In this document: piece by piece, positions 1 through 64,000 of the stretch
Numbering within the stretch: the first letter of the stretch is position 1
Layout of the letters: every line of letters begins with the position of its first letter
Assembly (NCBI RefSeq): GCF_001886815.1
Contig: NZ_CP018099.1
Location: forward strand, 1,362,501 to 1,426,500
DNA length: 64,000 nt
Origin: Caldithrix abyssi DSM 13497
GTDB lineage: Bacteria > Calditrichota > Calditrichia > Calditrichales > Calditrichaceae
Direction of reading: 5' to 3'
Translations under genes and position numbers: made by a program
Notes under the pieces: generated by a model
The model's input: only the letters and a program-made list of their open reading frames with translations
Databases searched by the model: none
Told to the model about the DNA's origin: nothing

Positions 1-2
1 GG

Positions 3-956
3 GACAAATTACGCACGGTTGCTGTGCATGCCGTAATCAGCATTGTTCTGGGAATCATCTTCTTCTTTGCCGGTGTAAAACAGATCATCCCTCTGCTAAT
101 CATGACATTATCCGTGTTTATGATTTTAATTAACGGACAGCTTGTAATTAAGATGTTGCGCAAAAAGAATTGGGGATTTGGGGGGTATCTGGTTCATACC
201 GGTCTTGGATTGATGATGATAGGTATCATCACCTCTTCGGTTTACGATCATTCTGTTAAAACAACTTTTCCTAAAGATATGCCCAAAGAAGTATTTGGAT
301 ATGAAATCGTTTATCAAGGGCGAATGCCGGCCGCCAACGGTAAAGACCATGTGGTATTAATGGTTGACGGAAAGAAAACCATGGGCAAGTTTTACTGGAG
401 CGACTACAGCCAGGCCTGGATGGTTGGCCCTTCTGTTGAGAATAAATGGATACGCGATCTTTATATTTCTCCCATTCAAATTATTCCGCCGGAAGATACC
501 ATGACCTCGGGACACACGGTGACATTAATTAAAGGGCAAAAAACAGATTTCCATAATTTCCTGTTGCTATTCAAAGCCTATGATATGAATTCGCATCAGA
601 TGGGTGCGGATGAAATGATGTTAAAAGCGATTGTGGAAATTTACGACAAAAATAGCGGAGAACTGGTAGGAGAAATACGGCCGGGCATTTCTATCAAAGG
701 AGATGACCGACAACCCCTACCAGCCACCTTTGTGGACAATAAATCAAAAGTTTTCTTAAATGGAATAAATGTCGAACAAAAGTCAATTACCATTGTGGTG
801 AACGAGGCCAATGAAACTCCGGAGGCCGGAAAAGAAATACTGGCTGCGGAGGTTACCATTAAACCCTTTATCAACATCCTGTGGTTGGGCACGGTCATCA
901 TGCTTGTCGGCTTTTTATTTTCCCTGTATTACCGTTTTAATGAACGCAGGAAATAA
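3..956 (+). CDS. CcmF/CcsA-type cytochrome c maturation protein, C-terminal part (5' truncated by window edge)
   Basis: The reading frame is open to the left edge, so only the last 317 codons or so are seen; the first in-window start-like codon (GTG at 24) is probably internal. The visible part starts with membrane segments, including a GGYLVHTGLGLMMIGI stretch that resembles the conserved His-containing segment of CcmF. A large extracytoplasmic domain follows (roughly residues 75-280), then a final transmembrane helix (ILWLGTVIMLVGFLFSLYY) and a short basic tail. CcmF-family proteins act in the cytoplasmic membrane in haem ligation to apocytochrome c. Family assignment rests on this topology and the His-containing segment. 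The WWD haem-binding motif would lie outside the window, so the family is likely but not proven. A strong terminator follows. Confidence 0.72.
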   Translation, partial: DKLRTVAVHAVISIVLGIIFFFAGVKQIIPLLIMTLSVFMILINGQLVIKMLRKKNWGFGGYLVHTGLGLMMIGIITSSVYDHSVKTTFPKDMPKEVFGYEIVYQGRMPAANGKDHVVLMVDGKKTMGKFYWSDYSQAWMVGPSVENKWIRDLYISPIQIIPPEDTMTSGHTVTLIKGQKTDFHNFLLLFKAYDMNSHQMGADEMMLKAIVEIYDKNSGELVGEIRPGISIKGDDRQPLPATFVDNKSKVFLNGINVEQKSITIVVNEANETPEAGKEILAAEVTIKPFINILWLGTVIMLVGFLFSLYYRFNERRK

Positions 957-988
957 AAGTCTGGTTTGATTGAAGCTATTTGAAAGGC

Positions 989-1025
989 GCCTCCCGAGAA
1001 ATGTAGATTTTCGGGAGGCTTTTTT
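989..1025 (+). terminator. Rho-independent terminator after the CcmF-like gene
   Basis: A perfect 9-bp stem (989-997 GCCTCCCGA with 1011-1019 TCGGGAGGC) is followed by a T-run. It lies 33 bp after the stop codon of the CcmF-like gene. Confidence 0.9.
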
Positions 1026-1041
1026 ATTTTACAGGCATAAT

Positions 1042-1067
1042 AAAAAAAGGGGCGTTAAGCCCCTTTT
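1042..1067 (-). terminator. Rho-independent terminator of gdhA (minus strand)
   Basis: Stem AAAAGGGGC (1045-1053) pairs with GCCCCTTTT (1059-1067). On the minus strand the hairpin is followed by a T-run (A-run 1042-1048 on the plus strand). It sits about 30 bp beyond the gdhA stop and insulates it from the convergent CcmF-like gene. Confidence 0.85.
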
Positions 1068-1097
1068 CGTGTTTTAAGTATTTAGAGAATTCAGGAA

Positions 1098-2801
<1,704 letters not shown>

Positions 2802-3431
2802 TTAAATCAGCTTGTGCTCAAGCACGTAGCGCGTTAATTCAATATTGGACTTAATGTTTAGTTTATGCAAAATGCGATTCCGGTAAGAATACACGGTATG
2901 CGCGCTAATCGCCAGAGTTTCCCCGATTTCTTCAGCCGATTTGCCTTCTGCAATCATACACATAACCTGGTATTCGCGGGGCGAAAGTTTTTCGTGTGGC
3001 TTTTCGGATAGCTTGCCGGTAAAGGTATTGGCCAGCCGTTCCGCCAGGGTAGGGCTGATGTACTTTCCGCCGGAAATTAGCTTACGAATGGCCGAGATCA
3101 ATTCTTCCGGCGCGCTGATCTTTTTTAAATAGCCGTCGGCGCCGGAACGAATGGCGCGCAGTCCGTATTGCTCTTCGTCGTAAATACTCAAAATCAAAAC
3201 AGGCAACGCCGGGTAGCGGGTTTTGATCTCCTTTAGAACATCCAGCCCGCTGCGACCGGGCATGTTGATGTCCAGAATTAAAACGCTCCATTCTTTTTGC
3301 GGTAAAAGCTGCAACAATTCATCAACCGACCCGGCTTCGCCTTCGACGATCATGTCTTTTTCCTGAGCGACAATTTGCTTTAAACCGGCTCTTACAATGG
3401 CATGATCATCCGCGATTAAAATACGTATCAT
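2802..3431 (-). CDS. NarL/FixJ-type response regulator (REC + LuxR HTH)
   Basis: Cytoplasmic two-component response regulator. The N-terminal receiver has the acidic pair in ILIADDH, a phospho-acceptor Asp in LILDIN at about residue 54, and the conserved Lys in YLKKIS. The C-terminal LuxR-type helix-turn-helix is KLSPREYQVMCMIAEGKS followed by EEIGETLAISAHTVYSYRNRI. I chose the ATG at 3431 rather than the longer frame opening at 3467, because GGAGAG lies just upstream and the receiver fold begins at MIRILIADDH. It lies downstream of the sensor kinase gene on the same strand, 128 bp apart, and the two probably form a pair. The two glutamate dehydrogenases on either side are candidate targets by position only. 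Confidence 0.93.
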   Translation of the reverse strand: MIRILIADDHAIVRAGLKQIVAQEKDMIVEGEAGSVDELLQLLPQKEWSVLILDINMPGRSGLDVLKEIKTRYPALPVLILSIYDEEQYGLRAIRSGADGYLKKISAPEELISAIRKLISGGKYISPTLAERLANTFTGKLSEKPHEKLSPREYQVMCMIAEGKSAEEIGETLAISAHTVYSYRNRILHKLNIKSNIELTRYVLEHKLI

Positions 3432-3559
3432 TTCACTCTCCGCTAACATTGGGTGAAATTTATTCATTCGCTAAATTTTATCATTTGCTTCAATATTTTC
3501 TGCTTGTTTATCAGTGTTCACGGCTTCACACTTTTATAAGATTGTTCGTCGTTCCGTGT

Positions 3560-5893
3560 TCATTGTTCCCCCAGCGGGAGCTCTACTTTTACTCTGGTGC
3601 CCTGGCCGGGCACGCCGTGAATTTCCAGGTGCCCGCCGAAAACCATGGCTCGCTCGCGCATGCCCAATATACCCAAAGACTGGGGCGATTCAATTTGCTG
3701 TCGATTGATTCCCAGCCCGTTATCGATGACCTCCAGAATCACTTTTTGCGGTGAAATCTTTAAAAATACTGAGATGCGTTTGGCCTGAGCATGGCGCGCA
3801 ATGTTGGTTAGCGACTCCTGAAAAATGCGGAATAGCGCCGTGGCCCGTTCGCGATCCAGTTCAATCTCTTCTTGCGGAAAATGCGTTTTGCAGGGAATTC
3901 CGGTGTGTTTGCTGAATTCCTCGGCCTGCCATTCCAGGGCGGCGATCAATCCCACTTCATCCAGAATACTCGGCCGTAGTTTGGCCGTAATCTGTTGGAT
4001 GGTTTGAACCGCCTGATTGATTAAATCGGATATGGTGCCAACTTTTGTTTTTACCTGGGGATTATCGATTTCAAAACGTTTGCACAACAGCGAAATTTCA
4101 ATTTTCAGAACCGTTAATAATTGTCCCAATTCATCATGAATTTCCCGTGCGATCATCGAACGCTCTTCTTCCCGAATATCCTGCAGGCGAGAAGCCAGGT
4201 TTCGCAGCTGCAGGCCGAATTTTTTTAATGATTGCTGGGCGCGTTTGCGCTCCGAGACGTCGCGCACAATGGATAAAATCATCGGTTGATCGCGATAGTC
4301 AAACAGGTGCGCGTTTATTTCCACCGGAATGCGCCTTTTGTCTTTGCGGAAATATTCGATTTCGTAAATCACGTGTCCATCTTTAACCAGCTTTTGCGTG
4401 ATCTCTTCGTGTTTGGCGCGATGTTCTGCAGGAATCAACGTTAATGGATTCAAATATTTAAACTCCTCCCGGGAATACAGGTAGGTTTCGATGGCTTTTT
4501 TATTGACCTCGACAAAGGGGCCAAAACGTTGTTCACGCGTCAATTGATTGACAAAAACGGGATCGTTGGTCTGATTGAAGAGTAATTTGAAATGTTTTGC
4601 TTTTTGTGAAAGTTCATGAATTTGTTTCAGCCAGTGTGTTACATCTTCGATCATGATTAATTTTGCTTCATCACCTGAATCCGATAAAGAAAAGATATTG
4701 GTTTTCCACCACACTTTTTGACCGCACCAGAGGATGTGTTTTTCTGCCTTTGAACCGTCTTTAGCGGAGCCGTTATTGTTCTGGAACAGCATCTTTTCTG
4801 CATGGAGTTTGCCATCCGCCTGGAAAATGGAGGAATAGGGACGCCCTAAAAGCTCTGCTTCTGTTAAACGAGCCAGTTTGCAAAATGTCTGATTGACGCG
4901 GATAAATCGCCTTTCATCATCGATGAGCGCCAGGGCAACGGACGCTTTTTCCCACAAAAATTCCTGCAGGCTCAGGACCTCTTGCAATGTATTTTCTATT
5001 TCGCCTAATTTTTGTTCGAATAGGCGAGAACGCCCTGCCGCTGTGAGAAGTTTTTGTTCGGTTTCCACCTGGTTTTGTCTCAACTGCCTAAAGGCTTCAA
5101 TAATCCGGTCTCGGGTGTCGTAAAATCTTTTTTTTCGAGGAGGTAAAGGTTGTTCGGCCTGCGGGATAAATTTGCGGATTCCCTTAAGAAGTTGCTCCAT
5201 CCCTCGCCGATATTGCAATACCTTTAAGACAAGAAGAGCGGTTATGAATAATAGAGCGCCTGTGATTAACCAGGCCCATACAAAACCAGTTCTACCGTTG
5301 TTCAGCCCTGTTGCGAGGTGTTGTGCGGTCAGCCCGTTAAAGATGTTCTGCAGCGTCAGCCAGCGTTGAGAAAGAAACCTCGCATCTGAGCGCCCGTTGG
5401 CTAACAAAGTGACCGTAAAGGTGTTCAAAGGCCTGCTTTGTTTTCTTAAGTCGGCCTGGCGCTCCGGCTCAAATGTCGCCAAAATGGAAATCCTGGCCAG
5501 CTCAAAGGCCGCCTTATTTAACCATTTTAAGGATCGGGCATTTTGACTTTGTCGTAATTGATCGATCTGTCGGTTAGTTAACATGAACGTTTCTTGTAAC
5601 AGTGTAAACAGAAATGTCGTATCGCCATGAGCCAAAATTAATGACGGCGAAAAATGGCGTTTTGGTTCAATCGCCCTTTTTAAGGTGGCGCCGCCAGAGA
5701 TGTTTTCCAGCTTTACACGCCAGCTTAAGAGATTTTCCGGCGTCAATTGCAAGGCATAACCGTACAAAGAAAATGCCTGGCGCAGTTCTTCTCCGTCTGT
5801 TTGCACACGGGGCGTGGAGGATTCTTTACAGGATCCGAACAAAAACAATCCAAGGCCGATCATGACCAGCAATTTGGTCTTGCTTACTCTCAT
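3560..5893 (-). CDS. PAS-domain sensor histidine kinase, NarX/DegS-like (HisKA_3)
   Basis: Membrane-bound sensor kinase of 777 residues. In order: a hydrophobic N-terminus ending in FGSC (possible lipobox or signal anchor), an extracytoplasmic region of about 180 residues, a transmembrane helix near 205-228, a short coiled coil, two PAS-like domains (about 305-420 and 430-550, the second with a DVSERKRAQQ end), a HisKA_3 dimerisation helix with phospho-acceptor His in REIHDELGQ near residue 583, and a HATPase domain with DNGLGI and GILGMRERA motifs. HisKA_3 kinases normally pair with NarL-type regulators, and one follows directly. The ligand is unknown. The extracytoplasmic domain is not recognised by eye. 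Confidence 0.93.
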   Translation of the reverse strand: MRVSKTKLLVMIGLGLFLFGSCKESSTPRVQTDGEELRQAFSLYGYALQLTPENLLSWRVKLENISGGATLKRAIEPKRHFSPSLILAHGDTTFLFTLLQETFMLTNRQIDQLRQSQNARSLKWLNKAAFELARISILATFEPERQADLRKQSRPLNTFTVTLLANGRSDARFLSQRWLTLQNIFNGLTAQHLATGLNNGRTGFVWAWLITGALLFITALLVLKVLQYRRGMEQLLKGIRKFIPQAEQPLPPRKKRFYDTRDRIIEAFRQLRQNQVETEQKLLTAAGRSRLFEQKLGEIENTLQEVLSLQEFLWEKASVALALIDDERRFIRVNQTFCKLARLTEAELLGRPYSSIFQADGKLHAEKMLFQNNNGSAKDGSKAEKHILWCGQKVWWKTNIFSLSDSGDEAKLIMIEDVTHWLKQIHELSQKAKHFKLLFNQTNDPVFVNQLTREQRFGPFVEVNKKAIETYLYSREEFKYLNPLTLIPAEHRAKHEEITQKLVKDGHVIYEIEYFRKDKRRIPVEINAHLFDYRDQPMILSIVRDVSERKRAQQSLKKFGLQLRNLASRLQDIREEERSMIAREIHDELGQLLTVLKIEISLLCKRFEIDNPQVKTKVGTISDLINQAVQTIQQITAKLRPSILDEVGLIAALEWQAEEFSKHTGIPCKTHFPQEEIELDRERATALFRIFQESLTNIARHAQAKRISVFLKISPQKVILEVIDNGLGINRQQIESPQSLGILGMRERAMVFGGHLEIHGVPGQGTRVKVELPLGEQ

Positions 5894-6330
5894 CGATCTT
5901 TCACTCTTAATCGTTCCATTTCAATAATTTCAGAAGATTCGCTGTCATTTTCAATTAAATTTAAAGAAAATAAAAGCCCTTGCCCAATTCGACTTGAGCT
6001 GGGCTGCCGGAGGGAATGCAAGCGCACAAAAAAAAAGGAACAATGTTTTGGTTTGTTTAAAAATTATTTGCAGGCGTCTTTATTGTGATTGGGCAAAATT
6101 TGTGATATTTTTCCTTATTTTGAAACTATACTCAATCTTTTTTTGATATCCTGTAAATATCGTTTCATAACTATTTGTTAAAATGAATGTTACCCGGAAA
6201 TAATTCTTGTTCTTTCAAAAAGAAATTGAATAAATAAAGAAATTTCTTTTTGCTAAATAAATGCTTAAATTATACCCTTTAACTGGTCGTTGAAAAGAGC
6301 GTTCATCATAAATTAAGAAAGGGAAAAGCC
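5894..6330. other. Divergent intergenic region between the kinase gene and the second glutamate dehydrogenase
   Basis: 437 bp, AT-rich, no convincing gene. It should carry the divergent promoters. A ribosome binding site (GAAAGGG) precedes the start at 6331. An 11-bp inverted repeat is listed separately. A weak promoter-like pair, TTTTTG (6247-6252), 18 bp, TATACC (6271-6276), lies about 55 bp before the start. Confidence 0.5.
6217..6251. promoter_or_regulatory. AT-rich inverted repeat upstream of glutamate dehydrogenase 2
   Basis: AAAAAGAAATT (6217-6227) and AATTTCTTTTT (6241-6251) are perfect inverted copies separated by 13 bp. The right arm overlaps the weak -35-like element of the downstream gene. 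It could be a dimer-binding operator, for example for the neighbouring regulator, or a chance AT palindrome. Confidence 0.3.
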
Positions 6331-7617
6331 ATGGCTGAAAAATCATTCAATGCATTTGAAATGGCTCAAAAACAATTTGATAAAGTTGCCGATATGATAG
6401 GCCTTGATGAAGGCACTCGAGAACTTTTGAGGAATCCGCTACGCGAATACCATTTTAGTATTCCCGTGCGCATGGACGATGGAAGCGTTAAGGTCTTTCG
6501 AGGATTCCGCGTTCAGCACAATGATGCGCGCGGCCCGGCTAAAGGCGGCATTCGCTTTCATCCGCAGGAAACGGTGGACACCGTACGCGCGCTGGCCATG
6601 TGGATGACCTGGAAAACCGCGGTAGCCGATCTGCCTCTGGGCGGCGGCAAGGGCGGCGTCATTTGCGATCCGCATAATCTAAGTCCCCGAGAACAGGAAC
6701 AGATTAGCCGCGGCTGGGTGCGTCAGGTGTTTAAAAATGTCGGGCCAACGGCCGATGTGCCTGCCCCCGATGTGATGACTAATGCTCAGCACATGTTATG
6801 GATGCTGGATGAATTCGAAGCGCTGACCGGCGGACGTTACCCGGGTTTTATCACCGGTAAACCGGTAGGCATGGGCGGTTCGCTTGGCCGCACAGAAGCG
6901 ACCGGCTACGGACTGATTTTTACCGTGCGCGAGGCCATGAAGCATCTGAATATGAAAATTGAAGAAAGCGTGGCCAGCGTTCAGGGCTTTGGTAATGTGG
7001 CGCAATATGCTATTGAAAAATATACGCAACTGGGCGGTAAAGTGATTTGCGTTTCTTCCTGGGATCAAAACGATCAAACTTCTTACGCCTTCCGTAAAAT
7101 GGAGGGAATCGACCTGCAAGAGTTGCTCGGCATTACCGATCGCTTTGGCGGAATTGACAAGGACAAAGCCCGCGAATTGGGTTATGAGGTTTTGCCGGGC
7201 GACCAGTGGTTGGATCAGGATGTAGATGTATTGCTGCCCTGCGCGCTTGAAAACCAGATTACAGCAGACAATGTGGAGCGCATTAGCAAACGCGTTAAGC
7301 TGATTGCAGAAGGCGCCAACGGGCCTACCACGCCAGAAGCCGACGCTGTTCTGGAAAAACGGGGCGTTTTTGTGGTGCCGGACTTTTTAGCCAACGCTGG
7401 CGGGGTTACCTGCAGCTATTTTGAGCAGGTGCAAAGCAACATGAATTTTTACTGGCCCAAAGAAGAAGTGCTGGAACGACTGGATGATAAAATGACCTCC
7501 GCTTTCTGGTCGGTCGCTAATCTGGCCGACAAACGCAAATTGTACATGCGTGATGCGGCTTACATTATTGCCATCGAGCGTGTGGCGCAGGCCTGCAAAG
7601 ATCGCGGTTGGGTCTGA
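6331..7617 (+). CDS. Glutamate dehydrogenase, second type (GluDH/Leu/Phe/Val dehydrogenase family)
   Basis: Cytoplasmic amino-acid dehydrogenase of 428 residues. It shows the family blocks FRVQHNDARGPAKGGIRFHP, the catalytic region LPLGGGKGGVICDP, PAPDVMTNAQHM and the dinucleotide-binding segment SVQGFGNVAQYA. Length and wording resemble the NAD-linked or dual-specificity enzymes of archaea, Bacillus (RocG/GudB) and thermophiles rather than the GdhA type at 1098. A catabolic role (glutamate oxidation) is therefore likely, but this is inference. The start ATG has GAAAGGG upstream. It is followed by a strong hairpin at 7648. The RAKGG/RGPAKGG context favours glutamate over branched-chain substrates. 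Confidence 0.94.
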   Translation: MAEKSFNAFEMAQKQFDKVADMIGLDEGTRELLRNPLREYHFSIPVRMDDGSVKVFRGFRVQHNDARGPAKGGIRFHPQETVDTVRALAMWMTWKTAVADLPLGGGKGGVICDPHNLSPREQEQISRGWVRQVFKNVGPTADVPAPDVMTNAQHMLWMLDEFEALTGGRYPGFITGKPVGMGGSLGRTEATGYGLIFTVREAMKHLNMKIEESVASVQGFGNVAQYAIEKYTQLGGKVICVSSWDQNDQTSYAFRKMEGIDLQELLGITDRFGGIDKDKARELGYEVLPGDQWLDQDVDVLLPCALENQITADNVERISKRVKLIAEGANGPTTPEADAVLEKRGVFVVPDFLANAGGVTCSYFEQVQSNMNFYWPKEEVLERLDDKMTSAFWSVANLADKRKLYMRDAAYIIAIERVAQACKDRGWV

Positions 7618-7647
7618 TTCCTGAATTTTTTTGCTCCTCCCTTACTC

Positions 7648-7690
7648 GAAATCCGGTGGCAATTGGCCGCCGGATTTCTTATCTTTATTG
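7648..7690 (+). terminator. Hairpin terminator after glutamate dehydrogenase 2
   Basis: A 13-bp stem (7648-7660 with 7666-7678, one G-T wobble) has a 5-base loop and is followed by TTATCTTTATT. It argues that the next gene starts downstream of it, at 7736, and not at the TTG at 7631. Confidence 0.75.
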
Positions 7691-7735
7691 CTATCAAGTA
7701 AACTTAATCAACCGTATTCATTTAATGTTGGATGT

Positions 7736-10700
7736 ATGATGACCAGAAAAAAACAAATCCAATCCATCGATAAATTAATCGACACCCTCGAAGAACGGGT
7801 AAAAGAGCTCAACGTTCTTTATGAGATTGAAGAAATTTTGCACCATGATGAACTGACGATCGACGATGTTTTTAAAAGAATCGTTAACTTATTGCCCACC
7901 GCCTTCCAGTTCCCGGAAATTTGCAAAGTCAAAATTAAATACCACAACAAAGAGTTTAAGACCGATGATTACAAAGAATCGCCATATGGTCTAACTGCAG
8001 ATCTTATTTTTCAGGAACGACCGGTTGGCTGGATTCGCGTGTGTTACATCGAAAAGAAGCCGGCCAGCGATGTGGGCCCCTTTCTGCTGGACGAAAAACA
8101 TCTGCTGGACATTCTGGCTCAACGCCTTTCTTTCCATATTATGTACGTCAAATTAAAAAAGATCTTTGATAAGTGGGAAACTACCAAACGCAGGTTTTCC
8201 GGGCACCGCTCTGAGGAATGGGAGGTGATCCTTGAGCTTTTAAAACGTACCGATCCGGACCTTTACTTTCGCATTGCGCGCAAAATGTTGAATTTACTGG
8301 TCTGGAAAGGAGTCGAGGAGGCAAACGAGCTATTACAGCAATTTAATCCCTATGCCGCATTTGAAAAAGAGTCAAGACTTTTGGGCGAAGTTAACGAGCC
8401 GCTAAAAAAGGAAAATGTAGCCGATCTTAATAAACGTGCGGTCGAAATTTTCGAATTGGCGTCGAGATATTTAACTCATACTGAAATTCTTTCTAAAATT
8501 CAACAATGGATCCAGGAAGATAAAACCAGCTTTCTGGTGCGCGCCACTTCCGACAGCAACAGCTCGCTAACCGATATAAGCGAAGCCTTGCGCCGATATT
8601 ACCAAATCAACCCCGAAGGCATGGCTCTGGCGCCTTCTTCTTTAATTGGGGTGCGCGCTTCCTTGATACGCCGCTTTTTCACCGACCAGCTTGAGTTTAT
8701 TAACATTGCCAAACACTATGTGCGCGTAAGAGATTTTTATGAATTGTTGAAGCGCATGATCTTTCCCATTGGCAGTTACGGTAAACTGGGCGGCAAGAGC
8801 GCCGGGATGTTTCTGGCCTATCGCATTTTAAAAACGGTCGAAGACCCGCAAAATTTGTTTGAAAACATTCGTACGCCTAAAACCTGGTATATTACTTCCG
8901 ATACCATGATCTATTTTATGCACTACAATAACCTGGATGAGTTGCTGGAGCAAAAATACAAACCGGTTAACGAGGTGCGAAAGGAATATCCCCAGGTGGT
9001 CCAGCTTTTTAAAAGCTCTCACTTTCCGCCAGAAATTGTGAAAGGGGTGGCCATGGCTCTGGATGATTTTGGCGAAAAGCCCCTGATTGTACGCAGCTCA
9101 AGCTTGTTAGAAGACCGTCTGGGATCGGCTTTTTCCGGAAAATATAAAAGTCTGTTTATCGCCAATCAGGGGAGTAAAGCCGAGCGCCTGGAAGCCCTGC
9201 TGGATGCCATTGCCGAGGTGTACGCTTCGACCATTGGGCCGGATCCGATTGAGTATCGCGCGGAGCGCGGCCTGCTCGATTTTCATGAAGAAATGGGCGT
9301 GATGATTCAGGAAGTGGTGGGCAAGCAGGTGGGGGATTATTTTTTTCCGGCCTTTGCCGGCGTCGCTTTTAGTAATAATGAATTCCGCTGGTCGCCGCGT
9401 ATCCGGCGCGAAGACGGACTGGTACGCCTGGTGCCCGGGCTGGGCACGCGCGCCGTCGATCGCCTGAGCGATGATTATCCAATCCTGGTCGCTCCCGGCC
9501 AGCCATCTCTACGTGCCAATGTCAGTCTGGATGAAATCGTTCGATATTCTCCGCGCAAAGCGGACGTCATTAATCTTAAAACCTGTAAATTTGAGACTGT
9601 GGACATTGTTAAGTTGCTGAAAGAGCATGGCTATGATTATCCCATGGTGGAAAAAATTGTTTCGGTTTATGAACATGGAATGATCCGCAATGTCGGTTTT
9701 AACACGAATCTGGAAGAGGTGGACCCGGTTGTCACTTTTAACGGGCTGTTTCAAAACACAAAATTTTTGCCACAAATCAAACAGGTTTTAAAGGTATTGC
9801 AAAATAAACTGGCCACGCCGGTGGACATTGAATTCGCCCATGATGGTGAACGATTCTATCTGTTACAATGCCGACCGCAAAGTCATTCAAAATTTTCTAC
9901 CCCGGCTAAAATCCCTAAAGACTTACCGGAAGAGCACACTATTTTTACCGCCAACAAATATATTACGAACGGCATCGTCGATAACATCAAGTTTATCGTG
10001 TTCGTCGATCCGGATGCCTATTCTGAAATTACAGATATTAATGAAATGAAAGCCGTTGGAAGGGCGGTGGGAGAGTTGAATAAAATTCTTCCTAAAAGAC
10101 AGTTTATTTTAATGGGGCCAGGCCGCTGGGGCAGCCGCGGCGATATTAAACTGGGCGTCAGCGTAACCTATTCGGATATCAATAATACGGCGGCTTTAAT
10201 AGAAATCGCCAGACGCAAGGGCAATTACGTGCCCGATCTTTCTTTTGGCACGCACTTTTTCCAGGACCTGGTGGAGGCTAATATTAAATATCTGCCGCTC
10301 TATCCGGACGATGAAAATGTTGTGTTTAAAGAAGAGTTCTTTAAAAATTCGCTTAACTGTCTTTACGAATTACTGCCTTCTTTTACTAATCTGGACCGCG
10401 TACTTCGGGTAATTGATGTGTCTCAGGAGACGAATGGTTTGCGCTTTCATATTTTGATGAATGGCGATCAGGAAAAAGCGGTGGGACTTATTGCGCCGCC
10501 AGAGACCATTCGCGAGCTGGAAGGCGAGGAGGAGTCTAAATTTTTCGGGCATTCGCTGGCCGATCACTGGCAGTGGCGCCAACAAATGGCAGAACGCATT
10601 GCCGAACAACTGGATGCAGAACGGTTTGGCGTAAAGGGACTCTATCTGTTAGGTAGCACAAAAAACGGTACGGCTCAGGCCGGAAGCGATATCGATTTAC

Positions 10701-10939
10701 TGGTGCATTTTGGCGGAACGCCCGAACAACGCAAAGAACTGGACCTCTGGTTTGAAGGGTGGAGCTTGTGTCTGGACGAAATGAATTACATGCGCACGGG
10801 TTATAAAGCCGGCGGTTTGCTGGATGTCCACTACATCATCGAAGAAGAGATTCTCGATGAGGAAGATATCGCAGAAAAGATTCGCTATCTGGGCCGGGGC
10901 GGATTTAAAAAGTTGCTTCTGTCTAATGAAAAGAATTAA
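7736..10939 (+). CDS. Fusion protein: N-terminal sensor-like region, PEP/pyruvate-binding (PPDK_N-like) domain, C-terminal nucleotidyltransferase domain
   Basis: About 1067 residues from the ATG at 7736 (another ATG follows at 7739); an upstream in-frame TTG at 7631 would place the terminator hairpin inside the gene. Residues 1-140 form a coiled coil plus a GAF-like region. From about 345 the protein resembles the ATP/PEP-binding half of pyruvate phosphate dikinase and PEP synthase: GKLGGKSAGM, VRSSSLLEDRLGSAFSGKY near 450, and LLQCRPQS near 711. A GPGRWGSRGD block follows near 795. The phospho-histidine swivel and the TIM-barrel domains of true PEP synthases are missing. Residues about 965-1050 match the minimal nucleotidyltransferase fold: LLGSTKNG, SDIDLLVHF with the paired Asp, and a third acidic residue in LLDVHY. 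Function unknown. The intact catalytic motifs suggest a metabolite-sensing nucleotidyltransferase. Confidence 0.85.
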   Translation: MMTRKKQIQSIDKLIDTLEERVKELNVLYEIEEILHHDELTIDDVFKRIVNLLPTAFQFPEICKVKIKYHNKEFKTDDYKESPYGLTADLIFQERPVGWIRVCYIEKKPASDVGPFLLDEKHLLDILAQRLSFHIMYVKLKKIFDKWETTKRRFSGHRSEEWEVILELLKRTDPDLYFRIARKMLNLLVWKGVEEANELLQQFNPYAAFEKESRLLGEVNEPLKKENVADLNKRAVEIFELASRYLTHTEILSKIQQWIQEDKTSFLVRATSDSNSSLTDISEALRRYYQINPEGMALAPSSLIGVRASLIRRFFTDQLEFINIAKHYVRVRDFYELLKRMIFPIGSYGKLGGKSAGMFLAYRILKTVEDPQNLFENIRTPKTWYITSDTMIYFMHYNNLDELLEQKYKPVNEVRKEYPQVVQLFKSSHFPPEIVKGVAMALDDFGEKPLIVRSSSLLEDRLGSAFSGKYKSLFIANQGSKAERLEALLDAIAEVYASTIGPDPIEYRAERGLLDFHEEMGVMIQEVVGKQVGDYFFPAFAGVAFSNNEFRWSPRIRREDGLVRLVPGLGTRAVDRLSDDYPILVAPGQPSLRANVSLDEIVRYSPRKADVINLKTCKFETVDIVKLLKEHGYDYPMVEKIVSVYEHGMIRNVGFNTNLEEVDPVVTFNGLFQNTKFLPQIKQVLKVLQNKLATPVDIEFAHDGERFYLLQCRPQSHSKFSTPAKIPKDLPEEHTIFTANKYITNGIVDNIKFIVFVDPDAYSEITDINEMKAVGRAVGELNKILPKRQFILMGPGRWGSRGDIKLGVSVTYSDINNTAALIEIARRKGNYVPDLSFGTHFFQDLVEANIKYLPLYPDDENVVFKEEFFKNSLNCLYELLPSFTNLDRVLRVIDVSQETNGLRFHILMNGDQEKAVGLIAPPETIRELEGEEESKFFGHSLADHWQWRQQMAERIAEQLDAERFGVKGLYLLGSTKNGTAQAGSDIDLLVHFGGTPEQRKELDLWFEGWSLCLDEMNYMRTGYKAGGLLDVHYIIEEEILDEEDIAEKIRYLGRGGFKKLLLSNEKN

Positions 10940-11017
10940 GCTCACAACATTACAATGTAAAATATTTAAGGCGCTAATTTTAAAAGGGAAATTTGCAAGA
11001 GAAGAAGGGGGAGGAGC

Positions 11018-11039
11018 GGAACCGTTTTAACGGTTTAGC
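11018..11039. repeat. 22-bp dispersed palindromic repeat, copy 1
   Basis: Core AACCGTTTTAACGGTTT. The full 22 bp recur exactly, in inverted orientation, at 28778-28799, 17.7 kb away. The core is a near-perfect palindrome able to form a hairpin on either strand. Confidence 0.75.
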
Positions 11040-11210
11040 GAGTTTCGAGCGGAACTATTGCGGCGCATGAGGGCAGGTAAGTTGCGAATCACGTAAAGAA
11101 AGCCAGGCGTGAAAACGCGGCCGCCGGGCTGCAGGGACGGGCCTGGTCTAACAACATGCGCAGTGCAAATATACGGAGTTTCCCTTTCACCGCTGCCGTA
11201 TGGACGCGAA

Positions 11211-11230
11211 GGAAACCGTTTCAACGGTTT
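11211..11230. repeat. Related palindrome (AAACCGTT/AACGGTTT), terminator-like
   Basis: AAACCGTT and AACGGTTT arms separated by TC, followed by further T residues (11231-11233). It is related to the 22-bp repeat at 11018, and the two enclose about 170 bp. It may act as a weak terminator ahead of the dcw promoter. Confidence 0.5.
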
Positions 11231-11260
11231 TTTACGTACCATCGTAACGTTTGTCCCCCC

Positions 11261-11284
11261 ATCCAACCATTCAACCATCCAACC
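11261..11284. repeat. Three tandem copies of the 8-mer ATYCAACC
   Basis: ATCCAACC, ATTCAACC, ATCCAACC directly in tandem, with a partial fourth unit. It sits about 60 bp before the probable dcw promoter. No function is evident. Confidence 0.6.
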
Positions 11285-11319
11285 ATCTAAAAAAATCTGC
11301 AAAAAAAAGCTAAATAATC

Positions 11320-11348
11320 TTGCTTTTTGACCGAAATAATGTTATCAT
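11320..11348 (+). promoter_or_regulatory. Candidate sigma-70-type promoter of the dcw cluster
   Basis: TTGCTT (11320-11325), 17-bp spacer, TATCAT (11343-11348). The predicted start of transcription is near 11355, about 55 bp before mraZ. The first GTGG motif lies on the predicted start site, which suits MraZ autorepression. Confidence 0.5.
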
Positions 11349-11349
11349 T

Positions 11350-11415
11350 GTGGAGGAAATTACCTGAAAATTGCACAAAGTGGTGAAATATCCCAAAGAA
11401 ATGGTGGCAAATGGT
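11350..11415 (+). promoter_or_regulatory. Candidate MraZ-binding repeats upstream of mraZ
   Basis: TGG-containing motifs at 11351 (GTGGAGG), 11381 (GTGGTGA), 11402 (ATGGTGG) and 11412 are spaced 30, 21 and 10 bp apart, close to whole helical turns. MraZ proteins bind spaced direct repeats containing a GTGG/TGGG-like core upstream of their own gene. The repeats here are imperfect, so the call is tentative. Confidence 0.35.
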
Positions 11416-11890
11416 TTTGCAGGATTTTGCAGGTGAGTTTACCTGTCAATTAGACAACAAAAATCGCGTGAGCATTCCTTCTGGCATTCGTAAAATGTTT
11501 CTGCCTGAAGCGCAGAACACCATTGTGTTCGTGCCCGGGTTTGAAATGAAAAACGTTTACGCCTATCCCTTAAATGAATGGCAAAAGCTCACCAAAAAAC
11601 TTCGCGCTTTAAACCCGCTTGATGATGATGCCCGCGAGTTTGTTCGTCAATTTGTCGGGGTAGCTCACTATGCAACCATGGATGGACAGGGACGTGTAAT
11701 GATTCCCGATCGCATTTTAAGCATGGCCGGTATCAATAAGGAAGACAGGGAAATGTTGCTTATTGGTACTTTAGAAAAATTTGAGATCTGGAATCCTAAG
11801 GTATATGAAGAGCACCGCTCCGGTAAAAGTTTAACCGAGCTGGCTCGTTTGATGCAACAAAAAAGCAGTATTTTTGACAACAGTGAATGA
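11411..11890 (+). CDS. mraZ: Transcriptional regulator MraZ
   Basis: First gene of the division and cell wall cluster. MraZ is an AbrB-fold DNA-binding protein that forms rings and represses its own operon. The 159 residues contain the two duplicated swapped-hairpin units, FTCQLDNKNRVSIPSGIRK and YATMDGQGRVMIPDRI, each with the D-x-x-x/G-R-hydrophobic-x-I-P signature. The ATG at 11411 follows a GGTGG stretch, and no other start fits. It overlaps rsmH. Length is close to the usual 140-155 residues. Confidence 0.97.
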   Translation: MVLQDFAGEFTCQLDNKNRVSIPSGIRKMFLPEAQNTIVFVPGFEMKNVYAYPLNEWQKLTKKLRALNPLDDDAREFVRQFVGVAHYATMDGQGRVMIPDRILSMAGINKEDREMLLIGTLEKFEIWNPKVYEEHRSGKSLTELARLMQQKSSIFDNSE

Positions 11891-12815
11891 TCACCAGTAC
11901 CATGTGCCGGTTCTGTGGGAGCAGGTCTGTCGCTACCTGATCACAGACCGGAAGGGCATTTACTTAGACGGTACGCTTGGCGGCGGAGGGCATGCGGAGC
12001 AAATCCTCAAACGGCTCGAGGCGCAGGCCCTTTATATTGGCATGGATCGGGACGCGGATGCCATTGCCTTTAGTCTAAAGCGGTTGGCTCAATTTAAAAA
12101 TGTAGTTTTTTATCATGGGGTTTTTACCGAAATGGAATCGGCAATGCAAAAAGCACAGGTGGAAAAACTAAACGGCGTTTTGCTTGATCTGGGAATTTCA
12201 AGTCATCAGGTAGACGAAGAAAAGCGTGGATTTACCTTTCGCAGCGATGTTCCGCTGGATATGCGTATGGATCCCCATAATCAGACGTTAACGGCACAGG
12301 ATGTGCTGAACACCTACAGCTACCGGGCGCTGGCGAAAATTTTCAGAACCTATGGCGAAGAAGCGCGCGCCTCCTGTATCGCCAGAAATATCGTCCAGGC
12401 GCGGGAAAAGGCAGCCATTAAAACTAGTGGGCAATTGGTAGAGCTGATCGATCGTTGTGTCCCGGCCAGATTTGCGAAAAAATCGTATGCCAGAATCTTT
12501 CAGGCCCTGCGTATTGAAGTGAATCAGGAATTGGACCTGTTGACAAAGGCATTGGCAATGGCGGTTAAACATTTGGAGCCAGGAGGACGGTTGGTGGTCA
12601 TTAGTTACCACTCACTGGAAGACCGTATCGTAAAAAACTTTTTACGCGAACAGGAAAATCCATGTACATGCCCGCCGGAATTACCCGTTTGCGTTTGCGG
12701 GCGAAAGCCGACCCTTAAACAACTAAAACCCAGGCTCATAACGCCCGATGAGCGAGAAGTCGCTCAAAATCCAAGAGCAAGAAGTGCAAAAATGAGAGTA
12801 GGAGAAAAACAATGA
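11883..12815 (+). CDS. rsmH: 16S rRNA (cytosine1402-N4)-methyltransferase
   Basis: SAM-dependent enzyme (formerly MraW) that methylates C1402 of 16S rRNA in the ribosomal P site. Landmarks: YHVPVLWEQV at the N-terminus, the SAM site YLDGTLGGGGHAEQIL, LLDLGISSHQVDEEKRGF, and the C-terminal SYHSLEDRIVK block. The frame opens with a TTG at 11874. The GTG at 11883 gives an N-terminus (MNDHQYHVPVL) that matches the family better. Translation is probably coupled to mraZ because the genes overlap. A cysteine-rich stretch CTCPPELPVCVCG near the C-terminus is typical of many RsmH proteins. Confidence 0.97.
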   Translation: MNDHQYHVPVLWEQVCRYLITDRKGIYLDGTLGGGGHAEQILKRLEAQALYIGMDRDADAIAFSLKRLAQFKNVVFYHGVFTEMESAMQKAQVEKLNGVLLDLGISSHQVDEEKRGFTFRSDVPLDMRMDPHNQTLTAQDVLNTYSYRALAKIFRTYGEEARASCIARNIVQAREKAAIKTSGQLVELIDRCVPARFAKKSYARIFQALRIEVNQELDLLTKALAMAVKHLEPGGRLVVISYHSLEDRIVKNFLREQENPCTCPPELPVCVCGRKPTLKQLKPRLITPDEREVAQNPRARSAKMRVGEKQ

Positions 12816-13189
12816 GCAGGCAAATAAAAACAAATGTAAAAAACTGGTTTTTTGGCATGCTTTTGATGTTCAGCCTGGTAATGATGCTTGGACTCAAATT
12901 GATGATCCATTTCCAGGTCGATTTGTTGATGCGCGAAGTCCGTTTGTTAGAGGTTGAACGCGATCGTCTGTTGAGCGAGCGCGAAAAAATGCTTACACAG
13001 GTGAACCGTTTAAAAAATATTGATCGCATCAGCAAAATTGCCGAGCAAAAGTTGGGATTAACCACCGATCCAGAACCTTCGTTTACCATTCGGCTGGAAA
13101 AATTTAGTAAAGTGGAACATCTGAAAAAAGAGTTTGCGCAAAAACAGGGCCATGTAAAAAGAGATTATCAGGTGGCCGGTATTAAATAA
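12812..13189 (+). CDS. ftsL: Cell division protein FtsL
   Basis: Small bitopic divisome protein of 125 residues. A short basic cytoplasmic tail is followed by a transmembrane helix (about residues 13-33) and a periplasmic coiled coil with leucine heptads (LLMREVRLLEVERDRLL). It ends with an IDRISKIAEQKLGL motif typical of FtsL/DivIC. The start overlaps the rsmH stop in an ATGA arrangement. FtsL couples the FtsQ-type scaffold to activation of the FtsW/FtsI synthase. Assignment rests on topology and gene order because sequence conservation in this family is low. Confidence 0.9.
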   Translation: MSRQIKTNVKNWFFGMLLMFSLVMMLGLKLMIHFQVDLLMREVRLLEVERDRLLSEREKMLTQVNRLKNIDRISKIAEQKLGLTTDPEPSFTIRLEKFSKVEHLKKEFAQKQGHVKRDYQVAGIK

Positions 13190-13207
13190 TAACCATTTTG
13201 GTGATCC

Positions 13208-15256
13208 ATGAGATACAGATGGTATATTTTGATTATAGGGGTAACGATCTTCTGGTTGGCTTTAATGGCCAACTTTTTCCGCTTACAGGTGCATTTGCAT
13301 GACAACTTTGAGTCCATGGCCAAAAACCAGTATTACCGGAAGATCAAGCTGCACGCTCAGCGCGGCATTATTTATGACCGGGCGGGTAACCGACTGGTAA
13401 CCAATACCATTCATTACGACCTGGCAGCCGATCCCAAACTGGTCAAAAATAAAAAACGCATTGCCGAATTATGTTCACGCTTATTTCATGAAAAAGAAAG
13501 CGAATTCAGAAAAAAATTGAATCAAAAAGGGCGTTTTGTCTTTTTGGCCAGGAAACGCACTGAAGAAGAAATCGCCCCCATTCTGAAACTTAAAGATCCG
13601 GGCGTGATTAAAATTCCCGTTTTCAGAAGAAGCTATCTCTACGGTGAATATGCCGCGCAGCTAATCGGTTTTACCGATCCGGATGACCGTGGAATCGGCG
13701 GCCTTGAGTTGCAATACGATCGTATGCTGCGCGGAGAAGATGGACAGGCCATTTTGCAATATTCGCCCGGCGGACGTTTGTTCTACAATCCGGAGTTTCA
13801 GATTAAATCTCCCCGGGACGGCAACAACATCTACCTGACAATCGACAAAAACATTCAAACCGTGGTGGAGCAGGAATTGCGCAAAGGCGTAGAAAAAGCC
13901 AGAGCCCGCGCGGGAATGTGCGTGGTTATGGATCCGCAAACCGGACGTGTGTTAGCCATGGCCAACTATCCGTCCTTTGATCCCAATCGGCAGGAGAAAT
14001 ATCCGCCGTACAATAAGCGAAATCGAGCCGTCTCCGATCTGTTTGAGCCCGGTTCGACCATTAAAAGTTTTGTGGCGGCCATTTTATTACAAACTAAATT
14101 AAAAAAACCGCAAGACCTGGTGTATTGCGAAAACGGCCGATTCTCCTATTACAGATCGGTTTTTACGGATTCTAAACCGCACGGCTGGATGACCTTTAAA
14201 AAGGTGGTAAGCCATTCTTCCAATATCGGAATGATTAAATTAACGGAGGACCTGCCGCCCAACACCATGTTTCGGTTCTTAAAGAGTTTTGGTTTTGGCA
14301 GCGAAACAGGCATCGACTTAATGAGCGAGGCCAAAGGTATTCTGGAACAACCCAGAACATGGTCGGCAATTACCAGAGCGTCGCTTTCCATTGGTTACGG
14401 AATCAGCGTTACAACCCTTCAGTTAGCGGCTGCATATTCAGCGCTGGTTAACGGCGGAAAGCTCTACCGCCCTTATGCCATCTGGAAAATAACCTCGCCT
14501 GAAGGAAAAATACTGGAAGAACATCAGCCGAAGATGATTCGTCGCGTGATTTCGGAAACGGTGAGTAAAAAGGTTAAAAAATTTTTAGAAGCCGTGGTGG
14601 AAGAAGGCACCGGCACGCAGGCCAGAATCAGGGGCGTAAAGCTGGGCGGTAAAACAGGTACGGCTCGAAAGATTAATCCCAACGGCGGATACTATCACAA
14701 TAAGTATATTGCCTCGTTTGCCGGCTTTGCTCCGCTTGAGCAGCCAAAGTATGTTTGTGTGGTGGTCGTTGATGAGCCCAAAACCTTTTTTTACGGCGGA
14801 CAGGTGGCCGCGCCCATATTTCAGAATATCCTGAGCCGAATCTTAAATCTGGATACCAGCATCCCACACGAAGTAAAGAATGATGACGATTTTTTGCTGG
14901 TTCAAAAAAACGCCTCCCTGCCTGACCTGGCCGGGCTCGACGCTCAATCAGCCATTCGTCTGTTGGAAAGCAAAGACCTGGACTACCGCTTACAGGGAGA
15001 GGGCGCTTATGTTTTGCGTTCTTCAGTTAAAGATGATGAATGGACCCTGGAATTAGGCGATCATTTCACTACGGGGGCAACCATTCCGCGATTAAGCGGC
15101 CTGACCCTGCGCGAAGCATTGAGTTTGCTGGACTTAAGCAAAATAAACCTGAAAATTAAAGGCGACCCCACCGGCATTATTTACAAACAAAACATTAAAC
15201 CGGGAACGGTCGTCAAAAAACAGGCTAATCTTGTATTAACCTGCATCAGTCCGTAA
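13208..15256 (+). CDS. ftsI: Peptidoglycan D,D-transpeptidase FtsI / PBP3-like with PASTA domains
   Basis: Septal class B penicillin-binding protein of 682 residues. One N-terminal transmembrane helix is followed by a pedestal domain with RGIIYDRAGN. The transpeptidase domain has the active-site Ser-x-x-Lys in EPGSTIKSF (near residue 284), the SSN triad motif in SHSSNIG (near 337) and KTGTA (near 483). The C-terminus carries two PASTA-like repeats (about 570-680), as in SpoVD-type proteins and many FCB-group FtsI proteins. It acts in the cytoplasmic membrane, facing the periplasm, in complex with FtsW. Confidence 0.96.
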   Translation: MRYRWYILIIGVTIFWLALMANFFRLQVHLHDNFESMAKNQYYRKIKLHAQRGIIYDRAGNRLVTNTIHYDLAADPKLVKNKKRIAELCSRLFHEKESEFRKKLNQKGRFVFLARKRTEEEIAPILKLKDPGVIKIPVFRRSYLYGEYAAQLIGFTDPDDRGIGGLELQYDRMLRGEDGQAILQYSPGGRLFYNPEFQIKSPRDGNNIYLTIDKNIQTVVEQELRKGVEKARARAGMCVVMDPQTGRVLAMANYPSFDPNRQEKYPPYNKRNRAVSDLFEPGSTIKSFVAAILLQTKLKKPQDLVYCENGRFSYYRSVFTDSKPHGWMTFKKVVSHSSNIGMIKLTEDLPPNTMFRFLKSFGFGSETGIDLMSEAKGILEQPRTWSAITRASLSIGYGISVTTLQLAAAYSALVNGGKLYRPYAIWKITSPEGKILEEHQPKMIRRVISETVSKKVKKFLEAVVEEGTGTQARIRGVKLGGKTGTARKINPNGGYYHNKYIASFAGFAPLEQPKYVCVVVVDEPKTFFYGGQVAAPIFQNILSRILNLDTSIPHEVKNDDDFLLVQKNASLPDLAGLDAQSAIRLLESKDLDYRLQGEGAYVLRSSVKDDEWTLELGDHFTTGATIPRLSGLTLREALSLLDLSKINLKIKGDPTGIIYKQNIKPGTVVKKQANLVLTCISP

Positions 15257-15268
15257 AAGGAAAAATAG

Positions 15269-15388
15269 ATGACCCGACAGGATGAAAATTTAAGAGCAGG
15301 GCAGAAAAAAACAAAAGACATTTTCTTAAAAAAGAGAATGTTTTTTAAACCATATTTGAGTCGGTTGGTTGAAGACATAGGAACCTGA
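15269..15388 (+). CDS. Small basic ORF (39 codons) between ftsI and murE
   Basis: ATG at 15269 with AAAGGAAAAATAG immediately upstream, TGA at 15386-15388. The predicted peptide is lysine- and arginine-rich (starts MTRQDENLRAGQKKTKD) with a hydrophobic or aromatic middle (FFKPYLSRL). It begins 12 bp after the ftsI stop and fills the otherwise long gap before murE, so it would be co-transcribed with the cluster. I do not recognise it. It may be a real small divisome or cell wall gene, or a leftover of a longer gene. Confidence 0.4.
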   Translation: MTRQDENLRAGQKKTKDIFLKKRMFFKPYLSRLVEDIGT

Positions 15389-15410
15389 AGTAATTAACGG
15401 AGAACTTTAA

Positions 15411-16877
15411 TTGAATACGAAACGTGAAATAACCTTGAAGAAATTGCTAAACGGCCTGAGCGTTGATTTGCCCGATGAAATGGCGCGTTTGCAGGTAAGC
15501 GGCGTGCAATATGACTCCCGCAAAGTTCAAGTGGGAAATTTGTTCGTGGCCATTCGCGGTTTTCAGACCGACGGACACCAGTTCCTTAAAATGGCCGCCG
15601 AAAAGGGAGCCTGTTGCGCATTAGTTGAGGAAAGAGTAAGCGGAGTGGATATTCCGCAACTGGAGGTAAACAATACGCGAGAACTTTTACCTCTTGTGGC
15701 CGCTAATTTTTATCGCCCGGAAATCGATCGCCTTACCCTAATTGGCATTACCGGTACCAACGGAAAAACGACCACCAGCTACCTGGTGCAATCTATTTTG
15801 AACGAGGCGGGCAAACCGGCCGGCGTCATTGGCACCATTCAGTATTTGATCGGCGGGCAAAAAATCGACGCCTGGAACACGACCCCAGAATCGGTGGACA
15901 TATGCCGCATGCTCTATGAGCTGGCACAACAAAATTTTGAAGCCTGTGTGCTGGAAGTTTCGTCTCATGCCCTGGCGCTGAATCGAGTTGACGGGTTAAA
16001 GTTTAAAGCAGGCGTGTTTACCAATCTTTCGCGCGATCATCTCGATTTTCACAAAACGATGGAGAACTATTTCGAAGCCAAAATGAGGCTGTTTACCCTG
16101 CTCCATCCCCGGGGAACGGCGGTTATTAATTTCGATGATCCTTATGTGAAAAAGGCCATTGACCGCATCGAGCAGGCGGTTATTACGTTTGGATATGACC
16201 GGCGTTCCGATGTTTATGTGCTGGCAGAGCGATTAGACATCAATGGCATTTATTTAAAGTTACAAACGCCTTTTGGGCCGCTGGAAATTCATTCCGGATT
16301 GAGGGGGCATTTTAATGTGCAAAATATCATGGCGGCCGTGGGGAGCGGCCTGGCATTGGGATTGAATCTCGATGCCATTAAACGCGGCATCGAAAAGCTG
16401 GATCGAGTGCCCGGCCGTCTGGAGCCGTATGAAGTTAAGCCCGGCGTGCTGGCCGTTATTGACTATGCCCATACGCCCGACTCGCTGGAAAAGGCGCTGC
16501 AAAGTCTGCGTCCCTTAACCAGCGGCCGGCTGATCGTCGTCTTTGGCGCCGGCGGCGACCGCGATTGCGGCAAACGGCCCTTGATGGGGGCGGCCGCAGA
16601 AAAGCAGGCCGATGTGGTGATCGTTACTTCGGACAATCCGCGCACCGAAGACCCGCAAAAAATTATTGACGACATTTTAACGGGCATCGAAAAGAAGGAA
16701 AAATGCCAGGTGATTGTCGATCGAAAACAGGCCATTTTTCAAGCGGTTCACCAGGCTCAGGCGGGAGATGTCATTTTAATCGCCGGAAAAGGTCATGAAA
16801 TGTATCAGGATGTCAATGGCGTCAAGCATCCCTTTGACGAGGTAGCCATTTTAAAGGAGGCTTCCGACGGTGAGTGA
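15411..16877 (+). CDS. murE: UDP-MurNAc-L-Ala-D-Glu:meso-diaminopimelate ligase
   Basis: Cytoplasmic Mur ligase that adds the third peptide residue to the peptidoglycan precursor. The ATP-binding loop is GITGTNGKTTTSYL. The carbamylated-lysine region and the C-terminal substrate motif SDNPRTEDP (near residue 408) are present. The DNPR tetrapeptide is the known signature for meso-diaminopimelate, so the wall is probably of the A1-gamma type. The start codon is TTG with GGAG about 8 bp upstream. The end overlaps murF. Length (488) is normal. Confidence 0.97.
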   Translation: MNTKREITLKKLLNGLSVDLPDEMARLQVSGVQYDSRKVQVGNLFVAIRGFQTDGHQFLKMAAEKGACCALVEERVSGVDIPQLEVNNTRELLPLVAANFYRPEIDRLTLIGITGTNGKTTTSYLVQSILNEAGKPAGVIGTIQYLIGGQKIDAWNTTPESVDICRMLYELAQQNFEACVLEVSSHALALNRVDGLKFKAGVFTNLSRDHLDFHKTMENYFEAKMRLFTLLHPRGTAVINFDDPYVKKAIDRIEQAVITFGYDRRSDVYVLAERLDINGIYLKLQTPFGPLEIHSGLRGHFNVQNIMAAVGSGLALGLNLDAIKRGIEKLDRVPGRLEPYEVKPGVLAVIDYAHTPDSLEKALQSLRPLTSGRLIVVFGAGGDRDCGKRPLMGAAAEKQADVVIVTSDNPRTEDPQKIIDDILTGIEKKEKCQVIVDRKQAIFQAVHQAQAGDVILIAGKGHEMYQDVNGVKHPFDEVAILKEASDGE

Positions 16878-18222
16878 GCTGAGATTCAGTGACTTTAAAG
16901 AGCTGGAGAACGTACAATTTGTGCACTGCGAAAATTTGTTCGCTCAAAATCCGTTTTTGAGACGGATTAACACCGATTCCAGGAAAATTGGCCCCAATGA
17001 CGTTTTTTGGGTGTTGATTGGCGAACGCTACGATGCCCATGACTTTGTGCCGGCCGTGGCTTTAAGCGGCGCCTTGTGTGCGGTGGTTCAGCGTGCGGTA
17101 GAAATGCCGCGCCCCTTCCCGCAGGTGGTGGTGCCCGATACCTTAAAAGCCCTGCAGCAATTTGCCCATTTAAATCGGCAAAGATTTAACGGAACAGTCA
17201 TTGGACTGACCGGCTCTAACGGCAAAACTTCGACCAAGGAGCTGATCGCCCATCTGCTGCAGGGAAAACAAACGGTGCACAAAACCAGCGGCAATTTGAA
17301 TAATCACATCGGCTGTCCGCTGACCCTGCTGGAATTGAACAATTCTTTCGACTTTGCCGTGATCGAAATGGGTACCAACCATCCTGGAGAAATCGAGCTC
17401 CTGGCCAGAATTACGCAACCCGATGCGGCTTTAATCACCAATCTTGGAACGGCGCATCTGGAATTCTTTAAAACGATGGATGCCATTGCCCGGGAAAAAC
17501 TGAGCCTGTTTGACCAGATGGCGCCCGGCAAAACCATTTTTGTGAACGCCGATGATCCGCACATTGCCGGTTACCAGCGAACTGATCTGGTACGAATTAC
17601 TTACGGGCTGAAGGAAAAAGCGGATGTGCGTGCGCGTATTATTTCGGTTGATCCCAATGGCAATGTTCGTTTCGAGCTGAATGAAAAGGTCAAAATTCAA
17701 CTGCGCGTTCCTGGTAAACACAATGTGCAAAACGCACTGGCAGCCAGCGCTGTAGCTCTTTTTTACGGACTGTCTGAAGCGGAGATCAAAGACCGCTTGC
17801 AGAGCTACACCGCTTTTGACAAACGTATGCAGGTTTTACAGCATGGCGGCTTGCGCATTATTAACGATGCCTACAACGCCAATCCGGAATCTATGGCGGT
17901 GGCGTTTCAGGCGTTGCAACAAATGGAAAAAGGCGGCGGATTGATTCTTGTTTTAGGCGACATGTTCGAGCTGGGCGATCAGGCTTTACAAATGCACAAA
18001 GACGTTTTGCATGAGGCTCTGCAGTTAAATCCGCTGGCTATTCTGATAATGGGAGAACTAATGACCGAAGCCGCTAAATCCTTAAATGCGGAAAAAATTA
18101 AAAGCTTTAACAGTCATCGGGAGCTGGCAAAAGAATTGAAAAACATGGCTGCCTCAAACTCGCTGATCTTTCTTAAAGGATCGCGAGGCATGCAAATGGA
18201 AAAAGTTCTGGAATTTATTTAA
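16870..18222 (+). CDS. murF: UDP-MurNAc-tripeptide D-alanyl-D-alanine ligase
   Basis: Adds D-Ala-D-Ala to the UDP-MurNAc-tripeptide. The 450 residues contain the ligase P-loop GLTGSNGKTSTKELI, the central VIEMGTNHPGEI block, and NDAYNANPESM in the C-terminal domain, all typical of MurF. GTG start at 16870 with a strong AAAGGAGG upstream inside the end of murE (8-bp gene overlap). The D-Ala-D-Ala ligase gene (ddl) that would supply its substrate is not in this cluster. Confidence 0.97.
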   Translation: MSELRFSDFKELENVQFVHCENLFAQNPFLRRINTDSRKIGPNDVFWVLIGERYDAHDFVPAVALSGALCAVVQRAVEMPRPFPQVVVPDTLKALQQFAHLNRQRFNGTVIGLTGSNGKTSTKELIAHLLQGKQTVHKTSGNLNNHIGCPLTLLELNNSFDFAVIEMGTNHPGEIELLARITQPDAALITNLGTAHLEFFKTMDAIAREKLSLFDQMAPGKTIFVNADDPHIAGYQRTDLVRITYGLKEKADVRARIISVDPNGNVRFELNEKVKIQLRVPGKHNVQNALAASAVALFYGLSEAEIKDRLQSYTAFDKRMQVLQHGGLRIINDAYNANPESMAVAFQALQQMEKGGGLILVLGDMFELGDQALQMHKDVLHEALQLNPLAILIMGELMTEAAKSLNAEKIKSFNSHRELAKELKNMAASNSLIFLKGSRGMQMEKVLEFI

Positions 18223-18236
18223 TTGAAGAGCGTGGT

Positions 18237-19340
18237 ATGTTAGCAAAATTTTTATATCAGTTTACAGATTATTTTATCGGTTTTAATGTATTCCGCTACA
18301 TTACGGTGCGGGCGGCCCTGGCGGCCATTACCGCCCTGGTGTTGAGCTGGTGGATCGGACCTAAGGTCATCCGGTTGCTCAAGAAATATCAGATCGGCGA
18401 AGAAATCCGCATCGAGGGACCGCAGTCGCATCAGGTTAAACGCGGCACCCCCACCATGGGCGGTCTGATTATTCTCTTTTCTATTGTGATCGCCGTTCTG
18501 CTATGGGCCGATGTGTTTAATTTGTACCTGCTGCTCATCTTTTTAACGACCCTGGTCATGGGCCTGGTGGGATTCCTGGACGACTATTTGAAATCGATCA
18601 TGAAAATCAAAAAGGGGTTGATCGGAAGGTACAAGCTTCTGGGCCAGATAAGCGTGGGACTTTTACTGGGGCTGGTTATCTATTTCCATCCCTTTTTCGA
18701 TGGGCTCCATTCCAATACCAGCGTGCCCTTTTTCAAGAATCTGGAAATCGACTTCGGCTGGTTTTACATTTTGTTCATCATTTTCGTTTTGACGGGCTCG
18801 TCCAATGCGGTTAATCTGACCGACGGCCTGGATGGACTGGCGACCGGCCTTTCGGCCATTGCCTTTATTGCTCTGGCAGGCATGGCTTACGTGACGAGCA
18901 ATGTTAAATTTGCCGATTATCTGAATATTATTTACCTGCCCGGCACGGAAGAACTGGCTATTTTTTGCATGGCCGTGTTTGGCGCGGCCATGGGGTTTTT
19001 GTGGTTTAACGCGTACCCCGCCGAAATTTTTATGGGCGATACGGGTTCGCTGGCTCTGGGAACGGCCATGGGCGCTGCGGCCATTCTTCTTAAAAAAGAA
19101 TTGCTCCTTTTGCTCATTGCCGGGGTTTTTATTGCCGAAGCCCTGTCGGTAATCATTCAAACCAGCTATTTCAAATATACACGAAAACGCTACGGCCAGG
19201 GGAAGCGCGTCTTCAAAATGGCGCCCATTCACCATCATTTTGAATTAAAAGGCTGGCACGAAACTAAAGTCGTTATCCGTTTCTGGATTGTTGGCATTTT
19301 GCTGGCTTTGTTAAGTTTAAGTACTTTTAAAACGCAGTAA
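18237..19340 (+). CDS. mraY: Phospho-N-acetylmuramoyl-pentapeptide transferase
   Basis: Integral membrane enzyme that transfers phospho-MurNAc-pentapeptide to undecaprenyl phosphate, giving lipid I. About ten transmembrane helices in 367 residues. Catalytic motifs: GFLDDYLKSIMK with the DD pair, NLTDGLDGLATG, FMGDTGSLALG, and the C-terminal MAPIHHHFELKGW. The TPTMGGL motif near the N-terminus is also conserved. It lies 14 bp after murF in the dcw operon. Confidence 0.98.
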   Translation: MLAKFLYQFTDYFIGFNVFRYITVRAALAAITALVLSWWIGPKVIRLLKKYQIGEEIRIEGPQSHQVKRGTPTMGGLIILFSIVIAVLLWADVFNLYLLLIFLTTLVMGLVGFLDDYLKSIMKIKKGLIGRYKLLGQISVGLLLGLVIYFHPFFDGLHSNTSVPFFKNLEIDFGWFYILFIIFVLTGSSNAVNLTDGLDGLATGLSAIAFIALAGMAYVTSNVKFADYLNIIYLPGTEELAIFCMAVFGAAMGFLWFNAYPAEIFMGDTGSLALGTAMGAAAILLKKELLLLLIAGVFIAEALSVIIQTSYFKYTRKRYGQGKRVFKMAPIHHHFELKGWHETKVVIRFWIVGILLALLSLSTFKTQ

Positions 19341-19351
19341 CGAGGCAGGTT

Positions 19352-20698
19352 GTGAAAGATCTACAAAACGTTAAAGGTAAAAAAGTTTCCGTTTTAGGGG
19401 CGGCGCGCAGCGGACTGGCTGCGGCGCGTTTGCTGAAAAATAAAGGGACGCATGTTTTTGTGAGCGATCGGGCGCCTGCCCGTCAAAAGCAGGATGCACT
19501 GGAATTTTTAACGCGAGAACAGATCGATCACGAATTCGGTCAACATTCCCCTCGTGTGTTTGAAGCAGATTTTTGTGTGCTCAGTCCGGGCATTCCCGTC
19601 GCCTCAGAAGTGGTACAGGAAGTGTTAAAACGCAATATTCCGGTCCTTTCGGAAATTGAAGTGGCCTCCTGGTTTTATGAGGGACGTCTGATTGCCGTGA
19701 CCGGCTCCAATGGCAAAACCACCACCACCACCTTAATCGGCGAAATGTTAAGGCGCCGTTACCCGCAGGCTGTTGTGGCCGGAAACATCGGACAGCCCTT
19801 TTCGGATTTTGCGGATCAGAGCACGAACGACGCCTGGGGCGTGGTGGAAGTTTCCAGCTTTCAACTGGAAACCATCGATCAGTTTCATCCTGATCAGGCA
19901 GTGCTGCTTAATTATGCGCCCAATCATCTCGATCGCTACGCCAGTTATGAAGAGTACATGGAAGCCAAATGGCGCATTACTAAAAATTTGCAACCGGACG
20001 ACCGCTTTATTTACAATGCCGCCGATCCTGAAATTTTAAAGCGTCTGCCGCGCCTGAGCTGCCTGAAAAGCGGCTTTCACATCGATGGCGATGAACGGGA
20101 GGAAATTTATTTTAAAAAGGGGATCATCTATCTGGAAGGTCAACCCTTTATCAACGTCGATGAGATGGGGCTGAAGGGCGTTCACAACTACATGAACGCC
20201 ATGGCGGCAATTCTGGCAGCGCGATACGCCGGGGTGAGCGAAGTGGACATCAAAGCGGTTTTAAAATCGTTTACGGGCGTGGAACATCGATTGGAATTTG
20301 TACGTGAGTTGAACGGCGTGCGTTTTATTAACGACTCCAAAGCAACCACGGTGGAATCGCTCTACTACGCTCTGCAAAGTTTTAAGCAGCCCATTATCTT
20401 GATTGCCGGCGGAAAGGACAAGGGCAGCGATTTTAGTAAATTAAACGAGCAAATCGCCGGAAAGGTGAAAGCCGTTATTTTGATTGGCGCGGCAACGGAA
20501 AAGATGCAAAAAGCCTGGCAGGGCATTAAGCCGCTTTACGCAGAAAAGACGCTGGAAGAAGCGGTGCAAAAGGCATACGAACTGGCAAAAGCAGGCGATG
20601 TGGTCTTGCTTTCGCCGGCCTGCGCCAGTTTTGATATGTTTAAGGATTTTGAAGACAGAGGTCGGCAATTTAAAGAAATCGTGAGGCGTTTGGAGTAA
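19352..20698 (+). CDS. murD: UDP-N-acetylmuramoylalanine:D-glutamate ligase
   Basis: Mur ligase adding D-glutamate to UDP-MurNAc-L-Ala. 448 residues with an N-terminal Rossmann start VSVLGAARSGLAAARLL, the P-loop AVTGSNGKTTTTTLIGEM, NYAPNHLDRY, the GVEHRLEFV motif, and the C-terminal VLLSPACASFDMFKDFEDRG block that is diagnostic of MurD. GTG start at 19352 with GAGG upstream. Eleven bases separate it from mraY. Confidence 0.97.
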   Translation: MKDLQNVKGKKVSVLGAARSGLAAARLLKNKGTHVFVSDRAPARQKQDALEFLTREQIDHEFGQHSPRVFEADFCVLSPGIPVASEVVQEVLKRNIPVLSEIEVASWFYEGRLIAVTGSNGKTTTTTLIGEMLRRRYPQAVVAGNIGQPFSDFADQSTNDAWGVVEVSSFQLETIDQFHPDQAVLLNYAPNHLDRYASYEEYMEAKWRITKNLQPDDRFIYNAADPEILKRLPRLSCLKSGFHIDGDEREEIYFKKGIIYLEGQPFINVDEMGLKGVHNYMNAMAAILAARYAGVSEVDIKAVLKSFTGVEHRLEFVRELNGVRFINDSKATTVESLYYALQSFKQPIILIAGGKDKGSDFSKLNEQIAGKVKAVILIGAATEKMQKAWQGIKPLYAEKTLEEAVQKAYELAKAGDVVLLSPACASFDMFKDFEDRGRQFKEIVRRLE

Positions 20699-20699
20699 A

Positions 20700-21860
20700 A
20701 TGAAGCGACCGAAGGTAGATTATGTTCTGGCCGGCGTGGCCACATTTTTGTTGTTTAGTGGAATGGTGGTGGTCTTTAGCGCCAGCTCCATGGTTGGTAA
20801 ATTCCGTTTTGGTTCCATGACCTATTTCTTTCAGAAACAGGTTTTATGGGGCTTTATGTCGTTCTTTTTGATGATGGTCTTTTCCAAAATTGATTATCGC
20901 TGGTTTAACCGCAACAGCCGTCCGCTATTTTTTGTGTTTGGCAGCATTCTGCTTCTGGGCGGATTGTTTGTATTCGGTAAAAACGTGAATGGCGCCACGC
21001 GCTGGTACGATTTTAAAGTAATGCGTTTTCAGCCAACGGAGCTGGCCAAATTGAGCCTGATTATTTATGTGAGCTATTTTCTGGCCCATCGCGAACGGCA
21101 GCTGCACAATGTTAAAAAGGGACTGCTGCCCGTGGCGGTGATTGTCGGCTTAAGCGTTTTATTGATTGTAGCTCAGCCGGATTTGAGCTCGTCCATCATG
21201 ATATTACTCATTGTGGGCACGCTTCTTTTTTTGAGCCCCATGCCTTTAAAGCATTTACTGGCCGTGGCTCTGCCGGCCATTCCGGTGCTGGTGTTTGTTG
21301 TCAGACGCAATCCCTACCAGTGGGAGCGGATTGCCGGCTGGTGGCAGGCCTTGCAAAATCCGGCCAACGCGCCCTATCAGTTAAAGCAATCTCTGATCGG
21401 CATTGGCAATGGGGGCTTTTGGGGGCAGGGCCTGGGGCAAAGCAAACAGAAGTTTATGTTTTTGCCCGATTCGCACACTGATTTTATCTTTTCCATTCTG
21501 GGCGAAGAATTCGGCTTTTTGGGCGTTTCATTAATTTTACTGGCTTTTTTACTGATTTTTTACAAGGGAATTATCATAGCCCGACATTCGCCGGATAAGT
21601 TTTCCATGTATCTGGCGACGGGCATTACCATAAATATTGTGCTTTACGCATTTATCAATGCCGGTGTGGTCAGCGCGTTATTGCCGACCACCGGCTTGCC
21701 CATGCCTTTTTTTAGTTATGGAGGCTCTAACCTGGTTTTTCTTTCTATCGCCATGGGCATTTTGTTGAATATTTCCCGCTTTTCGGGAAAAGAGCGTTCC
21801 TGGATGAGTCGCGTTGAGAAACGCACGGATATCAATCATGTTATTTTAACGGCGGAGTGA
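20700..21860 (+). CDS. ftsW: Peptidoglycan glycosyltransferase FtsW (SEDS family)
   Basis: Septal SEDS glycan polymerase that uses lipid II and works with FtsI. 386 residues with about ten transmembrane segments, a VVFSASS motif in the first helix, GATRWYDF followed by QPTELAKL, and the C-terminal GLPMPFFSYGGSNL signature. Its position between murD and murG and the partner FtsI at 13208 favour FtsW over RodA. The start ATG comes one base after the murD stop, so translation is likely coupled. Confidence 0.96.
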   Translation: MKRPKVDYVLAGVATFLLFSGMVVVFSASSMVGKFRFGSMTYFFQKQVLWGFMSFFLMMVFSKIDYRWFNRNSRPLFFVFGSILLLGGLFVFGKNVNGATRWYDFKVMRFQPTELAKLSLIIYVSYFLAHRERQLHNVKKGLLPVAVIVGLSVLLIVAQPDLSSSIMILLIVGTLLFLSPMPLKHLLAVALPAIPVLVFVVRRNPYQWERIAGWWQALQNPANAPYQLKQSLIGIGNGGFWGQGLGQSKQKFMFLPDSHTDFIFSILGEEFGFLGVSLILLAFLLIFYKGIIIARHSPDKFSMYLATGITINIVLYAFINAGVVSALLPTTGLPMPFFSYGGSNLVFLSIAMGILLNISRFSGKERSWMSRVEKRTDINHVILTAE

Positions 21861-22993
21861 TGAAAGAAAAAATACGCGTGGCTATTGCTGGCGGCGGAAC
21901 AGGCGGACATTTTTTCCCTGCGCTCAACCTGGGACAGGCCATGGAAGAGCGCTGGCAGGCGCAGTTGTTGTTTTTTGGGACAGCGCGTGGAATTGAGAGC
22001 AGTATCCTGCCGCAAAAAGGATACGCCCTGACGCTTTTGCCGGTGCGGGGGTTCCAGCGGCGAATGACGTTGAAAAATTTACTGTTCCCGATCAACCTGC
22101 TGCGCAGTATGGCGTTAAGCAAAAAGGCCTTACGCGCCTTTCGTCCGCATCTGGCGCTGGGCACTGGCGGTTACGTGATGGGCCCGGTTTTGCGCACGGC
22201 AAAAAAGATGGGCGTACCGATCGTCATTCAGGAACAGAACAGTTATCCCGGTGTGACCACGCGTCTGCTGGCCAGAGAAGCCAATCTCCTTTTTCTGGCC
22301 TATGAAGAGGCGCTGGAACATCTGCCGGATGGCGTCCATGCGGTGGTCACCGGCAATCCGATTAAGATGCAAAAACGCTTTACTTCTAAAGAAGAAGCCA
22401 AAAAAGCGCTGGGATTTTTAGCCGATTTACCATTGGTGGCGGTAATTGGCGGAAGCCAGGGCGCTGAAAGCATGAATCGGGCGGTTATGGCTGCGCTAAA
22501 AAGCGGGTTGCTGCCGCAAAAAGTTCAGTGGCTGTGGCAAACCGGTCGGCAGCATTTTGAACGCTGGAAGGCGGAAGTTAAACGAGAAAAATTACGCCAG
22601 GTGGCGGTGCGGCCGTTCATCGACGAAATGGCTACCGTTTATCAAGCGGCGGATTTAATGGTTTGCCGCGCCGGAGCCATGACCCTATCGGAATTAATGG
22701 CCATGGGCTGTCCGGCGGTGCTCGTTCCTTTTCCTTTTGCCGCAGGCGATCATCAATTTAAAAATGCGCAGGCTGTAGCCCAAAAAGGGGCTGCCGTAGT
22801 GCTGAAAGACGATGAAAAACTACCGCAAAAACTGATGGACCTGCTGCCGGCGTTGATTGAAGATCAAAATAAATTAAAAGAAATGGCAAAAGCCATGGAA
22901 CGGTTGCACAAACAGGACAGCATCGATCAAATTTTATCTTTGATCGAACAGTTGTTGAAGGAGCGTGGCGTAAATTTTGGAGAAGGCTTGTGA
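21860..22993 (+). CDS. murG: UDP-GlcNAc:undecaprenyl-PP-MurNAc-pentapeptide GlcNAc transferase
   Basis: Peripheral membrane GT-B glycosyltransferase converting lipid I into lipid II. The N-terminal GGGTGGHFFPALNLGQ loop, LGTGGYVMGPVL, EQNSYPGVTTRLLA, GGSQGAESMNRAV and CRAGAMTLSELMAMGCPAVLVP are all present. A GTG at 21857 precedes the ATG at 21860; I prefer the ATG, which overlaps the ftsW stop as TGATG. About 377 residues, normal for the family. Confidence 0.97.
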   Translation: MKEKIRVAIAGGGTGGHFFPALNLGQAMEERWQAQLLFFGTARGIESSILPQKGYALTLLPVRGFQRRMTLKNLLFPINLLRSMALSKKALRAFRPHLALGTGGYVMGPVLRTAKKMGVPIVIQEQNSYPGVTTRLLAREANLLFLAYEEALEHLPDGVHAVVTGNPIKMQKRFTSKEEAKKALGFLADLPLVAVIGGSQGAESMNRAVMAALKSGLLPQKVQWLWQTGRQHFERWKAEVKREKLRQVAVRPFIDEMATVYQAADLMVCRAGAMTLSELMAMGCPAVLVPFPFAAGDHQFKNAQAVAQKGAAVVLKDDEKLPQKLMDLLPALIEDQNKLKEMAKAMERLHKQDSIDQILSLIEQLLKERGVNFGEGL

Positions 22994-24363
22994 GCGTGTT
23001 TAAGCGCAAAAAGAGATTTCATTTTGTGGGTATTGGCGGTATTGGTATGAGCGGTCTGGCTGAAATTCTGCTGGACATGGGCCATGCGGTGAGCGGCTCT
23101 GATCGGGAATGGACGGAGATTACCGAATATCTTGAGCAAAGGGGCGCCAGGGTTTTTCGCGGTCATCATTACGCTAACGTGGCGGATGACGTTGATTTTT
23201 TGATTTACAGTTCTGCGGTTCCGCAGGACAATCCCGAGCTGCGGGCCGCCCGCGAAAAGGGAATTCCTCAATTAAAACGCGCGCAGTTGCTGGGCCAGCT
23301 TTTCAATCGTCATTTCGGCCTGGCGGTGGCTGGCACGCACGGCAAAACCACCACCACGTCCATGATCGGTCAGATAATGATAACCGGCGGGCTGGATCCG
23401 ACCATTGTGGTTGGCGGCCGTTTACACAATTTGATGACCAATGCCCGTCTGGGGAAAAGCCATTTTATGGTGACCGAGGCGGACGAATACGATCGTTCGT
23501 TTTTAACGCTTTTCCCGCGCATGGCGCTGCTTACCAGCCTGGAGGCGGATCATCTGGACATTTATGAAGACCTGGACGATTTACGTCGTACATTTGTTAA
23601 ATTTGCCAATCAGGTTAGTTTTGACGGCCTGGTCATCGTTTGTGCGGAAGACGAAAATTTGAAGGAATTAATCCCGCAGATTCAGCCAGAGGTTTTAACT
23701 TACGGTTTTGGAGCGGAGGCGGATTTTAGAGCCTGCGTTTTAGAAGAACGCGCCGGTCAAACGCGCTTCGAAGTTTACCATCGCGGGGAGCGTCTGGCAG
23801 AGTTGACGCTGAATGTGCCGGGCAAACACAATGTGTTGAACGCGCTGGCCGCCCTGGTTGCCGGTTTGGAGCTGGAAATTGAAATTTCTGTAATGGTGAA
23901 GGCGCTGGCGGAGTTCAAGGGAGTGGAACGGCGTTTTGACGTGCTGGCTGAAAAAGACGGGATTTTAGTAGTGGACGATTACGCACACCACCCCACGGAA
24001 GTGGCCGTTACTTTGCAGGCTGCGCGCGATGGCTGGAACAAACGATTGATCGCGGTTTTTCAGCCGCACCTCTTTTCCAGAACGAGGGATTTTTACCGTG
24101 AATTCGCGCAGGCTTTAAATGCGGCCGATGTGGTGATCGTCAGTAAAATTTATCCGGCAAGGGAAGCGCCTATCGCCGGGATAAGCGGCGCGTTGATTGC
24201 CAATCAAGTTGGCGATAAAGCCCGCTACATTGCACAGGAAGAGGCCTTATTAAACTTTTTAGAGCAGCTGGTTCAAGCAAACGATATGATTTTGTTTTTA
24301 GGAGCCGGCGATATCCATTACACGGCGCAAAAATTTGCCCGACTGTTGATGGAAAAAAAGTAA
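22990..24363 (+). CDS. murC: UDP-N-acetylmuramate:L-alanine ligase
   Basis: First Mur ligase of the pathway. 457 residues with the N-terminal FVGIGGIGMSGLAEILLDMG block, the P-loop VAGTHGKTTTTSMIG, TEADEYDRSFLTL, KGVERRFDVL and DDYAHHPTEV, all diagnostic of MurC. GTG start overlapping the murG stop (GTGA). In many clusters murB follows or is fused to murC; here the next gene is ftsQ. Confidence 0.97.
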   Translation: MSVFKRKKRFHFVGIGGIGMSGLAEILLDMGHAVSGSDREWTEITEYLEQRGARVFRGHHYANVADDVDFLIYSSAVPQDNPELRAAREKGIPQLKRAQLLGQLFNRHFGLAVAGTHGKTTTTSMIGQIMITGGLDPTIVVGGRLHNLMTNARLGKSHFMVTEADEYDRSFLTLFPRMALLTSLEADHLDIYEDLDDLRRTFVKFANQVSFDGLVIVCAEDENLKELIPQIQPEVLTYGFGAEADFRACVLEERAGQTRFEVYHRGERLAELTLNVPGKHNVLNALAALVAGLELEIEISVMVKALAEFKGVERRFDVLAEKDGILVVDDYAHHPTEVAVTLQAARDGWNKRLIAVFQPHLFSRTRDFYREFAQALNAADVVIVSKIYPAREAPIAGISGALIANQVGDKARYIAQEEALLNFLEQLVQANDMILFLGAGDIHYTAQKFARLLMEKK

Positions 24364-24382
24364 AAACATAACAGAGTGTGAC

Positions 24383-25165
24383 ATGGCAAGACGTAAAAAG
24401 AAACACACATTGCGGAATACGCTGATTTACCTGGGGGTGATCCTGAGTTTGTCTGCTCTGGCTTATGTAAACCGGCAGGTTGAATCGTATTTAACCAGTC
24501 GGATTTCCACGTTTCAGTTGAAGAATATTAAAATTCATGGAAATGTCATTTTAACGCGCCAGCAAGTTTTAAACTTGTGCGGCGTAAAGGAAGGGGAGAA
24601 ATTTCTGACGGTTAAGCCGGCGGAAATTGCCCAGAAGATGCTGCGTTCGCCTTTTATTAAAACGGCGTCGGCCGTGTACAGTTTGCCTTCCACCTTACAC
24701 ATCAGCGTGCAGGAGCGGCGGCCCATCGCTTTTGTTTTGCAGAAAGAACTGTTGCTGGTGGATAATGAAGGCGTTCTTTTGCCGTTTCCTAAAATCAAGG
24801 GTTACACCTGGAACCTGCCCGTAATAAACGGCTTGGAGGCAAAAATAGGAAAGGTTGGCCAAAGAACGACTTCGCAAAAATTGTTAAAGGCGATCGAAGT
24901 TTTGCAGTATGTGCAATTCATGAAGTCTCCGCTCTGGTCAATGATTGCGGCCGTTGATTTGAGCGATGAGAAGGTGCTGCAGATTTCATTGATTCGCGGC
25001 GGCGCAAAAGTGCGTTGCAATTATGAGGACTATCAGAGCGAATTGTATGTTTTAAATCTTTACATTGAAAACTATTTAAACTGGGATCAACTGGCGGATA
25101 TCGAATATATTGATTTGCGTTTTGAGGACCGCCTGGTTTTGAAAAACAAGAAGAAACAGGGATAA
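24383..25165 (+). CDS. ftsQ: Cell division protein FtsQ (POTRA domain)
   Basis: Bitopic divisome protein of 260 residues. A short basic cytoplasmic tail (MARRKKKHTLRN) is followed by one transmembrane helix (about 13-27), a POTRA domain starting at FQLKNIKIHGNVILTRQQVL, and the beta domain with VSVQERRPIAFV-like and IDLRFEDRLVLK stretches. The C-terminal YIDLRFEDRLVLK resembles the conserved FtsQ end (D-x-R). Position between murC and ftsA supports the call; sequence similarity in this family is weak. Confidence 0.92.
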   Translation: MARRKKKHTLRNTLIYLGVILSLSALAYVNRQVESYLTSRISTFQLKNIKIHGNVILTRQQVLNLCGVKEGEKFLTVKPAEIAQKMLRSPFIKTASAVYSLPSTLHISVQERRPIAFVLQKELLLVDNEGVLLPFPKIKGYTWNLPVINGLEAKIGKVGQRTTSQKLLKAIEVLQYVQFMKSPLWSMIAAVDLSDEKVLQISLIRGGAKVRCNYEDYQSELYVLNLYIENYLNWDQLADIEYIDLRFEDRLVLKNKKKQG

Positions 25166-25191
25166 AATTTATAGCTCCAGGGAGATAGATT

Positions 25192-26418
25192 ATGGAAAAA
25201 AACGACATTATTTGCGGTCTTGATATTGGCACGACCAAAATTGCGGCCATTGTGGGTAAGCTGGATGAGGAAGGAAATTTAAATGTTGTGGGAGTGGGGA
25301 CTCATCCATCGCACGGGCTGCGCAGGGGCGTGGTGGTCAATATTGAAAAAACGGTCAATTCGATTAAGCAGGCTGTTCAGCAGGCGGAACTAACCAGCGG
25401 GCATCGGATTACGCGCGTTTTTGCGGGTATTGCGGGCGATCACATTCGTTCGTTAAACAGCAAGGGCGTAATTGCGGTGAGCGGAAAAGATAAAATCATC
25501 ACTAAAAGAGACGTTGGTCGCGTCCTGGATGCAGCCCAGAATATTTCTCTGCCTAAAGATCGGAAAATTCTTCATGTGCTGCCTCAGGAGTTTACGGTGG
25601 ACAATCAGGACGGAATTAAAAATCCGGTGGGCTTTGCAGGCACGCTTCTGGAAGCGGAAGTGCACATCATCACCGGAGCGATTACGGCGATTAAGAACAT
25701 CATAAACTGCATCGAAGAAGCCGGTTATGAGGTTGGAAATAATATTGTGCTTGAGCCTTACGCTTCCAGTCTTTCTGTTTTGCACGACGATGAGCGGGAT
25801 TTGGGAGTGGCCATCATTGATATTGGAGGAGGCACCACCGATATTGCCATTTTCTTTGACGGCGCCATTCGCTTCACCAAAGTTCTGGGCATTGGCGGCG
25901 AGCAGGTTACCAACGATCTGGCACAGGGCTTAAGGACATCCAAAGAGCAGGCGGAAGAGATCAAGAAGAAGTACGGTCTTGCCATGCAATCCATGCTGCA
26001 GCGAGATGAATTGATCAGCGTGCCGGGCGTGGCCGGTCGCTTGCCGCGGGAAATTTCGCGTAGCGTGGTGGCGGCCATTGTTGAGCCGCGCATGGAGGAG
26101 ATCTTTCAACTGGCTTTAAAGTACATGGAGCGTTCGGAGGCGTTCGATTCATTAGGCGCCGGTGTTGTTTTAACCGGCGGCGCTTCGCTTATCGAAGGGA
26201 CCAAGGAACTGGCGCAGCGTGTTTTTGGCATGCCGGTGGAAGTTGGAATCCCGCGCGTTTACGGAGGACTGGTAGAAACGGTGCGCAGTCCGGTTTACGC
26301 CACCGGTGTGGGTTTGCTTTATTATGCCATTAAGCATGGCGATCAGGGAGGCGGCGGAAGAATTTGGTCTGATCTATTGATCAGAGTTAAAAAAATGGTA
26401 GAAGATATGTTTGGTTAA
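25192..26418 (+). CDS. ftsA: Cell division protein FtsA
   Basis: Actin-like membrane tether for FtsZ. 408 residues with the phosphate-1 motif CGLDIGTTKIAAIVG, the 1C subdomain in place of actin subdomain 1B, the phosphate-2 motif IIDIGGGTTDIAIF, and GVVLTGGASLIEG (adenosine motif). The C-terminus IWSDLLIRVKKMVEDMFG is an amphipathic helix typical of the FtsA membrane-targeting sequence. GGGAGA lies 7-8 bp before the ATG. Confidence 0.97.
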   Translation: MEKNDIICGLDIGTTKIAAIVGKLDEEGNLNVVGVGTHPSHGLRRGVVVNIEKTVNSIKQAVQQAELTSGHRITRVFAGIAGDHIRSLNSKGVIAVSGKDKIITKRDVGRVLDAAQNISLPKDRKILHVLPQEFTVDNQDGIKNPVGFAGTLLEAEVHIITGAITAIKNIINCIEEAGYEVGNNIVLEPYASSLSVLHDDERDLGVAIIDIGGGTTDIAIFFDGAIRFTKVLGIGGEQVTNDLAQGLRTSKEQAEEIKKKYGLAMQSMLQRDELISVPGVAGRLPREISRSVVAAIVEPRMEEIFQLALKYMERSEAFDSLGAGVVLTGGASLIEGTKELAQRVFGMPVEVGIPRVYGGLVETVRSPVYATGVGLLYYAIKHGDQGGGGRIWSDLLIRVKKMVEDMFG

Positions 26419-26450
26419 TAAGAAAATTTTATTTGAAGGGGAGATAAAAA

Positions 26451-27680
26451 ATGATTCAATTTGATGCATCGGAAACCCAGGGCGCCAAAATTAAAGTGAT
26501 TGGCGTGGGCGGCGCAGGCGGCAATGCCATCAACGGCATGATTGAGGCCGGTCTTCAGGGCGTCGAATTTGTGGTAATTAATACCGACGCTCAGGATCTG
26601 GAGAAGAGTCAGGCTTCAATGCGCGTGCAAATCGGTAAAAATCTGACCAAAGGTCTGGGAGCCGGTTCTAATCCGGAGATCGGTTTGCGGGCAATAATGG
26701 AAGACAAAGAACGCGTCATCGAAATCATCAACGGGGCGGACATGGTGTTCGTTACCTGCGGGTTAGGCGGTGGAACGGGTACGGGCGCCGCTCCGATTGT
26801 GGCCGAGATTGCCAAAGATTTAGGCGCATTAACGGTGGCGATTGTTACCATGCCCTTTACCTTTGAAGGGCCGTTCCGCAAACGTAATGCGGAAAAGGGT
26901 TTAGAAGCATTGCGGGAACGAGTGGATACGATTATTGTAATCCAGAACGATCGCCTGTTTTCTATTATTGAGCGAAATACGTCTGTGGTGGCGGCTTTTA
27001 AAGCGGTGGACTCCATACTGCTGGAAGCCACGCGTAGTATTTCGGACCTGATCAATGTTCATGGCTACATCAATCTGGATTTTGCAGACATCCGAACCAT
27101 CATGCAGGGCATGGGCGACGCTTTGATGGGGACCGGGGTTGGTATGGGCGAAAATCGCGCCATTATTGCGGCAGAACAGGCCATTAGCAGTCCCTTGCTG
27201 GATGGTGTGGAAATTTCGGGCGCGCGCGGCGTTTTGATTAATGTAACCGGCGGTCCGACCATGTCCATGCACGAAGTGGGCGAGGCTTCCACTGTTATTC
27301 AAGAAGCGGTTGGCAACGAGGCGAACGTCATTTTCGGTATGGTGATCGATGAGAATTTGACCGAAGAGCTTCGTGTAACGGTTATTGCTACCGGTTTTAA
27401 TCACGAAGCGAAGCAGGCTGAGATTTTGCACACGCCTAAAGAAGAAGAAATTGAAGATGAACTCCCAATGGAAGAAGCGGATAAAGAAGAAATCGATATT
27501 CGGGAATCGACGGATTTAAAAGAATATGACAAACCGGCTTTTAAGCGCAAAGGCCAAAAAGGTAAAAGAGAGTTTTTAAATGTACCGCAGCCCAATCTGT
27601 TCTATTTAGGCGAGGAAGATATAGAGAGCGATCCGGAAAATCTGGAAATTCCGGCTTTTTTACGTAAGCAAATGGATTAG
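26451..27680 (+). CDS. ftsZ: Cell division GTPase FtsZ
   Basis: Tubulin-like GTPase that forms the Z ring. 409 residues with GVGGAGGNAINGMI, the tubulin signature GLGGGTGTGAAPIVAEIA, the synergy-loop region NLDFADIRTIMQGMGDALMGTG, a variable acidic linker (about 320-390), and the conserved C-terminal peptide LEIPAFLRKQMD for FtsA binding. AGGGGAG is placed 8 bp before the ATG. No terminator follows directly, so the next small gene may be in the same transcript. Confidence 0.98.
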   Translation: MIQFDASETQGAKIKVIGVGGAGGNAINGMIEAGLQGVEFVVINTDAQDLEKSQASMRVQIGKNLTKGLGAGSNPEIGLRAIMEDKERVIEIINGADMVFVTCGLGGGTGTGAAPIVAEIAKDLGALTVAIVTMPFTFEGPFRKRNAEKGLEALRERVDTIIVIQNDRLFSIIERNTSVVAAFKAVDSILLEATRSISDLINVHGYINLDFADIRTIMQGMGDALMGTGVGMGENRAIIAAEQAISSPLLDGVEISGARGVLINVTGGPTMSMHEVGEASTVIQEAVGNEANVIFGMVIDENLTEELRVTVIATGFNHEAKQAEILHTPKEEEIEDELPMEEADKEEIDIRESTDLKEYDKPAFKRKGQKGKREFLNVPQPNLFYLGEEDIESDPENLEIPAFLRKQMD

Positions 27681-27846
27681 ACATTTGCATGTGATTTAAA
27701 GCAAAAAAGAAAGGGCCAAAAAAGCGGTCGAGTTGTTGTCTGCGGTTAGTGGTTTAGAATCAAAAGGTTAAAGGCGTCTGGATGAAATTAAAGAATTAAA
27801 CGCACAATCCGACCTTGTTATTAGAGGAATAGCAAGGAGGTTAAAA

Positions 27847-28062
27847 ATGCAGGCTGAATTGTACGAACTTACAGAGGTTGCACAACAGTTAGGCGTGAGT
27901 CCGGAGGTCGTTAAGCGTTTTATCCGCATGGGGTTGGTTTTTCCTGCCCAGAAACATAATTACAAATTTACGCGTTACGGCGTGCGTCGCTTACAAATGA
28001 TTCTTGATTTGTACGAGAAGTCTTATCCGATGGAGCGCATAGAGGCAATATTGAATCATTAA
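27847..28062 (+). CDS. Small MerR/CbpM-like helix-turn-helix protein
   Basis: 71 residues with a MerR-type winged-helix start: YELTEVAQQLGVSPEVVKRFIRMGLVFP, then a wing and ARRLQMILDLY-like helix (GVRRLQMILDLYEKSYP). There is no effector domain or dimerisation coiled coil, so it is either a CbpM-like chaperone modulator or a minimal DNA-binding protein. A strong AAGGAGG precedes the ATG. It lies between ftsZ and a strong terminator and may be the last gene of the dcw transcript. Its target is unknown. Confidence 0.82.
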   Translation: MQAELYELTEVAQQLGVSPEVVKRFIRMGLVFPAQKHNYKFTRYGVRRLQMILDLYEKSYPMERIEAILNH

Positions 28063-28083
28063 TTATCATAGAACCCCACCAAA

Positions 28084-28130
28084 AAACAGCAGGGCTGGTC
28101 AGAGTGGATGAGCCCTGCTGTTTTTATTTT
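28084..28130 (+). terminator. Strong Rho-independent terminator ending the dcw transcript
   Basis: Perfect 10-bp stem (28087-28096 CAGCAGGGCT with 28111-28120 AGCCCTGCTG) followed by TTTTTATTTT. Confidence 0.92.
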
Positions 28131-28164
28131 ATACGGTCAGCCATTCAATAAGGGTGATTTGAAA

Positions 28165-28290
28165 TAGAGCTCTGCGAAATGTAAAGTTTAGCGCCAGGGA
28201 GAGGACAGCGCCGCCGCGCAAAAAAATCTTTTGAAAGATTAATTGTTTTTACTGGGGTTAAAAGATTTCTCTCTTCGTTCGAAATGACAA
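28165..28290. repeat. Diverged, right-truncated copy of the palindromic element found at 50766
   Basis: The first 32 bases (TAGAGCTCTGCGAAATG and onward) match the left end of the element at 50766-50909 with about six differences, and the ATGACA-type segment near 28283 matches its right half. The right terminal repeat is missing. No coding potential. Confidence 0.55.
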
Positions 28291-28415
28291 TTCATGGTTT
28301 ATAGAGCGAACTCATGGATTATTATTGTAGATGTTAGTAGATGTGGAATCCTGACAAATTGGGATGTCTTTGCCTTTCGCTGCGTGGTAGTAATTGAAAA
28401 AAATGAGGAGGCGCT

Positions 28416-28591
28416 GGGGCTGTCCCAAAAGTCAAAGATAATGTATTTTTATAAATTTTTTCTTTACCTCACCCCCTTTAATTCCCCCTCTCCCCGATTT
28501 TCGGGAGAGGGGGACAGGGGGTGAGGGCTAATGTAAGATATACCATGAATTTAAATAAATATACATTTAATTTCGCTTTTGAGACAGCCCC
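28416..28591. mobile_element. MITE-like palindromic element (176 bp), GGGGCTGTCCCAAAAG ends
   Basis: Terminal inverted repeats of 16 bp (28416-28431 and 28576-28591) differ at one base. Similarity between the arms continues inward through the AT-rich part, and a GC-rich hairpin of CTCACCCCC/GGGGGTGAG type occupies the middle (about 28469-28527). There is no open frame for a transposase. The ends resemble the GGGxTGTCxCAAAA ends I remember for IS1182/IS5-like elements, so it may be a non-autonomous derivative. No target duplication is evident. Confidence 0.65.
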
Positions 28592-28825
28592 GCCAATGGC
28601 GTCTCTCTCGTCCCCGCAAAACGAGATGGAATGTTGAAAATATCCGGCCGATTACCGCCCGTTGATGCGCTGTGTCTGACGTTTTACATTGGTAGTATTT
28701 CTTTCACGTATGGCGGCTTTTTTCCCTTTCGCACGTTTTTTGTCTTTCCTGCGATCTCAATACCGGCACGCAGAATGGCTAAACCGTTAAAACGGTTCCC
28801 CCTTCCGACCAATTCCTCCCCGCTT
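28592..28825. other. Intergenic DNA without recognisable genes
   Basis: Apart from the 22-bp palindrome at 28778 nothing is recognised. Short open frames on both strands have no ribosome binding site and overlap the repeat and terminator, so they are not called. Confidence 0.5.
28778..28799. repeat. 22-bp dispersed palindromic repeat, copy 2 (inverted relative to 11018)
   Basis: Exact reverse complement of 11018-11039, with core AAACCGTTAAAACGGTT. It lies in the non-coding stretch before the cpoB-like terminator. Confidence 0.75.
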
Positions 28826-28861
28826 AAAAAAAAAGCCCTTTCACTCTTAAGGAAAGGGCTT
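28826..28861 (-). terminator. Rho-independent terminator of the cpoB-like gene (minus strand)
   Basis: Stem AAGCCCTTTC (28833-28842) with GAAAGGGCTT (28852-28861), followed on the minus strand by a T-run (A-run 28826-28834 on plus). Confidence 0.88.
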
Positions 28862-28899
28862 AGCAAATTTTAAAAACAATCTCTATTTTTCGCTCATTA

Positions 28900-29733
28900 C
28901 TAATATCTGGAAAGGATCTCCGTCGCACGGTCCACATAAGGGCTATCCGGATAATCCGTCCTCAGGCGTTCATACTCTTCTCTGGCTTTTTCCATATCCC
29001 CCTTCTTTAAATAGCACAGTACCAGTTTAAACTGGGCGTCTGGCGCTTTATTGGAATTGGGAAAGGTGAAGACCTTCTGAAAATCCAGTATGGCTGCGTC
29101 GTACTGGCGCAGGGCGTAGTGGCATTCGCCAATCCAGTATTGCGCATTATCGGCCAGCGGATGATTGGCATTCTGGCTCAGCAGAGTTTGAAACAAAGAA
29201 AGCGCCGACTGATAATCCCGCGCTTCAAACGCCTGGCGGGCCTGTTGATAGGTCGCTTCATAATCACCGCTGCCGGCGGCTGCGGCCGAGCTGCTAACAG
29301 AGGGAACGTAAAGTTGGCCTTTACCCTTTTTCTGCTGCAGTTGTTCGATTTTTAAGCTCTGTTGGGCTAACTGATCTTTCAGTTGTTGAATCAACCGATC
29401 TTTATCTTTGAGCTGCCGTTGTAAACTCTGGATACGCTTTTTGTAATTTTCGATTTCTTTACTATCGGCTCTGGTAGCTGCTGCGGCCATGGATTGATCC
29501 GGATTGGCAATATCGCTTTCATCGAGCAGGTTCAGCTGTTCCTTCGGTTTTTGCTTTTTCTTAGGCGTTTCGGTGGTCGTTTCGATGCCTAATAGTTTTT
29601 CAATATCCGTCAGGTCCTGTTGTTGAGAATCATCAATTTGATACTCCGCATCCTGATTTTTGCGAGAGCCTGCACAACTGAAAAGTAAAAAGGAAAAAAT
29701 TAAGAAAAGTAACGAAAAATATCTCAGGTACAT
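28900..29733 (-). CDS. CpoB/YbgF-like TPR lipoprotein
   Basis: Probable periplasmic lipoprotein of 277 residues: signal peptide with lipobox LLFSC (Cys near residue 20), a low-complexity linker, a coiled coil (about 85-135, KDRLIQQLKDQLAQQSLKIEQL), and three C-terminal TPR repeats (from YQQARQAFEARDYQSALSLF). This is the order seen in YbgF/CpoB, which links PBP1B and the Tol-Pal system during outer-membrane constriction. The tol-pal genes are not in this window, so the exact role is inferred. It could also be a BamD-like TPR lipoprotein, but the N-terminal coiled coil argues against that. Confidence 0.82.
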   Translation of the reverse strand: MYLRYFSLLFLIFSFLLFSCAGSRKNQDAEYQIDDSQQQDLTDIEKLLGIETTTETPKKKQKPKEQLNLLDESDIANPDQSMAAAATRADSKEIENYKKRIQSLQRQLKDKDRLIQQLKDQLAQQSLKIEQLQQKKGKGQLYVPSVSSSAAAAGSGDYEATYQQARQAFEARDYQSALSLFQTLLSQNANHPLADNAQYWIGECHYALRQYDAAILDFQKVFTFPNSNKAPDAQFKLVLCYLKKGDMEKAREEYERLRTDYPDSPYVDRATEILSRY

Positions 29734-30084
29734 TTTTGCCTCCCCGTAGAATGGAATTAATTATAGGAATATATCAATCTATTTGGAATAAGTCAATAAA
29801 ATTGATGCTTTTAGGCGGGGAAAATAATATTCTCATAATTGGTCGGCCGATGACGATCATTGAAAAAAAGATGCATGGAGGTTAAAGGCACAATGGCATT
29901 AAAAAAACAAATTAACAAAGCCGTGTGAAGAGGATAACCGCATATCAACTGTCAGAGCCAATGCCGGAGGCCATTGAGGGCAGGTTAAATTCAGAAAATG
30001 GCAAGAGCGCTGTCACAAATATTTAAAATGTGAATCTATAAAAATGAGAATCGATACAAAAAATAGTTACAGGAGGACCTGATC
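29734..30084. other. Intergenic region before the HPF/sigma fusion gene
   Basis: 351 bp. It holds the divergent upstream regions of the cpoB-like gene and the gene at 30085. The only coding hint is an 11-codon frame at 29893. AGGAGG precedes the start at 30085. I could not assign promoters with confidence. Confidence 0.5.
29893..29928 (+). CDS. Possible 11-codon leader peptide
   Basis: ATG at 29893, TGA at 29926-29928, peptide MALKKQINKAV. GGAGG (29877-29881) lies 11 bp upstream. It sits 157 bp before the HPF/sigma fusion gene. It could be a translated leader with a regulatory role or a chance frame. Confidence 0.2.
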   Translation: MALKKQINKAV

Positions 30085-31044
30085 ATGAAGCTGGAAGTGG
30101 TTAAAAGGAACATTGAAACGCTGAGCGAGACGTTTGAGGAGCAGTTGGAGCAGAAGACAAAGAAACTGGAAACGCTTCTTAAAAATTTTAACCCGGATCT
30201 TTGTTTTTTAAAGATCGACCTGCAAGCCGATGAAAAAAACAGAATCTACACCACCTATTTAAAACTTGATTTGCGGAGTAAGGTTTTAAAGGCAAAGAAA
30301 AGCGGGAATACGCTGCAGGCATCGGCTAATGAAGCGTTTAAAGCCTTATTCAGAGAGGTTAAAAAATACAAAGAATTTTTGCGCCGCGAACCGGAGTATC
30401 GCAGAAAGCGATTTGCCGAATCGGCTAAGACCAGTGTTTCGCCCCTGCAATTGGATGAAGGCGTAAAAAGCGTTTACAGCGATTTAATCCAAAGCATTTT
30501 GCATAAACTAATCAACTTTACAAGAAGAGAACTGCTGGCGCGCGATCTTTTTAAAGAAAACGATCCTTCTGGCGCCCTGGTTAAAGAGATCATTGATGAA
30601 GCCATTGCCAATGTGGGATCGGAAATCGGCACCCAGTTCAACAAAAGGGAAGCGCGCCGCAAACTATACAAAGAGATCATAAAAATCATCGATCAAAAAA
30701 TAAAAGGAGAACATAAGCGCCCGCTTTCTCTGGAAAAAGAAGTTTATGAAATAGATGAAGAGAATTTCTTTGAATACTACCAGCCAGATGAAAGCCTGCG
30801 CATGGAGGACATTTTGCCGGGCGTAAAATGGCCCGAAGAGCAGGAAGAATTAAAACTGAGTTTACAGGAAATACTGGAAGAACTACCGGAGGATTTACGG
30901 CAGGCTTTTACCCTGACGCAAATGAACGATTTTTCCTATGAAGAAGTGGCCATGATTCAGGACAAACCTGTCGAACAGATTAAGGAAGAAGTGGAAAAAG
31001 CGCGAAAAATCATCCAGGAAAAATTGACCGTTGACGCGTTGTAA
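30085..31044 (+). CDS. HPF/RaiA-like ribosome-hibernation domain fused to sigma-factor-like regions
   Basis: 319 residues. The N-terminal part (about 1-97) resembles the S30AE/HPF fold: amphipathic helix LEQKTKKLETLLKNF, alternating strands ending in TTYLKLDLRSKVLKAKKSG, then a second helix NEAFKALFREVKKYKEFL. A middle segment (about 135-205) looks like ECF sigma region 2 (ALVKEIIDEAIANV, then REARRKLYKEIIKIIDQK). The C-terminal 50 residues match sigma region 4: LPEDLRQAFTLTQMNDFSYEEVAMI, PVEQIKEEVEKARKII. AGGAGG lies 7 bp before the ATG. A hairpin terminator follows at 31095. A stationary-phase or stress role linking ribosome and transcription is inference only. Confidence 0.72.
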   Translation: MKLEVVKRNIETLSETFEEQLEQKTKKLETLLKNFNPDLCFLKIDLQADEKNRIYTTYLKLDLRSKVLKAKKSGNTLQASANEAFKALFREVKKYKEFLRREPEYRRKRFAESAKTSVSPLQLDEGVKSVYSDLIQSILHKLINFTRRELLARDLFKENDPSGALVKEIIDEAIANVGSEIGTQFNKREARRKLYKEIIKIIDQKIKGEHKRPLSLEKEVYEIDEENFFEYYQPDESLRMEDILPGVKWPEEQEELKLSLQEILEELPEDLRQAFTLTQMNDFSYEEVAMIQDKPVEQIKEEVEKARKIIQEKLTVDAL

Positions 31045-31094
31045 CGCTTTTATTAACCTGAACCATTTGCCATAGCTCCCCCTGCAGAAAAATG

Positions 31095-31137
31095 CCGGGC
31101 GTGCACGGATTGCCGGCGCGTGTACGTCCGGTTTAAT
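31095..31137 (+). terminator. Hairpin terminator after the HPF/sigma fusion gene
   Basis: A 13-bp stem (31095-31107 with 31119-31131, two G-U wobbles) is followed by TTTAATAATAAAA. It lies 50 bp after the stop codon. Confidence 0.6.
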
Positions 31138-31144
31138 AATAAAA

Positions 31145-31384
31145 CTGAATGTCCCCCAAAATTTCAAACAAAGACCTTATAATAGATTGATATTTAAGGG
31201 AATACATTAGCTGAATGTATGAAAAACTCACCCCCTTAATCCCCCGCCTTGCTCTGTGAGTCTTCGACGAAGAGAGGGGGACAAGAGCATACCTAACGTG
31301 GTAGCAATTATGAGATTAGGGGGTGAGTTGTAAAAATGATCTTAGAAAAAATATTGTAAACTTAAAAATTTGGGGGACATTCAG
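31145..31384. mobile_element. MITE-like element (240 bp), CTGAATGTCCCCCAAA ends
   Basis: Perfect 16-bp terminal inverted repeats (31145-31160 and 31369-31384). A second nested inverted pair, AACTCACCCCCT (31225-31236) and AGGGGGTGAGTT (31318-31329), lies inside. There is no transposase frame. The internal CTCACCCCC/GGGGGTGAG module is shared in kind with the element at 28416, although the ends differ. The right end stops 18 bp before the -35 box of the tRNA promoter. Confidence 0.65.
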
Positions 31385-31402
31385 GGTTAAATGATAAAAT
31401 TC

Positions 31403-31431
31403 TTGACAGAAAAAGATAAATGATCTAAATT
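31403..31431 (+). promoter_or_regulatory. Promoter of tRNA-Gly
   Basis: TTGACA (31403-31408), 17-bp spacer, TAAATT (31426-31431). The predicted start is near 31438, seven bases before the mature tRNA. Confidence 0.65.
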
Positions 31432-31444
31432 TGTCTTTTGAAAA

Positions 31445-31517
<73 letters not shown>

Positions 31518-31571
31518 CTTTTTTATAATCAGTTTTGTGTCTTTAAACTTGCCCTGCAAAATGAGTACTTT

Positions 31572-32651
31572 ATGAAATTAAAACAGATTTTCATTCTCTT
31601 CTTAGTCTCAATTATCACTTCCTGTAGTCATCTTTCCCGTGAATCTTTAAATGGCCATTTAGATGACGCACAAAGCCATTATTTAACCGGCCAGCGTTTT
31701 TTACAGCAGGAGGAATGGGTTCAAGCCGAAATAGAGTTCCGTAAGGCGCTGGATATAAAACCCGGCTATGCGCCCGCCTTAGATGGTTTAGCGCAACTGG
31801 CCTTACAAAAAAACGATCTTGCTCGGGCGGAAAACTGGCTGAATCAAATTCCAGAAACACAAAGCGGCTGGTTGCCTGCCTATTTAACAAGAGCGCGTTT
31901 AAAATTTAAACAGGGCGAATATCAAAAGAGCCTTTCGCAACTTAAAAGAATAGAAGATAGAGTAGAGCAACTTAGGCTGGACTCTTTGCGTGTAGAGATT
32001 GCCGCACTAAAGCTACGCAATTTGATCCGTTTGCGACGATGGACGGAAGCCCGGGAGCTGATTACTAAATTCGGTGCGCATCTGGCGAGTAACGGCGGAG
32101 TGGAAAAGCTGGCCATTTTACCGCAGGAGATAGAGCAAATTATTAATACGCTCCCTTCCGAATTTAGCCATTTAATTTTTAAAAAGGCCGTTAGCCGCGC
32201 CGAACTGGCAGAGATTATTGCTGAATGGTGTCCACCAGCAGGCGATGTTCCTTTAAGTTTGTGGGAATACGATCCGCCTATTTCCTTTCAGGCCATTCGG
32301 GATTTACCCACGGACAAAAAGGAGGCCTCTGCCATTCGTAAAGTTTTAGGCTGGCATATTATGTGGGCTTTTCCTGATGGTCGTTTTTACCCCAGAGACT
32401 ATGTTACGCGGGGAGAATTAGCCATTGTGTTACAGCGTTTGCTGGCGGCCGACCAACTTAATTTAAGGGCGATGAGGGAAAAGCGAGTGGATTACCCTGA
32501 TGTGCCATTGAATACGCCTTTGTGGAAGGCCATCCGCGAGCTTAGTATTTACCGTTTAATGGTCCCGGAACAGAGTAAAAGGTTCAGGCCGGAAAAAAAA
32601 GTAAGCGGTATGGAAGTAATCAGGGCTTTCCAGAAATTAAAGTGCTTATGA
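31572..32651 (+). CDS. Lipoprotein with TPR repeats and a C-terminal SLH-like region
   Basis: 359 residues. Signal peptide with lipobox ending SIITSC (Cys near residue 18), then TPR repeats (about 30-135, YLTGQRFLQQEEWVQAEIEF), a helical linker, and two SLH-like units (about 205-355) recognised by AVSRAELAEIIAEW, AFPDGRFYPRDYVTRGELA and RFRPEKKVSGMEVIRAFQKL. SLH units usually bind cell wall polymers, but here the protein is probably anchored by lipid to the outer membrane facing the periplasm. A role in envelope organisation is inference. Its stop overlaps the stop of the convergent glycosyltransferase by 6 bp. Confidence 0.8.
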   Translation: MKLKQIFILFLVSIITSCSHLSRESLNGHLDDAQSHYLTGQRFLQQEEWVQAEIEFRKALDIKPGYAPALDGLAQLALQKNDLARAENWLNQIPETQSGWLPAYLTRARLKFKQGEYQKSLSQLKRIEDRVEQLRLDSLRVEIAALKLRNLIRLRRWTEARELITKFGAHLASNGGVEKLAILPQEIEQIINTLPSEFSHLIFKKAVSRAELAEIIAEWCPPAGDVPLSLWEYDPPISFQAIRDLPTDKKEASAIRKVLGWHIMWAFPDGRFYPRDYVTRGELAIVLQRLLAADQLNLRAMREKRVDYPDVPLNTPLWKAIRELSIYRLMVPEQSKRFRPEKKVSGMEVIRAFQKLKCL

Positions 32652-33785
32652 ATGGCGGCGTCCTTTCCACTCCACCTTAAGCGGCGCGGCGCTTAACACA
32701 CTGAACACGATCAGGTAAAAAAAGTAGAACATTTCAAAGCCCGGAAAATATTTAAGCAATTGACGCAGATTCAATTTTTTTAAAGCGGCAAACAGCACAA
32801 AAAAATCGGCTGCCATTAAAAATGTCGGGGCAAGCCACACCGCCCAATATGTGAAATTAAAAAACAGCGCGATTAACGTCGTTAGGTGCGTTACCGCGGA
32901 GAAGAGAGTAACAAAATAACCCCAGGGGCGCATCTTTTTACCGCCGGCGATCCAGCGCAGTCGTTGCTGAAAAAAACTTTTAAAATCGGGCAGAGGATGG
33001 CTGTAAACAGCATTCAGTGGATCAATGGTGTGAATGATCTTCCACTGCGTTTGTTTGCGGATGGCTTCCATCAGGGCAAAATCTTCGGTAACCGAAAAAC
33101 CGATCCGCTCAAATCCGCCCACCTGCCGATAGGCTTCCAGACGAAAGGCAAAATTATTGCCCAGAATACTGATGGGTTTGCCGGCGTTGCTGTTCAGAGC
33201 GGCCATTGCTTGCAGGTAGGCCCAGTCCAATGCCTGAATGCGCGCAAAAAAAGAATGTTCGGGTTGCGTGATCATCAGCTTCCCAAAAGGAAACAGGCTG
33301 GTAAAGCCTCCGACCATTCCCACCTCAGGCGAAAAATAACGCGTCATACGCTCAATCCAGGTTTGGGAAACCACGCAATCGGCATCGGTAATCAAAACGA
33401 GCGGATGGTCAATCTTTTGCAATCCCTGCGCCAGGACATTCATTTTACCCCGCAAGCCGGCGTAGTGATCTTTAATTTCGATTAGATGAAAATTGGCATT
33501 CCGGTGGGCAAATTGTCTGGCAATCATCGGGGAATGGTCGGTTGAGCCGTCGTTCAGCACAAAAACATCGTAAAGACCAGCGGGGTAAGTTTGCTTTTCA
33601 AGGGCGGCCAGGCAATCGCCGATAAAATTTTCCTCGTTACGCATGGCGATTAAAACGGCCACGCGTAATTTTGACGATTCCGCCAGCGCAGAGGGCGCGG
33701 GAAAAAGACTGAGCGCGATTGTGAGACCAAGGTAGAAAAACGCAAGAAATAAAGTGATAACTAACAACCAATCCATGGCAATCAA
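32646..33785 (-). CDS. Family 2 glycosyltransferase, membrane-bound (copy B)
   Basis: 379 residues: an N-terminal transmembrane helix, a GT-A domain with RVAVLIAMRNEENFIGDCL, VLNDGSTDHS, ITDADCVV (metal-binding DxD) and SVTEDFALMEAIR, followed by QQRLRWIAGGKKM (the QxxRW motif), then three or four C-terminal membrane helices. QxxRW marks processive or synthase-like GT2 enzymes, but many non-processive bactoprenol or lipid glycosyltransferases also carry it. Probably adds sugars to a lipid or surface glycan at the inner face of the cytoplasmic membrane. Overlaps the upstream GT2 gene by 4 bp, so the two are co-translated. Confidence 0.9.
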   Translation of the reverse strand: MIAMDWLLVITLFLAFFYLGLTIALSLFPAPSALAESSKLRVAVLIAMRNEENFIGDCLAALEKQTYPAGLYDVFVLNDGSTDHSPMIARQFAHRNANFHLIEIKDHYAGLRGKMNVLAQGLQKIDHPLVLITDADCVVSQTWIERMTRYFSPEVGMVGGFTSLFPFGKLMITQPEHSFFARIQALDWAYLQAMAALNSNAGKPISILGNNFAFRLEAYRQVGGFERIGFSVTEDFALMEAIRKQTQWKIIHTIDPLNAVYSHPLPDFKSFFQQRLRWIAGGKKMRPWGYFVTLFSAVTHLTTLIALFFNFTYWAVWLAPTFLMAADFFVLFAALKKLNLRQLLKYFPGFEMFYFFYLIVFSVLSAAPLKVEWKGRRHS

Positions 33786-34939
33786 TCTTTATTTGTAACG
33801 GGCTTTTGAACGGCGGCCTCTATTTTATTTTCTGCCCATTGAAAATAGCCCAGCTGTCCAAGGGCTCCGAAAAGAACAACGTAAAAGGGATGCAAAAAAG
33901 AGACGATGGGAAAAACGACCAACGATCTTAAATCTTTTAAGGTACGCGCCGCTTTATTCATGAATAAAAATTCGCCGCCCATTTTCAGCGTCCAGATCAA
34001 TAAAAAACCGCCGGAAATAGAAAAGGTAGAAAGACTGTACACGGTTTTTCCGGCTAACAACAGGTTAAACAGGTAATACAAAATCAGCCCAATGGTTACC
34101 TTTGCAGGGTAGTCAAAACCTTTGCTGGCGTATCGGAGGCGTTGATGGAGGAATTTAGACCACAGGCGCGGAGGATTGTTAAACACATGCGCATGGGCGT
34201 CGTTTGCGTATTTTATTTTGTATTTACCGGCCTCGCGTACCAGGGTTAAAAACAGATCGTCGTCGCCGGAAAGGTGCGCTTTATAAGGCCCAAAACCGCC
34301 AATTTCCTCGTACAATGTTTTGCGATAGGCCATGTTGGTTCCCACGCAGGTCAAAGGCCAGCCCAGTCCGGTAGAAGCGGCGGCTATAGCGGCATGAGAA
34401 AGGTATTCCAGGGCCAACAAACGCTTAACAAAATGGCGCGCCGGTTTAATGCGGTAGGGAGCATAACCGATGACCATGTGCGTGTCGTCGGTAAAGTAGG
34501 AAACCATCGTTTCCACCCATCGGTAGCCCGGGCGACCGTCCGCATCCGTCAATAAAATAATTTCGCCCCTGGCCTGTTGTAGCGCCGTGTGGATGGCCCG
34601 TTTTTTTGGGGCAAAATCAGGAATCCGGTCATTGATGGTGACGGCCTTAAAGCGCCTGTCTTTGGATGCATACTGGTGAATAATTTGCGGCGTGCGGTCG
34701 GTGGAACGATCATTGACAATAATAAATTCTATTTTTTCATCGGGATAATTTTGCCGCGCCAGACGTTTCAGGCAGTCCGGTAAGTTCTTTTCCTCATTAT
34801 GTGCGCAAACAATCACGCTTACCGCGGGCTTTGACGCAGTGCGCTTTTGCCGGTTGAGCCTTAAAAATCCTCTGTAAAAAAAGAGAATGGTTAAAACAAA
34901 GCCGATGGTTAATATCAGTAAAATCGTATCGATCATCAT
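33782..34939 (-). CDS. Family 2 glycosyltransferase, membrane-bound (copy A)
   Basis: 385 residues with the same plan as its neighbour: an N-terminal transmembrane helix, GT-A domain with SVIVCAHNEEKNLPDCL, IVNDRSTDRTP, LLTDADGRPGY (DxD), HLSGDDDLFLT, a HQRLRYASKG segment in place of QxxRW, then several C-terminal transmembrane helices. The two proteins look like diverged paralogues. It is the first gene of the pair. Substrate unknown. Confidence 0.9.
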   Translation of the reverse strand: MMIDTILLILTIGFVLTILFFYRGFLRLNRQKRTASKPAVSVIVCAHNEEKNLPDCLKRLARQNYPDEKIEFIIVNDRSTDRTPQIIHQYASKDRRFKAVTINDRIPDFAPKKRAIHTALQQARGEIILLTDADGRPGYRWVETMVSYFTDDTHMVIGYAPYRIKPARHFVKRLLALEYLSHAAIAAASTGLGWPLTCVGTNMAYRKTLYEEIGGFGPYKAHLSGDDDLFLTLVREAGKYKIKYANDAHAHVFNNPPRLWSKFLHQRLRYASKGFDYPAKVTIGLILYYLFNLLLAGKTVYSLSTFSISGGFLLIWTLKMGGEFLFMNKAARTLKDLRSLVVFPIVSFLHPFYVVLFGALGQLGYFQWAENKIEAAVQKPVTNKD

Positions 34940-35140
34940 TTTTTTACTCCTAACTGCTCAGGAATTTAATCCCATTCGTTAATATTTCAAAATGATTTCT
35001 GCAAAATAAGAGACCATGGCGCCAAATAGATTCCCATGAGCGCTGGCAGGCAGGATAGGCAAAAGACTTTCCGCCATTTTGTGTGATTGCCCCTGCGGAG
35101 GGTTTAATTAATTTTTTTTGCTTTTTTGACGAAAATATTA

Positions 35141-35169
35141 TTGCTAAATAATTGATCTTTCTATATAAT
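35141..35169 (+). promoter_or_regulatory. Sigma-70-type promoter of the giant T9SS cargo gene
   Basis: TTGCTA (35141-35146), 17-bp spacer, TATAAT (35164-35169). The predicted transcript starts near 35176, leaving a leader of about 23 nt that contains AAAGGGAGG before the ATG at 35199. Confidence 0.65.
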
Positions 35170-35198
35170 TGAATAATGGTAAAGGGAGGCTCAATATT

Positions 35199-38100
35199 AT
35201 GAAAAATGGCTACAAATTTTTTCTTTTTATTATTTTAATATTTTTTAGCATAAAAATTTTACAAGCTCAGTCGCCCTGGTACGTTATTCATGATGAAATG
35301 AGCTCTTTGCCCATCAATGGCGCACTTTCCCTGACTTACGATTTAAAGGAAATTTACGCAGTGGGCAATGAGGGCAATTTGTTTGAAACGCGCGACTATG
35401 GGCAGGGATGGAATCAGATCCATTTTGGCATTTCGGCTAACTTAAATTCCATCGCCTATCAATATGGTTTTACGGGCGCAATGGGGCAAAATAATAAGGT
35501 GAATCAGGAACTTCCTTCGGAAATGATTACGCACACTATAAATTTAGTTATTTGCGGCGATGGAGGTAACATTATCCGCTACGATCCAGCCTCTCAGCAG
35601 GTGGTTATCATCGATACGGTAACCAGCGAGAACTTAAACTGGGTAATTTACGATTTTTACCGTGACTATTATTGGATCGTCGGCGATAATGGATTTTTAG
35701 CCTATTCAAACGATGCTGGTTTACGCTGGCAGAAAATGTTTATCAATCCGCCGCGCTTTGATATTAAAAAAGTTATGGTCGATTACGACTATCTGTTGCT
35801 CTTTGGCGATGACAGCGTAAACACCTACATAAAAAAGATGGAAGTGATTAACGGAGTAAACTTTAACGAAGTGGGAACGGATACGCTATTTAATCAAACC
35901 TTTGTGAATTTTGCTCGTGGGGGCGATTATAGCTTTTTAAGCTATTTTCTTACCAAAACGCCGCAAGACAGCTTATATTTGTGGCAATTTGAAACATATA
36001 ATTTCCCCAATATTAGCTATTTTAAATCCGAGCCGTTACCGTTTACGAACGCCGTCGGTATGGCGGTTTGGAGTGATTATAATCAGGAAAAAAGCGAGGT
36101 GTGGGTTACTACGCCGAACGGCCAGATATGGAGTCTGGATAATAGAAATGGGTGGCATGTAACGTTTCAGGATAATCAAAACCGGCCCTTAGGCCCCATT
36201 ATTGCAGCAAACGATCAGTCCGTTGGCGGGATTGCCCTGGGTAATGCCGGATTTACCGTGTTTAATGGATTTGTTAACCTGTGGACTTCCCCCAGGCCAG
36301 AAGAATTGGTGCGTGAAAAATTAGAATCGTTTGCCGTCAAATTCTCCAATATTCCAGATTTAACAACCTTATCTCAGGGAGTCAATGTTAAAAGTAATTA
36401 TTCCGGTAGCCTGCCGTTAGAAATTACGCTGGATGCGCAAGATCCGTCTTTAGCCGTCTTTTCAATCATACGCCCATTGTTTCCCGGAGCCTTTCCTGGC
36501 GAAAGCTGGGAGGTAATTTTTTCAGGCGGAATCCATGCCAATGTGGATTCTGCAAACCTTAAGTTTCTCAGGCCCTTTAGCTTTGACCTGAATTTTTACC
36601 CCGATCGATCATTCTCCTTTGATTACGAGTACAGGGGAAGTTCATTAAAAACTATCAGTACTTCCACCAACTGGGTAACCGCCTTTTTTAACGAAGATCA
36701 ATACCTGGACCTGGTTACCTACGTTCAGGATACCCTGGTTGTCTTTATGTCTATCAATGCTCCGGAGCGTATCGAAAAAAGAATACCCATGCCGGGGATA
36801 ACGCTTAACAGGGGAATTAAAAATCAACTAAAAGTGCTGGATGTGAATCAGGATAACCTACCCGATTTGCTTCTGTTTGATAGCGATCATTTAATTTTAT
36901 TGATCAATAACAGCCAGGGGACGGAAGTAAGTTTTTACAAAGGGCAGGCAACTTACACCGCTTCCAATATCAAGGATGTAATCCCCTTTAATGAGGATGA
37001 AAACGAATTAACGGATTTATTGATTTTAACCTTCGATATTTCGATTATTAAAAATATTGATGAAAACAGAATCGATCTATCCAACCAATTTTTTCTTTAC
37101 TCCAATGTGTCGGGCGTTACAGCGGTTAAGCTGGGAGATATTGATGGGAATTTGAAAAAAGATCTGGTTTTCGTGGATGGAGGAACGGTTCTTGCCCGCC
37201 TGGCCGATCCGGACTTTGGGCTTGTCGAATCTTATTACACCGATACGCTGATTGTAAGTGATTATTACGATATTGCACTCGCCGATCTGGATCATGCTCC
37301 GCCTGCTGAAATTGTTGCCCTGGGCCCCGAGCGAGTCGATGCCATTTCTTTTTTAAATCGTTATTCTAACGACCAGAATTATATTCGCACGCTGTTCACC
37401 TTTGCCAACCCCGATGAAAATCAATTGCGATTAGCGGTGGACGATTTTGGAGGCGATATTAACACGGATTTCCAAAATATACTGGATATCGCTTTGATTA
37501 ATGGCGATAGTTTGTTTATTTACCAGAACCTCACCAATTATCCTGATGATATCGTGTTCTCGGAAAACCCGATTTTTAAAGTGGGGCTGGGAAAATATTA
37601 TGACCAGATTCTGGTGTTAGACTATTGGGCGCAGGCCACTCCCGAAATGGCCCTCATCGAAAAGTTTACCGGTTCGCTTGATTTGCTTGAAAAGGGGATG
37701 TCGTGGACGCCGGAACTGTTTGCCGATTCGGTGAGTAAATTCGAAGTGCGTCTTTCGTGGACGCCCTTTCCTCCGGATATGGGAACGCTTGAATACTATC
37801 AGGTGACCAGAAGCACCAGCCCGGATTTTAACTATGACGTTGTCACCTTTAATGTAAACGATCCCTATTTTGTCGATAGCGGCGTCTGGCCGTTCCAGGA
37901 TTTCTGGTACCGCGTGGAGGCAGTTTACAACGGAGGGCTGAGGTCCAACGCCTCTGATGTGCTGCACATTAAAACTTACCGTGAACTGCTCAACACTTTA
38001 AGCGGCGTGCTGGCAGATACCACTTTGCCCTATTTGGCCTTAACCGATTTAACCGTACCGGTTGTGGATTCACTGCTTATTGCCAACGGCGTGGAAATCG

Positions 38101-41054
38101 CTTTTAATCCCAACACCGGCCTTTATGTTTACGGCAAACTGAAGGTGATTGGCGGCGGCGATCAAAAAATGGTGGCGTTTTTTGAACGAGATTCCCTGTG
38201 GGAAGGCGTCTTTTTGTTCCAGAATGCCGATACCGCCTTCTTTGAGTGGTGGAACATGCATGGCGCTAAAAATGGGATTACGGTGTATGAAAGACCGTTG
38301 AAAATGCGCTTTGGGGGGATTGTGGGCTGCCAGCAGGCGATGAAAATAGAAAACAGCGACTTCTGGTTAGAAAATATGTTGATTGATTCCTGCCTGATCG
38401 GAATTGAGACCAATGCCAGCGCAAAGGGTTTTATCAAAAATATTGATGTCTTACGCACCAGAGATTTTAGCTTATTGGCCAGAGGCCTTTCTACTTTAAA
38501 CGTGAAAAACAGCATTATCTGGGAAAACCTGGGACCGCTTGCCGGCATGGATAGCGCAAAAATATTTATTGAATATTCAACGGTCGATAGTTTAGGCCAG
38601 CGCGTGCTGAGCCGGCATATTTCCAGATTAGCGCCTATTTTTGACTTTGAGAACGAAGAAGATCCGTTCAGAATTCATCCCATGTCGCCGACGATTGACG
38701 CCGGCGATCCTAACGATCCCTTTGACCTGGAGCCAGCTCCAAACGGCGGTAGAATCAATCAGGGCACGTTTGGCAATACGCCCTGGGCCACACCCAGCCT
38801 GCAACCGAGAATCGCTACCAGAGCGGTAAAATCGCTGTTGCATGCCTATCCCGGCGAAAAGGATTCCGCCGTTGTATTCATTAAAAACTATGGCTATGCG
38901 GATCTGAGTATCGACAGCCTCTTTTTTAAACGATCGATTTTTGAGATGCAAGGGCTGGCGCAAAGGATGATCGCGCCGCAGGACAGCATGCCCATCACGG
39001 TGTTGTTCCGCCCCCCAAAACGCGGCCTGTACCGGGATACCCTGCTTATCGCCTGCAACGATCCCCATTTGCCGCAAAAGGTTTACGCCCAGACCTTTGA
39101 AGGCGTGGCGCCTAATTCAAAGCCGGTTCTGGTAAATGAACCGCCGAGCGTCGCATTTGTTGACAGCCTGTACAAATACCGGCCGATGTTTATGGATCTC
39201 GATGGCGATTCGGTCACTATTCAGCCTGTGGTTTTGCCGGGCTGGTTAACACTGAGTAACTCCGGAGAACTGATCGGCACGCCTGCTGCGGCAGACACCG
39301 GAAAACATCCCGTACGTTTGCGCTACTCCGACCAGCACGGCGGCATCGATAGCCTGAGCTATGCCATCGATGTAATTGACCTGAGCCAGGAAGTACAGGT
39401 GTTCCCGATTATCAGGGCATTTGTGGCAGGGGGCAATATCAGCGCTCAGGCCGCAATTCAGATTTTCATCGCCATAATGGATTCTACCACCAATGAAGTT
39501 AAAGAAGCCACGGCCAGTTATCATATCTATGGCCGGTTGTTTAAAGAAGGTTTGATTGGGCCGGTGTTAGAAGTTGATACCGTCGGCGTTACTCAACTCC
39601 GGTTTTATCCCCTGTCAGACGGCAATTATCGTTTTGTTTTAAGCGCCAGCCGATTGCTCCCCTCCGGCAAAGAGATCAAAGCCGTAACGGAAGTTTTCTT
39701 TAAAATCGTCGCTTCGCTTAAAGCATTTGATCGGTTCCGGTGGCACATGGTGGCCTTTCCGCGTCCGGAGGTTATTCACTGGGAACAATTTAACTACGCC
39801 GATTCGGCGGCGGTCTTATTCCGCTGGAATTCCCCCGAAAAAAAATATGTTCCGGTTCAACGCGATCAAATTTTACCCGGTTTCGCCTTCTGGTTAATGC
39901 CGCTTACAAGAATAAATTTTGATTTAAATCCCATGCCCGTTCCCGAGGTTGCAGCCGAACCCATTCAGAGCGAAATAAAATTAGTAAAGGGTTGGAATCA
40001 AATCGGCTTGCCCTGGCCATATTATAAAAAATGGGTCAATATGGAGTTCGTAAATAGCTCGACCCAGCAAAAGATGAGCCTGCAAGAAGCCATTATCGAC
40101 ACCCTCATTCAGCCGGCGGTTTTTTGGTTTGAACAATCGCCAGAATTTATTGGCTACCATGTGGAAGCGCTGGATTCTTCCACCTTTGCCAGGCCATGGC
40201 TGGGATACTGGATTTACGCCAACAGCGAACTTTCAATTTATGTGGAAAACATTCCAGATTTTCCGCCGTCCATCACCGAAGCTGCAGCCGCGCCAGTGAA
40301 TCTCGCAAAAGTTATCTCTAAAAACAGTATGAACCAGTGGACGTTAAATTTCGTACTGCAGTGCGATAAACTGGTGGATGATTACAATGTGGTGGGCCTG
40401 AGCGAGCGGCCGGATGCCTTACGCGTTTTTGAACCGCCTGTTTTCAATGAATTTGTTTCTCTTTACGTTTCCGAAGGAAAGCGCGCCTATTGCCAGAGCT
40501 TTAAACCGTTATTGGATGAAGATAAACCCTATGAATACTGGGATCTGTCGGTTGCCACGGCTGTTCAAGACCGGGAACACCATTTAAGATGGGAAACGCT
40601 CTCTTCTGGCCAGCAAGAGCTCTATGCCTATTTAGTGGATTTAAATAACGAAAAGGTCATCAATCTGGCAGAAGAAGAGGAATATGTGTTCACGCCCTCT
40701 GCAGGCGCTTACAACTTCAGATTATATGTCAGCAAAGATCAAAACTTTAAACCCTCGATTATCCCTTTGCAGTACACCTTAACTCAAAATTTTCCGAATC
40801 CCTTCAACCCAACAACGACCATTAAGGTGGGGATTCCGGAAAACGGCCGGAACGAGAGAGTTACCCTTAAAGTATTTGATGTGTTGGGTAAAGAAATAAA
40901 AACGCTGTGCGACGGAAATCTGTCTCCTGGCTTCCATAAATTTGAATGGGATGGCACCAATGCAACGGGGGATGCCGTGGCCTCGGGCATCTATTTCTAC
41001 CAGTTGCAGGCCGGCGGCGTTTCGGTAATGCGTAAGATGGTGTTGCTGCGCTAA
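35199..41054 (+). CDS. Giant multidomain secreted protein with T9SS type A sorting domain
   Basis: 1951 residues from the ATG at 35199 (AAAGGGAGG upstream; an in-frame TTG at 35169 would overlap the promoter). Signal peptide first. Residues about 25-380 form a YCF48-like beta-propeller (AVGNEGNLFETRDYGQGW). About 490-760 are FG-GAP/VCBS-like repeats (NEDQYLDLV, DVNQDNLPDLLLF, DIDGNLKKDLVFV). A fibronectin type III-like unit lies near 845-925, a beta-helix-like segment near 930-1120, an ASH-like beta-sandwich near 1210-1300 and a putative Ig (cadherin-like) unit near 1312-1400. The C-terminus (from about 1853) is a T9SS type A tail: QNFPNPFNPTTTI, SGIYFYQLQAG, MRKMVLLR. No catalytic motif is seen. 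Probably a cell-surface adhesion or binding protein. Confidence 0.9.
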   Translation: MKNGYKFFLFIILIFFSIKILQAQSPWYVIHDEMSSLPINGALSLTYDLKEIYAVGNEGNLFETRDYGQGWNQIHFGISANLNSIAYQYGFTGAMGQNNKVNQELPSEMITHTINLVICGDGGNIIRYDPASQQVVIIDTVTSENLNWVIYDFYRDYYWIVGDNGFLAYSNDAGLRWQKMFINPPRFDIKKVMVDYDYLLLFGDDSVNTYIKKMEVINGVNFNEVGTDTLFNQTFVNFARGGDYSFLSYFLTKTPQDSLYLWQFETYNFPNISYFKSEPLPFTNAVGMAVWSDYNQEKSEVWVTTPNGQIWSLDNRNGWHVTFQDNQNRPLGPIIAANDQSVGGIALGNAGFTVFNGFVNLWTSPRPEELVREKLESFAVKFSNIPDLTTLSQGVNVKSNYSGSLPLEITLDAQDPSLAVFSIIRPLFPGAFPGESWEVIFSGGIHANVDSANLKFLRPFSFDLNFYPDRSFSFDYEYRGSSLKTISTSTNWVTAFFNEDQYLDLVTYVQDTLVVFMSINAPERIEKRIPMPGITLNRGIKNQLKVLDVNQDNLPDLLLFDSDHLILLINNSQGTEVSFYKGQATYTASNIKDVIPFNEDENELTDLLILTFDISIIKNIDENRIDLSNQFFLYSNVSGVTAVKLGDIDGNLKKDLVFVDGGTVLARLADPDFGLVESYYTDTLIVSDYYDIALADLDHAPPAEIVALGPERVDAISFLNRYSNDQNYIRTLFTFANPDENQLRLAVDDFGGDINTDFQNILDIALINGDSLFIYQNLTNYPDDIVFSENPIFKVGLGKYYDQILVLDYWAQATPEMALIEKFTGSLDLLEKGMSWTPELFADSVSKFEVRLSWTPFPPDMGTLEYYQVTRSTSPDFNYDVVTFNVNDPYFVDSGVWPFQDFWYRVEAVYNGGLRSNASDVLHIKTYRELLNTLSGVLADTTLPYLALTDLTVPVVDSLLIANGVEIAFNPNTGLYVYGKLKVIGGGDQKMVAFFERDSLWEGVFLFQNADTAFFEWWNMHGAKNGITVYERPLKMRFGGIVGCQQAMKIENSDFWLENMLIDSCLIGIETNASAKGFIKNIDVLRTRDFSLLARGLSTLNVKNSIIWENLGPLAGMDSAKIFIEYSTVDSLGQRVLSRHISRLAPIFDFENEEDPFRIHPMSPTIDAGDPNDPFDLEPAPNGGRINQGTFGNTPWATPSLQPRIATRAVKSLLHAYPGEKDSAVVFIKNYGYADLSIDSLFFKRSIFEMQGLAQRMIAPQDSMPITVLFRPPKRGLYRDTLLIACNDPHLPQKVYAQTFEGVAPNSKPVLVNEPPSVAFVDSLYKYRPMFMDLDGDSVTIQPVVLPGWLTLSNSGELIGTPAAADTGKHPVRLRYSDQHGGIDSLSYAIDVIDLSQEVQVFPIIRAFVAGGNISAQAAIQIFIAIMDSTTNEVKEATASYHIYGRLFKEGLIGPVLEVDTVGVTQLRFYPLSDGNYRFVLSASRLLPSGKEIKAVTEVFFKIVASLKAFDRFRWHMVAFPRPEVIHWEQFNYADSAAVLFRWNSPEKKYVPVQRDQILPGFAFWLMPLTRINFDLNPMPVPEVAAEPIQSEIKLVKGWNQIGLPWPYYKKWVNMEFVNSSTQQKMSLQEAIIDTLIQPAVFWFEQSPEFIGYHVEALDSSTFARPWLGYWIYANSELSIYVENIPDFPPSITEAAAAPVNLAKVISKNSMNQWTLNFVLQCDKLVDDYNVVGLSERPDALRVFEPPVFNEFVSLYVSEGKRAYCQSFKPLLDEDKPYEYWDLSVATAVQDREHHLRWETLSSGQQELYAYLVDLNNEKVINLAEEEEYVFTPSAGAYNFRLYVSKDQNFKPSIIPLQYTLTQNFPNPFNPTTTIKVGIPENGRNERVTLKVFDVLGKEIKTLCDGNLSPGFHKFEWDGTNATGDAVASGIYFYQLQAGGVSVMRKMVLLR

Positions 41055-41401
41055 CGGAACGGTTTTGTTAGATCAACGGGCAGAAGCGAATTTAGGTAAG
41101 GCCGGTTTTGAGTTTGCGGAGGCAAATCGGGCAAACGGAAGAGGCGTTGAGTTTAGTTCGCCTGTGTAAAAATAGGTGGTAGTTGTACCGGCCGGTTGTT
41201 TGGCAAAGGATTAAAATTTCCGCAAATGGTAAATTCTTTTTAAGCTTCAAAAAAAGTTTACGCCAGCAGTGTGTTTGTTCTTTAAATGGAAATCTTGATG
41301 GTTTCTCTTGTTCTACGGTATATTCCTTTGCCCATAATTTTTTTTAAATTCAGCCAATTTTTTGTAAATTAACTCTCTTAACAAACTCACGAGGGAAGAA
41401 G
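41055..41401. other. Intergenic region between the T9SS cargo gene and the GNAT gene
   Basis: 347 bp, no gene recognised. A short CTAAC/GTTAG hairpin directly after the stop (from 41052) is too weak to call a terminator. A possible promoter for the downstream gene is TTGATG (41295-41300), 18 bp, TATATT (41319-41324). GAGGGAAGAAG precedes the start at 41402. Confidence 0.45.
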
Positions 41402-42304
41402 ATGGGTGAAATACGTTTATTCAAAGAAAATGATCTCTCCCGTTTGCTGGTTTTTTGTAATCGTAACATGGAATTAGATCATTTTACGGAACCGCTTTTA
41501 CGAGAAAAAATTCTGGAAGACCCCGCGTATGATCCGCAGAATGTATTGATTTATGAAGAAGACGCTCAAATTATTGGTTTTATTGATGGCGTAACGCGCA
41601 CCATAAGAGACGAAAAAATCGGCTATGTAAAATTAATGGCTGTTGACAAAAAACACCGCAGAAAAGGAATAGGCGCCTTGCTTTATCAGGCGCTGGAAAA
41701 ACGCTTTAAGGAAGCGGGCATGCAAAAGGTGCGTGTTTACGACGTGCCCTTTAATTACTTTATGCCCGGCATCGATCCCCGTTACACGCCGGCCCTTTCT
41801 TTTTTTGAAGTACAGGGGTTTAAGCGTTTTGCAGACACTTCTAATATGATCGTAGATCTGACTGCTCAAACATTCGATACCACAGAGCAGGAGAAAAAAT
41901 TGCTGGGCGATGGTATTGTGATCCGACGTGCGGATTATGATGACCGGGACGAACTAATGGCCTTCATCGATGAATTTTTTGGGCTCTGGCGTTACGAAGT
42001 AATGAACGCCTACAATTCCATTCCCATCGCCATCCACATCGCTTTAATCAATGATAAAATCCGCGCTTTTTCGGCGCACAACGGTAATAACTTTGGCACC
42101 GGCTGGTTCGGTCCCATGGGAACCCATCCCGATCTGCGCGGTAAGGGAATTGGCGGTATTTTGCTCAAACGCTGTTTGAACGACATGAAAGAGTGGGGAC
42201 TGGAAAAATCGATTATTCCCTGGGTGGGGCCCATCCGTTTTTATTCTTACTATGTTAATGCCGTTGTTGATCGCGTATTCTGGCGTTACGAAAAGGTTTT
42301 ATAA
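41402..42304 (+). CDS. Tandem GNAT-family N-acetyltransferase
   Basis: 300 residues containing two GNAT folds. The first has acetyl-CoA-binding motif A in KLMAVDKKHRRKGIGALLYQ (near residues 75-95). The second has GTHPDLRGKGIGGILLKRCL (near 238-257). Both Q/R-x-x-G-x-G/A pyrophosphate loops look intact. GNAT enzymes acetylate amines of small molecules, antibiotics or proteins; the substrate here is unknown. The start has GAGGGAAG upstream. It stands alone between two intergenic regions. Confidence 0.88.
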   Translation: MGEIRLFKENDLSRLLVFCNRNMELDHFTEPLLREKILEDPAYDPQNVLIYEEDAQIIGFIDGVTRTIRDEKIGYVKLMAVDKKHRRKGIGALLYQALEKRFKEAGMQKVRVYDVPFNYFMPGIDPRYTPALSFFEVQGFKRFADTSNMIVDLTAQTFDTTEQEKKLLGDGIVIRRADYDDRDELMAFIDEFFGLWRYEVMNAYNSIPIAIHIALINDKIRAFSAHNGNNFGTGWFGPMGTHPDLRGKGIGGILLKRCLNDMKEWGLEKSIIPWVGPIRFYSYYVNAVVDRVFWRYEKVL

Positions 42305-42394
42305 TAACCAATAAAAATATAAATTAGAAATTTTCAGAAAAATTTTGTATATTTAGCGCCAATTTCCTTATATCGGAGTTTTGGGCGGCCGGCA

Positions 42395-43309
42395 ATGAAA
42401 AAACTGAAAATTGGCCTGGTGTTAGGCGGCGGAGGCGCAAGAGGGCTGGCTCATATTGGGGTCATTAAAGGGCTGGTCAGGCATGGAATTCCCATCCACT
42501 GTGTGTCCGGAGCCAGTATGGGCGCCATTGTCGGCGCGGCGTATGCTTTGTTTGGCGATATCCATAAAGTCGAAAGTGTTTTTAAAGATTTTTTTACAGG
42601 CGAGAAATACAGGGCGTTAAAAGGCGATTCCGTTGATTTGAGTTCTGTTGAAGAGCCGGAAGATTTTTTCCATTTTATCGCCCAGGTCGTAAAAAGGCGT
42701 ATTGTGATTAACATGGCGGTTAATCGACGGGGATTGATCAGTTCGGATCGACTGGAAACGGCCATTAAATATTTAATACCCAATGTAAAAATTGAGGAGA
42801 TGTCCATTCCCTTTGCCTGCACAGCGTTGAATTTAGTGAGCGGAAAAGAGTACCTATTTAAAAAGGGAAAATTACACACGGCTTTGCTGGCCAGCGCTTC
42901 CATTCCAGGGTATCTGGCGCCTGTAAAAGAGAACAATTTTGAATGGGTTGACGGGGCAGCCATTAATAATTTTCCGGTGGAAGTTTGTAAGCAAATGGGC
43001 GCGCAGTTTAATATTGTGTGCGATGTTTCGGCAGGGCTGGAAGAAGCAAAGAATTTTAAGAACGTAATTGAAGTGTTTATCCGTACGCACAAAGCGGCGG
43101 TACACAAGTTAAATGAAAAATTGCTGGAAAAAGCAGATTTTGTGCTCAAGCCGCCGATCGGCGACAAAAAATGGACGGAATTTGAAAAAATAGATTTTTT
43201 TATTCAACAGGGCGAGCTTGCCGTCGAGCAAAATATTAAGTTATTGAAGAAGGAACTTAAAAAACGTTCCGGGTGGTTTTATAATCTGAAACGGAAATAC
43301 TTGCATTAA
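42395..43309 (+). CDS. Patatin-like phospholipase (RssA/YlbK type)
   Basis: 304 residues. Oxyanion-hole motif GLVLGGGGARGLAHIGVIKG at the N-terminus, nucleophile serine in SGASMGAIVG (G-x-S-x-G, near residue 43) and catalytic Asp in WVDGAAINNFPV (DGA, near 188) form the patatin Ser-Asp dyad. No signal peptide is seen, so it is a cytoplasmic or membrane-associated lipid acyl hydrolase. The physiological lipid substrate is unknown. It is followed 14 bp later by deoB, which may be in the same transcript. Confidence 0.92.
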   Translation: MKKLKIGLVLGGGGARGLAHIGVIKGLVRHGIPIHCVSGASMGAIVGAAYALFGDIHKVESVFKDFFTGEKYRALKGDSVDLSSVEEPEDFFHFIAQVVKRRIVINMAVNRRGLISSDRLETAIKYLIPNVKIEEMSIPFACTALNLVSGKEYLFKKGKLHTALLASASIPGYLAPVKENNFEWVDGAAINNFPVEVCKQMGAQFNIVCDVSAGLEEAKNFKNVIEVFIRTHKAAVHKLNEKLLEKADFVLKPPIGDKKWTEFEKIDFFIQQGELAVEQNIKLLKKELKKRSGWFYNLKRKYLH

Positions 43310-43323
43310 CGCTAACGAGGATT

Positions 43324-44493
43324 ATGCGCAGAGCTATCATACTGATTATCGATGGAGTAGGAATCGGTGAACTGCCGGATGCAGATCAATATCAGGATCG
43401 GGGCAGCAATACCCTGGCCAATCTGGCGCGCCATTTTAACGGCCTGCAGTTGCCCAATCTCGAAAGGCTGGGAATAGGTAAAATTCATCCGATTCCGGGC
43501 ATTCAAAGCGATCTTAAAGCCGAAGCCAATTATGGAAAAATGGCTGAAATTTCGCCGGGTAAAGATTCCACAACCGGCCACTGGGAGTTAGCCGGGTTGA
43601 TTTTAAAAGAGCCATTTCCCGTTTATCCCAATGGATTTCCGGAAGAAATATTAAATGAATTTACCAGAAGAACCGGCTATGAGGTTTTGGGCAACAAGCC
43701 TGCTTCCGGTACAGAAATTATTAAGGAACTGGGCGAAGAACATTTGCGCACCGGAAAATTAATTGTTTACACCTCGGCAGATTCCGTGTTCCAGATTGCC
43801 GCCCATCAGGACGTGGTGCCTCTGGAAAAATTGTACGAAATCTGCAAAATCGCGCGGGAAATTTTAACCGGAAAACATGCGGTTGCGCGCGTTATTGCCC
43901 GGCCTTTTGTGGGAAAATCGGCTGAAGATTTTGTCCGAACGCCTTATCGTAAAGATTTTTCCATTAAACCGTTCAGCAAGACCATTTTACAAATTCTCAG
44001 TGAAAATGGTTGGCCGACCGTGGGCATTGGCAAGATTAACGATCTGTATGCTCACACGGGTATTCAGAAAACGGTAAAGACCAAAAACAACCAGGAAGTA
44101 ATGCAGGCCATTTTAAAGGAACTTAATGAAACGAACAGCGGTTTAATCATGGCCAATCTGGTGGATTTTGATATGTTGTGGGGCCATCGAAACGATCCGG
44201 AAGGCTTTTACAAAGGATTAAAGCAATTTGATAGCTGGCTACCGGAACTGGAAAAATCAATGGCCCGGGAAGATATGGTGATCATAACCGCAGACCACGG
44301 AAATGACCCGACAACGCCCAGTACCGACCATTCTCGCGAATATGTGCCATTGCTGGTGTTTGGAAAAGAGTTGAAACAGGATGTTAATCTTGGAGTGCGA
44401 GAAACTTTTGCCGATGTACAGGCTGCACTAAGTGAATATTTTGATGTGCCTGGTACGGGAAACGGTAAAAGTTTTATGTCCCAAATTTTGTAA
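43324..44493 (+). CDS. deoB: Phosphopentomutase
   Basis: Interconverts ribose-1-phosphate or deoxyribose-1-phosphate and the 5-phosphates in nucleoside salvage. 389 residues of the alkaline-phosphatase superfamily. The N-terminal metal site is in IIDGVGIGELPDA, the phospho-threonine region in SPGKDSTTGHWE, and C-terminal metal ligands in NLVDFDMLWGHRND and ITADHGNDPTTPSTDHSRE. GAGG lies 5 bp before the ATG. Length is normal for DeoB. Confidence 0.96.
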   Translation: MRRAIILIIDGVGIGELPDADQYQDRGSNTLANLARHFNGLQLPNLERLGIGKIHPIPGIQSDLKAEANYGKMAEISPGKDSTTGHWELAGLILKEPFPVYPNGFPEEILNEFTRRTGYEVLGNKPASGTEIIKELGEEHLRTGKLIVYTSADSVFQIAAHQDVVPLEKLYEICKIAREILTGKHAVARVIARPFVGKSAEDFVRTPYRKDFSIKPFSKTILQILSENGWPTVGIGKINDLYAHTGIQKTVKTKNNQEVMQAILKELNETNSGLIMANLVDFDMLWGHRNDPEGFYKGLKQFDSWLPELEKSMAREDMVIITADHGNDPTTPSTDHSREYVPLLVFGKELKQDVNLGVRETFADVQAALSEYFDVPGTGNGKSFMSQIL

Positions 44494-44527
44494 TTTAAAA
44501 TCAAATAAAAGATGAAGTTTAATACGA

Positions 44528-44833
44528 ATGGGGTTATGGCAAAAAATCAAAACAACGCTAACCCACGGCGCTCGCAAGGCGGGCAAAAAGTCTGGCGAAT
44601 TTTCGCACTTGAGTAAACAAAAAATTCATGAACTGGGAATCAAAAAACAGCTCGAAGAAAAGTTACTTGATTTAGGCGGGTTAATCTATCAAAAGGCCGT
44701 GCAAAAAGAAAAATTAAATTTTGAACAAGACTTAAGCGTCAGGCATTTAATAGAACAAATTAAAGAGCTGGAAAAAGAGTTAGAGCTTGTGGAGGCGGAA
44801 TTAAAAGAGAAGCCGGACAGAAGCATGAAATAA
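44528..44833 (+). CDS. Small coiled-coil protein of unknown function
   Basis: 101 residues, mostly helical and highly charged, with a basic N-terminus (KIKTTLTHGARKAGKKSG) and a C-terminal coiled coil (IEQIKELEKELELVEAELKEK). No signal peptide or catalytic motif. I do not recognise a family. It lies 34 bp after deoB and 68 bp before the primary sigma factor gene, on the same strand. The ribosome binding site is weak. Probably expressed with deoB. Confidence 0.65.
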   Translation: MGLWQKIKTTLTHGARKAGKKSGEFSHLSKQKIHELGIKKQLEEKLLDLGGLIYQKAVQKEKLNFEQDLSVRHLIEQIKELEKELELVEAELKEKPDRSMK

Positions 44834-44849
44834 TAGGTTTGTATTCAAC

Positions 44850-44878
44850 GTTTAACTATTTTAATATATAAAGTACAA
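44850..44878 (+). promoter_or_regulatory. Candidate promoter of the primary sigma factor gene
   Basis: TTTAAC (44850-44855), 17 bp, TACAAT (44873-44878). An overlapping alternative is TTCAAC (44843-44848), 17 bp, TATAAA (44866-44871). Both would start within about 20-30 bp of the GTG start codon. Confidence 0.45.
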
Positions 44879-44901
44879 TCAAAAAAAATGGGGTAGGTTA
44901 A

Positions 44902-45747
44902 GTGAGTGATTTTTTTATCAGCAAAAATCAGTCTTTAGAAAATTATTTACGTGAGATCGGGGAAGTGCCTTTGTTAACGCCCGATGAAGAGATCGAACTG
45001 GCCAAGCGCATTAAGCAGGGCGATCAAAGAGCCCTGAAAAAATTGGTTAGCGCCAATTTACGCTTTGTGGTAAGCGTGGCAAAATCTTACCAGAATTACG
45101 GACTTTCGCTGGAAGATTTAATCAACGAGGGCAATTTAGGCCTGATGAAAGCCGCCTATCGTTTCGACGAGACACGCGGTTTTAAATTTATTTCCTACGC
45201 GGTGTGGTGGATTAAGCAATCCATTTTACAGGCCATTGCAGAACAATCGAGACTGGTGCGTTTGCCGTTAAATCGCGTCGGGACCCTTACCAAGATCGGC
45301 AAGGTTTACAGTCAATTAGAACAGGAATATGAAAGAGAACCAACCCCAGAAGAAATTGCCAACGTACTGGAAGTGGATTCCGGCGATATTACAGATACGA
45401 TCAAAATGGCCACACGTTCGGTTTCGATGGATTCGCCGCTGCAAAAAAACAGCGATAGCCGCCTGATTGATATTATTCAGAACCAGCAGGATCCGGAGCC
45501 GGATGCCGAAGTAATGGGCGAATCGTTAAAAGAAGAAGTGAATTACATCCTTTCCACCTTAACCGCCCGTGAGGCCAGAATTTTAAAACTCTATTTCGGA
45601 TTGGATGGCGAAAAACCCCATACGCTGGAAGAGATTGGCGTTAAATTCAAATTAACGCGTGAGCGTGTCCGTCAGATTAAGGAAAAAGCTTTGCGACGCC
45701 TGCGTCATAGTTCACGGAGCAAGGTTTTACGCTACTATTTAGGATAA
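44902..45747 (+). CDS. rpoD: Primary (group 1/2) sigma-70 factor, short form
   Basis: 281 residues with regions 1.2 ([20 protein letters not shown]), 2 ([35 protein letters not shown]), 3 ([13 protein letters not shown]) and 4 ([45 protein letters not shown]). Region 1.1 and the non-conserved insert are missing, as in Bacteroidota-type RpoD proteins of about 287 residues. The well-conserved regions 2.4 and 4.2 fit the TTGxxx/TATAAT-like promoters seen in this window. GTG start at 44902 behind GGGGTAGG. A strong terminator follows. Whether it is the only housekeeping sigma factor cannot be told from one window. Confidence 0.92.
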
Positions 45748-45774
45748 TTTCGCATTTTTTATTAAATTTTTTAT

Positions 45775-45806
45775 AACTCTGCTTGCTAGCAGAGTTATTT
45801 TTTTTT
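45775..45806 (+). terminator. Rho-independent terminator after rpoD
   Basis: Stem AACTCTGCT (45775-45783) with AGCAGAGTT (45788-45796), loop TGCT, followed by ATTTTTTTTT. Confidence 0.92.
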
Positions 45807-45868
45807 ATATTTTGATTTGAATCACATATAGTGTGAGCAGATTTAATCTTAATTCAGGGGCCCAGTTT

Positions 45869-46816
45869 ATGAAGGATGAATCTCGTATTATCTTTATTTC
45901 TCGAGATCAACGTAAAATCAAAGAAATCAAAATCTCCCGCTGGAAGCTAATCACCTTCATTAGTGTTTTTTTAATCTCCTTCTTAATTATCGGCAAGATT
46001 GGACTGGATTTACTCGTTGATTTTAGCCTGAATTCTGAGATGAAACGCTTAAGCAGAACCAACCTCGTTCTGCAAGACAGGCTGGTAGAGATGAGCCAGA
46101 AGTACAAACAGCTAACGGAACAAATCAAAAAAATAGCCGAAACCGACGATCAATTGCGCATGGTGTTAGGTCTGCCCAAACTGAATGAAGATGTGCGTAA
46201 GGTAGGTATCGGTGGTTCTGACTATAACTACGAATTGCTCGACCAGGTAAGCGGGTTCGAGGCGCGGATTGATCTTTCTTCGACTCTTAAAAAGATCAAT
46301 GAATTAGAGCGCGAAGTAAAACTTGAAATGGAGAGCTACCAGAGCCTGTTAAGCACGTTCCACAAAAAACAGGACTCGGTTAGATATCTACCGGCTTTGC
46401 GGCCTGTGATTCACGGAGTTATTTCCAGTGGGTTTGGACGGCGATATCACCCGGTTTTTAAAGTAATCCGTTTTCATGAAGGCGTGGATATCAGCGCGCC
46501 AACCCACACGCCGGTATTTGCCTCGGCCGATGGTGTGGTGAAGTTTTCTGGCTATAACGGCGGTTACGGCAAAATGGTAGTGCTGGACCATAAGTACGGT
46601 TTTCAGACACGCTACGCCCATCTAAGTAAAATTCTGGTTCGCCGCGGTCAGAGAATAAAGCGCGGAGAAAAAATCGGCGAAGTGGGCAATACGGGCATCA
46701 GTACGGCGCCGCATTTGCACTACGAAGTGCTTTTGCATGGCAAAAATTTGAATCCGGAACATTTCTTCTTTGATGATCCCGGCCTGAACCAGACAATCGT
46801 TGCCAACGCCCAATAA
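45869..46816 (+). CDS. M23-family (LytM) peptidoglycan endopeptidase, membrane-anchored
   Basis: About 315 residues from the ATG at 45869 (AGGGG upstream); the frame also opens with GTG at 45833, which I consider less likely. A transmembrane helix (ITFISVFLISFLIIGKIGLDLL) is followed by a periplasmic coiled coil and a C-terminal LytM domain. The zinc ligands are all present: HEGVD in the first motif (FHEGVDISAP), YAHLS and HLHYE. An N-terminal GFGRRYHP block completes the family signature. Probably cleaves peptide cross-links in cell growth or division. Confidence 0.92.
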   Translation: MKDESRIIFISRDQRKIKEIKISRWKLITFISVFLISFLIIGKIGLDLLVDFSLNSEMKRLSRTNLVLQDRLVEMSQKYKQLTEQIKKIAETDDQLRMVLGLPKLNEDVRKVGIGGSDYNYELLDQVSGFEARIDLSSTLKKINELEREVKLEMESYQSLLSTFHKKQDSVRYLPALRPVIHGVISSGFGRRYHPVFKVIRFHEGVDISAPTHTPVFASADGVVKFSGYNGGYGKMVVLDHKYGFQTRYAHLSKILVRRGQRIKRGEKIGEVGNTGISTAPHLHYEVLLHGKNLNPEHFFFDDPGLNQTIVANAQ

Positions 46817-46846
46817 GGATCCGCGCCAGTTTATGAGTGGGTCTTT

Positions 46847-47845
46847 ATGAGTTTCTTAAAAAATTCCGGTCTAAAAATTTGGTGGGGGGTTTTGCCCCTC
46901 TTTTTTATTAATCCTCTTTTTTCTCAACAAGTCCGGTTGTTATTTACCGGAGATGTTCTTTTGGCACATCACTTTGAATATTATGTTAAACAACGAATAA
47001 CCTATCCGTTTGACAAAATTCCCTGGTTTAAAGAAGCCGATGTGTCGGTCATTAACCTGGAGGCGCCGTTCACGAGTTCGGACAGCGCGATGGAAAAACC
47101 GTATGTGTTTAAGGCAAAGCCCAAATATGTTGAGGTGTTAAAATATGGCGGCGTTGACCTGGTGAATCTGGCCAACAATCACATTTACGACTATGGTAAA
47201 GAAGGGTTGCTGGAAACCCTGGAAACTTTAGAGCGGGCCGGCCTGGCTTTTATTGGCGCCGGCAGAAACATCAACCAGGCGCGCAAACCCGCCATTTTTG
47301 AAATCAAAGGACTTAAGCTGGCCTTTATGGGCTACTATGGCCTCAGGGCTCACGAAGAATCCCACCCTGCCACGGAAACAGAACCGGGCACCGCCTTACG
47401 CAAACTCAAATATATTAAGGAAGACATTAAACAACTAAAAGACCGTGTTGATTTTATTACGGTTATTTTTCACTGGGGGCAGGAGAAGAAAAATATTCCG
47501 GAAGCAGATCAGATCCGTTTTGCGCACCGCGTAATCGACTACGGCGCCGATCTAATTGTCGGTCATCATCCGCACGTGCTGCAGGGTGTGGAAAAATACA
47601 AAAAGGGCGTTATTGTCTACTCCCTGGGTAATTTTATCTTTGGCGGCAATAGCCGAACCTACGAAGAAACGGCCGTGTTGCAGGTAAACATTCCTGTGCA
47701 AAACCCGGAAGCCTGGTCCGTCAAAATGCTGCCGGTGGCCGTTCGTTACTGGCAGCCGGCGCTGCTTGAGGGCGCCCGAAGAGACAGCGTGTTAAAACAT
47801 TTAAAAGAATATTCCGAAATATTTGAACAGACGCCTTTGAATTGA
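46847..47845 (+). CDS. CapA-family (PGA_cap) metallophosphoesterase-like exported protein
   Basis: 332 residues. An N-terminal signal peptide ends near PLFSQQ. The CapA domain shows LLFTGDVLLAHH, VINLEAPFTSS, VNLANNHIYDYG, VIFHWGQEKK and VGHHPHVLQGVE, which resemble the metal-binding blocks of the metallophosphoesterase fold. CapA/PgsA proteins take part in poly-gamma-glutamate capsule synthesis, but homologues occur widely in bacteria without capB or capC. None is visible here. Function in this organism is therefore open. It begins 30 bp after the M23 peptidase gene, possibly in one transcript. Confidence 0.9.
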   Translation: MSFLKNSGLKIWWGVLPLFFINPLFSQQVRLLFTGDVLLAHHFEYYVKQRITYPFDKIPWFKEADVSVINLEAPFTSSDSAMEKPYVFKAKPKYVEVLKYGGVDLVNLANNHIYDYGKEGLLETLETLERAGLAFIGAGRNINQARKPAIFEIKGLKLAFMGYYGLRAHEESHPATETEPGTALRKLKYIKEDIKQLKDRVDFITVIFHWGQEKKNIPEADQIRFAHRVIDYGADLIVGHHPHVLQGVEKYKKGVIVYSLGNFIFGGNSRTYEETAVLQVNIPVQNPEAWSVKMLPVAVRYWQPALLEGARRDSVLKHLKEYSEIFEQTPLN

Positions 47846-47867
47846 TCTTTTATTTTTTATATTTAAC

Positions 47868-47896
47868 TTGAATTAATCATTTTCTGATGTTATAAT
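47868..47896 (+). promoter_or_regulatory. Strong sigma-70-type promoter of the gatC-kdsB-pyrG run
   Basis: TTGAAT (47868-47873), 17 bp, TATAAT (47891-47896). The predicted start near 47903 leaves a leader of about 175 nt before gatC. The leader holds short frames (for example ATG at 47907, nine codons) without good ribosome binding sites. Confidence 0.65.
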
Positions 47897-48078
47897 TGGC
47901 TCTTTATGAAGGCGCTTGGCGATCTGGTTTTTTAACATGGAAATGGGCAAAATACAGGTGCCTTAGATCTTCGTAAATTAATAGAACGTTAAAGCGAAAT
48001 TTACATGGAAAATCTGTACTTTCGGCCTCTTTTCAAAGTAGGCGTGTACATTTTTCTAAAAACTGTAAGGGAAGCAAA

Positions 48079-48368
48079 ATGGCGGCAGTAACCAGAAAAG
48101 ATGTGGAATATATCGCATCGCTGGCAAAATTACGTTTGGATGAGGAAGAAGTCCCGGTTATTACGGATCAACTGAACCGGATTCTTGAGTATGTTGAGCA
48201 TTTAAATGAGCTGGACACGAGCGATGTTGAACCACTGGCTCATCCCCTTGAATTGCAGAATGTTTTTAGAGAAGATGAAAAAAAGCCATCGTTAAAGCGG
48301 GAAGAGGCGTTAAAAAATGCGCCCAGACGAGCCGGCGATTACTTTAGCGTTCCCAAGGTAGTTCGTAA

Positions 48369-48372
<4 letters not shown>
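48079..48372 (+). CDS. gatC: Asp/Glu-tRNA amidotransferase subunit C
   Basis: 97 residues matching GatC: VEYIASLAKLRLDEEEV, LNRILEYVEHLNELDTSDVEP, and the C-terminal APRRAGDYFSVPKVV. GatC stabilises the GatA-GatB complex that converts misacylated Glu-tRNA(Gln) or Asp-tRNA(Asn). gatA and gatB are not in the window. AAGGGAAGC precedes the ATG. The stop overlaps the kdsB start (ATGA), so the two are translationally coupled. Confidence 0.96.
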
Positions 48373-50740
<2,368 letters not shown>

Positions 50741-50765
50741 AGCCTTTTTTGCTATTCGACGAACA

Positions 50766-50909
50766 TAGAGTTCTGCAAAATGTAAATTTTAGTGTCATTT
50801 CGAGGAGCGTAGCGACGAGAAATCTTCTGTTTTTGTTGAAGTTAGAAGATTCCCAATTCTGATGAATCGGGATTCCAAATGACCTGTATGTGCATTTTGC
50901 AGAACTCTA
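50766..50909. mobile_element. MITE-like palindromic element with flanking 12-14 bp direct repeats
   Basis: Terminal inverted repeats of 17 bp (50766-50782, TAGAGTTCTGCAAAATG, and 50893-50909) are perfect. The element is flanked by ATTCGACGAACATA at 50754-50767 and 50910-50923, which looks like a target site duplication. The interior (TGTCATTTCGAGG, AGCGTAGCGACGAG) has no coding frame. A diverged copy lies at 28165-28290. The insertion is 25 bp after the pyrG stop and may serve as its terminator. Confidence 0.75.
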
Positions 50910-51086
50910 ATTCGACGAACATAATTGGATACAGCGATCGCAAATGCAAACGGTCGTTGAGATATAAGTGAACCCATGAGGCGAACCAGAGTCAAATTTT
51001 TCTGACGACGTCGCAAATTACGAAGTGGTAAAATTTGAACGTAAAATACAGCATGGTTTTGCCGCATTTTTTTTTGAGGTTAAAAT

Positions 51087-52067
51087 ATGGCGAAAACGTC
51101 GCTGCCCCAACAGGTGATATTGTTCAAGTCTTCCCACCCTGAGCAAAAGGTTCTGAAAGAATGTCTGGAAAAATGGAAAATAAAATATTTCGAGGCCGAA
51201 GTATTTGCCAAAATTCCCAATCCTCAGATCATCGAAAAGACGCCCTGCGCCATTGCCATTATTGAAGATGAAAAAGGCGTGGAGTTTTTGCGCTCCATAA
51301 TGCATTTTTTCCCCTGGACGCAGAGAATAATGCTGGCCGAAAAGCCCGGCGTATCGCTTTTAGAAACCGCCATTAACCGGGCGCACGTCAATTATTTTAT
51401 AAAATTGCCGCTATCGGAAGAATCTTTGAAAAAATACCTGATCAAGGCCAACCGCCGCTTCAATGCTTATATGCTGCCGCTCCATAAATTTCAGGCCTTA
51501 AGCGACGTGACTAAAGATTTAATTGAAGACAACCTGCGTTTTAAAATGGAAGCCGAAAAAGACGCGCTTACCGGACTTCTCAATCGCCGTTCTTTTAATA
51601 TTTACATGGAAAATTTCTGGCTTTCCTTTTTTAAAAATCAGGAGTTGTTTGCCCTGGCCATGCTGGATATCGATCATTTTAAGTTGGTCAATGACCGATA
51701 CGGCCACCCGGTTGGCGATATTGTTTTGAAAAATTTTGGCAAAGTGCTGCAGGAAAATTTGCGAAAATCCCAGGATTTTGCCTTCCGCATCGGGGGAGAA
51801 GAATTCGCCCTGCTTTCCAAAGGTCTTACCAAAGAATTCATGGCCTCTTATGTGGAGCGTATTTTAAATATTATTCGCGCTTTAAAAATTTCGGCTGATT
51901 CCCATGTGGTTACTTTTACCTTTAGCGCAGGCGTTGCCGACGCCACGCAGGTAAACGCGCCGCAAGAATTAGTGCACATCGCCGACAACGCATTGTACCA
52001 GGCGAAAAACGGCGGCCGAAATCGCATTGTGATTTACAATAAAACACTGCAGCAGCCCTCAAAGTAA
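51087..52067 (+). CDS. Diguanylate cyclase-like protein (degenerate receiver + GGDEF)
   Basis: 326 residues. The N-terminal 120 residues have a receiver-like alternation (VILFKSSHPEQKVL, CAIAIIEDEKGVEFLRSI, then YFIKLPLSEESLKKYL) but lack the usual acidic pair, so it is probably a pseudo-receiver. The C-terminal GGDEF domain has DALTGLLNRRSFN, LAMLDIDHFKLVNDRYGH, the active-site motif IGGEEF and an AKNGGRNRI end. The catalytic GGEEF is intact, suggesting c-di-GMP synthesis. The inhibitory-site arginine seems replaced by lysine (KSQD in place of RxxD). GAGG precedes the ATG. Confidence 0.9.
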   Translation: MAKTSLPQQVILFKSSHPEQKVLKECLEKWKIKYFEAEVFAKIPNPQIIEKTPCAIAIIEDEKGVEFLRSIMHFFPWTQRIMLAEKPGVSLLETAINRAHVNYFIKLPLSEESLKKYLIKANRRFNAYMLPLHKFQALSDVTKDLIEDNLRFKMEAEKDALTGLLNRRSFNIYMENFWLSFFKNQELFALAMLDIDHFKLVNDRYGHPVGDIVLKNFGKVLQENLRKSQDFAFRIGGEEFALLSKGLTKEFMASYVERILNIIRALKISADSHVVTFTFSAGVADATQVNAPQELVHIADNALYQAKNGGRNRIVIYNKTLQQPSK

Positions 52068-52090
52068 ATCCATTCCATGTCTTTTAAAGT

Positions 52091-52112
52091 AAGGCCCGGC
52101 CTTTTGTTTTTG
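52091..52112 (+). terminator. Weak terminator-like hairpin
   Basis: AAGGC/GCCTT stem with a three-base loop followed by TTGTTTTTG, 24 bp after the GGDEF gene. The stem is short, so this is uncertain. Confidence 0.35.
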
Positions 52113-52167
52113 AGCCAACATTTACCATTAATTTGCACGGCTCTTTTCTACTATTTAAGGCAAACTA

Positions 52168-53142
52168 TTGAATCTCATTGAAATAAAAATTAATTTGCTT
52201 TCAGGAAAACAAAATTTAAAAAATGAATATATGACAACCATATTTGATCTGTTTGACAATATTCTGGAAGAAGCGGAACGGGAGTTTTACCGGCATCGGT
52301 TTGAGCAGGCCCTTGAAAAATGGCAAAGCTATTACCAGATTACCGCTAAAGTCGAGTACAATCTCATCATCAAAGAGATAAAAAAATTAGTAAAGGAAAT
52401 TAATCCGGCAAAGATCAAATCACTGTCCGATTTACACCGCTGTTTTCGTCTTCTGCGGCAGAGATATCTTGAAAAACAAATTCATCCGTACACCTATCGT
52501 ATTTTTACAAAATTGTTAACTGATCTTTACGAAAAAGAGTTTAAAACCCATGCGGAAGAAGATGATCTGGCAACTCATGCGATTTTTTTGTATTTAGAAG
52601 GCGATCTGGAAAAGGCAAAGCGTCTTTTGGAGCGCTATCTTGAAAAGGATACGGAAAACATGGAGGCCAGAGTTTTTGAAGGACATATTTATCTAAAACA
52701 GGGCGAGCAAAAAAAGGCCATTGCCGTGTTAACCAAAAATCTGTTTTTAGCTGCAGACCAGCTTTACGAGGATGATTTGTATCTGTCACAGTTTAAAATG
52801 TTGTACGGACGGCTCCATTCCGAGTACGGCCGAAAAGATGTGGCGTTGTGGCTACTGGCCTTTGAAGCCTGGTTTCGGAATTATCTGGTTTTTGAGCAGG
52901 ACGAGGGCTTTTACAAAATCATGTTGAGGAAAGAACAGAACGAGCGCATCATTCGCGTTAAATACACCCTGGCCGAAAAGTACCGTCATTTTGTGCGTTG
53001 TCTTTATATTTCCGAGTATTCACGGCTGTTCATTAAAACCAATAAGGGAATGATTAATGAGATAGAAACCTACATGGAACAATTAGACGTTGCGCTTTTT
53101 ACGCGCTATCGTAAAAAACGCAAACCACTCAAAATGAATTGA
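52168..53142 (+). CDS. Helical TPR-like protein of unknown function
   Basis: 324 residues, no signal peptide, almost entirely helical. A TPR-like array is visible near residues 135-215 (AIFLYLEGDLEKAKRLLERY, EGHIYLKQGEQKKAIAVLTK). The frame opens with TTG at 52168 behind AAGG; an ATG at 52231 is a possible alternative start, and neither has a strong ribosome binding site. The basic C-terminus (TRYRKKRKPLKMN) may bind nucleic acid or membrane. Family not recognised. It lies between the GGDEF gene and the HAD phosphatase gene on the same strand. Confidence 0.75.
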   Translation: MNLIEIKINLLSGKQNLKNEYMTTIFDLFDNILEEAEREFYRHRFEQALEKWQSYYQITAKVEYNLIIKEIKKLVKEINPAKIKSLSDLHRCFRLLRQRYLEKQIHPYTYRIFTKLLTDLYEKEFKTHAEEDDLATHAIFLYLEGDLEKAKRLLERYLEKDTENMEARVFEGHIYLKQGEQKKAIAVLTKNLFLAADQLYEDDLYLSQFKMLYGRLHSEYGRKDVALWLLAFEAWFRNYLVFEQDEGFYKIMLRKEQNERIIRVKYTLAEKYRHFVRCLYISEYSRLFIKTNKGMINEIETYMEQLDVALFTRYRKKRKPLKMN

Positions 53143-53190
53143 TCTTTCAAATCATAAAGTTTATTTACAATAAAAGGCAGGAAATGACGT

Positions 53191-53859
53191 ATGAGGAATA
53201 AAGCTGTATTGTTCGATTTTGACGGTGTGGTAGTGAAAAGCATGGAACAGCACTTTAATGCCTGGCGCCAGGCGTTTTTGGAAAAGGGCGTTGAAATTAA
53301 AGAAGATGAATTTTTTGTTCTGGAGGGGCAGGGCATTAATACCATCGCACACCATCTTGGCAAAATATACGGTTTGAATCGTCAGCAAGTAGAAGAGGTG
53401 ATGGAGCGCAAGGTCAATTATTACAATCAGTTCATGACCCTTGAATTTTACGATCACTTTCATGAACTGGTTGAACATTTGCACCGGCGTCAGGTACCGA
53501 TGGGCGTAGTTACCGGCGGAAACAGATCAAGAGTGGAAAAGATCATTAACGAACATTTTAATCACTATTTTAGGGCGCTGGTAACGGTTGATGATGTGGA
53601 GCGGGGCAAACCATTTCCTGATCCTTTTTTAAAAGCGGCGCAAATGTTGAATATGGCTCCGCAAAACTGTATCGTTGTAGAAAACGCTCCCATGGGCATT
53701 AAGGGCGCCAAAAGAGCAGGGATGACCGTTGTGGCCATTACGACCACTCTCAAGCCGGACTATTTAAAGCAGGCCGATTATATTGCCCATAATTTTTTAG
53801 AAGTTGAAGAGATTCTGAACACGCTTTTGGGTATTGAACGGACAGAAACAATCAAATAA
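53191..53859 (+). CDS. HAD-superfamily hydrolase, beta-phosphoglucomutase-like
   Basis: 222 residues with the HAD motif I nucleophile in LFDFDGVVVKSM (D-x-D-G), a helical C1 cap domain, motif II in GVVTGGNRSRVE, motif III Lys in ERGKPFPDPFLKAA and motif IV in CIVVENAPMGIKGAKRAGM. The DFDGVVV-x-S pattern and the C1 cap fit beta-phosphoglucomutase or phosphatase enzymes of the YcjU/GS1 type. Substrate cannot be read from sequence. AGGAAATG lies 6-8 bp before the ATG. Confidence 0.92.
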   Translation: MRNKAVLFDFDGVVVKSMEQHFNAWRQAFLEKGVEIKEDEFFVLEGQGINTIAHHLGKIYGLNRQQVEEVMERKVNYYNQFMTLEFYDHFHELVEHLHRRQVPMGVVTGGNRSRVEKIINEHFNHYFRALVTVDDVERGKPFPDPFLKAAQMLNMAPQNCIVVENAPMGIKGAKRAGMTVVAITTTLKPDYLKQADYIAHNFLEVEEILNTLLGIERTETIK

Positions 53860-53950
53860 TACTGCCGAAATGCAGGGGAAGGGCACGATATTACGGATGC
53901 CTTCAGGCGCCGTAGAATCAGTTAGGTTCCTTTATCTGATAGAAGTTGAG

Positions 53951-54157
53951 CTAAACATCAAGGCGGACGTTAACGGCCCTGTCGCCTTTCATATCGGTTT
54001 TAATATCAAACTTTACGCGGTCGCCCTCGCGCAGTCCCCGTTTCTGGAGTGAGATGTGCAGATCGTTGGCGTTCACAAAAATATCGTCTCCTTCGTCGCT
54101 GATTATAAAACCATAACCGCGGTCGGCATTCCAGTTTTTAACGCTGCCTTTAACCAT
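53951..54157 (-). CDS. Cold-shock domain protein (CspA family)
   Basis: 68 residues forming one OB-fold cold-shock domain that binds single-stranded nucleic acid. RNP1 is RGYGFII and RNP2 is DIFVNANDL. The usual His of RNP2 (VFVH) is Asn here. AAGGAG is well placed before the ATG. It lies 20 bp beyond the end of the lipoprotein gene on the minus strand. An RNA chaperone role is typical of the family; cold induction cannot be inferred. Confidence 0.95.
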   Translation of the reverse strand: MVKGSVKNWNADRGYGFIISDEGDDIFVNANDLHISLQKRGLREGDRVKFDIKTDMKGDRAVNVRLDV

Positions 54158-54177
54158 GGTTTCTCCTTAAAATTTGC

Positions 54178-54915
54178 TTACCACAATTTAAATCGTTCTT
54201 CAATAGAAAGTTTATTTCCATAATTTTTCAAATAAGTTTGCATGTTATTCCAGTGCCGGTCTTTTTGGGATTCGTGAACCGATTCCAGCAGGCGCAATGC
54301 CTTTTCAAAATCGCCGTTGAGATAGGCGTAATAAGCTTCTTTTAATGGTTCGGGCAGACGGCTTAGCCTGATTTCTCTGAACGAACGGTCGAGCATTTTT
54401 AAGCCTTCGTCATACTTACCGCGTTCGGCCAGATAAAACGCTGCTCGTTCGTAAAGATCGCGTTTGAGTTCGTATTGATCCGTAAACTGATGGAGCGCCT
54501 TTAAGGTTTCGCGATACCAGAGGGAGTCGGCATTTAGCGCCTCATACGCGTTCGCCTTGCGGTAGTACAGATCAAAATAAAAGAACTTAGCGTTTGTTTG
54601 CTCCATACGTTTTAGTGAATCTTCTAAATTTTTTAACAGCCCTAAAGCTTTGTTTATATCTGTGTTGATTACAGAGTCGATTGGAGCGAATAACTCATTT
54701 TTTTGAATTTTAATCAGGCGGTAGCGAAGTCGATGGTATTGCAGGGTATCGGCCCATGTTTTTTGCATTTCTTCGGCAATTACTTTGCGGGCTTTTTGAT
54801 AATCGCCCTGCCGGATTAAGCGGTCGATTAACTCAATTTGCGGCTCTGACGAACAGGCCATGAAAAATAAGGGCAGCAACCAGAAAATTTTTAAAATATC
54901 TTTGTAAGTTAGCAT
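54178..54915 (-). CDS. TPR-like lipoprotein
   Basis: 245 residues. Signal peptide with lipobox FFMAC (Cys near residue 21), then a helical region with TPR-like motifs (LIDRLIRQGDYQKARKVIAEE, ERAAFYLAERGKYDEGLKML, AYLNGDFEKALRLLES). Likely anchored to the outer membrane or the outer face of the inner membrane. No specific family recognised. It precedes the cold-shock gene on the same strand and may share its transcript. Confidence 0.82.
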   Translation of the reverse strand: MLTYKDILKIFWLLPLFFMACSSEPQIELIDRLIRQGDYQKARKVIAEEMQKTWADTLQYHRLRYRLIKIQKNELFAPIDSVINTDINKALGLLKNLEDSLKRMEQTNAKFFYFDLYYRKANAYEALNADSLWYRETLKALHQFTDQYELKRDLYERAAFYLAERGKYDEGLKMLDRSFREIRLSRLPEPLKEAYYAYLNGDFEKALRLLESVHESQKDRHWNNMQTYLKNYGNKLSIEERFKLW

Positions 54916-54951
54916 ACGTTAATTTTACAATAAAATGGAAAAATATGCAAA

Positions 54952-55686
54952 TCAGAACAGTAAGAGTGTAAGGCTGGGAATCAGAAGAACGGCGGCCACA
55001 AATCGATCGAATTTGATGGGGTTGATTCGCAATTGCCAGCGGTTCCCTGTAACGACGGCTAAAAACATAACCGTGATAAAGATGAACAATTGCCACATAT
55101 TAAACGACACTTCCGTTCCGAGCGAATGGTAGAGCAAAAGCCGCCAGGCCGCGCCAAAGGCAAAAATGGCAATAAGCTGGGCTCTGAAACTGGCTTTTTT
55201 TAAAGCCAGTTTAAAATAGATGACCAGCAACGGTCCGCTGATTCCAAATAATCCGCCGCCAATACCAGCCAAAAAGGCGAGCGGCAGGGAGATTTTGTGG
55301 CTGGTTTTGATTTTAAATTTATGGCTGCTGGCAATCGTGTTGAACCAGATCAGCCCGATGAAAAAGATCATTGCCAGCCCCAGTAGTGTTTTTAGCAAGG
55401 CAACATCAAAGGCATTGAGCAGTTTGGCCCCGATGTAAGCGCCCGGAAAAAATAACGCCAGAATCGGTAAAACAAATTTCCAGTTGATCAAACGGTAAAC
55501 CTTTGCCAAAAGATAAATTCCGCCAAAAACATCCAGCAGGGCCGAAAGAAAAATGACCTGCGGCGGGGCGTAAAAGTAAGAAAGCGTTGGGATTAAAATT
55601 AACGCCGGGCCAAAACCGGTAAATCCTTTTACGAAATAGGCGACAAAAATAACCAGAACGGCAAATAAAAAAATGATCGCTTCCAT
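54952..55686 (-). CDS. TauE/SafE-family membrane permease
   Basis: 244 residues with seven or eight transmembrane helices. The typical opening VAYFVKGFTGFGPALILIP and the second-half motif AGIGGGLFGISGPLLVIYF are the paired inverted-repeat signatures of the TauE/SafE family, which exports sulfite, sulfoacetate and similar anions. Substrate unknown here. It follows the M29 aminopeptidase gene on the minus strand with a short gap (about 30 bp), so co-transcription is possible. Confidence 0.92.
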   Translation of the reverse strand: MEAIIFLFAVLVIFVAYFVKGFTGFGPALILIPTLSYFYAPPQVIFLSALLDVFGGIYLLAKVYRLINWKFVLPILALFFPGAYIGAKLLNAFDVALLKTLLGLAMIFFIGLIWFNTIASSHKFKIKTSHKISLPLAFLAGIGGGLFGISGPLLVIYFKLALKKASFRAQLIAIFAFGAAWRLLLYHSLGTEVSFNMWQLFIFITVMFLAVVTGNRWQLRINPIKFDRFVAAVLLIPSLTLLLF

Positions 55687-55717
55687 GCAGGCAAAAAAGA
55701 ATTAACGGAAAATGGTT

Positions 55718-56680
55718 TTAATCAATGTCAAGCACCAGTTTTCCCTCTAACATCAAAGGATGGCCGTCGAGGTAGATGGACGGTTTGGTTAAAACCGCGT
55801 CAACATGGATACCCACGGCAAAGGTGCCGCCCATACTGATGTTGTTGCCAAAAGCGACATGCGCCGTGCCCATTACCTTCTCGTCTTCTAAGATATTCCC
55901 GATGATTTGCGCGGCATGATTGGTGCCAATTCCAAATTCCGCCACGTTCATACCGTCTTTACCAAAACGGCTGAGCATGGCAAAGAGTTGATCTGCTTCT
56001 TTGCCGCCCTCCATTTTAACGGCGAAACCATTTTTAATGGTAATTTTAAGAGGCGTTCTTAACATTCCGATGCCAGCCACAGAAGCATCCACCACCAGCA
56101 CGCCCTCGCTTTTTCCTTCCTGGGGCATTAAAAAGGCCTCGCCGCTTGGCAAGTTGCCGCCCTGACCTTTTTCCAGCAACAGTCCGCTTGAGGCGATGGC
56201 TTTAATGCCTTCGATGGGCATAAAAAGGTCGGTGCCCAGAGGCGAACTTAAATGAACCGTTTTGGCCTCGTCCAGCAAGGCGGCCAGCCTTTTGGTCCTG
56301 CGGGCAATAAGCTGATAATCGGCGTTTAGCGTTCGCATCATGGTGCTTTCGCTGATATTGGGCATGGTGGCCACGCGGGCGCCGGCCTTGCAGGCATTGC
56401 GTTTGGCGTCTGTATGCGTAAGCGAGCGATAAGTGGGACAGACCACCACCTGGTGCTGGCGCATCAGATCGGCTACTTCTTTGGGCGGTTCCTGTCCGTT
56501 GACGTCTGCAACAGGAATCTGGACTAATAACGTTTTTTCCGTAATCTCGTTTCCTGCCGTAAAAAAGGCCTTACCAATGTTCTCTTTTTCTGTATCGCAA
56601 ACAATCAGCAATTTTTCCTCGGGAGTTAAACCAAGACAGGTTTTAAGTGCGGTGTGAGCGGCTTTAATCAAATCATTCAT
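55718..56680 (-). CDS. Aminopeptidase of the M29 family (AmpS/AmpT-like)
   Basis: About 320 residues from the ATG at 56680 (AAAAGG 8 bp upstream; an ATG at 56686 is less well spaced). The C-terminal half has the M29 metal ligands in order: Glu in EFGIGTN, Glu and His in EDEKVMGTAHVAFG, and His and Asp in GIHVDAVL. M29 enzymes are dimeric cobalt- or zinc-dependent aminopeptidases common in thermophiles. The N-terminal domain is shorter than in classical AmpT (about 410 residues). Cytoplasmic, likely in peptide turnover. Confidence 0.88.
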   Translation of the reverse strand: MNDLIKAAHTALKTCLGLTPEEKLLIVCDTEKENIGKAFFTAGNEITEKTLLVQIPVADVNGQEPPKEVADLMRQHQVVVCPTYRSLTHTDAKRNACKAGARVATMPNISESTMMRTLNADYQLIARRTKRLAALLDEAKTVHLSSPLGTDLFMPIEGIKAIASSGLLLEKGQGGNLPSGEAFLMPQEGKSEGVLVVDASVAGIGMLRTPLKITIKNGFAVKMEGGKEADQLFAMLSRFGKDGMNVAEFGIGTNHAAQIIGNILEDEKVMGTAHVAFGNNISMGGTFAVGIHVDAVLTKPSIYLDGHPLMLEGKLVLDID

Positions 56681-56859
56681 GAGCATACCTTTTAATATTA
56701 TGGTGAATTTATTTTCGGAGTTCTCTCTAAAAAACTTCTTCTGGCCTTCCGGCGGACAACGCGCTTTGCACTCACGTTTAAGCGCAAATAGCGGAAGATT
56801 TCAGCCTTTTAGAGTAAACCCATCTACAATTTTAAAGATACAAGTTAAAATATTATTGG

Positions 56860-58623
56860 CTAATATTCAAATGGAATACCCGACTTAAGAGCGATATTTT
56901 TAATTTTGCGGTCAACGGCATCCAATATTTGATCAATGGGCATATTGTATTGGTGCAAATTCAGGCGATCCGAAATTGAATTATAAGCCTGTTTCAAGTT
57001 TTGAATGGCCAGGCGATATTCATGCGTGATTTTCTGTAATTCCTTAATAATGGGAGGCTCGGGCGTTTTCATTTGCATGGCATTCAGTTCGCTTTTGATG
57101 GCCACAAATTTATCAAGGTACGATTCCAGATCGGGGCGTTTAATATCTATTAAATGCTGATATTTTTTGCGAAAATTTGTAAGCTGTTCATTAAAAGAAG
57201 GTTGCCCCAGGCTTTCTTTTAAACGTTGTGCCTGTTGTTTTAGGTGGCGGTAATTGGACTTTAACTCTTTGTACCTTAACAGCCGCTCTTTGTGCATTTG
57301 AAAATGTTTTTCGTCTTTCAAAAAGTACCATTTTTCCTGTAGCTTTTGCTGATCTCTTTTCAGATCGTTCATTTTTTTGACCAGAATGTCCTGATCTTCC
57401 TGGAGGTTTAACAGCTTTTCGCGAATCTTGGTATGATAGTGTCCAAACAAAAAGAGGAAAATCAGTAAAAAGAAAAAGGCTTCCGGAATGATCAACAGCC
57501 ATGAGCTAAAGGCAACGTAAGACAGAATAAACGAGAGCGGCGTAACCACGCCAATGAAAAATAACTTGACGTTTTTCCAGGTCTTGAATTTAACCTCGTT
57601 TAGCCTTATCTGTACCTGAAGCTCTTCGATGCTTTTTTTTAGCTTTTCAATCTTATTTTTGTTTTCGTGATAGGTTTTAATATCGCGATCGGCTTCCGGA
57701 GGGAGTTGATCGTATTCGGCCAGATCTATCTTTAACGTTTGCTCAATGGAGGCCAGACGACTTTCTACCTCTTTCAGTTCGGCTTCGTTTTGCGCTTTTA
57801 GTTGTTCAAGGCTCTTCCAGAGCAGTACCTCGGCCCTGAGTAAAATGGGATTTTGGTCTTTAATCGGCTCAAACGATTCTTCCAGTTTTTTGTGCACTTC
57901 ATCTTTATGCAGATGCTTTTGACGGATCTTTTGCGTTAAATGATTTAATTTGTTCAGGCTGTCTATTAATTCGTTGCGTAAGGCATTGGCTTTTTGTAAA
58001 ATGAGCAAAAAGTCCTTGAAGCGACTGAGCTGTTGGATGTCGTTGGTATCGAACTTGCCCGGCAAAACTTCATTGGAAACCGTTTCAATCTGATTTAACA
58101 AAGACTGGACTTTGTTTAAGTTAAAACTGGGCGAAAACAGCAAGTACAAAGAGTTTAATAATTCGCTAAAGGGCTTGCCTTCCGCAATTTCTTCATTAAG
58201 TATCTCCAGATAGAGAGATTTATCGACGATGGGAAAGATGGAACGGAGCATGTCGAGATAGGGGCGCGAAAAACCATTATCAACGATATCTTTTCCCTGA
58301 AAGATTGGCCGGCTGGACTGCGGATCGGTTAATAAACATGCAATAACGTCGGTTTCAAAGTCGCGCTCGATAAGCAAAATTTTATGATCAATGGCGAGGG
58401 ACACCATGCCCGTAAAGGTCTGGTTAACCTTGGGATTTCCACGAAAGAGTAATTTTTCTTCCGCGGTCATGCCAAAGATGATACCCAGGATGGCGTGGAT
58501 AAAAAACTGGCTTTCATCCCCCTGCGCTTCAAAAACCAGGTTTTGATGCTCATCAAGAAAATTAATGGTTGTATTCTGGTCAAATCCCTTAAAACCAGAA
58601 AGTTGTAGAGATTGTATGCGCAT
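56860..58623 (-). CDS. Membrane-anchored coiled-coil protein with degenerate SMC/YhaN-like ATPase head
   Basis: About 587 residues from the ATG at 58623 (GGAGAG upstream); the frame opens at 58680 but the head domain starts with MRIQSLQLSGFKGF. The N-terminal lobe resembles YhaN/RecF/SMC ATPases (NLVFEAQGDESQFFIHAI-type segment, then LGIIFGM), yet the Walker A GxxGxGKST is replaced by QGDESQFF, lacking the lysine. Long coiled coils surround a central pair of transmembrane helices (about 350-400; FFIGVVTPLSFILSYVAF and a second helix). No C-terminal ABC signature or Walker B is seen. Possibly a pseudo-ATPase scaffold in envelope or DNA organisation. Function unknown. Confidence 0.75.
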   Translation of the reverse strand: MRIQSLQLSGFKGFDQNTTINFLDEHQNLVFEAQGDESQFFIHAILGIIFGMTAEEKLLFRGNPKVNQTFTGMVSLAIDHKILLIERDFETDVIACLLTDPQSSRPIFQGKDIVDNGFSRPYLDMLRSIFPIVDKSLYLEILNEEIAEGKPFSELLNSLYLLFSPSFNLNKVQSLLNQIETVSNEVLPGKFDTNDIQQLSRFKDFLLILQKANALRNELIDSLNKLNHLTQKIRQKHLHKDEVHKKLEESFEPIKDQNPILLRAEVLLWKSLEQLKAQNEAELKEVESRLASIEQTLKIDLAEYDQLPPEADRDIKTYHENKNKIEKLKKSIEELQVQIRLNEVKFKTWKNVKLFFIGVVTPLSFILSYVAFSSWLLIIPEAFFFLLIFLFLFGHYHTKIREKLLNLQEDQDILVKKMNDLKRDQQKLQEKWYFLKDEKHFQMHKERLLRYKELKSNYRHLKQQAQRLKESLGQPSFNEQLTNFRKKYQHLIDIKRPDLESYLDKFVAIKSELNAMQMKTPEPPIIKELQKITHEYRLAIQNLKQAYNSISDRLNLHQYNMPIDQILDAVDRKIKNIALKSGIPFEY

Positions 58624-59061
58624 GATTAATGTCTCTCCGCTTCGTTCCATGATGGTAATGGAAAAATTTTTCCCGTCCATTCTTTTTTATATTTACTCCC
58701 CATTACGGGGCGTAAAAAATGAATACGCTATTTACAACGTACCGTTTGAAATTTACTAAATTTAAAACTTAAAATCATTAATTTTTACTCGTGCTAATTA
58801 TTTTAAAATAAAAGCGAAGCCAGGAATATCGTTGTTCCAGGTCACTAATTTTAAAACCTGCCGGAATTTGGGATAAAATAAGCGAGTCATGCCCAAAAAA
58901 ACATTGTTAAACAGAGTGTAATCACTTGCGAATTCAGGTTTCAAATTTTAAATTAAATTTGTGAAAAAATAAAAGATAGTCTATTTTAATACGATTTAAG
59001 AAAAAAAATATTTTTTAAAGTAAGTTAGAAATTGGGTTGAATTAAGGAAACGGAGTTTATC
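58624..59061. other. Divergent intergenic region
   Basis: 438 bp, strongly AT-rich, no gene recognised. It should contain the promoters of the coiled-coil protein gene and of the phosphofructokinase gene. An AT-rich palindrome CAAATTT...AAATTTG lies at about 58942-58961, next to the candidate promoter at 58959. Confidence 0.5.
58959..58987 (+). promoter_or_regulatory. Candidate promoter of the phosphofructokinase gene
   Basis: TTGTGA (58959-58964), 17 bp, TATTTT (58982-58987). The leader to the ATG at 59062 would be about 68 nt. Confidence 0.4.
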
Positions 59062-60399
59062 ATGTCATTATTTCCCAAAAGGACAGCGATTTTAGTGGGC
59101 GGCGGTCCTGCCCCCGGAATCAATAGCGTAATTGGGGCGGCGACAATACGAGCCATTCTTTCCGGTTCAGAAGTGATTGGCATCCAGGATGGATTTAAAT
59201 GGATCATGCGCGGCGATATTTCTCATGTGATTCCACTGACCATTGAATCGGTGAGCCGCATTCATTTTAGAGGCGGTTCGCACATTGGTATTTCGCGGGA
59301 TAATCCCACAAAAGACGAAAAATTTCTGGAAAATACGGTTTCTTCTTTACTCCGCTTGAATGTTGACAAGTTGATCACCATTGGCGGCGACGACACGGCC
59401 TATTCTGCTTTTAGAGTTGAGCAGGTGGCCAATGGACGCGTGCGCGTGGCGCATGTGCCTAAAACCATCGATAACGATCTCGATTTACCCGGCACGATCA
59501 GCACTTTTGGTTTCCAGACGGCGCGCCATCTGGGTGTGGAAATTGTTAAAAACATTATGACGGACGCCAAAACAACCTCTCGCTGGTATTTTGTGGTAAC
59601 CATGGGCCGAAAAGCGGGGCACCTGGCTCTGGGCATCGGAAAGGCCTGCGGCGCCACGCTTACGCTCATTCCCGAGGAGTTCGGAAATAAAAAAATAAAG
59701 CTGAAAAGGATTGTGGATATTCTGGTGGGGGCCATCATTAAACGCATGAGTTACGGCCGGCAGGATGGCGTGGCCATTTTAGCGGAAGGGCTGCTGGAAA
59801 AACTTGATCCCAACGACTTTGAGCTGTTGATGAACGTGGAAAAAGATGCGCATGACAACATTCGGCTGGCAGAAATTAGTTTCGGTGAAATTTTAAAGCG
59901 CCGCGTACAGGATCGCCTGGCAGAGTTTGGGCTCAAAACCACCATTGTGGCTAAAAATATCGGCTATGAGTTGCGCTGCGCCGATCCCATTCCATTTGAT
60001 ATGGAATACTGCCGGGACCTGGGATTTATGGCGGCCAAATTCTTGTTTGACGGCGGCTCCGGAGCGCTAATTTCCATTCAGGACGGCCGTTTTGTGCCCA
60101 TGATGTTAAAGAAGAAGATCGATCCTAAAACCAAGCGGATGAAAATTCGGATGGTGGATGTAAAATCCGAATATTATCATGTGGCCTACCGTTATATGAT
60201 TCGCTTAAAGGCCGAAGATTTTGACGATCCGCATGAACTGGCCAAATACGCGGCCACGGCCGGTGTGGGGCTGGACGAGTTCAGAAAGCAGTTTGAATAT
60301 CTGGTGGATGATAGCGAGGTGGAACACATTGGCGACGACGGCATTGCGCACGAAAAGGTAGAAGCCGCTCCGGCAAAAAAAGCAACCAAAGGCCATTAA
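59062..60399 (+). CDS. pfp: 6-phosphofructokinase, PPi-dependent type (PFP)
   Basis: 445-residue PfkA-superfamily protein catalysing phosphorylation of fructose-6-phosphate. Two residues indicate pyrophosphate rather than ATP as donor: Asp in GGDDT (ATP enzymes have GGDGS) and Lys in PKTIDND (ATP enzymes usually have GTIDND after Gly). The remaining motifs are GGGPAPGINSVIGAA, TFGFQTARHLG and MGRKAGHLALG. The PPi enzyme is reversible and can serve both glycolysis and gluconeogenesis. CGGAG precedes the ATG. The acidic C-terminus ends in a Lys/Ala-rich tail. Donor specificity is predicted from these residues. Confidence 0.92.
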   Translation: MSLFPKRTAILVGGGPAPGINSVIGAATIRAILSGSEVIGIQDGFKWIMRGDISHVIPLTIESVSRIHFRGGSHIGISRDNPTKDEKFLENTVSSLLRLNVDKLITIGGDDTAYSAFRVEQVANGRVRVAHVPKTIDNDLDLPGTISTFGFQTARHLGVEIVKNIMTDAKTTSRWYFVVTMGRKAGHLALGIGKACGATLTLIPEEFGNKKIKLKRIVDILVGAIIKRMSYGRQDGVAILAEGLLEKLDPNDFELLMNVEKDAHDNIRLAEISFGEILKRRVQDRLAEFGLKTTIVAKNIGYELRCADPIPFDMEYCRDLGFMAAKFLFDGGSGALISIQDGRFVPMMLKKKIDPKTKRMKIRMVDVKSEYYHVAYRYMIRLKAEDFDDPHELAKYAATAGVGLDEFRKQFEYLVDDSEVEHIGDDGIAHEKVEAAPAKKATKGH

Positions 60400-60421
60400 C
60401 CGTCTGAAGGTGGAAGTTTTG

Positions 60422-60458
60422 ATCCCCCGGAATCAGCGCATTTCGGGGGATTTTTTTT
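60422..60458 (+). terminator. Rho-independent terminator after pfp
   Basis: Stem ATCCCCCG (60422-60429) with CGGGGGAT (60444-60451) followed by eight T residues. Confidence 0.9.
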
Positions 60459-60514
60459 GGCTTTTACGGTGTGTTGAGTGTGGGCGTTACTTTAAATTCA
60501 TATCTGCCCGAGTA

Positions 60515-60552
60515 AAAACAAAAAAGGCGCGGGGATTTTTCATCCGCGCGCC
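60515..60552 (-). terminator. Rho-independent terminator of the beta-propeller lipoprotein gene (minus strand)
   Basis: GGCGCGGGGAT (60526-60536) pairs with ATCCGCGCGCC (60542-60552) with one mismatch. On the minus strand it is followed by a T-run (plus-strand A-run at 60519-60525). Confidence 0.8.
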
Positions 60553-60563
60553 CTTGCTGCCGC

Positions 60564-61676
60564 TTACAAATCGCGAGATAGTTTAAACTGTAAAATACGA
60601 TTATTTCCGGTGTCTGAAATGTAAACCGTCTGGTTATCGGTATTGCGCGTAACGGCAATGCCTTTTGGATTTTTAAACTGGTAATCGCCGCTGCCAAAGC
60701 CGACAACCGCCTGCTGCTGCTGGCCGGTGGGGCCAAAGCGGTAAAAGCCAGGCAGACGTACGCCGTCGGGCGAACCGGCGTCAACCACAAAAATATTACC
60801 GCCATAATCCAGAGCAACGTCTTCCGGCAGGTAAAATTTATCGTAGTAGTACAGATATTCTTCTTCCGGTGTGCCGGAAAGGTCTGTTTTGGGCGCCAGC
60901 ACTTCCTGACCTTCAAAAAGAACGGTTGTGATGAACTGAACCTTGTAATAATTAAACAGATTGGCCGGCGGATAGGAGCCGCTCTGGCAAAAGATAAATC
61001 CCAGCGTATTCTCGCGTGACGAGATATCCAGGTATTGTTCGCGTAAGGAAGTAATGCCGGTGGGAATTAACGCCGAAAACAAACCGCTGCCGTTGGCATA
61101 AAGCGGAAGCGGGCCCTTCCAGACATTATTTCCGTAAAAATCGTAAATCTGACTTAAAACGGGCGAAACCGTGGAATCGACAACGGTGACGTAGTATTCA
61201 AATCCGTTGTGAACGCTAATGCCGGTAAACTGGCGCGTTGGTTCGGAGGATTGTTCAAAAACCACTTCCACCGGCGCCTGGTCGATATGATGATCATGTT
61301 TGAAAAGGTCGATTTTGTAAACCTTGTTGGTTTTGTTGACGATAAGCAGTGCCAGGCTATCGTTTTGCGTAATGGCCTCGGGATGGGGGATAAATTGTGA
61401 GTACCCCATAATGCCGCCGCCCAGGTCTAACATTACAATGCGGTCGTTACCGGTATCTGCAATATACAGGAAATTATCGGCACCAAGGTAAATATCTCCC
61501 GGCGCATCAAAATCGTAGCCGCTGGCCCGGTCAAATTTATGATTGAGCTGAATGTACTCATCGCCTACAATGCGCGGCTCGTCTTCGGGAATATTAGGGA
61601 GCGGCAGAGTATCGTGTTTACATTGCAAAACTAAAACGCTGGTAACAATTATCAAGAGAATGATTTGAATCTTCAT
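60564..61676 (-). CDS. NHL/six-bladed beta-propeller lipoprotein
   Basis: 370 residues with a signal peptide and lipobox LVLQC (Cys near residue 19). NHL-type repeats are visible: APGDIYLGADNFLYIADTGN, DRIVMLDL, LPEDVALDYGGNIFVVDAG, and NPKGIAVTRN, QTVYISDTGNNRILQFKL. Such propellers bind proteins or carbohydrates. No catalytic residues are recognised. It follows a PorV-like and a TonB-dependent receptor gene on the same strand, so it may be a surface-exposed partner of that outer-membrane system. Confidence 0.87.
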   Translation of the reverse strand: MKIQIILLIIVTSVLVLQCKHDTLPLPNIPEDEPRIVGDEYIQLNHKFDRASGYDFDAPGDIYLGADNFLYIADTGNDRIVMLDLGGGIMGYSQFIPHPEAITQNDSLALLIVNKTNKVYKIDLFKHDHHIDQAPVEVVFEQSSEPTRQFTGISVHNGFEYYVTVVDSTVSPVLSQIYDFYGNNVWKGPLPLYANGSGLFSALIPTGITSLREQYLDISSRENTLGFIFCQSGSYPPANLFNYYKVQFITTVLFEGQEVLAPKTDLSGTPEEEYLYYYDKFYLPEDVALDYGGNIFVVDAGSPDGVRLPGFYRFGPTGQQQQAVVGFGSGDYQFKNPKGIAVTRNTDNQTVYISDTGNNRILQFKLSRDL

Positions 61677-61690
61677 TGTACACCCTTAAT

Positions 61691-62704
61691 TCAAAATTCA
61701 ATTTTAGCGGTAAAACGATTTACATAGCCTAATCGACCAAAATTGGTGTAGGCATAATCCAGTTTCAAATTCAGTCCGGCTATTTTACGCTGCAGCCCCA
61801 GCCCAAAAGAGATGTCTTCTTCTATCTGAGCGGTTTTGTACCCCATGCGTAAAAACAGCGTGTTCTGCCAGCCGTATTCCAGACCAAAATTCAAATTTTC
61901 TTTATTGTCATTGGGATGGTTTAGCTGCACCGTACCGGTGAGCAGATGATCTTTTTGCGAAATAAAATCGGCTGCCAGGCCAATGCGAAAGATAATGGGC
62001 GGCGGAAAGGACTGGAAAGAGGAAACCTCAACGTCTTGATTTTCCAGGTCTTTGTAAACCAATGTACCTTCCGGGGACATGTCGTTGCCAAAATTGGAGA
62101 TGACCACGCCAAAGCGCGTGGTTTTCCAGCCGGTATCGTAATAAATGCCCAGGTCAAAGAGCAGGGCGTTCATAGTCAACTCGACAATATTTTCCTGCAT
62201 CCATTTAGTGGAAAGGCCGAAGCTGAATTTGTCCGTCATGCGCCGGGCATAGGTCAAACTGATTAAAAAGTCGCTGTAAGAGAAGTAGCGCCCGGTTCCC
62301 AGCGGTTGAAATTCGGTGGTCTCTTTCATCTCATCGGTGTGTAGATAGGTGATGGCCAGGCCGAGGGAATTGGTGGAATTGATATGGTAAACCAGCCCGG
62401 CGTATTCCAGTTGAACTTCAACCAGCCATTGGGTGTGCGAAAAGAAGACAGAATGCTGATCAAAGTTGTTCAGTCCGGCCGGATTCCAGTAAAGCGCTTC
62501 GGCGTCGTTGGCGATGGCCACATAGGCTTCGCCCATGCCCAGGGCGCGGGAGCCCTGACCGATTTTAAGAAACTGAGCGCTCGAGGTTCCTCTGCGTTGA
62601 CCGCCCAGATCCGGGAATAGCTGGGCCTGAACGCGAGTCGTTACGCCGGAAATGAAGAGGAAAATCAAAAAGTATGTTAATTGTTTCATCTTTATGCTGA
62701 TCAT
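61691..62704 (-). CDS. PorV/PorQ-family outer membrane protein
   Basis: 337 residues. N-terminal signal peptide (cleavage near VQAQ), then AQFLKIGQGSRALGMGEAYVAIANDAEALYWNPAGL, whose first and second halves are the family hallmark (in pieces: GSRALGMGEAYVA and ALYWNPAGL). The rest is a FadL-like beta-barrel with alternating strands, ending in aromatic FTAKIEF. PorV-family proteins shuttle T9SS cargo to the attachment complex. The T9SS cargo gene at 35199 fits. An inner start at 62689 (MKQLTYF) is also possible. Confidence 0.88.
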   Translation of the reverse strand: MISIKMKQLTYFLIFLFISGVTTRVQAQLFPDLGGQRRGTSSAQFLKIGQGSRALGMGEAYVAIANDAEALYWNPAGLNNFDQHSVFFSHTQWLVEVQLEYAGLVYHINSTNSLGLAITYLHTDEMKETTEFQPLGTGRYFSYSDFLISLTYARRMTDKFSFGLSTKWMQENIVELTMNALLFDLGIYYDTGWKTTRFGVVISNFGNDMSPEGTLVYKDLENQDVEVSSFQSFPPPIIFRIGLAADFISQKDHLLTGTVQLNHPNDNKENLNFGLEYGWQNTLFLRMGYKTAQIEEDISFGLGLQRKIAGLNLKLDYAYTNFGRLGYVNRFTAKIEF

Positions 62705-62720
62705 CGTTTACATCGCTCCG

Positions 62721-64000
62721 TTAAAATTCCAGTGAAAATCCAAGCAAAATGTGCCGCGGGGCACGATAACGGGCCGGATCGAAAGGATAGGGATCGTGCG
62801 GCCAGTGACGATCCGGATAAACCGGGTCGTTCCAGCTTATGGGTACCGGATCTCCGTATTCGTAAGCTCTTCCCGTTACGGGATTTATGATTTGTGCGTT
62901 TTTATTGTTAAATAAATTGCGGATCTCAAAATAGAAGATGTAGTGCACGTCCCAAAGATCGAAATATTTTTTAAAGCTCAGGTCCACCCACTTCCAGTTG
63001 CTGCCGATCTTGCTGTACAGCGTTTTTTCTTCTACGTCGTATTCCGTGAGGTAGATGGGGCGGCCATCGGAACGGTACTGACCGGAAAAGACCACCGGCG
63101 TGTATCGGCGCCCGGCCTGAGCAAAAAAGTGCAGATTCAGGTTCCATTGATTAAACAGTTTGATGCCGAAGATTTCCGGCTTTTGATCTTTGGTGACGCG
63201 AAAGGACAAATTACCGGAAATTTGCCAGGGACGATCCCAGGCGGCGTAAGATTCGCGAATCGGTACGTCCTGGCCGGTGGCGCTGCGATCGATTTGCAGA
63301 ATGGAAGAAGCGTTAGACGATTTCGTTGTTGTGATGGAGTAGCTTGCCGCAACATTGCCGAACAGATATTTCCCGATGCGCGTTTTGTATTCTATCTCGA
63401 TGCCGCGCGCCCGGGCGTAGTCTAAATTGACATAGGTGTAGGCGGTTTGTCCGCCGCGTCCGGGTAAACGGAAACGCGTGGTTTTAACATAATCAAAAAT
63501 ATCCTTGTAATAGGCGGAGATACTTAACACATCGTTTTCGGTGAATTGATTGCGCAAGCCCAGTTCATACTTTACACTGGTTTCGGGATTTAGCGCCGGA
63601 TTTCCATAGGTCTGATAGGCCGAACGTGCGCTCACCGTTGATAGACCGGAATAGACAAACTGCGGACGGGGGCGTTTGGAAAAATGGCCGTAGTTGAAGT
63701 AGAGCATCTGGTTGTTGCTGACCGGAAAGGAAACGCCGATGCGCGGCATGAGTCGCGCCTTTACGCGTCGCCCGAAAAAGTTGAATGAATCTTTTTTGTA
63801 TTTTTCGCGCTGATCCGGGCTGATGAAATTGGTGGTGTCTTCGATGGCCCGGTCGGCAAAGGCGCCGGGCGCCCAGTAATCCAGCCGCAGACCGGCGTTC
63901 AAAATAAAACCGCCAAAGCGGATATCGTCCTGAAAGTAAAAGGCGCCGTCTGCGGGATAAACATGGAATAGATCCTGGCTGGAACCATAAGGCCCGGCGA
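62721..64000 (-). CDS. TonB-dependent outer membrane receptor, C-terminal part (truncated by window edge)
   Basis: The frame is open to the right edge, so the N-terminal plug and signal peptide lie outside. The visible part (about 425 residues) is the C-terminal half of a TonB-dependent beta-barrel: YFNYGHFSKRPRPQF, a TYGNPALNPETSVKYELGLR block, SISAYYKDIFDYV, ARGIEIEYKT, FEIRNLFNNKNAQIINPVTG, and a final beta-signal ending GFSLEF. These match the family. Probably imports large substrates such as oligosaccharides, peptides or siderophores. Substrate cannot be told. PorV-like and propeller lipoprotein genes follow downstream. Confidence 0.92.
   Translation of the reverse strand, partial: AGPYGSSQDLFHVYPADGAFYFQDDIRFGGFILNAGLRLDYWAPGAFADRAIEDTTNFISPDQREKYKKDSFNFFGRRVKARLMPRIGVSFPVSNNQMLYFNYGHFSKRPRPQFVYSGLSTVSARSAYQTYGNPALNPETSVKYELGLRNQFTENDVLSISAYYKDIFDYVKTTRFRLPGRGGQTAYTYVNLDYARARGIEIEYKTRIGKYLFGNVAASYSITTTKSSNASSILQIDRSATGQDVPIRESYAAWDRPWQISGNLSFRVTKDQKPEIFGIKLFNQWNLNLHFFAQAGRRYTPVVFSGQYRSDGRPIYLTEYDVEEKTLYSKIGSNWKWVDLSFKKYFDLWDVHYIFYFEIRNLFNNKNAQIINPVTGRAYEYGDPVPISWNDPVYPDRHWPHDPYPFDPARYRAPRHILLGFSLEF

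Follow-up and report, generated by a model that had tools for sequence, protein, structure and literature searches.

What does a bacterium do with a single protein that carries a ribosome-hibernation domain at one end and parts of a sigma factor at the other? The question is raised by a gene of Caldithrix abyssi DSM 13497 found in a 64,000-nucleotide stretch of its genome (the window, in which all positions are numbered). An earlier note, made from the DNA letters alone, had read the first residues of the product as HPF/RaiA, the middle as ECF region 2 and the C-terminus as sigma region 4. It offered two functions for the protein, a sigma factor released from ribosomes or a ribosome factor with a sigma-like HTH for its interaction module. 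It is near certain that one reading frame joins an HPF/RaiA hibernation domain to an ECF-type sigma2-sigma4 module (about residues 125-314). The features of the gene and its product are collected in Table 1.

Table 1. Features of the fusion gene and protein (positions in the window)
Feature	Position	Strand	Basis
Shine-Dalgarno AGGAGG	30071..30076	+	read in sequence
HPF-sigma fusion gene, ATG start, 319 residues	30085..31044	+	single open frame; 35 full-length relatives aligned
HPF/RaiA (S30AE) domain, residues 1-99	30085..30381	+	Pfam; HPF-only profile vs PDB; model and Foldseek
Basic connector helix, residues 100-124	30382..30456	+	family charge; helix continuity in Orf11 model
Sigma2-like domain, residues 125-210, invariant D171	30457..30714	+	TIGR02937; AlgU match; three model helices
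Equivalent of sigma regions 2.3/2.4, residues 198-211	30676..30717	+	ECF Asn and basic cluster lost vs 24 ECF sigmas
Linker motif FFEYYQPDESLRMEDILP, residues about 227-245	30763..30819	+	highest regional conservation; pLDDT below 50
Linker FFEYYQPDESLRMEDILP residues E230, Q233, P234, D235, D242, (nearly) invariant			
Sigma region 4-like domain, residues 257-314, LPxxWRR type	30853..31026	+	Pfam Sigma70_r4_2; sigmaE identity
Former -35 recognition helix PVEQIKEEVEKARKII, residues 295-310, net charge 0	30967..31014	+	comparison with ECF sigmas

Domain architecture of the fusion protein

The N-terminal part was matched by the Pfam family Ribosomal_S30AE at residues 4-99 (E 3.3e-6, 28.2 bits; cut-off 23.7). 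A profile restricted to the HPF segment, prepared from five Calditrichota proteins, matched solved HPFs in the PDB at E 1e-6. In the AlphaFold2 model of the window protein this part has the fold order beta-alpha-beta-beta-beta-alpha, and Foldseek matched the HPF structure 4hei with a TM of 0.84 on the target. Both the S30AE fold and the profile match, which mark HPF/RaiA membership, are present. The helix-2 motif LxRxxxKxK is formed by L88, R90, K94 and K96 and aligns to LERQVRKYK of S. aureus HPF; L88 is kept in 34/35 members of the family alignment, R90 in 31/35 and a Lys or Arg at position 94 in 33/35. On this alignment, the basic helix 2 would face the 30S subunit. The N-terminal fold and the helix-2 motif are thus common to the fusion and to short and long HPF/RaiA (PF02482), whereas the dimerising C-terminal domain of long HPF, PF16321, is absent among the Pfam matches up to E 10 and its place is taken by the sigma module. 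C. abyssi encodes a separate, ordinary short HPF elsewhere in its genome (C1:78990-79262, minus strand), which makes the fusion an additional HPF-type protein there rather than the only one.

In the C-terminal half, Sigma70_r4_2 matched residues 258-308 (E 6.6e-9, 35.7 bits; Pfam cut-off 25.7), and region 4 shares 42% identity with E. coli sigmaE in 2h27 over 62 columns of the Foldseek alignment. The ECF superfamily model TIGR02937 aligned to residues 133-314 with an E of 1e-7 and 31.7 bits, below its NCBIfam cut-off of 42.9, and AlgU was matched over profile positions 168-328. The sigma2 and sigma4 parts are modelled as three plus four helices and follow each other in ECF order. ECF sigmas bound to anti-sigmas, SigW/RsiW and RpoE/NepR, were also matched by Foldseek with a TM of 0.67. 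The window-protein model has a mean pLDDT of 73 and a pTM of 0.47; confidence is good for the HPF and sigma domains and poor for the linker, and the arrangement of the domains is not reliable.

All three domain assignments of the earlier note were therefore borne out, the first by Pfam S30AE, the HPF-only profile and the 4hei match, the last by Sigma70_r4_2 above cut-off, and the middle one by the sub-cut-off TIGR02937 alignment, the AlgU match and the model helices. The S30AE-like fold and the sigma region 4 match, the two features on which that note had staked its reading, were both found. An Rfam scan of the window gave a tRNA-Gly(ccc) shortly 3' of the fusion gene (31445-31518) as the sole match.

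Distribution of the family

Full-length orthologues with 37-76% identity were found in 5 of the 39 other Calditrichota genomes searched (6/40 with C. abyssi), and a scan of 84,980 species genomes identified 30 related loci. Most of these encode all parts of the protein, with 20-31% identity, and belong to the Gamma-, Alpha- and Betaproteobacteria or, in one case, the Actinomycetota; a few are HPF-less or ordinary ECF sigmas. The alignment comprises 35 full-length relatives, drawn from Calditrichota, Pseudomonadota and a single genome of the Actinomycetota. That the architecture is conserved as a whole across all 35, the co-occurrence that the earlier note had proposed to survey, rules out a chance fusion or a frameshift.

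The fusion family is accessory, patchy and horizontally moving. Among the genomes sampled, it occurs in 16 of the 369 from Gammaproteobacteria (known seeds account for at least three), in 4 of 289 from Alphaproteobacteria (one a seed, one without the HPF part) and in 1 of 296 from Actinomycetota, that one being the seed. No relative of the fusion was found in the viral contigs searched. In the tree, where the midpoint root serves for drawing only, the six Calditrichota proteins form one group (100/100), whose sister is a gammaproteobacterial clade (96/88).

Two Calditrichota records deserve a separate mention. A contig titled 'Caldisericaceae bacterium' (L044 / G001:C183) carries a gene 76% identical to that of the window and belongs to a genome placed in the same genus, and its title looks wrong. 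In genome G026, which belongs to the genus of G025, a decayed copy (L042:5900-6582) keeps an open HPF part of 131 aa and has lost the sigma part.

Orf11 of the heat-resistance island

On profile comparison and gene position, the fusion family includes Orf11, an unexplained 'hypothetical protein' encoded by the transmissible heat-resistance island (LHR/TLPQC/tLST), which spreads among E. coli, Klebsiella and other bacteria. Profile-profile comparison of the window-protein and Orf11 families gave a probability of 100% (E 2.7e-44, 325 columns), and a profile from the Orf11 side alone matched both HPF and sigma structures. The Orf11 model (pLDDT 86, pTM 0.75) has its parts in the same order as the window protein; HPFs are its top matches, and its sigma matches are weaker (E 0.045). 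Pfam gave no match in the island copy, and it is through the Calditrichota proteins that the nature of Orf11 becomes visible. The two proteins share the full-length architecture and the linker motif described below and are about 22% identical. Sigma4 is more decayed in Orf11, and of the two genes only that of Orf11 has stress-gene neighbours.

An identical family member in Pantoea, Pseudomonas and others sits between HdeD and thioredoxin. In E. coli G3/10 the gene order is clpK, cls-like, ftsH, hsp20-GI, yfdX1, yfdX, hdeD, the family gene (annotated 'hypothetical protein') and trx-GI, and the family gene overlaps trx by 11 bp. Its position between hdeD-GI and trx-GI identifies this gene as Orf11 of LHR/tLST and as ORF10 of P. 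aeruginosa TLPQC. In published descriptions, Orf11 shares less than 30% identity with any protein whose function is known (PMC8290217), and TLPQC ORF10 of P. aeruginosa is called hypothetical (PMC7685784). Relatives were found on 303 plasmids, mainly of Klebsiella and Enterobacter, and an Agrobacterium plasmid copy annotated 'sigma-70 family' adjoins HdeD, FtsH, an AAA ATPase and thioredoxin. The identical island gene is also present in two metagenome-assembled genomes, Desulfovibrio sp. MES5 (L062) and a Spirochaetia (L064), by recent transfer or binning contamination.

The Pseudomonadota relatives repeatedly adjoin genes of protein quality control, among them Hsp20, ClpG, YfdX, HdeD and PsiE genes. 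Island-type stress genes lie near 16/33 family loci compared with 1/19 loci for ECF sigmas in those genomes (Fisher p 0.002), and a stricter gene set near 12 compared with none (p 0.002). The family loci are related and the stress-neighbour label needs about five changes on the tree, so the independent associations are fewer than 16. Calditrichota and their sister clade have no island-type stress-gene neighbours. Neither the window nor the surroundings of the other intact copies in Calditrichota contain a tLST-type gene, except that a gene near the G025 copy weakly matches thioredoxin, and a stress role for the C. abyssi protein can therefore only be proposed by extension. A non-stress clade (Chromatiales and others), read by eye only, has no common neighbour theme.

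Genetic data on Orf11 come from the island itself. When orf11 was deleted from E. coli MG1655 carrying the island, survival of heat and of chlorine was not reduced and an oxidation read-out stayed unchanged (PMC8407380). In LHR2 islands, orf11 is disrupted by two genes (PMC5383660). With the deletion silent and the LHR2 copy broken, a vital role in acute E. coli survival is unlikely. E. coli has its own HPF, RaiA and RMF, and these could mask a role of orf11.

Apparent loss of promoter recognition in the sigma half

To compare the sigma half with working relatives, 24 ECF sigmas from Calditrichota were aligned with the family; these controls had been selected for their resemblance to the window protein, so any bias is towards it and not away from it. 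The -35 recognition-helix segment has a charge of 0 to -4 in the 35 family members and +2 to +5 in the 24 ECF sigmas, with means of -1.5 and +3.5 and no overlap. The mean charge of the region 2.3/2.4 segment is -0.3 in the family compared with +3.5 in the ECF sigmas, and the region 2.3 Asn present in 24/24 ECF sigmas has been lost. The sigma4 core is kept (P268 in 34/35, R272 in 35/35, a Trp at 271 in 31/35). At the core-contact position of region 2.2, every family member has D171 where the ECFs have Gln; polymerase binding may thus be altered and cannot be assumed.

From these comparisons, the sigma module appears to be DNA-blind, with the promoter-binding surfaces of sigma2.4 and sigma4.2 lost in 35/35, and promoter-specific sigma activity is unlikely. 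The loss fits a DNA-blind binding module better than the released sigma factor of the earlier note. A true ECF sigma factor that is held on idle ribosomes and set free on recovery would agree with the complete sigma2-sigma4 architecture and with region 2.4 of the window protein and its nearest Calditrichota relatives, which is the least decayed of the family (+1 to +4). Against the neutral or acidic recognition helix of all 35 members, the missing Asn and the score under the NCBIfam sigma70-ECF cut-off, such a factor is very improbable. Relative to AlgU, sigmaE and SigW, the fusion keeps the fold and the sigma2-linker-sigma4 order and differs in its lost promoter-binding residues, the EFYQPD in its linker and the HPF in front. 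It is filed here as a variant of the HPF family and not as an ECF sigma, because the defining sigma features, when tested, were not found. The other option of the earlier note, a ribosome factor with a sigma-like interaction module, fits the sequence data as a putative function, so its interpretation stands in part: the three domains and the module hold up, and the release is disfavoured.

A near-invariant linker motif

Neither the linker motif, which is the best-conserved element of the family, nor the Orf11 link to the heat-resistance island was part of the earlier note. The linker between sigma2 and sigma4 carries a near-invariant [FY]-E-[FY]-[YW]-Q-P-D in the 35 full-length relatives, with E230 in 34/35, Q233, P234 and D235 in 35/35 and D242 in 33/35, and reaches 2.99 bits per column compared with 1.3-2.0 elsewhere. 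The motif is predicted to be disordered and lies within a strongly acidic stretch (mean charge -12.5). Being disordered yet nearly invariant, as expected of a binding motif, it suggests a conserved partner. Two HPF-less alphaproteobacterial relatives retain it (P0003 as EFYQPD, P0002 as the variant EWFQPED), which argues that it belongs to the sigma module and not to ribosome docking. Alphaproteobacterial sigma-like proteins that have an EFYQPD-type linker and lack HPF (L069:6001-6600 and L115:7855-8586) are perhaps a sister family.

The motif also bears on an improbable reading in which the protein is an ordinary hibernation factor, its sigma-derived part dimerising, stabilising or regulating HPF with no partner in transcription. 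Charge agrees with this reading: the connector (residues 100-120, family mean +5.5), which runs on from HPF helix 2 without a break in the Orf11 model, is basic together with the HPF (about +10), the linker and its flank are strongly acidic, and the linker could mask the basic HPF surface. Other HPF proteins also carry fused modules, namely long HPF and archaeal HibA with CBS domains (PMC13324472). HibA likewise joins HPF/RaiA to an unrelated module, and differs from the fusion in partner module, domain order and lineage (PMC13324472). Left unexplained are the joint keeping of both sigma domains with the sigma linker position and the retention of the motif by HPF-less relatives.

The main rival, likewise unlikely, takes PhyR, the sigma-like anti-sigma antagonist, as its model: the sigma module would bind an anti-sigma, and the real stress sigma would be freed once the protein leaves the ribosome, or vice versa. 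A DNA-blind sigma4-like domain is common to PhyR and the fusion, and PF22233 scored above cut-off in 4/6 Calditrichota members, the window protein not among them. The window-protein model also resembles sigma factors in complex with anti-sigmas. In G025, a 78-residue zf-HC2 anti-sigma-like gene (L038:6309-6545; 33.8 bits, cut-off 22.2) follows the fusion gene at a distance of 18 bp downstream. Such a gene lies beside this one intact member and the decayed G026 remnant only, where it has lost one cysteine, and none adjoins the window gene or the island copies. PhyR has a receiver domain where the fusion has HPF, and a mobile gene would have to meet a fitting anti-sigma in each host. In a search for a general anti-sigma partnership, a Cys-His pattern beside 33 family loci was found in G025 alone (the pattern misses the decayed G026 copy). 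A neighbouring cognate anti-sigma is not universal among ECF sigmas.

Proposed function

An HPF domain occupies the decoding and mRNA sites of a ribosome that is idle. A sigma factor binds RNA polymerase through sigma2 and sigma4, which contact the clamp and flap, and its linker passes through polymerase channels. We favour, with a probability of roughly 0.55, a ribosome-binding HPF whose DNA-blind sigma module is used as a binding arm. In the ancestral step, an ECF sigma factor would have been fused to HPF and promoter recognition lost afterwards. The fusion protein is likely to bind ribosomes, and its HPF part would dock in the decoding/mRNA channel of 30S subunits left idle. The sigma module would serve as an arm for a widely conserved partner, as is argued by the presence of the gene on mobile islands in many hosts. 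Core RNA polymerase is our best guess for that partner, offered tentatively. The sigma fold might then rest on the clamp helices and flap of the core enzyme and the acidic EFYQPD linker in the channel used by sigma linkers, and one protein could park or co-localise ribosome and polymerase under stress. More speculative is a single-protein brake on gene expression under stress, in which HPF holds the ribosome while the promoter-blind sigma part, with EFYQPD as an acidic plug, occupies core RNA polymerase, Orf11 acting likewise.

Coordinated hibernation of both machines has a precedent in Rsd and RMF of E. coli (PMC6134199). Neither an HPF-sigma fusion nor the nature of Orf11 was found described in a search of openly licensed papers, and a survey of bacterial HPF fusions names no sigma fusion in the accessible part of its text (PMC13324472). 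If the single-protein brake is true, the coupling achieved in E. coli by separate proteins of the Rsd/RMF type would be physically combined in one protein, which would be a new route. The family link gives Orf11 a domain identity, and hence a testable function, in an island of clinical and food relevance.
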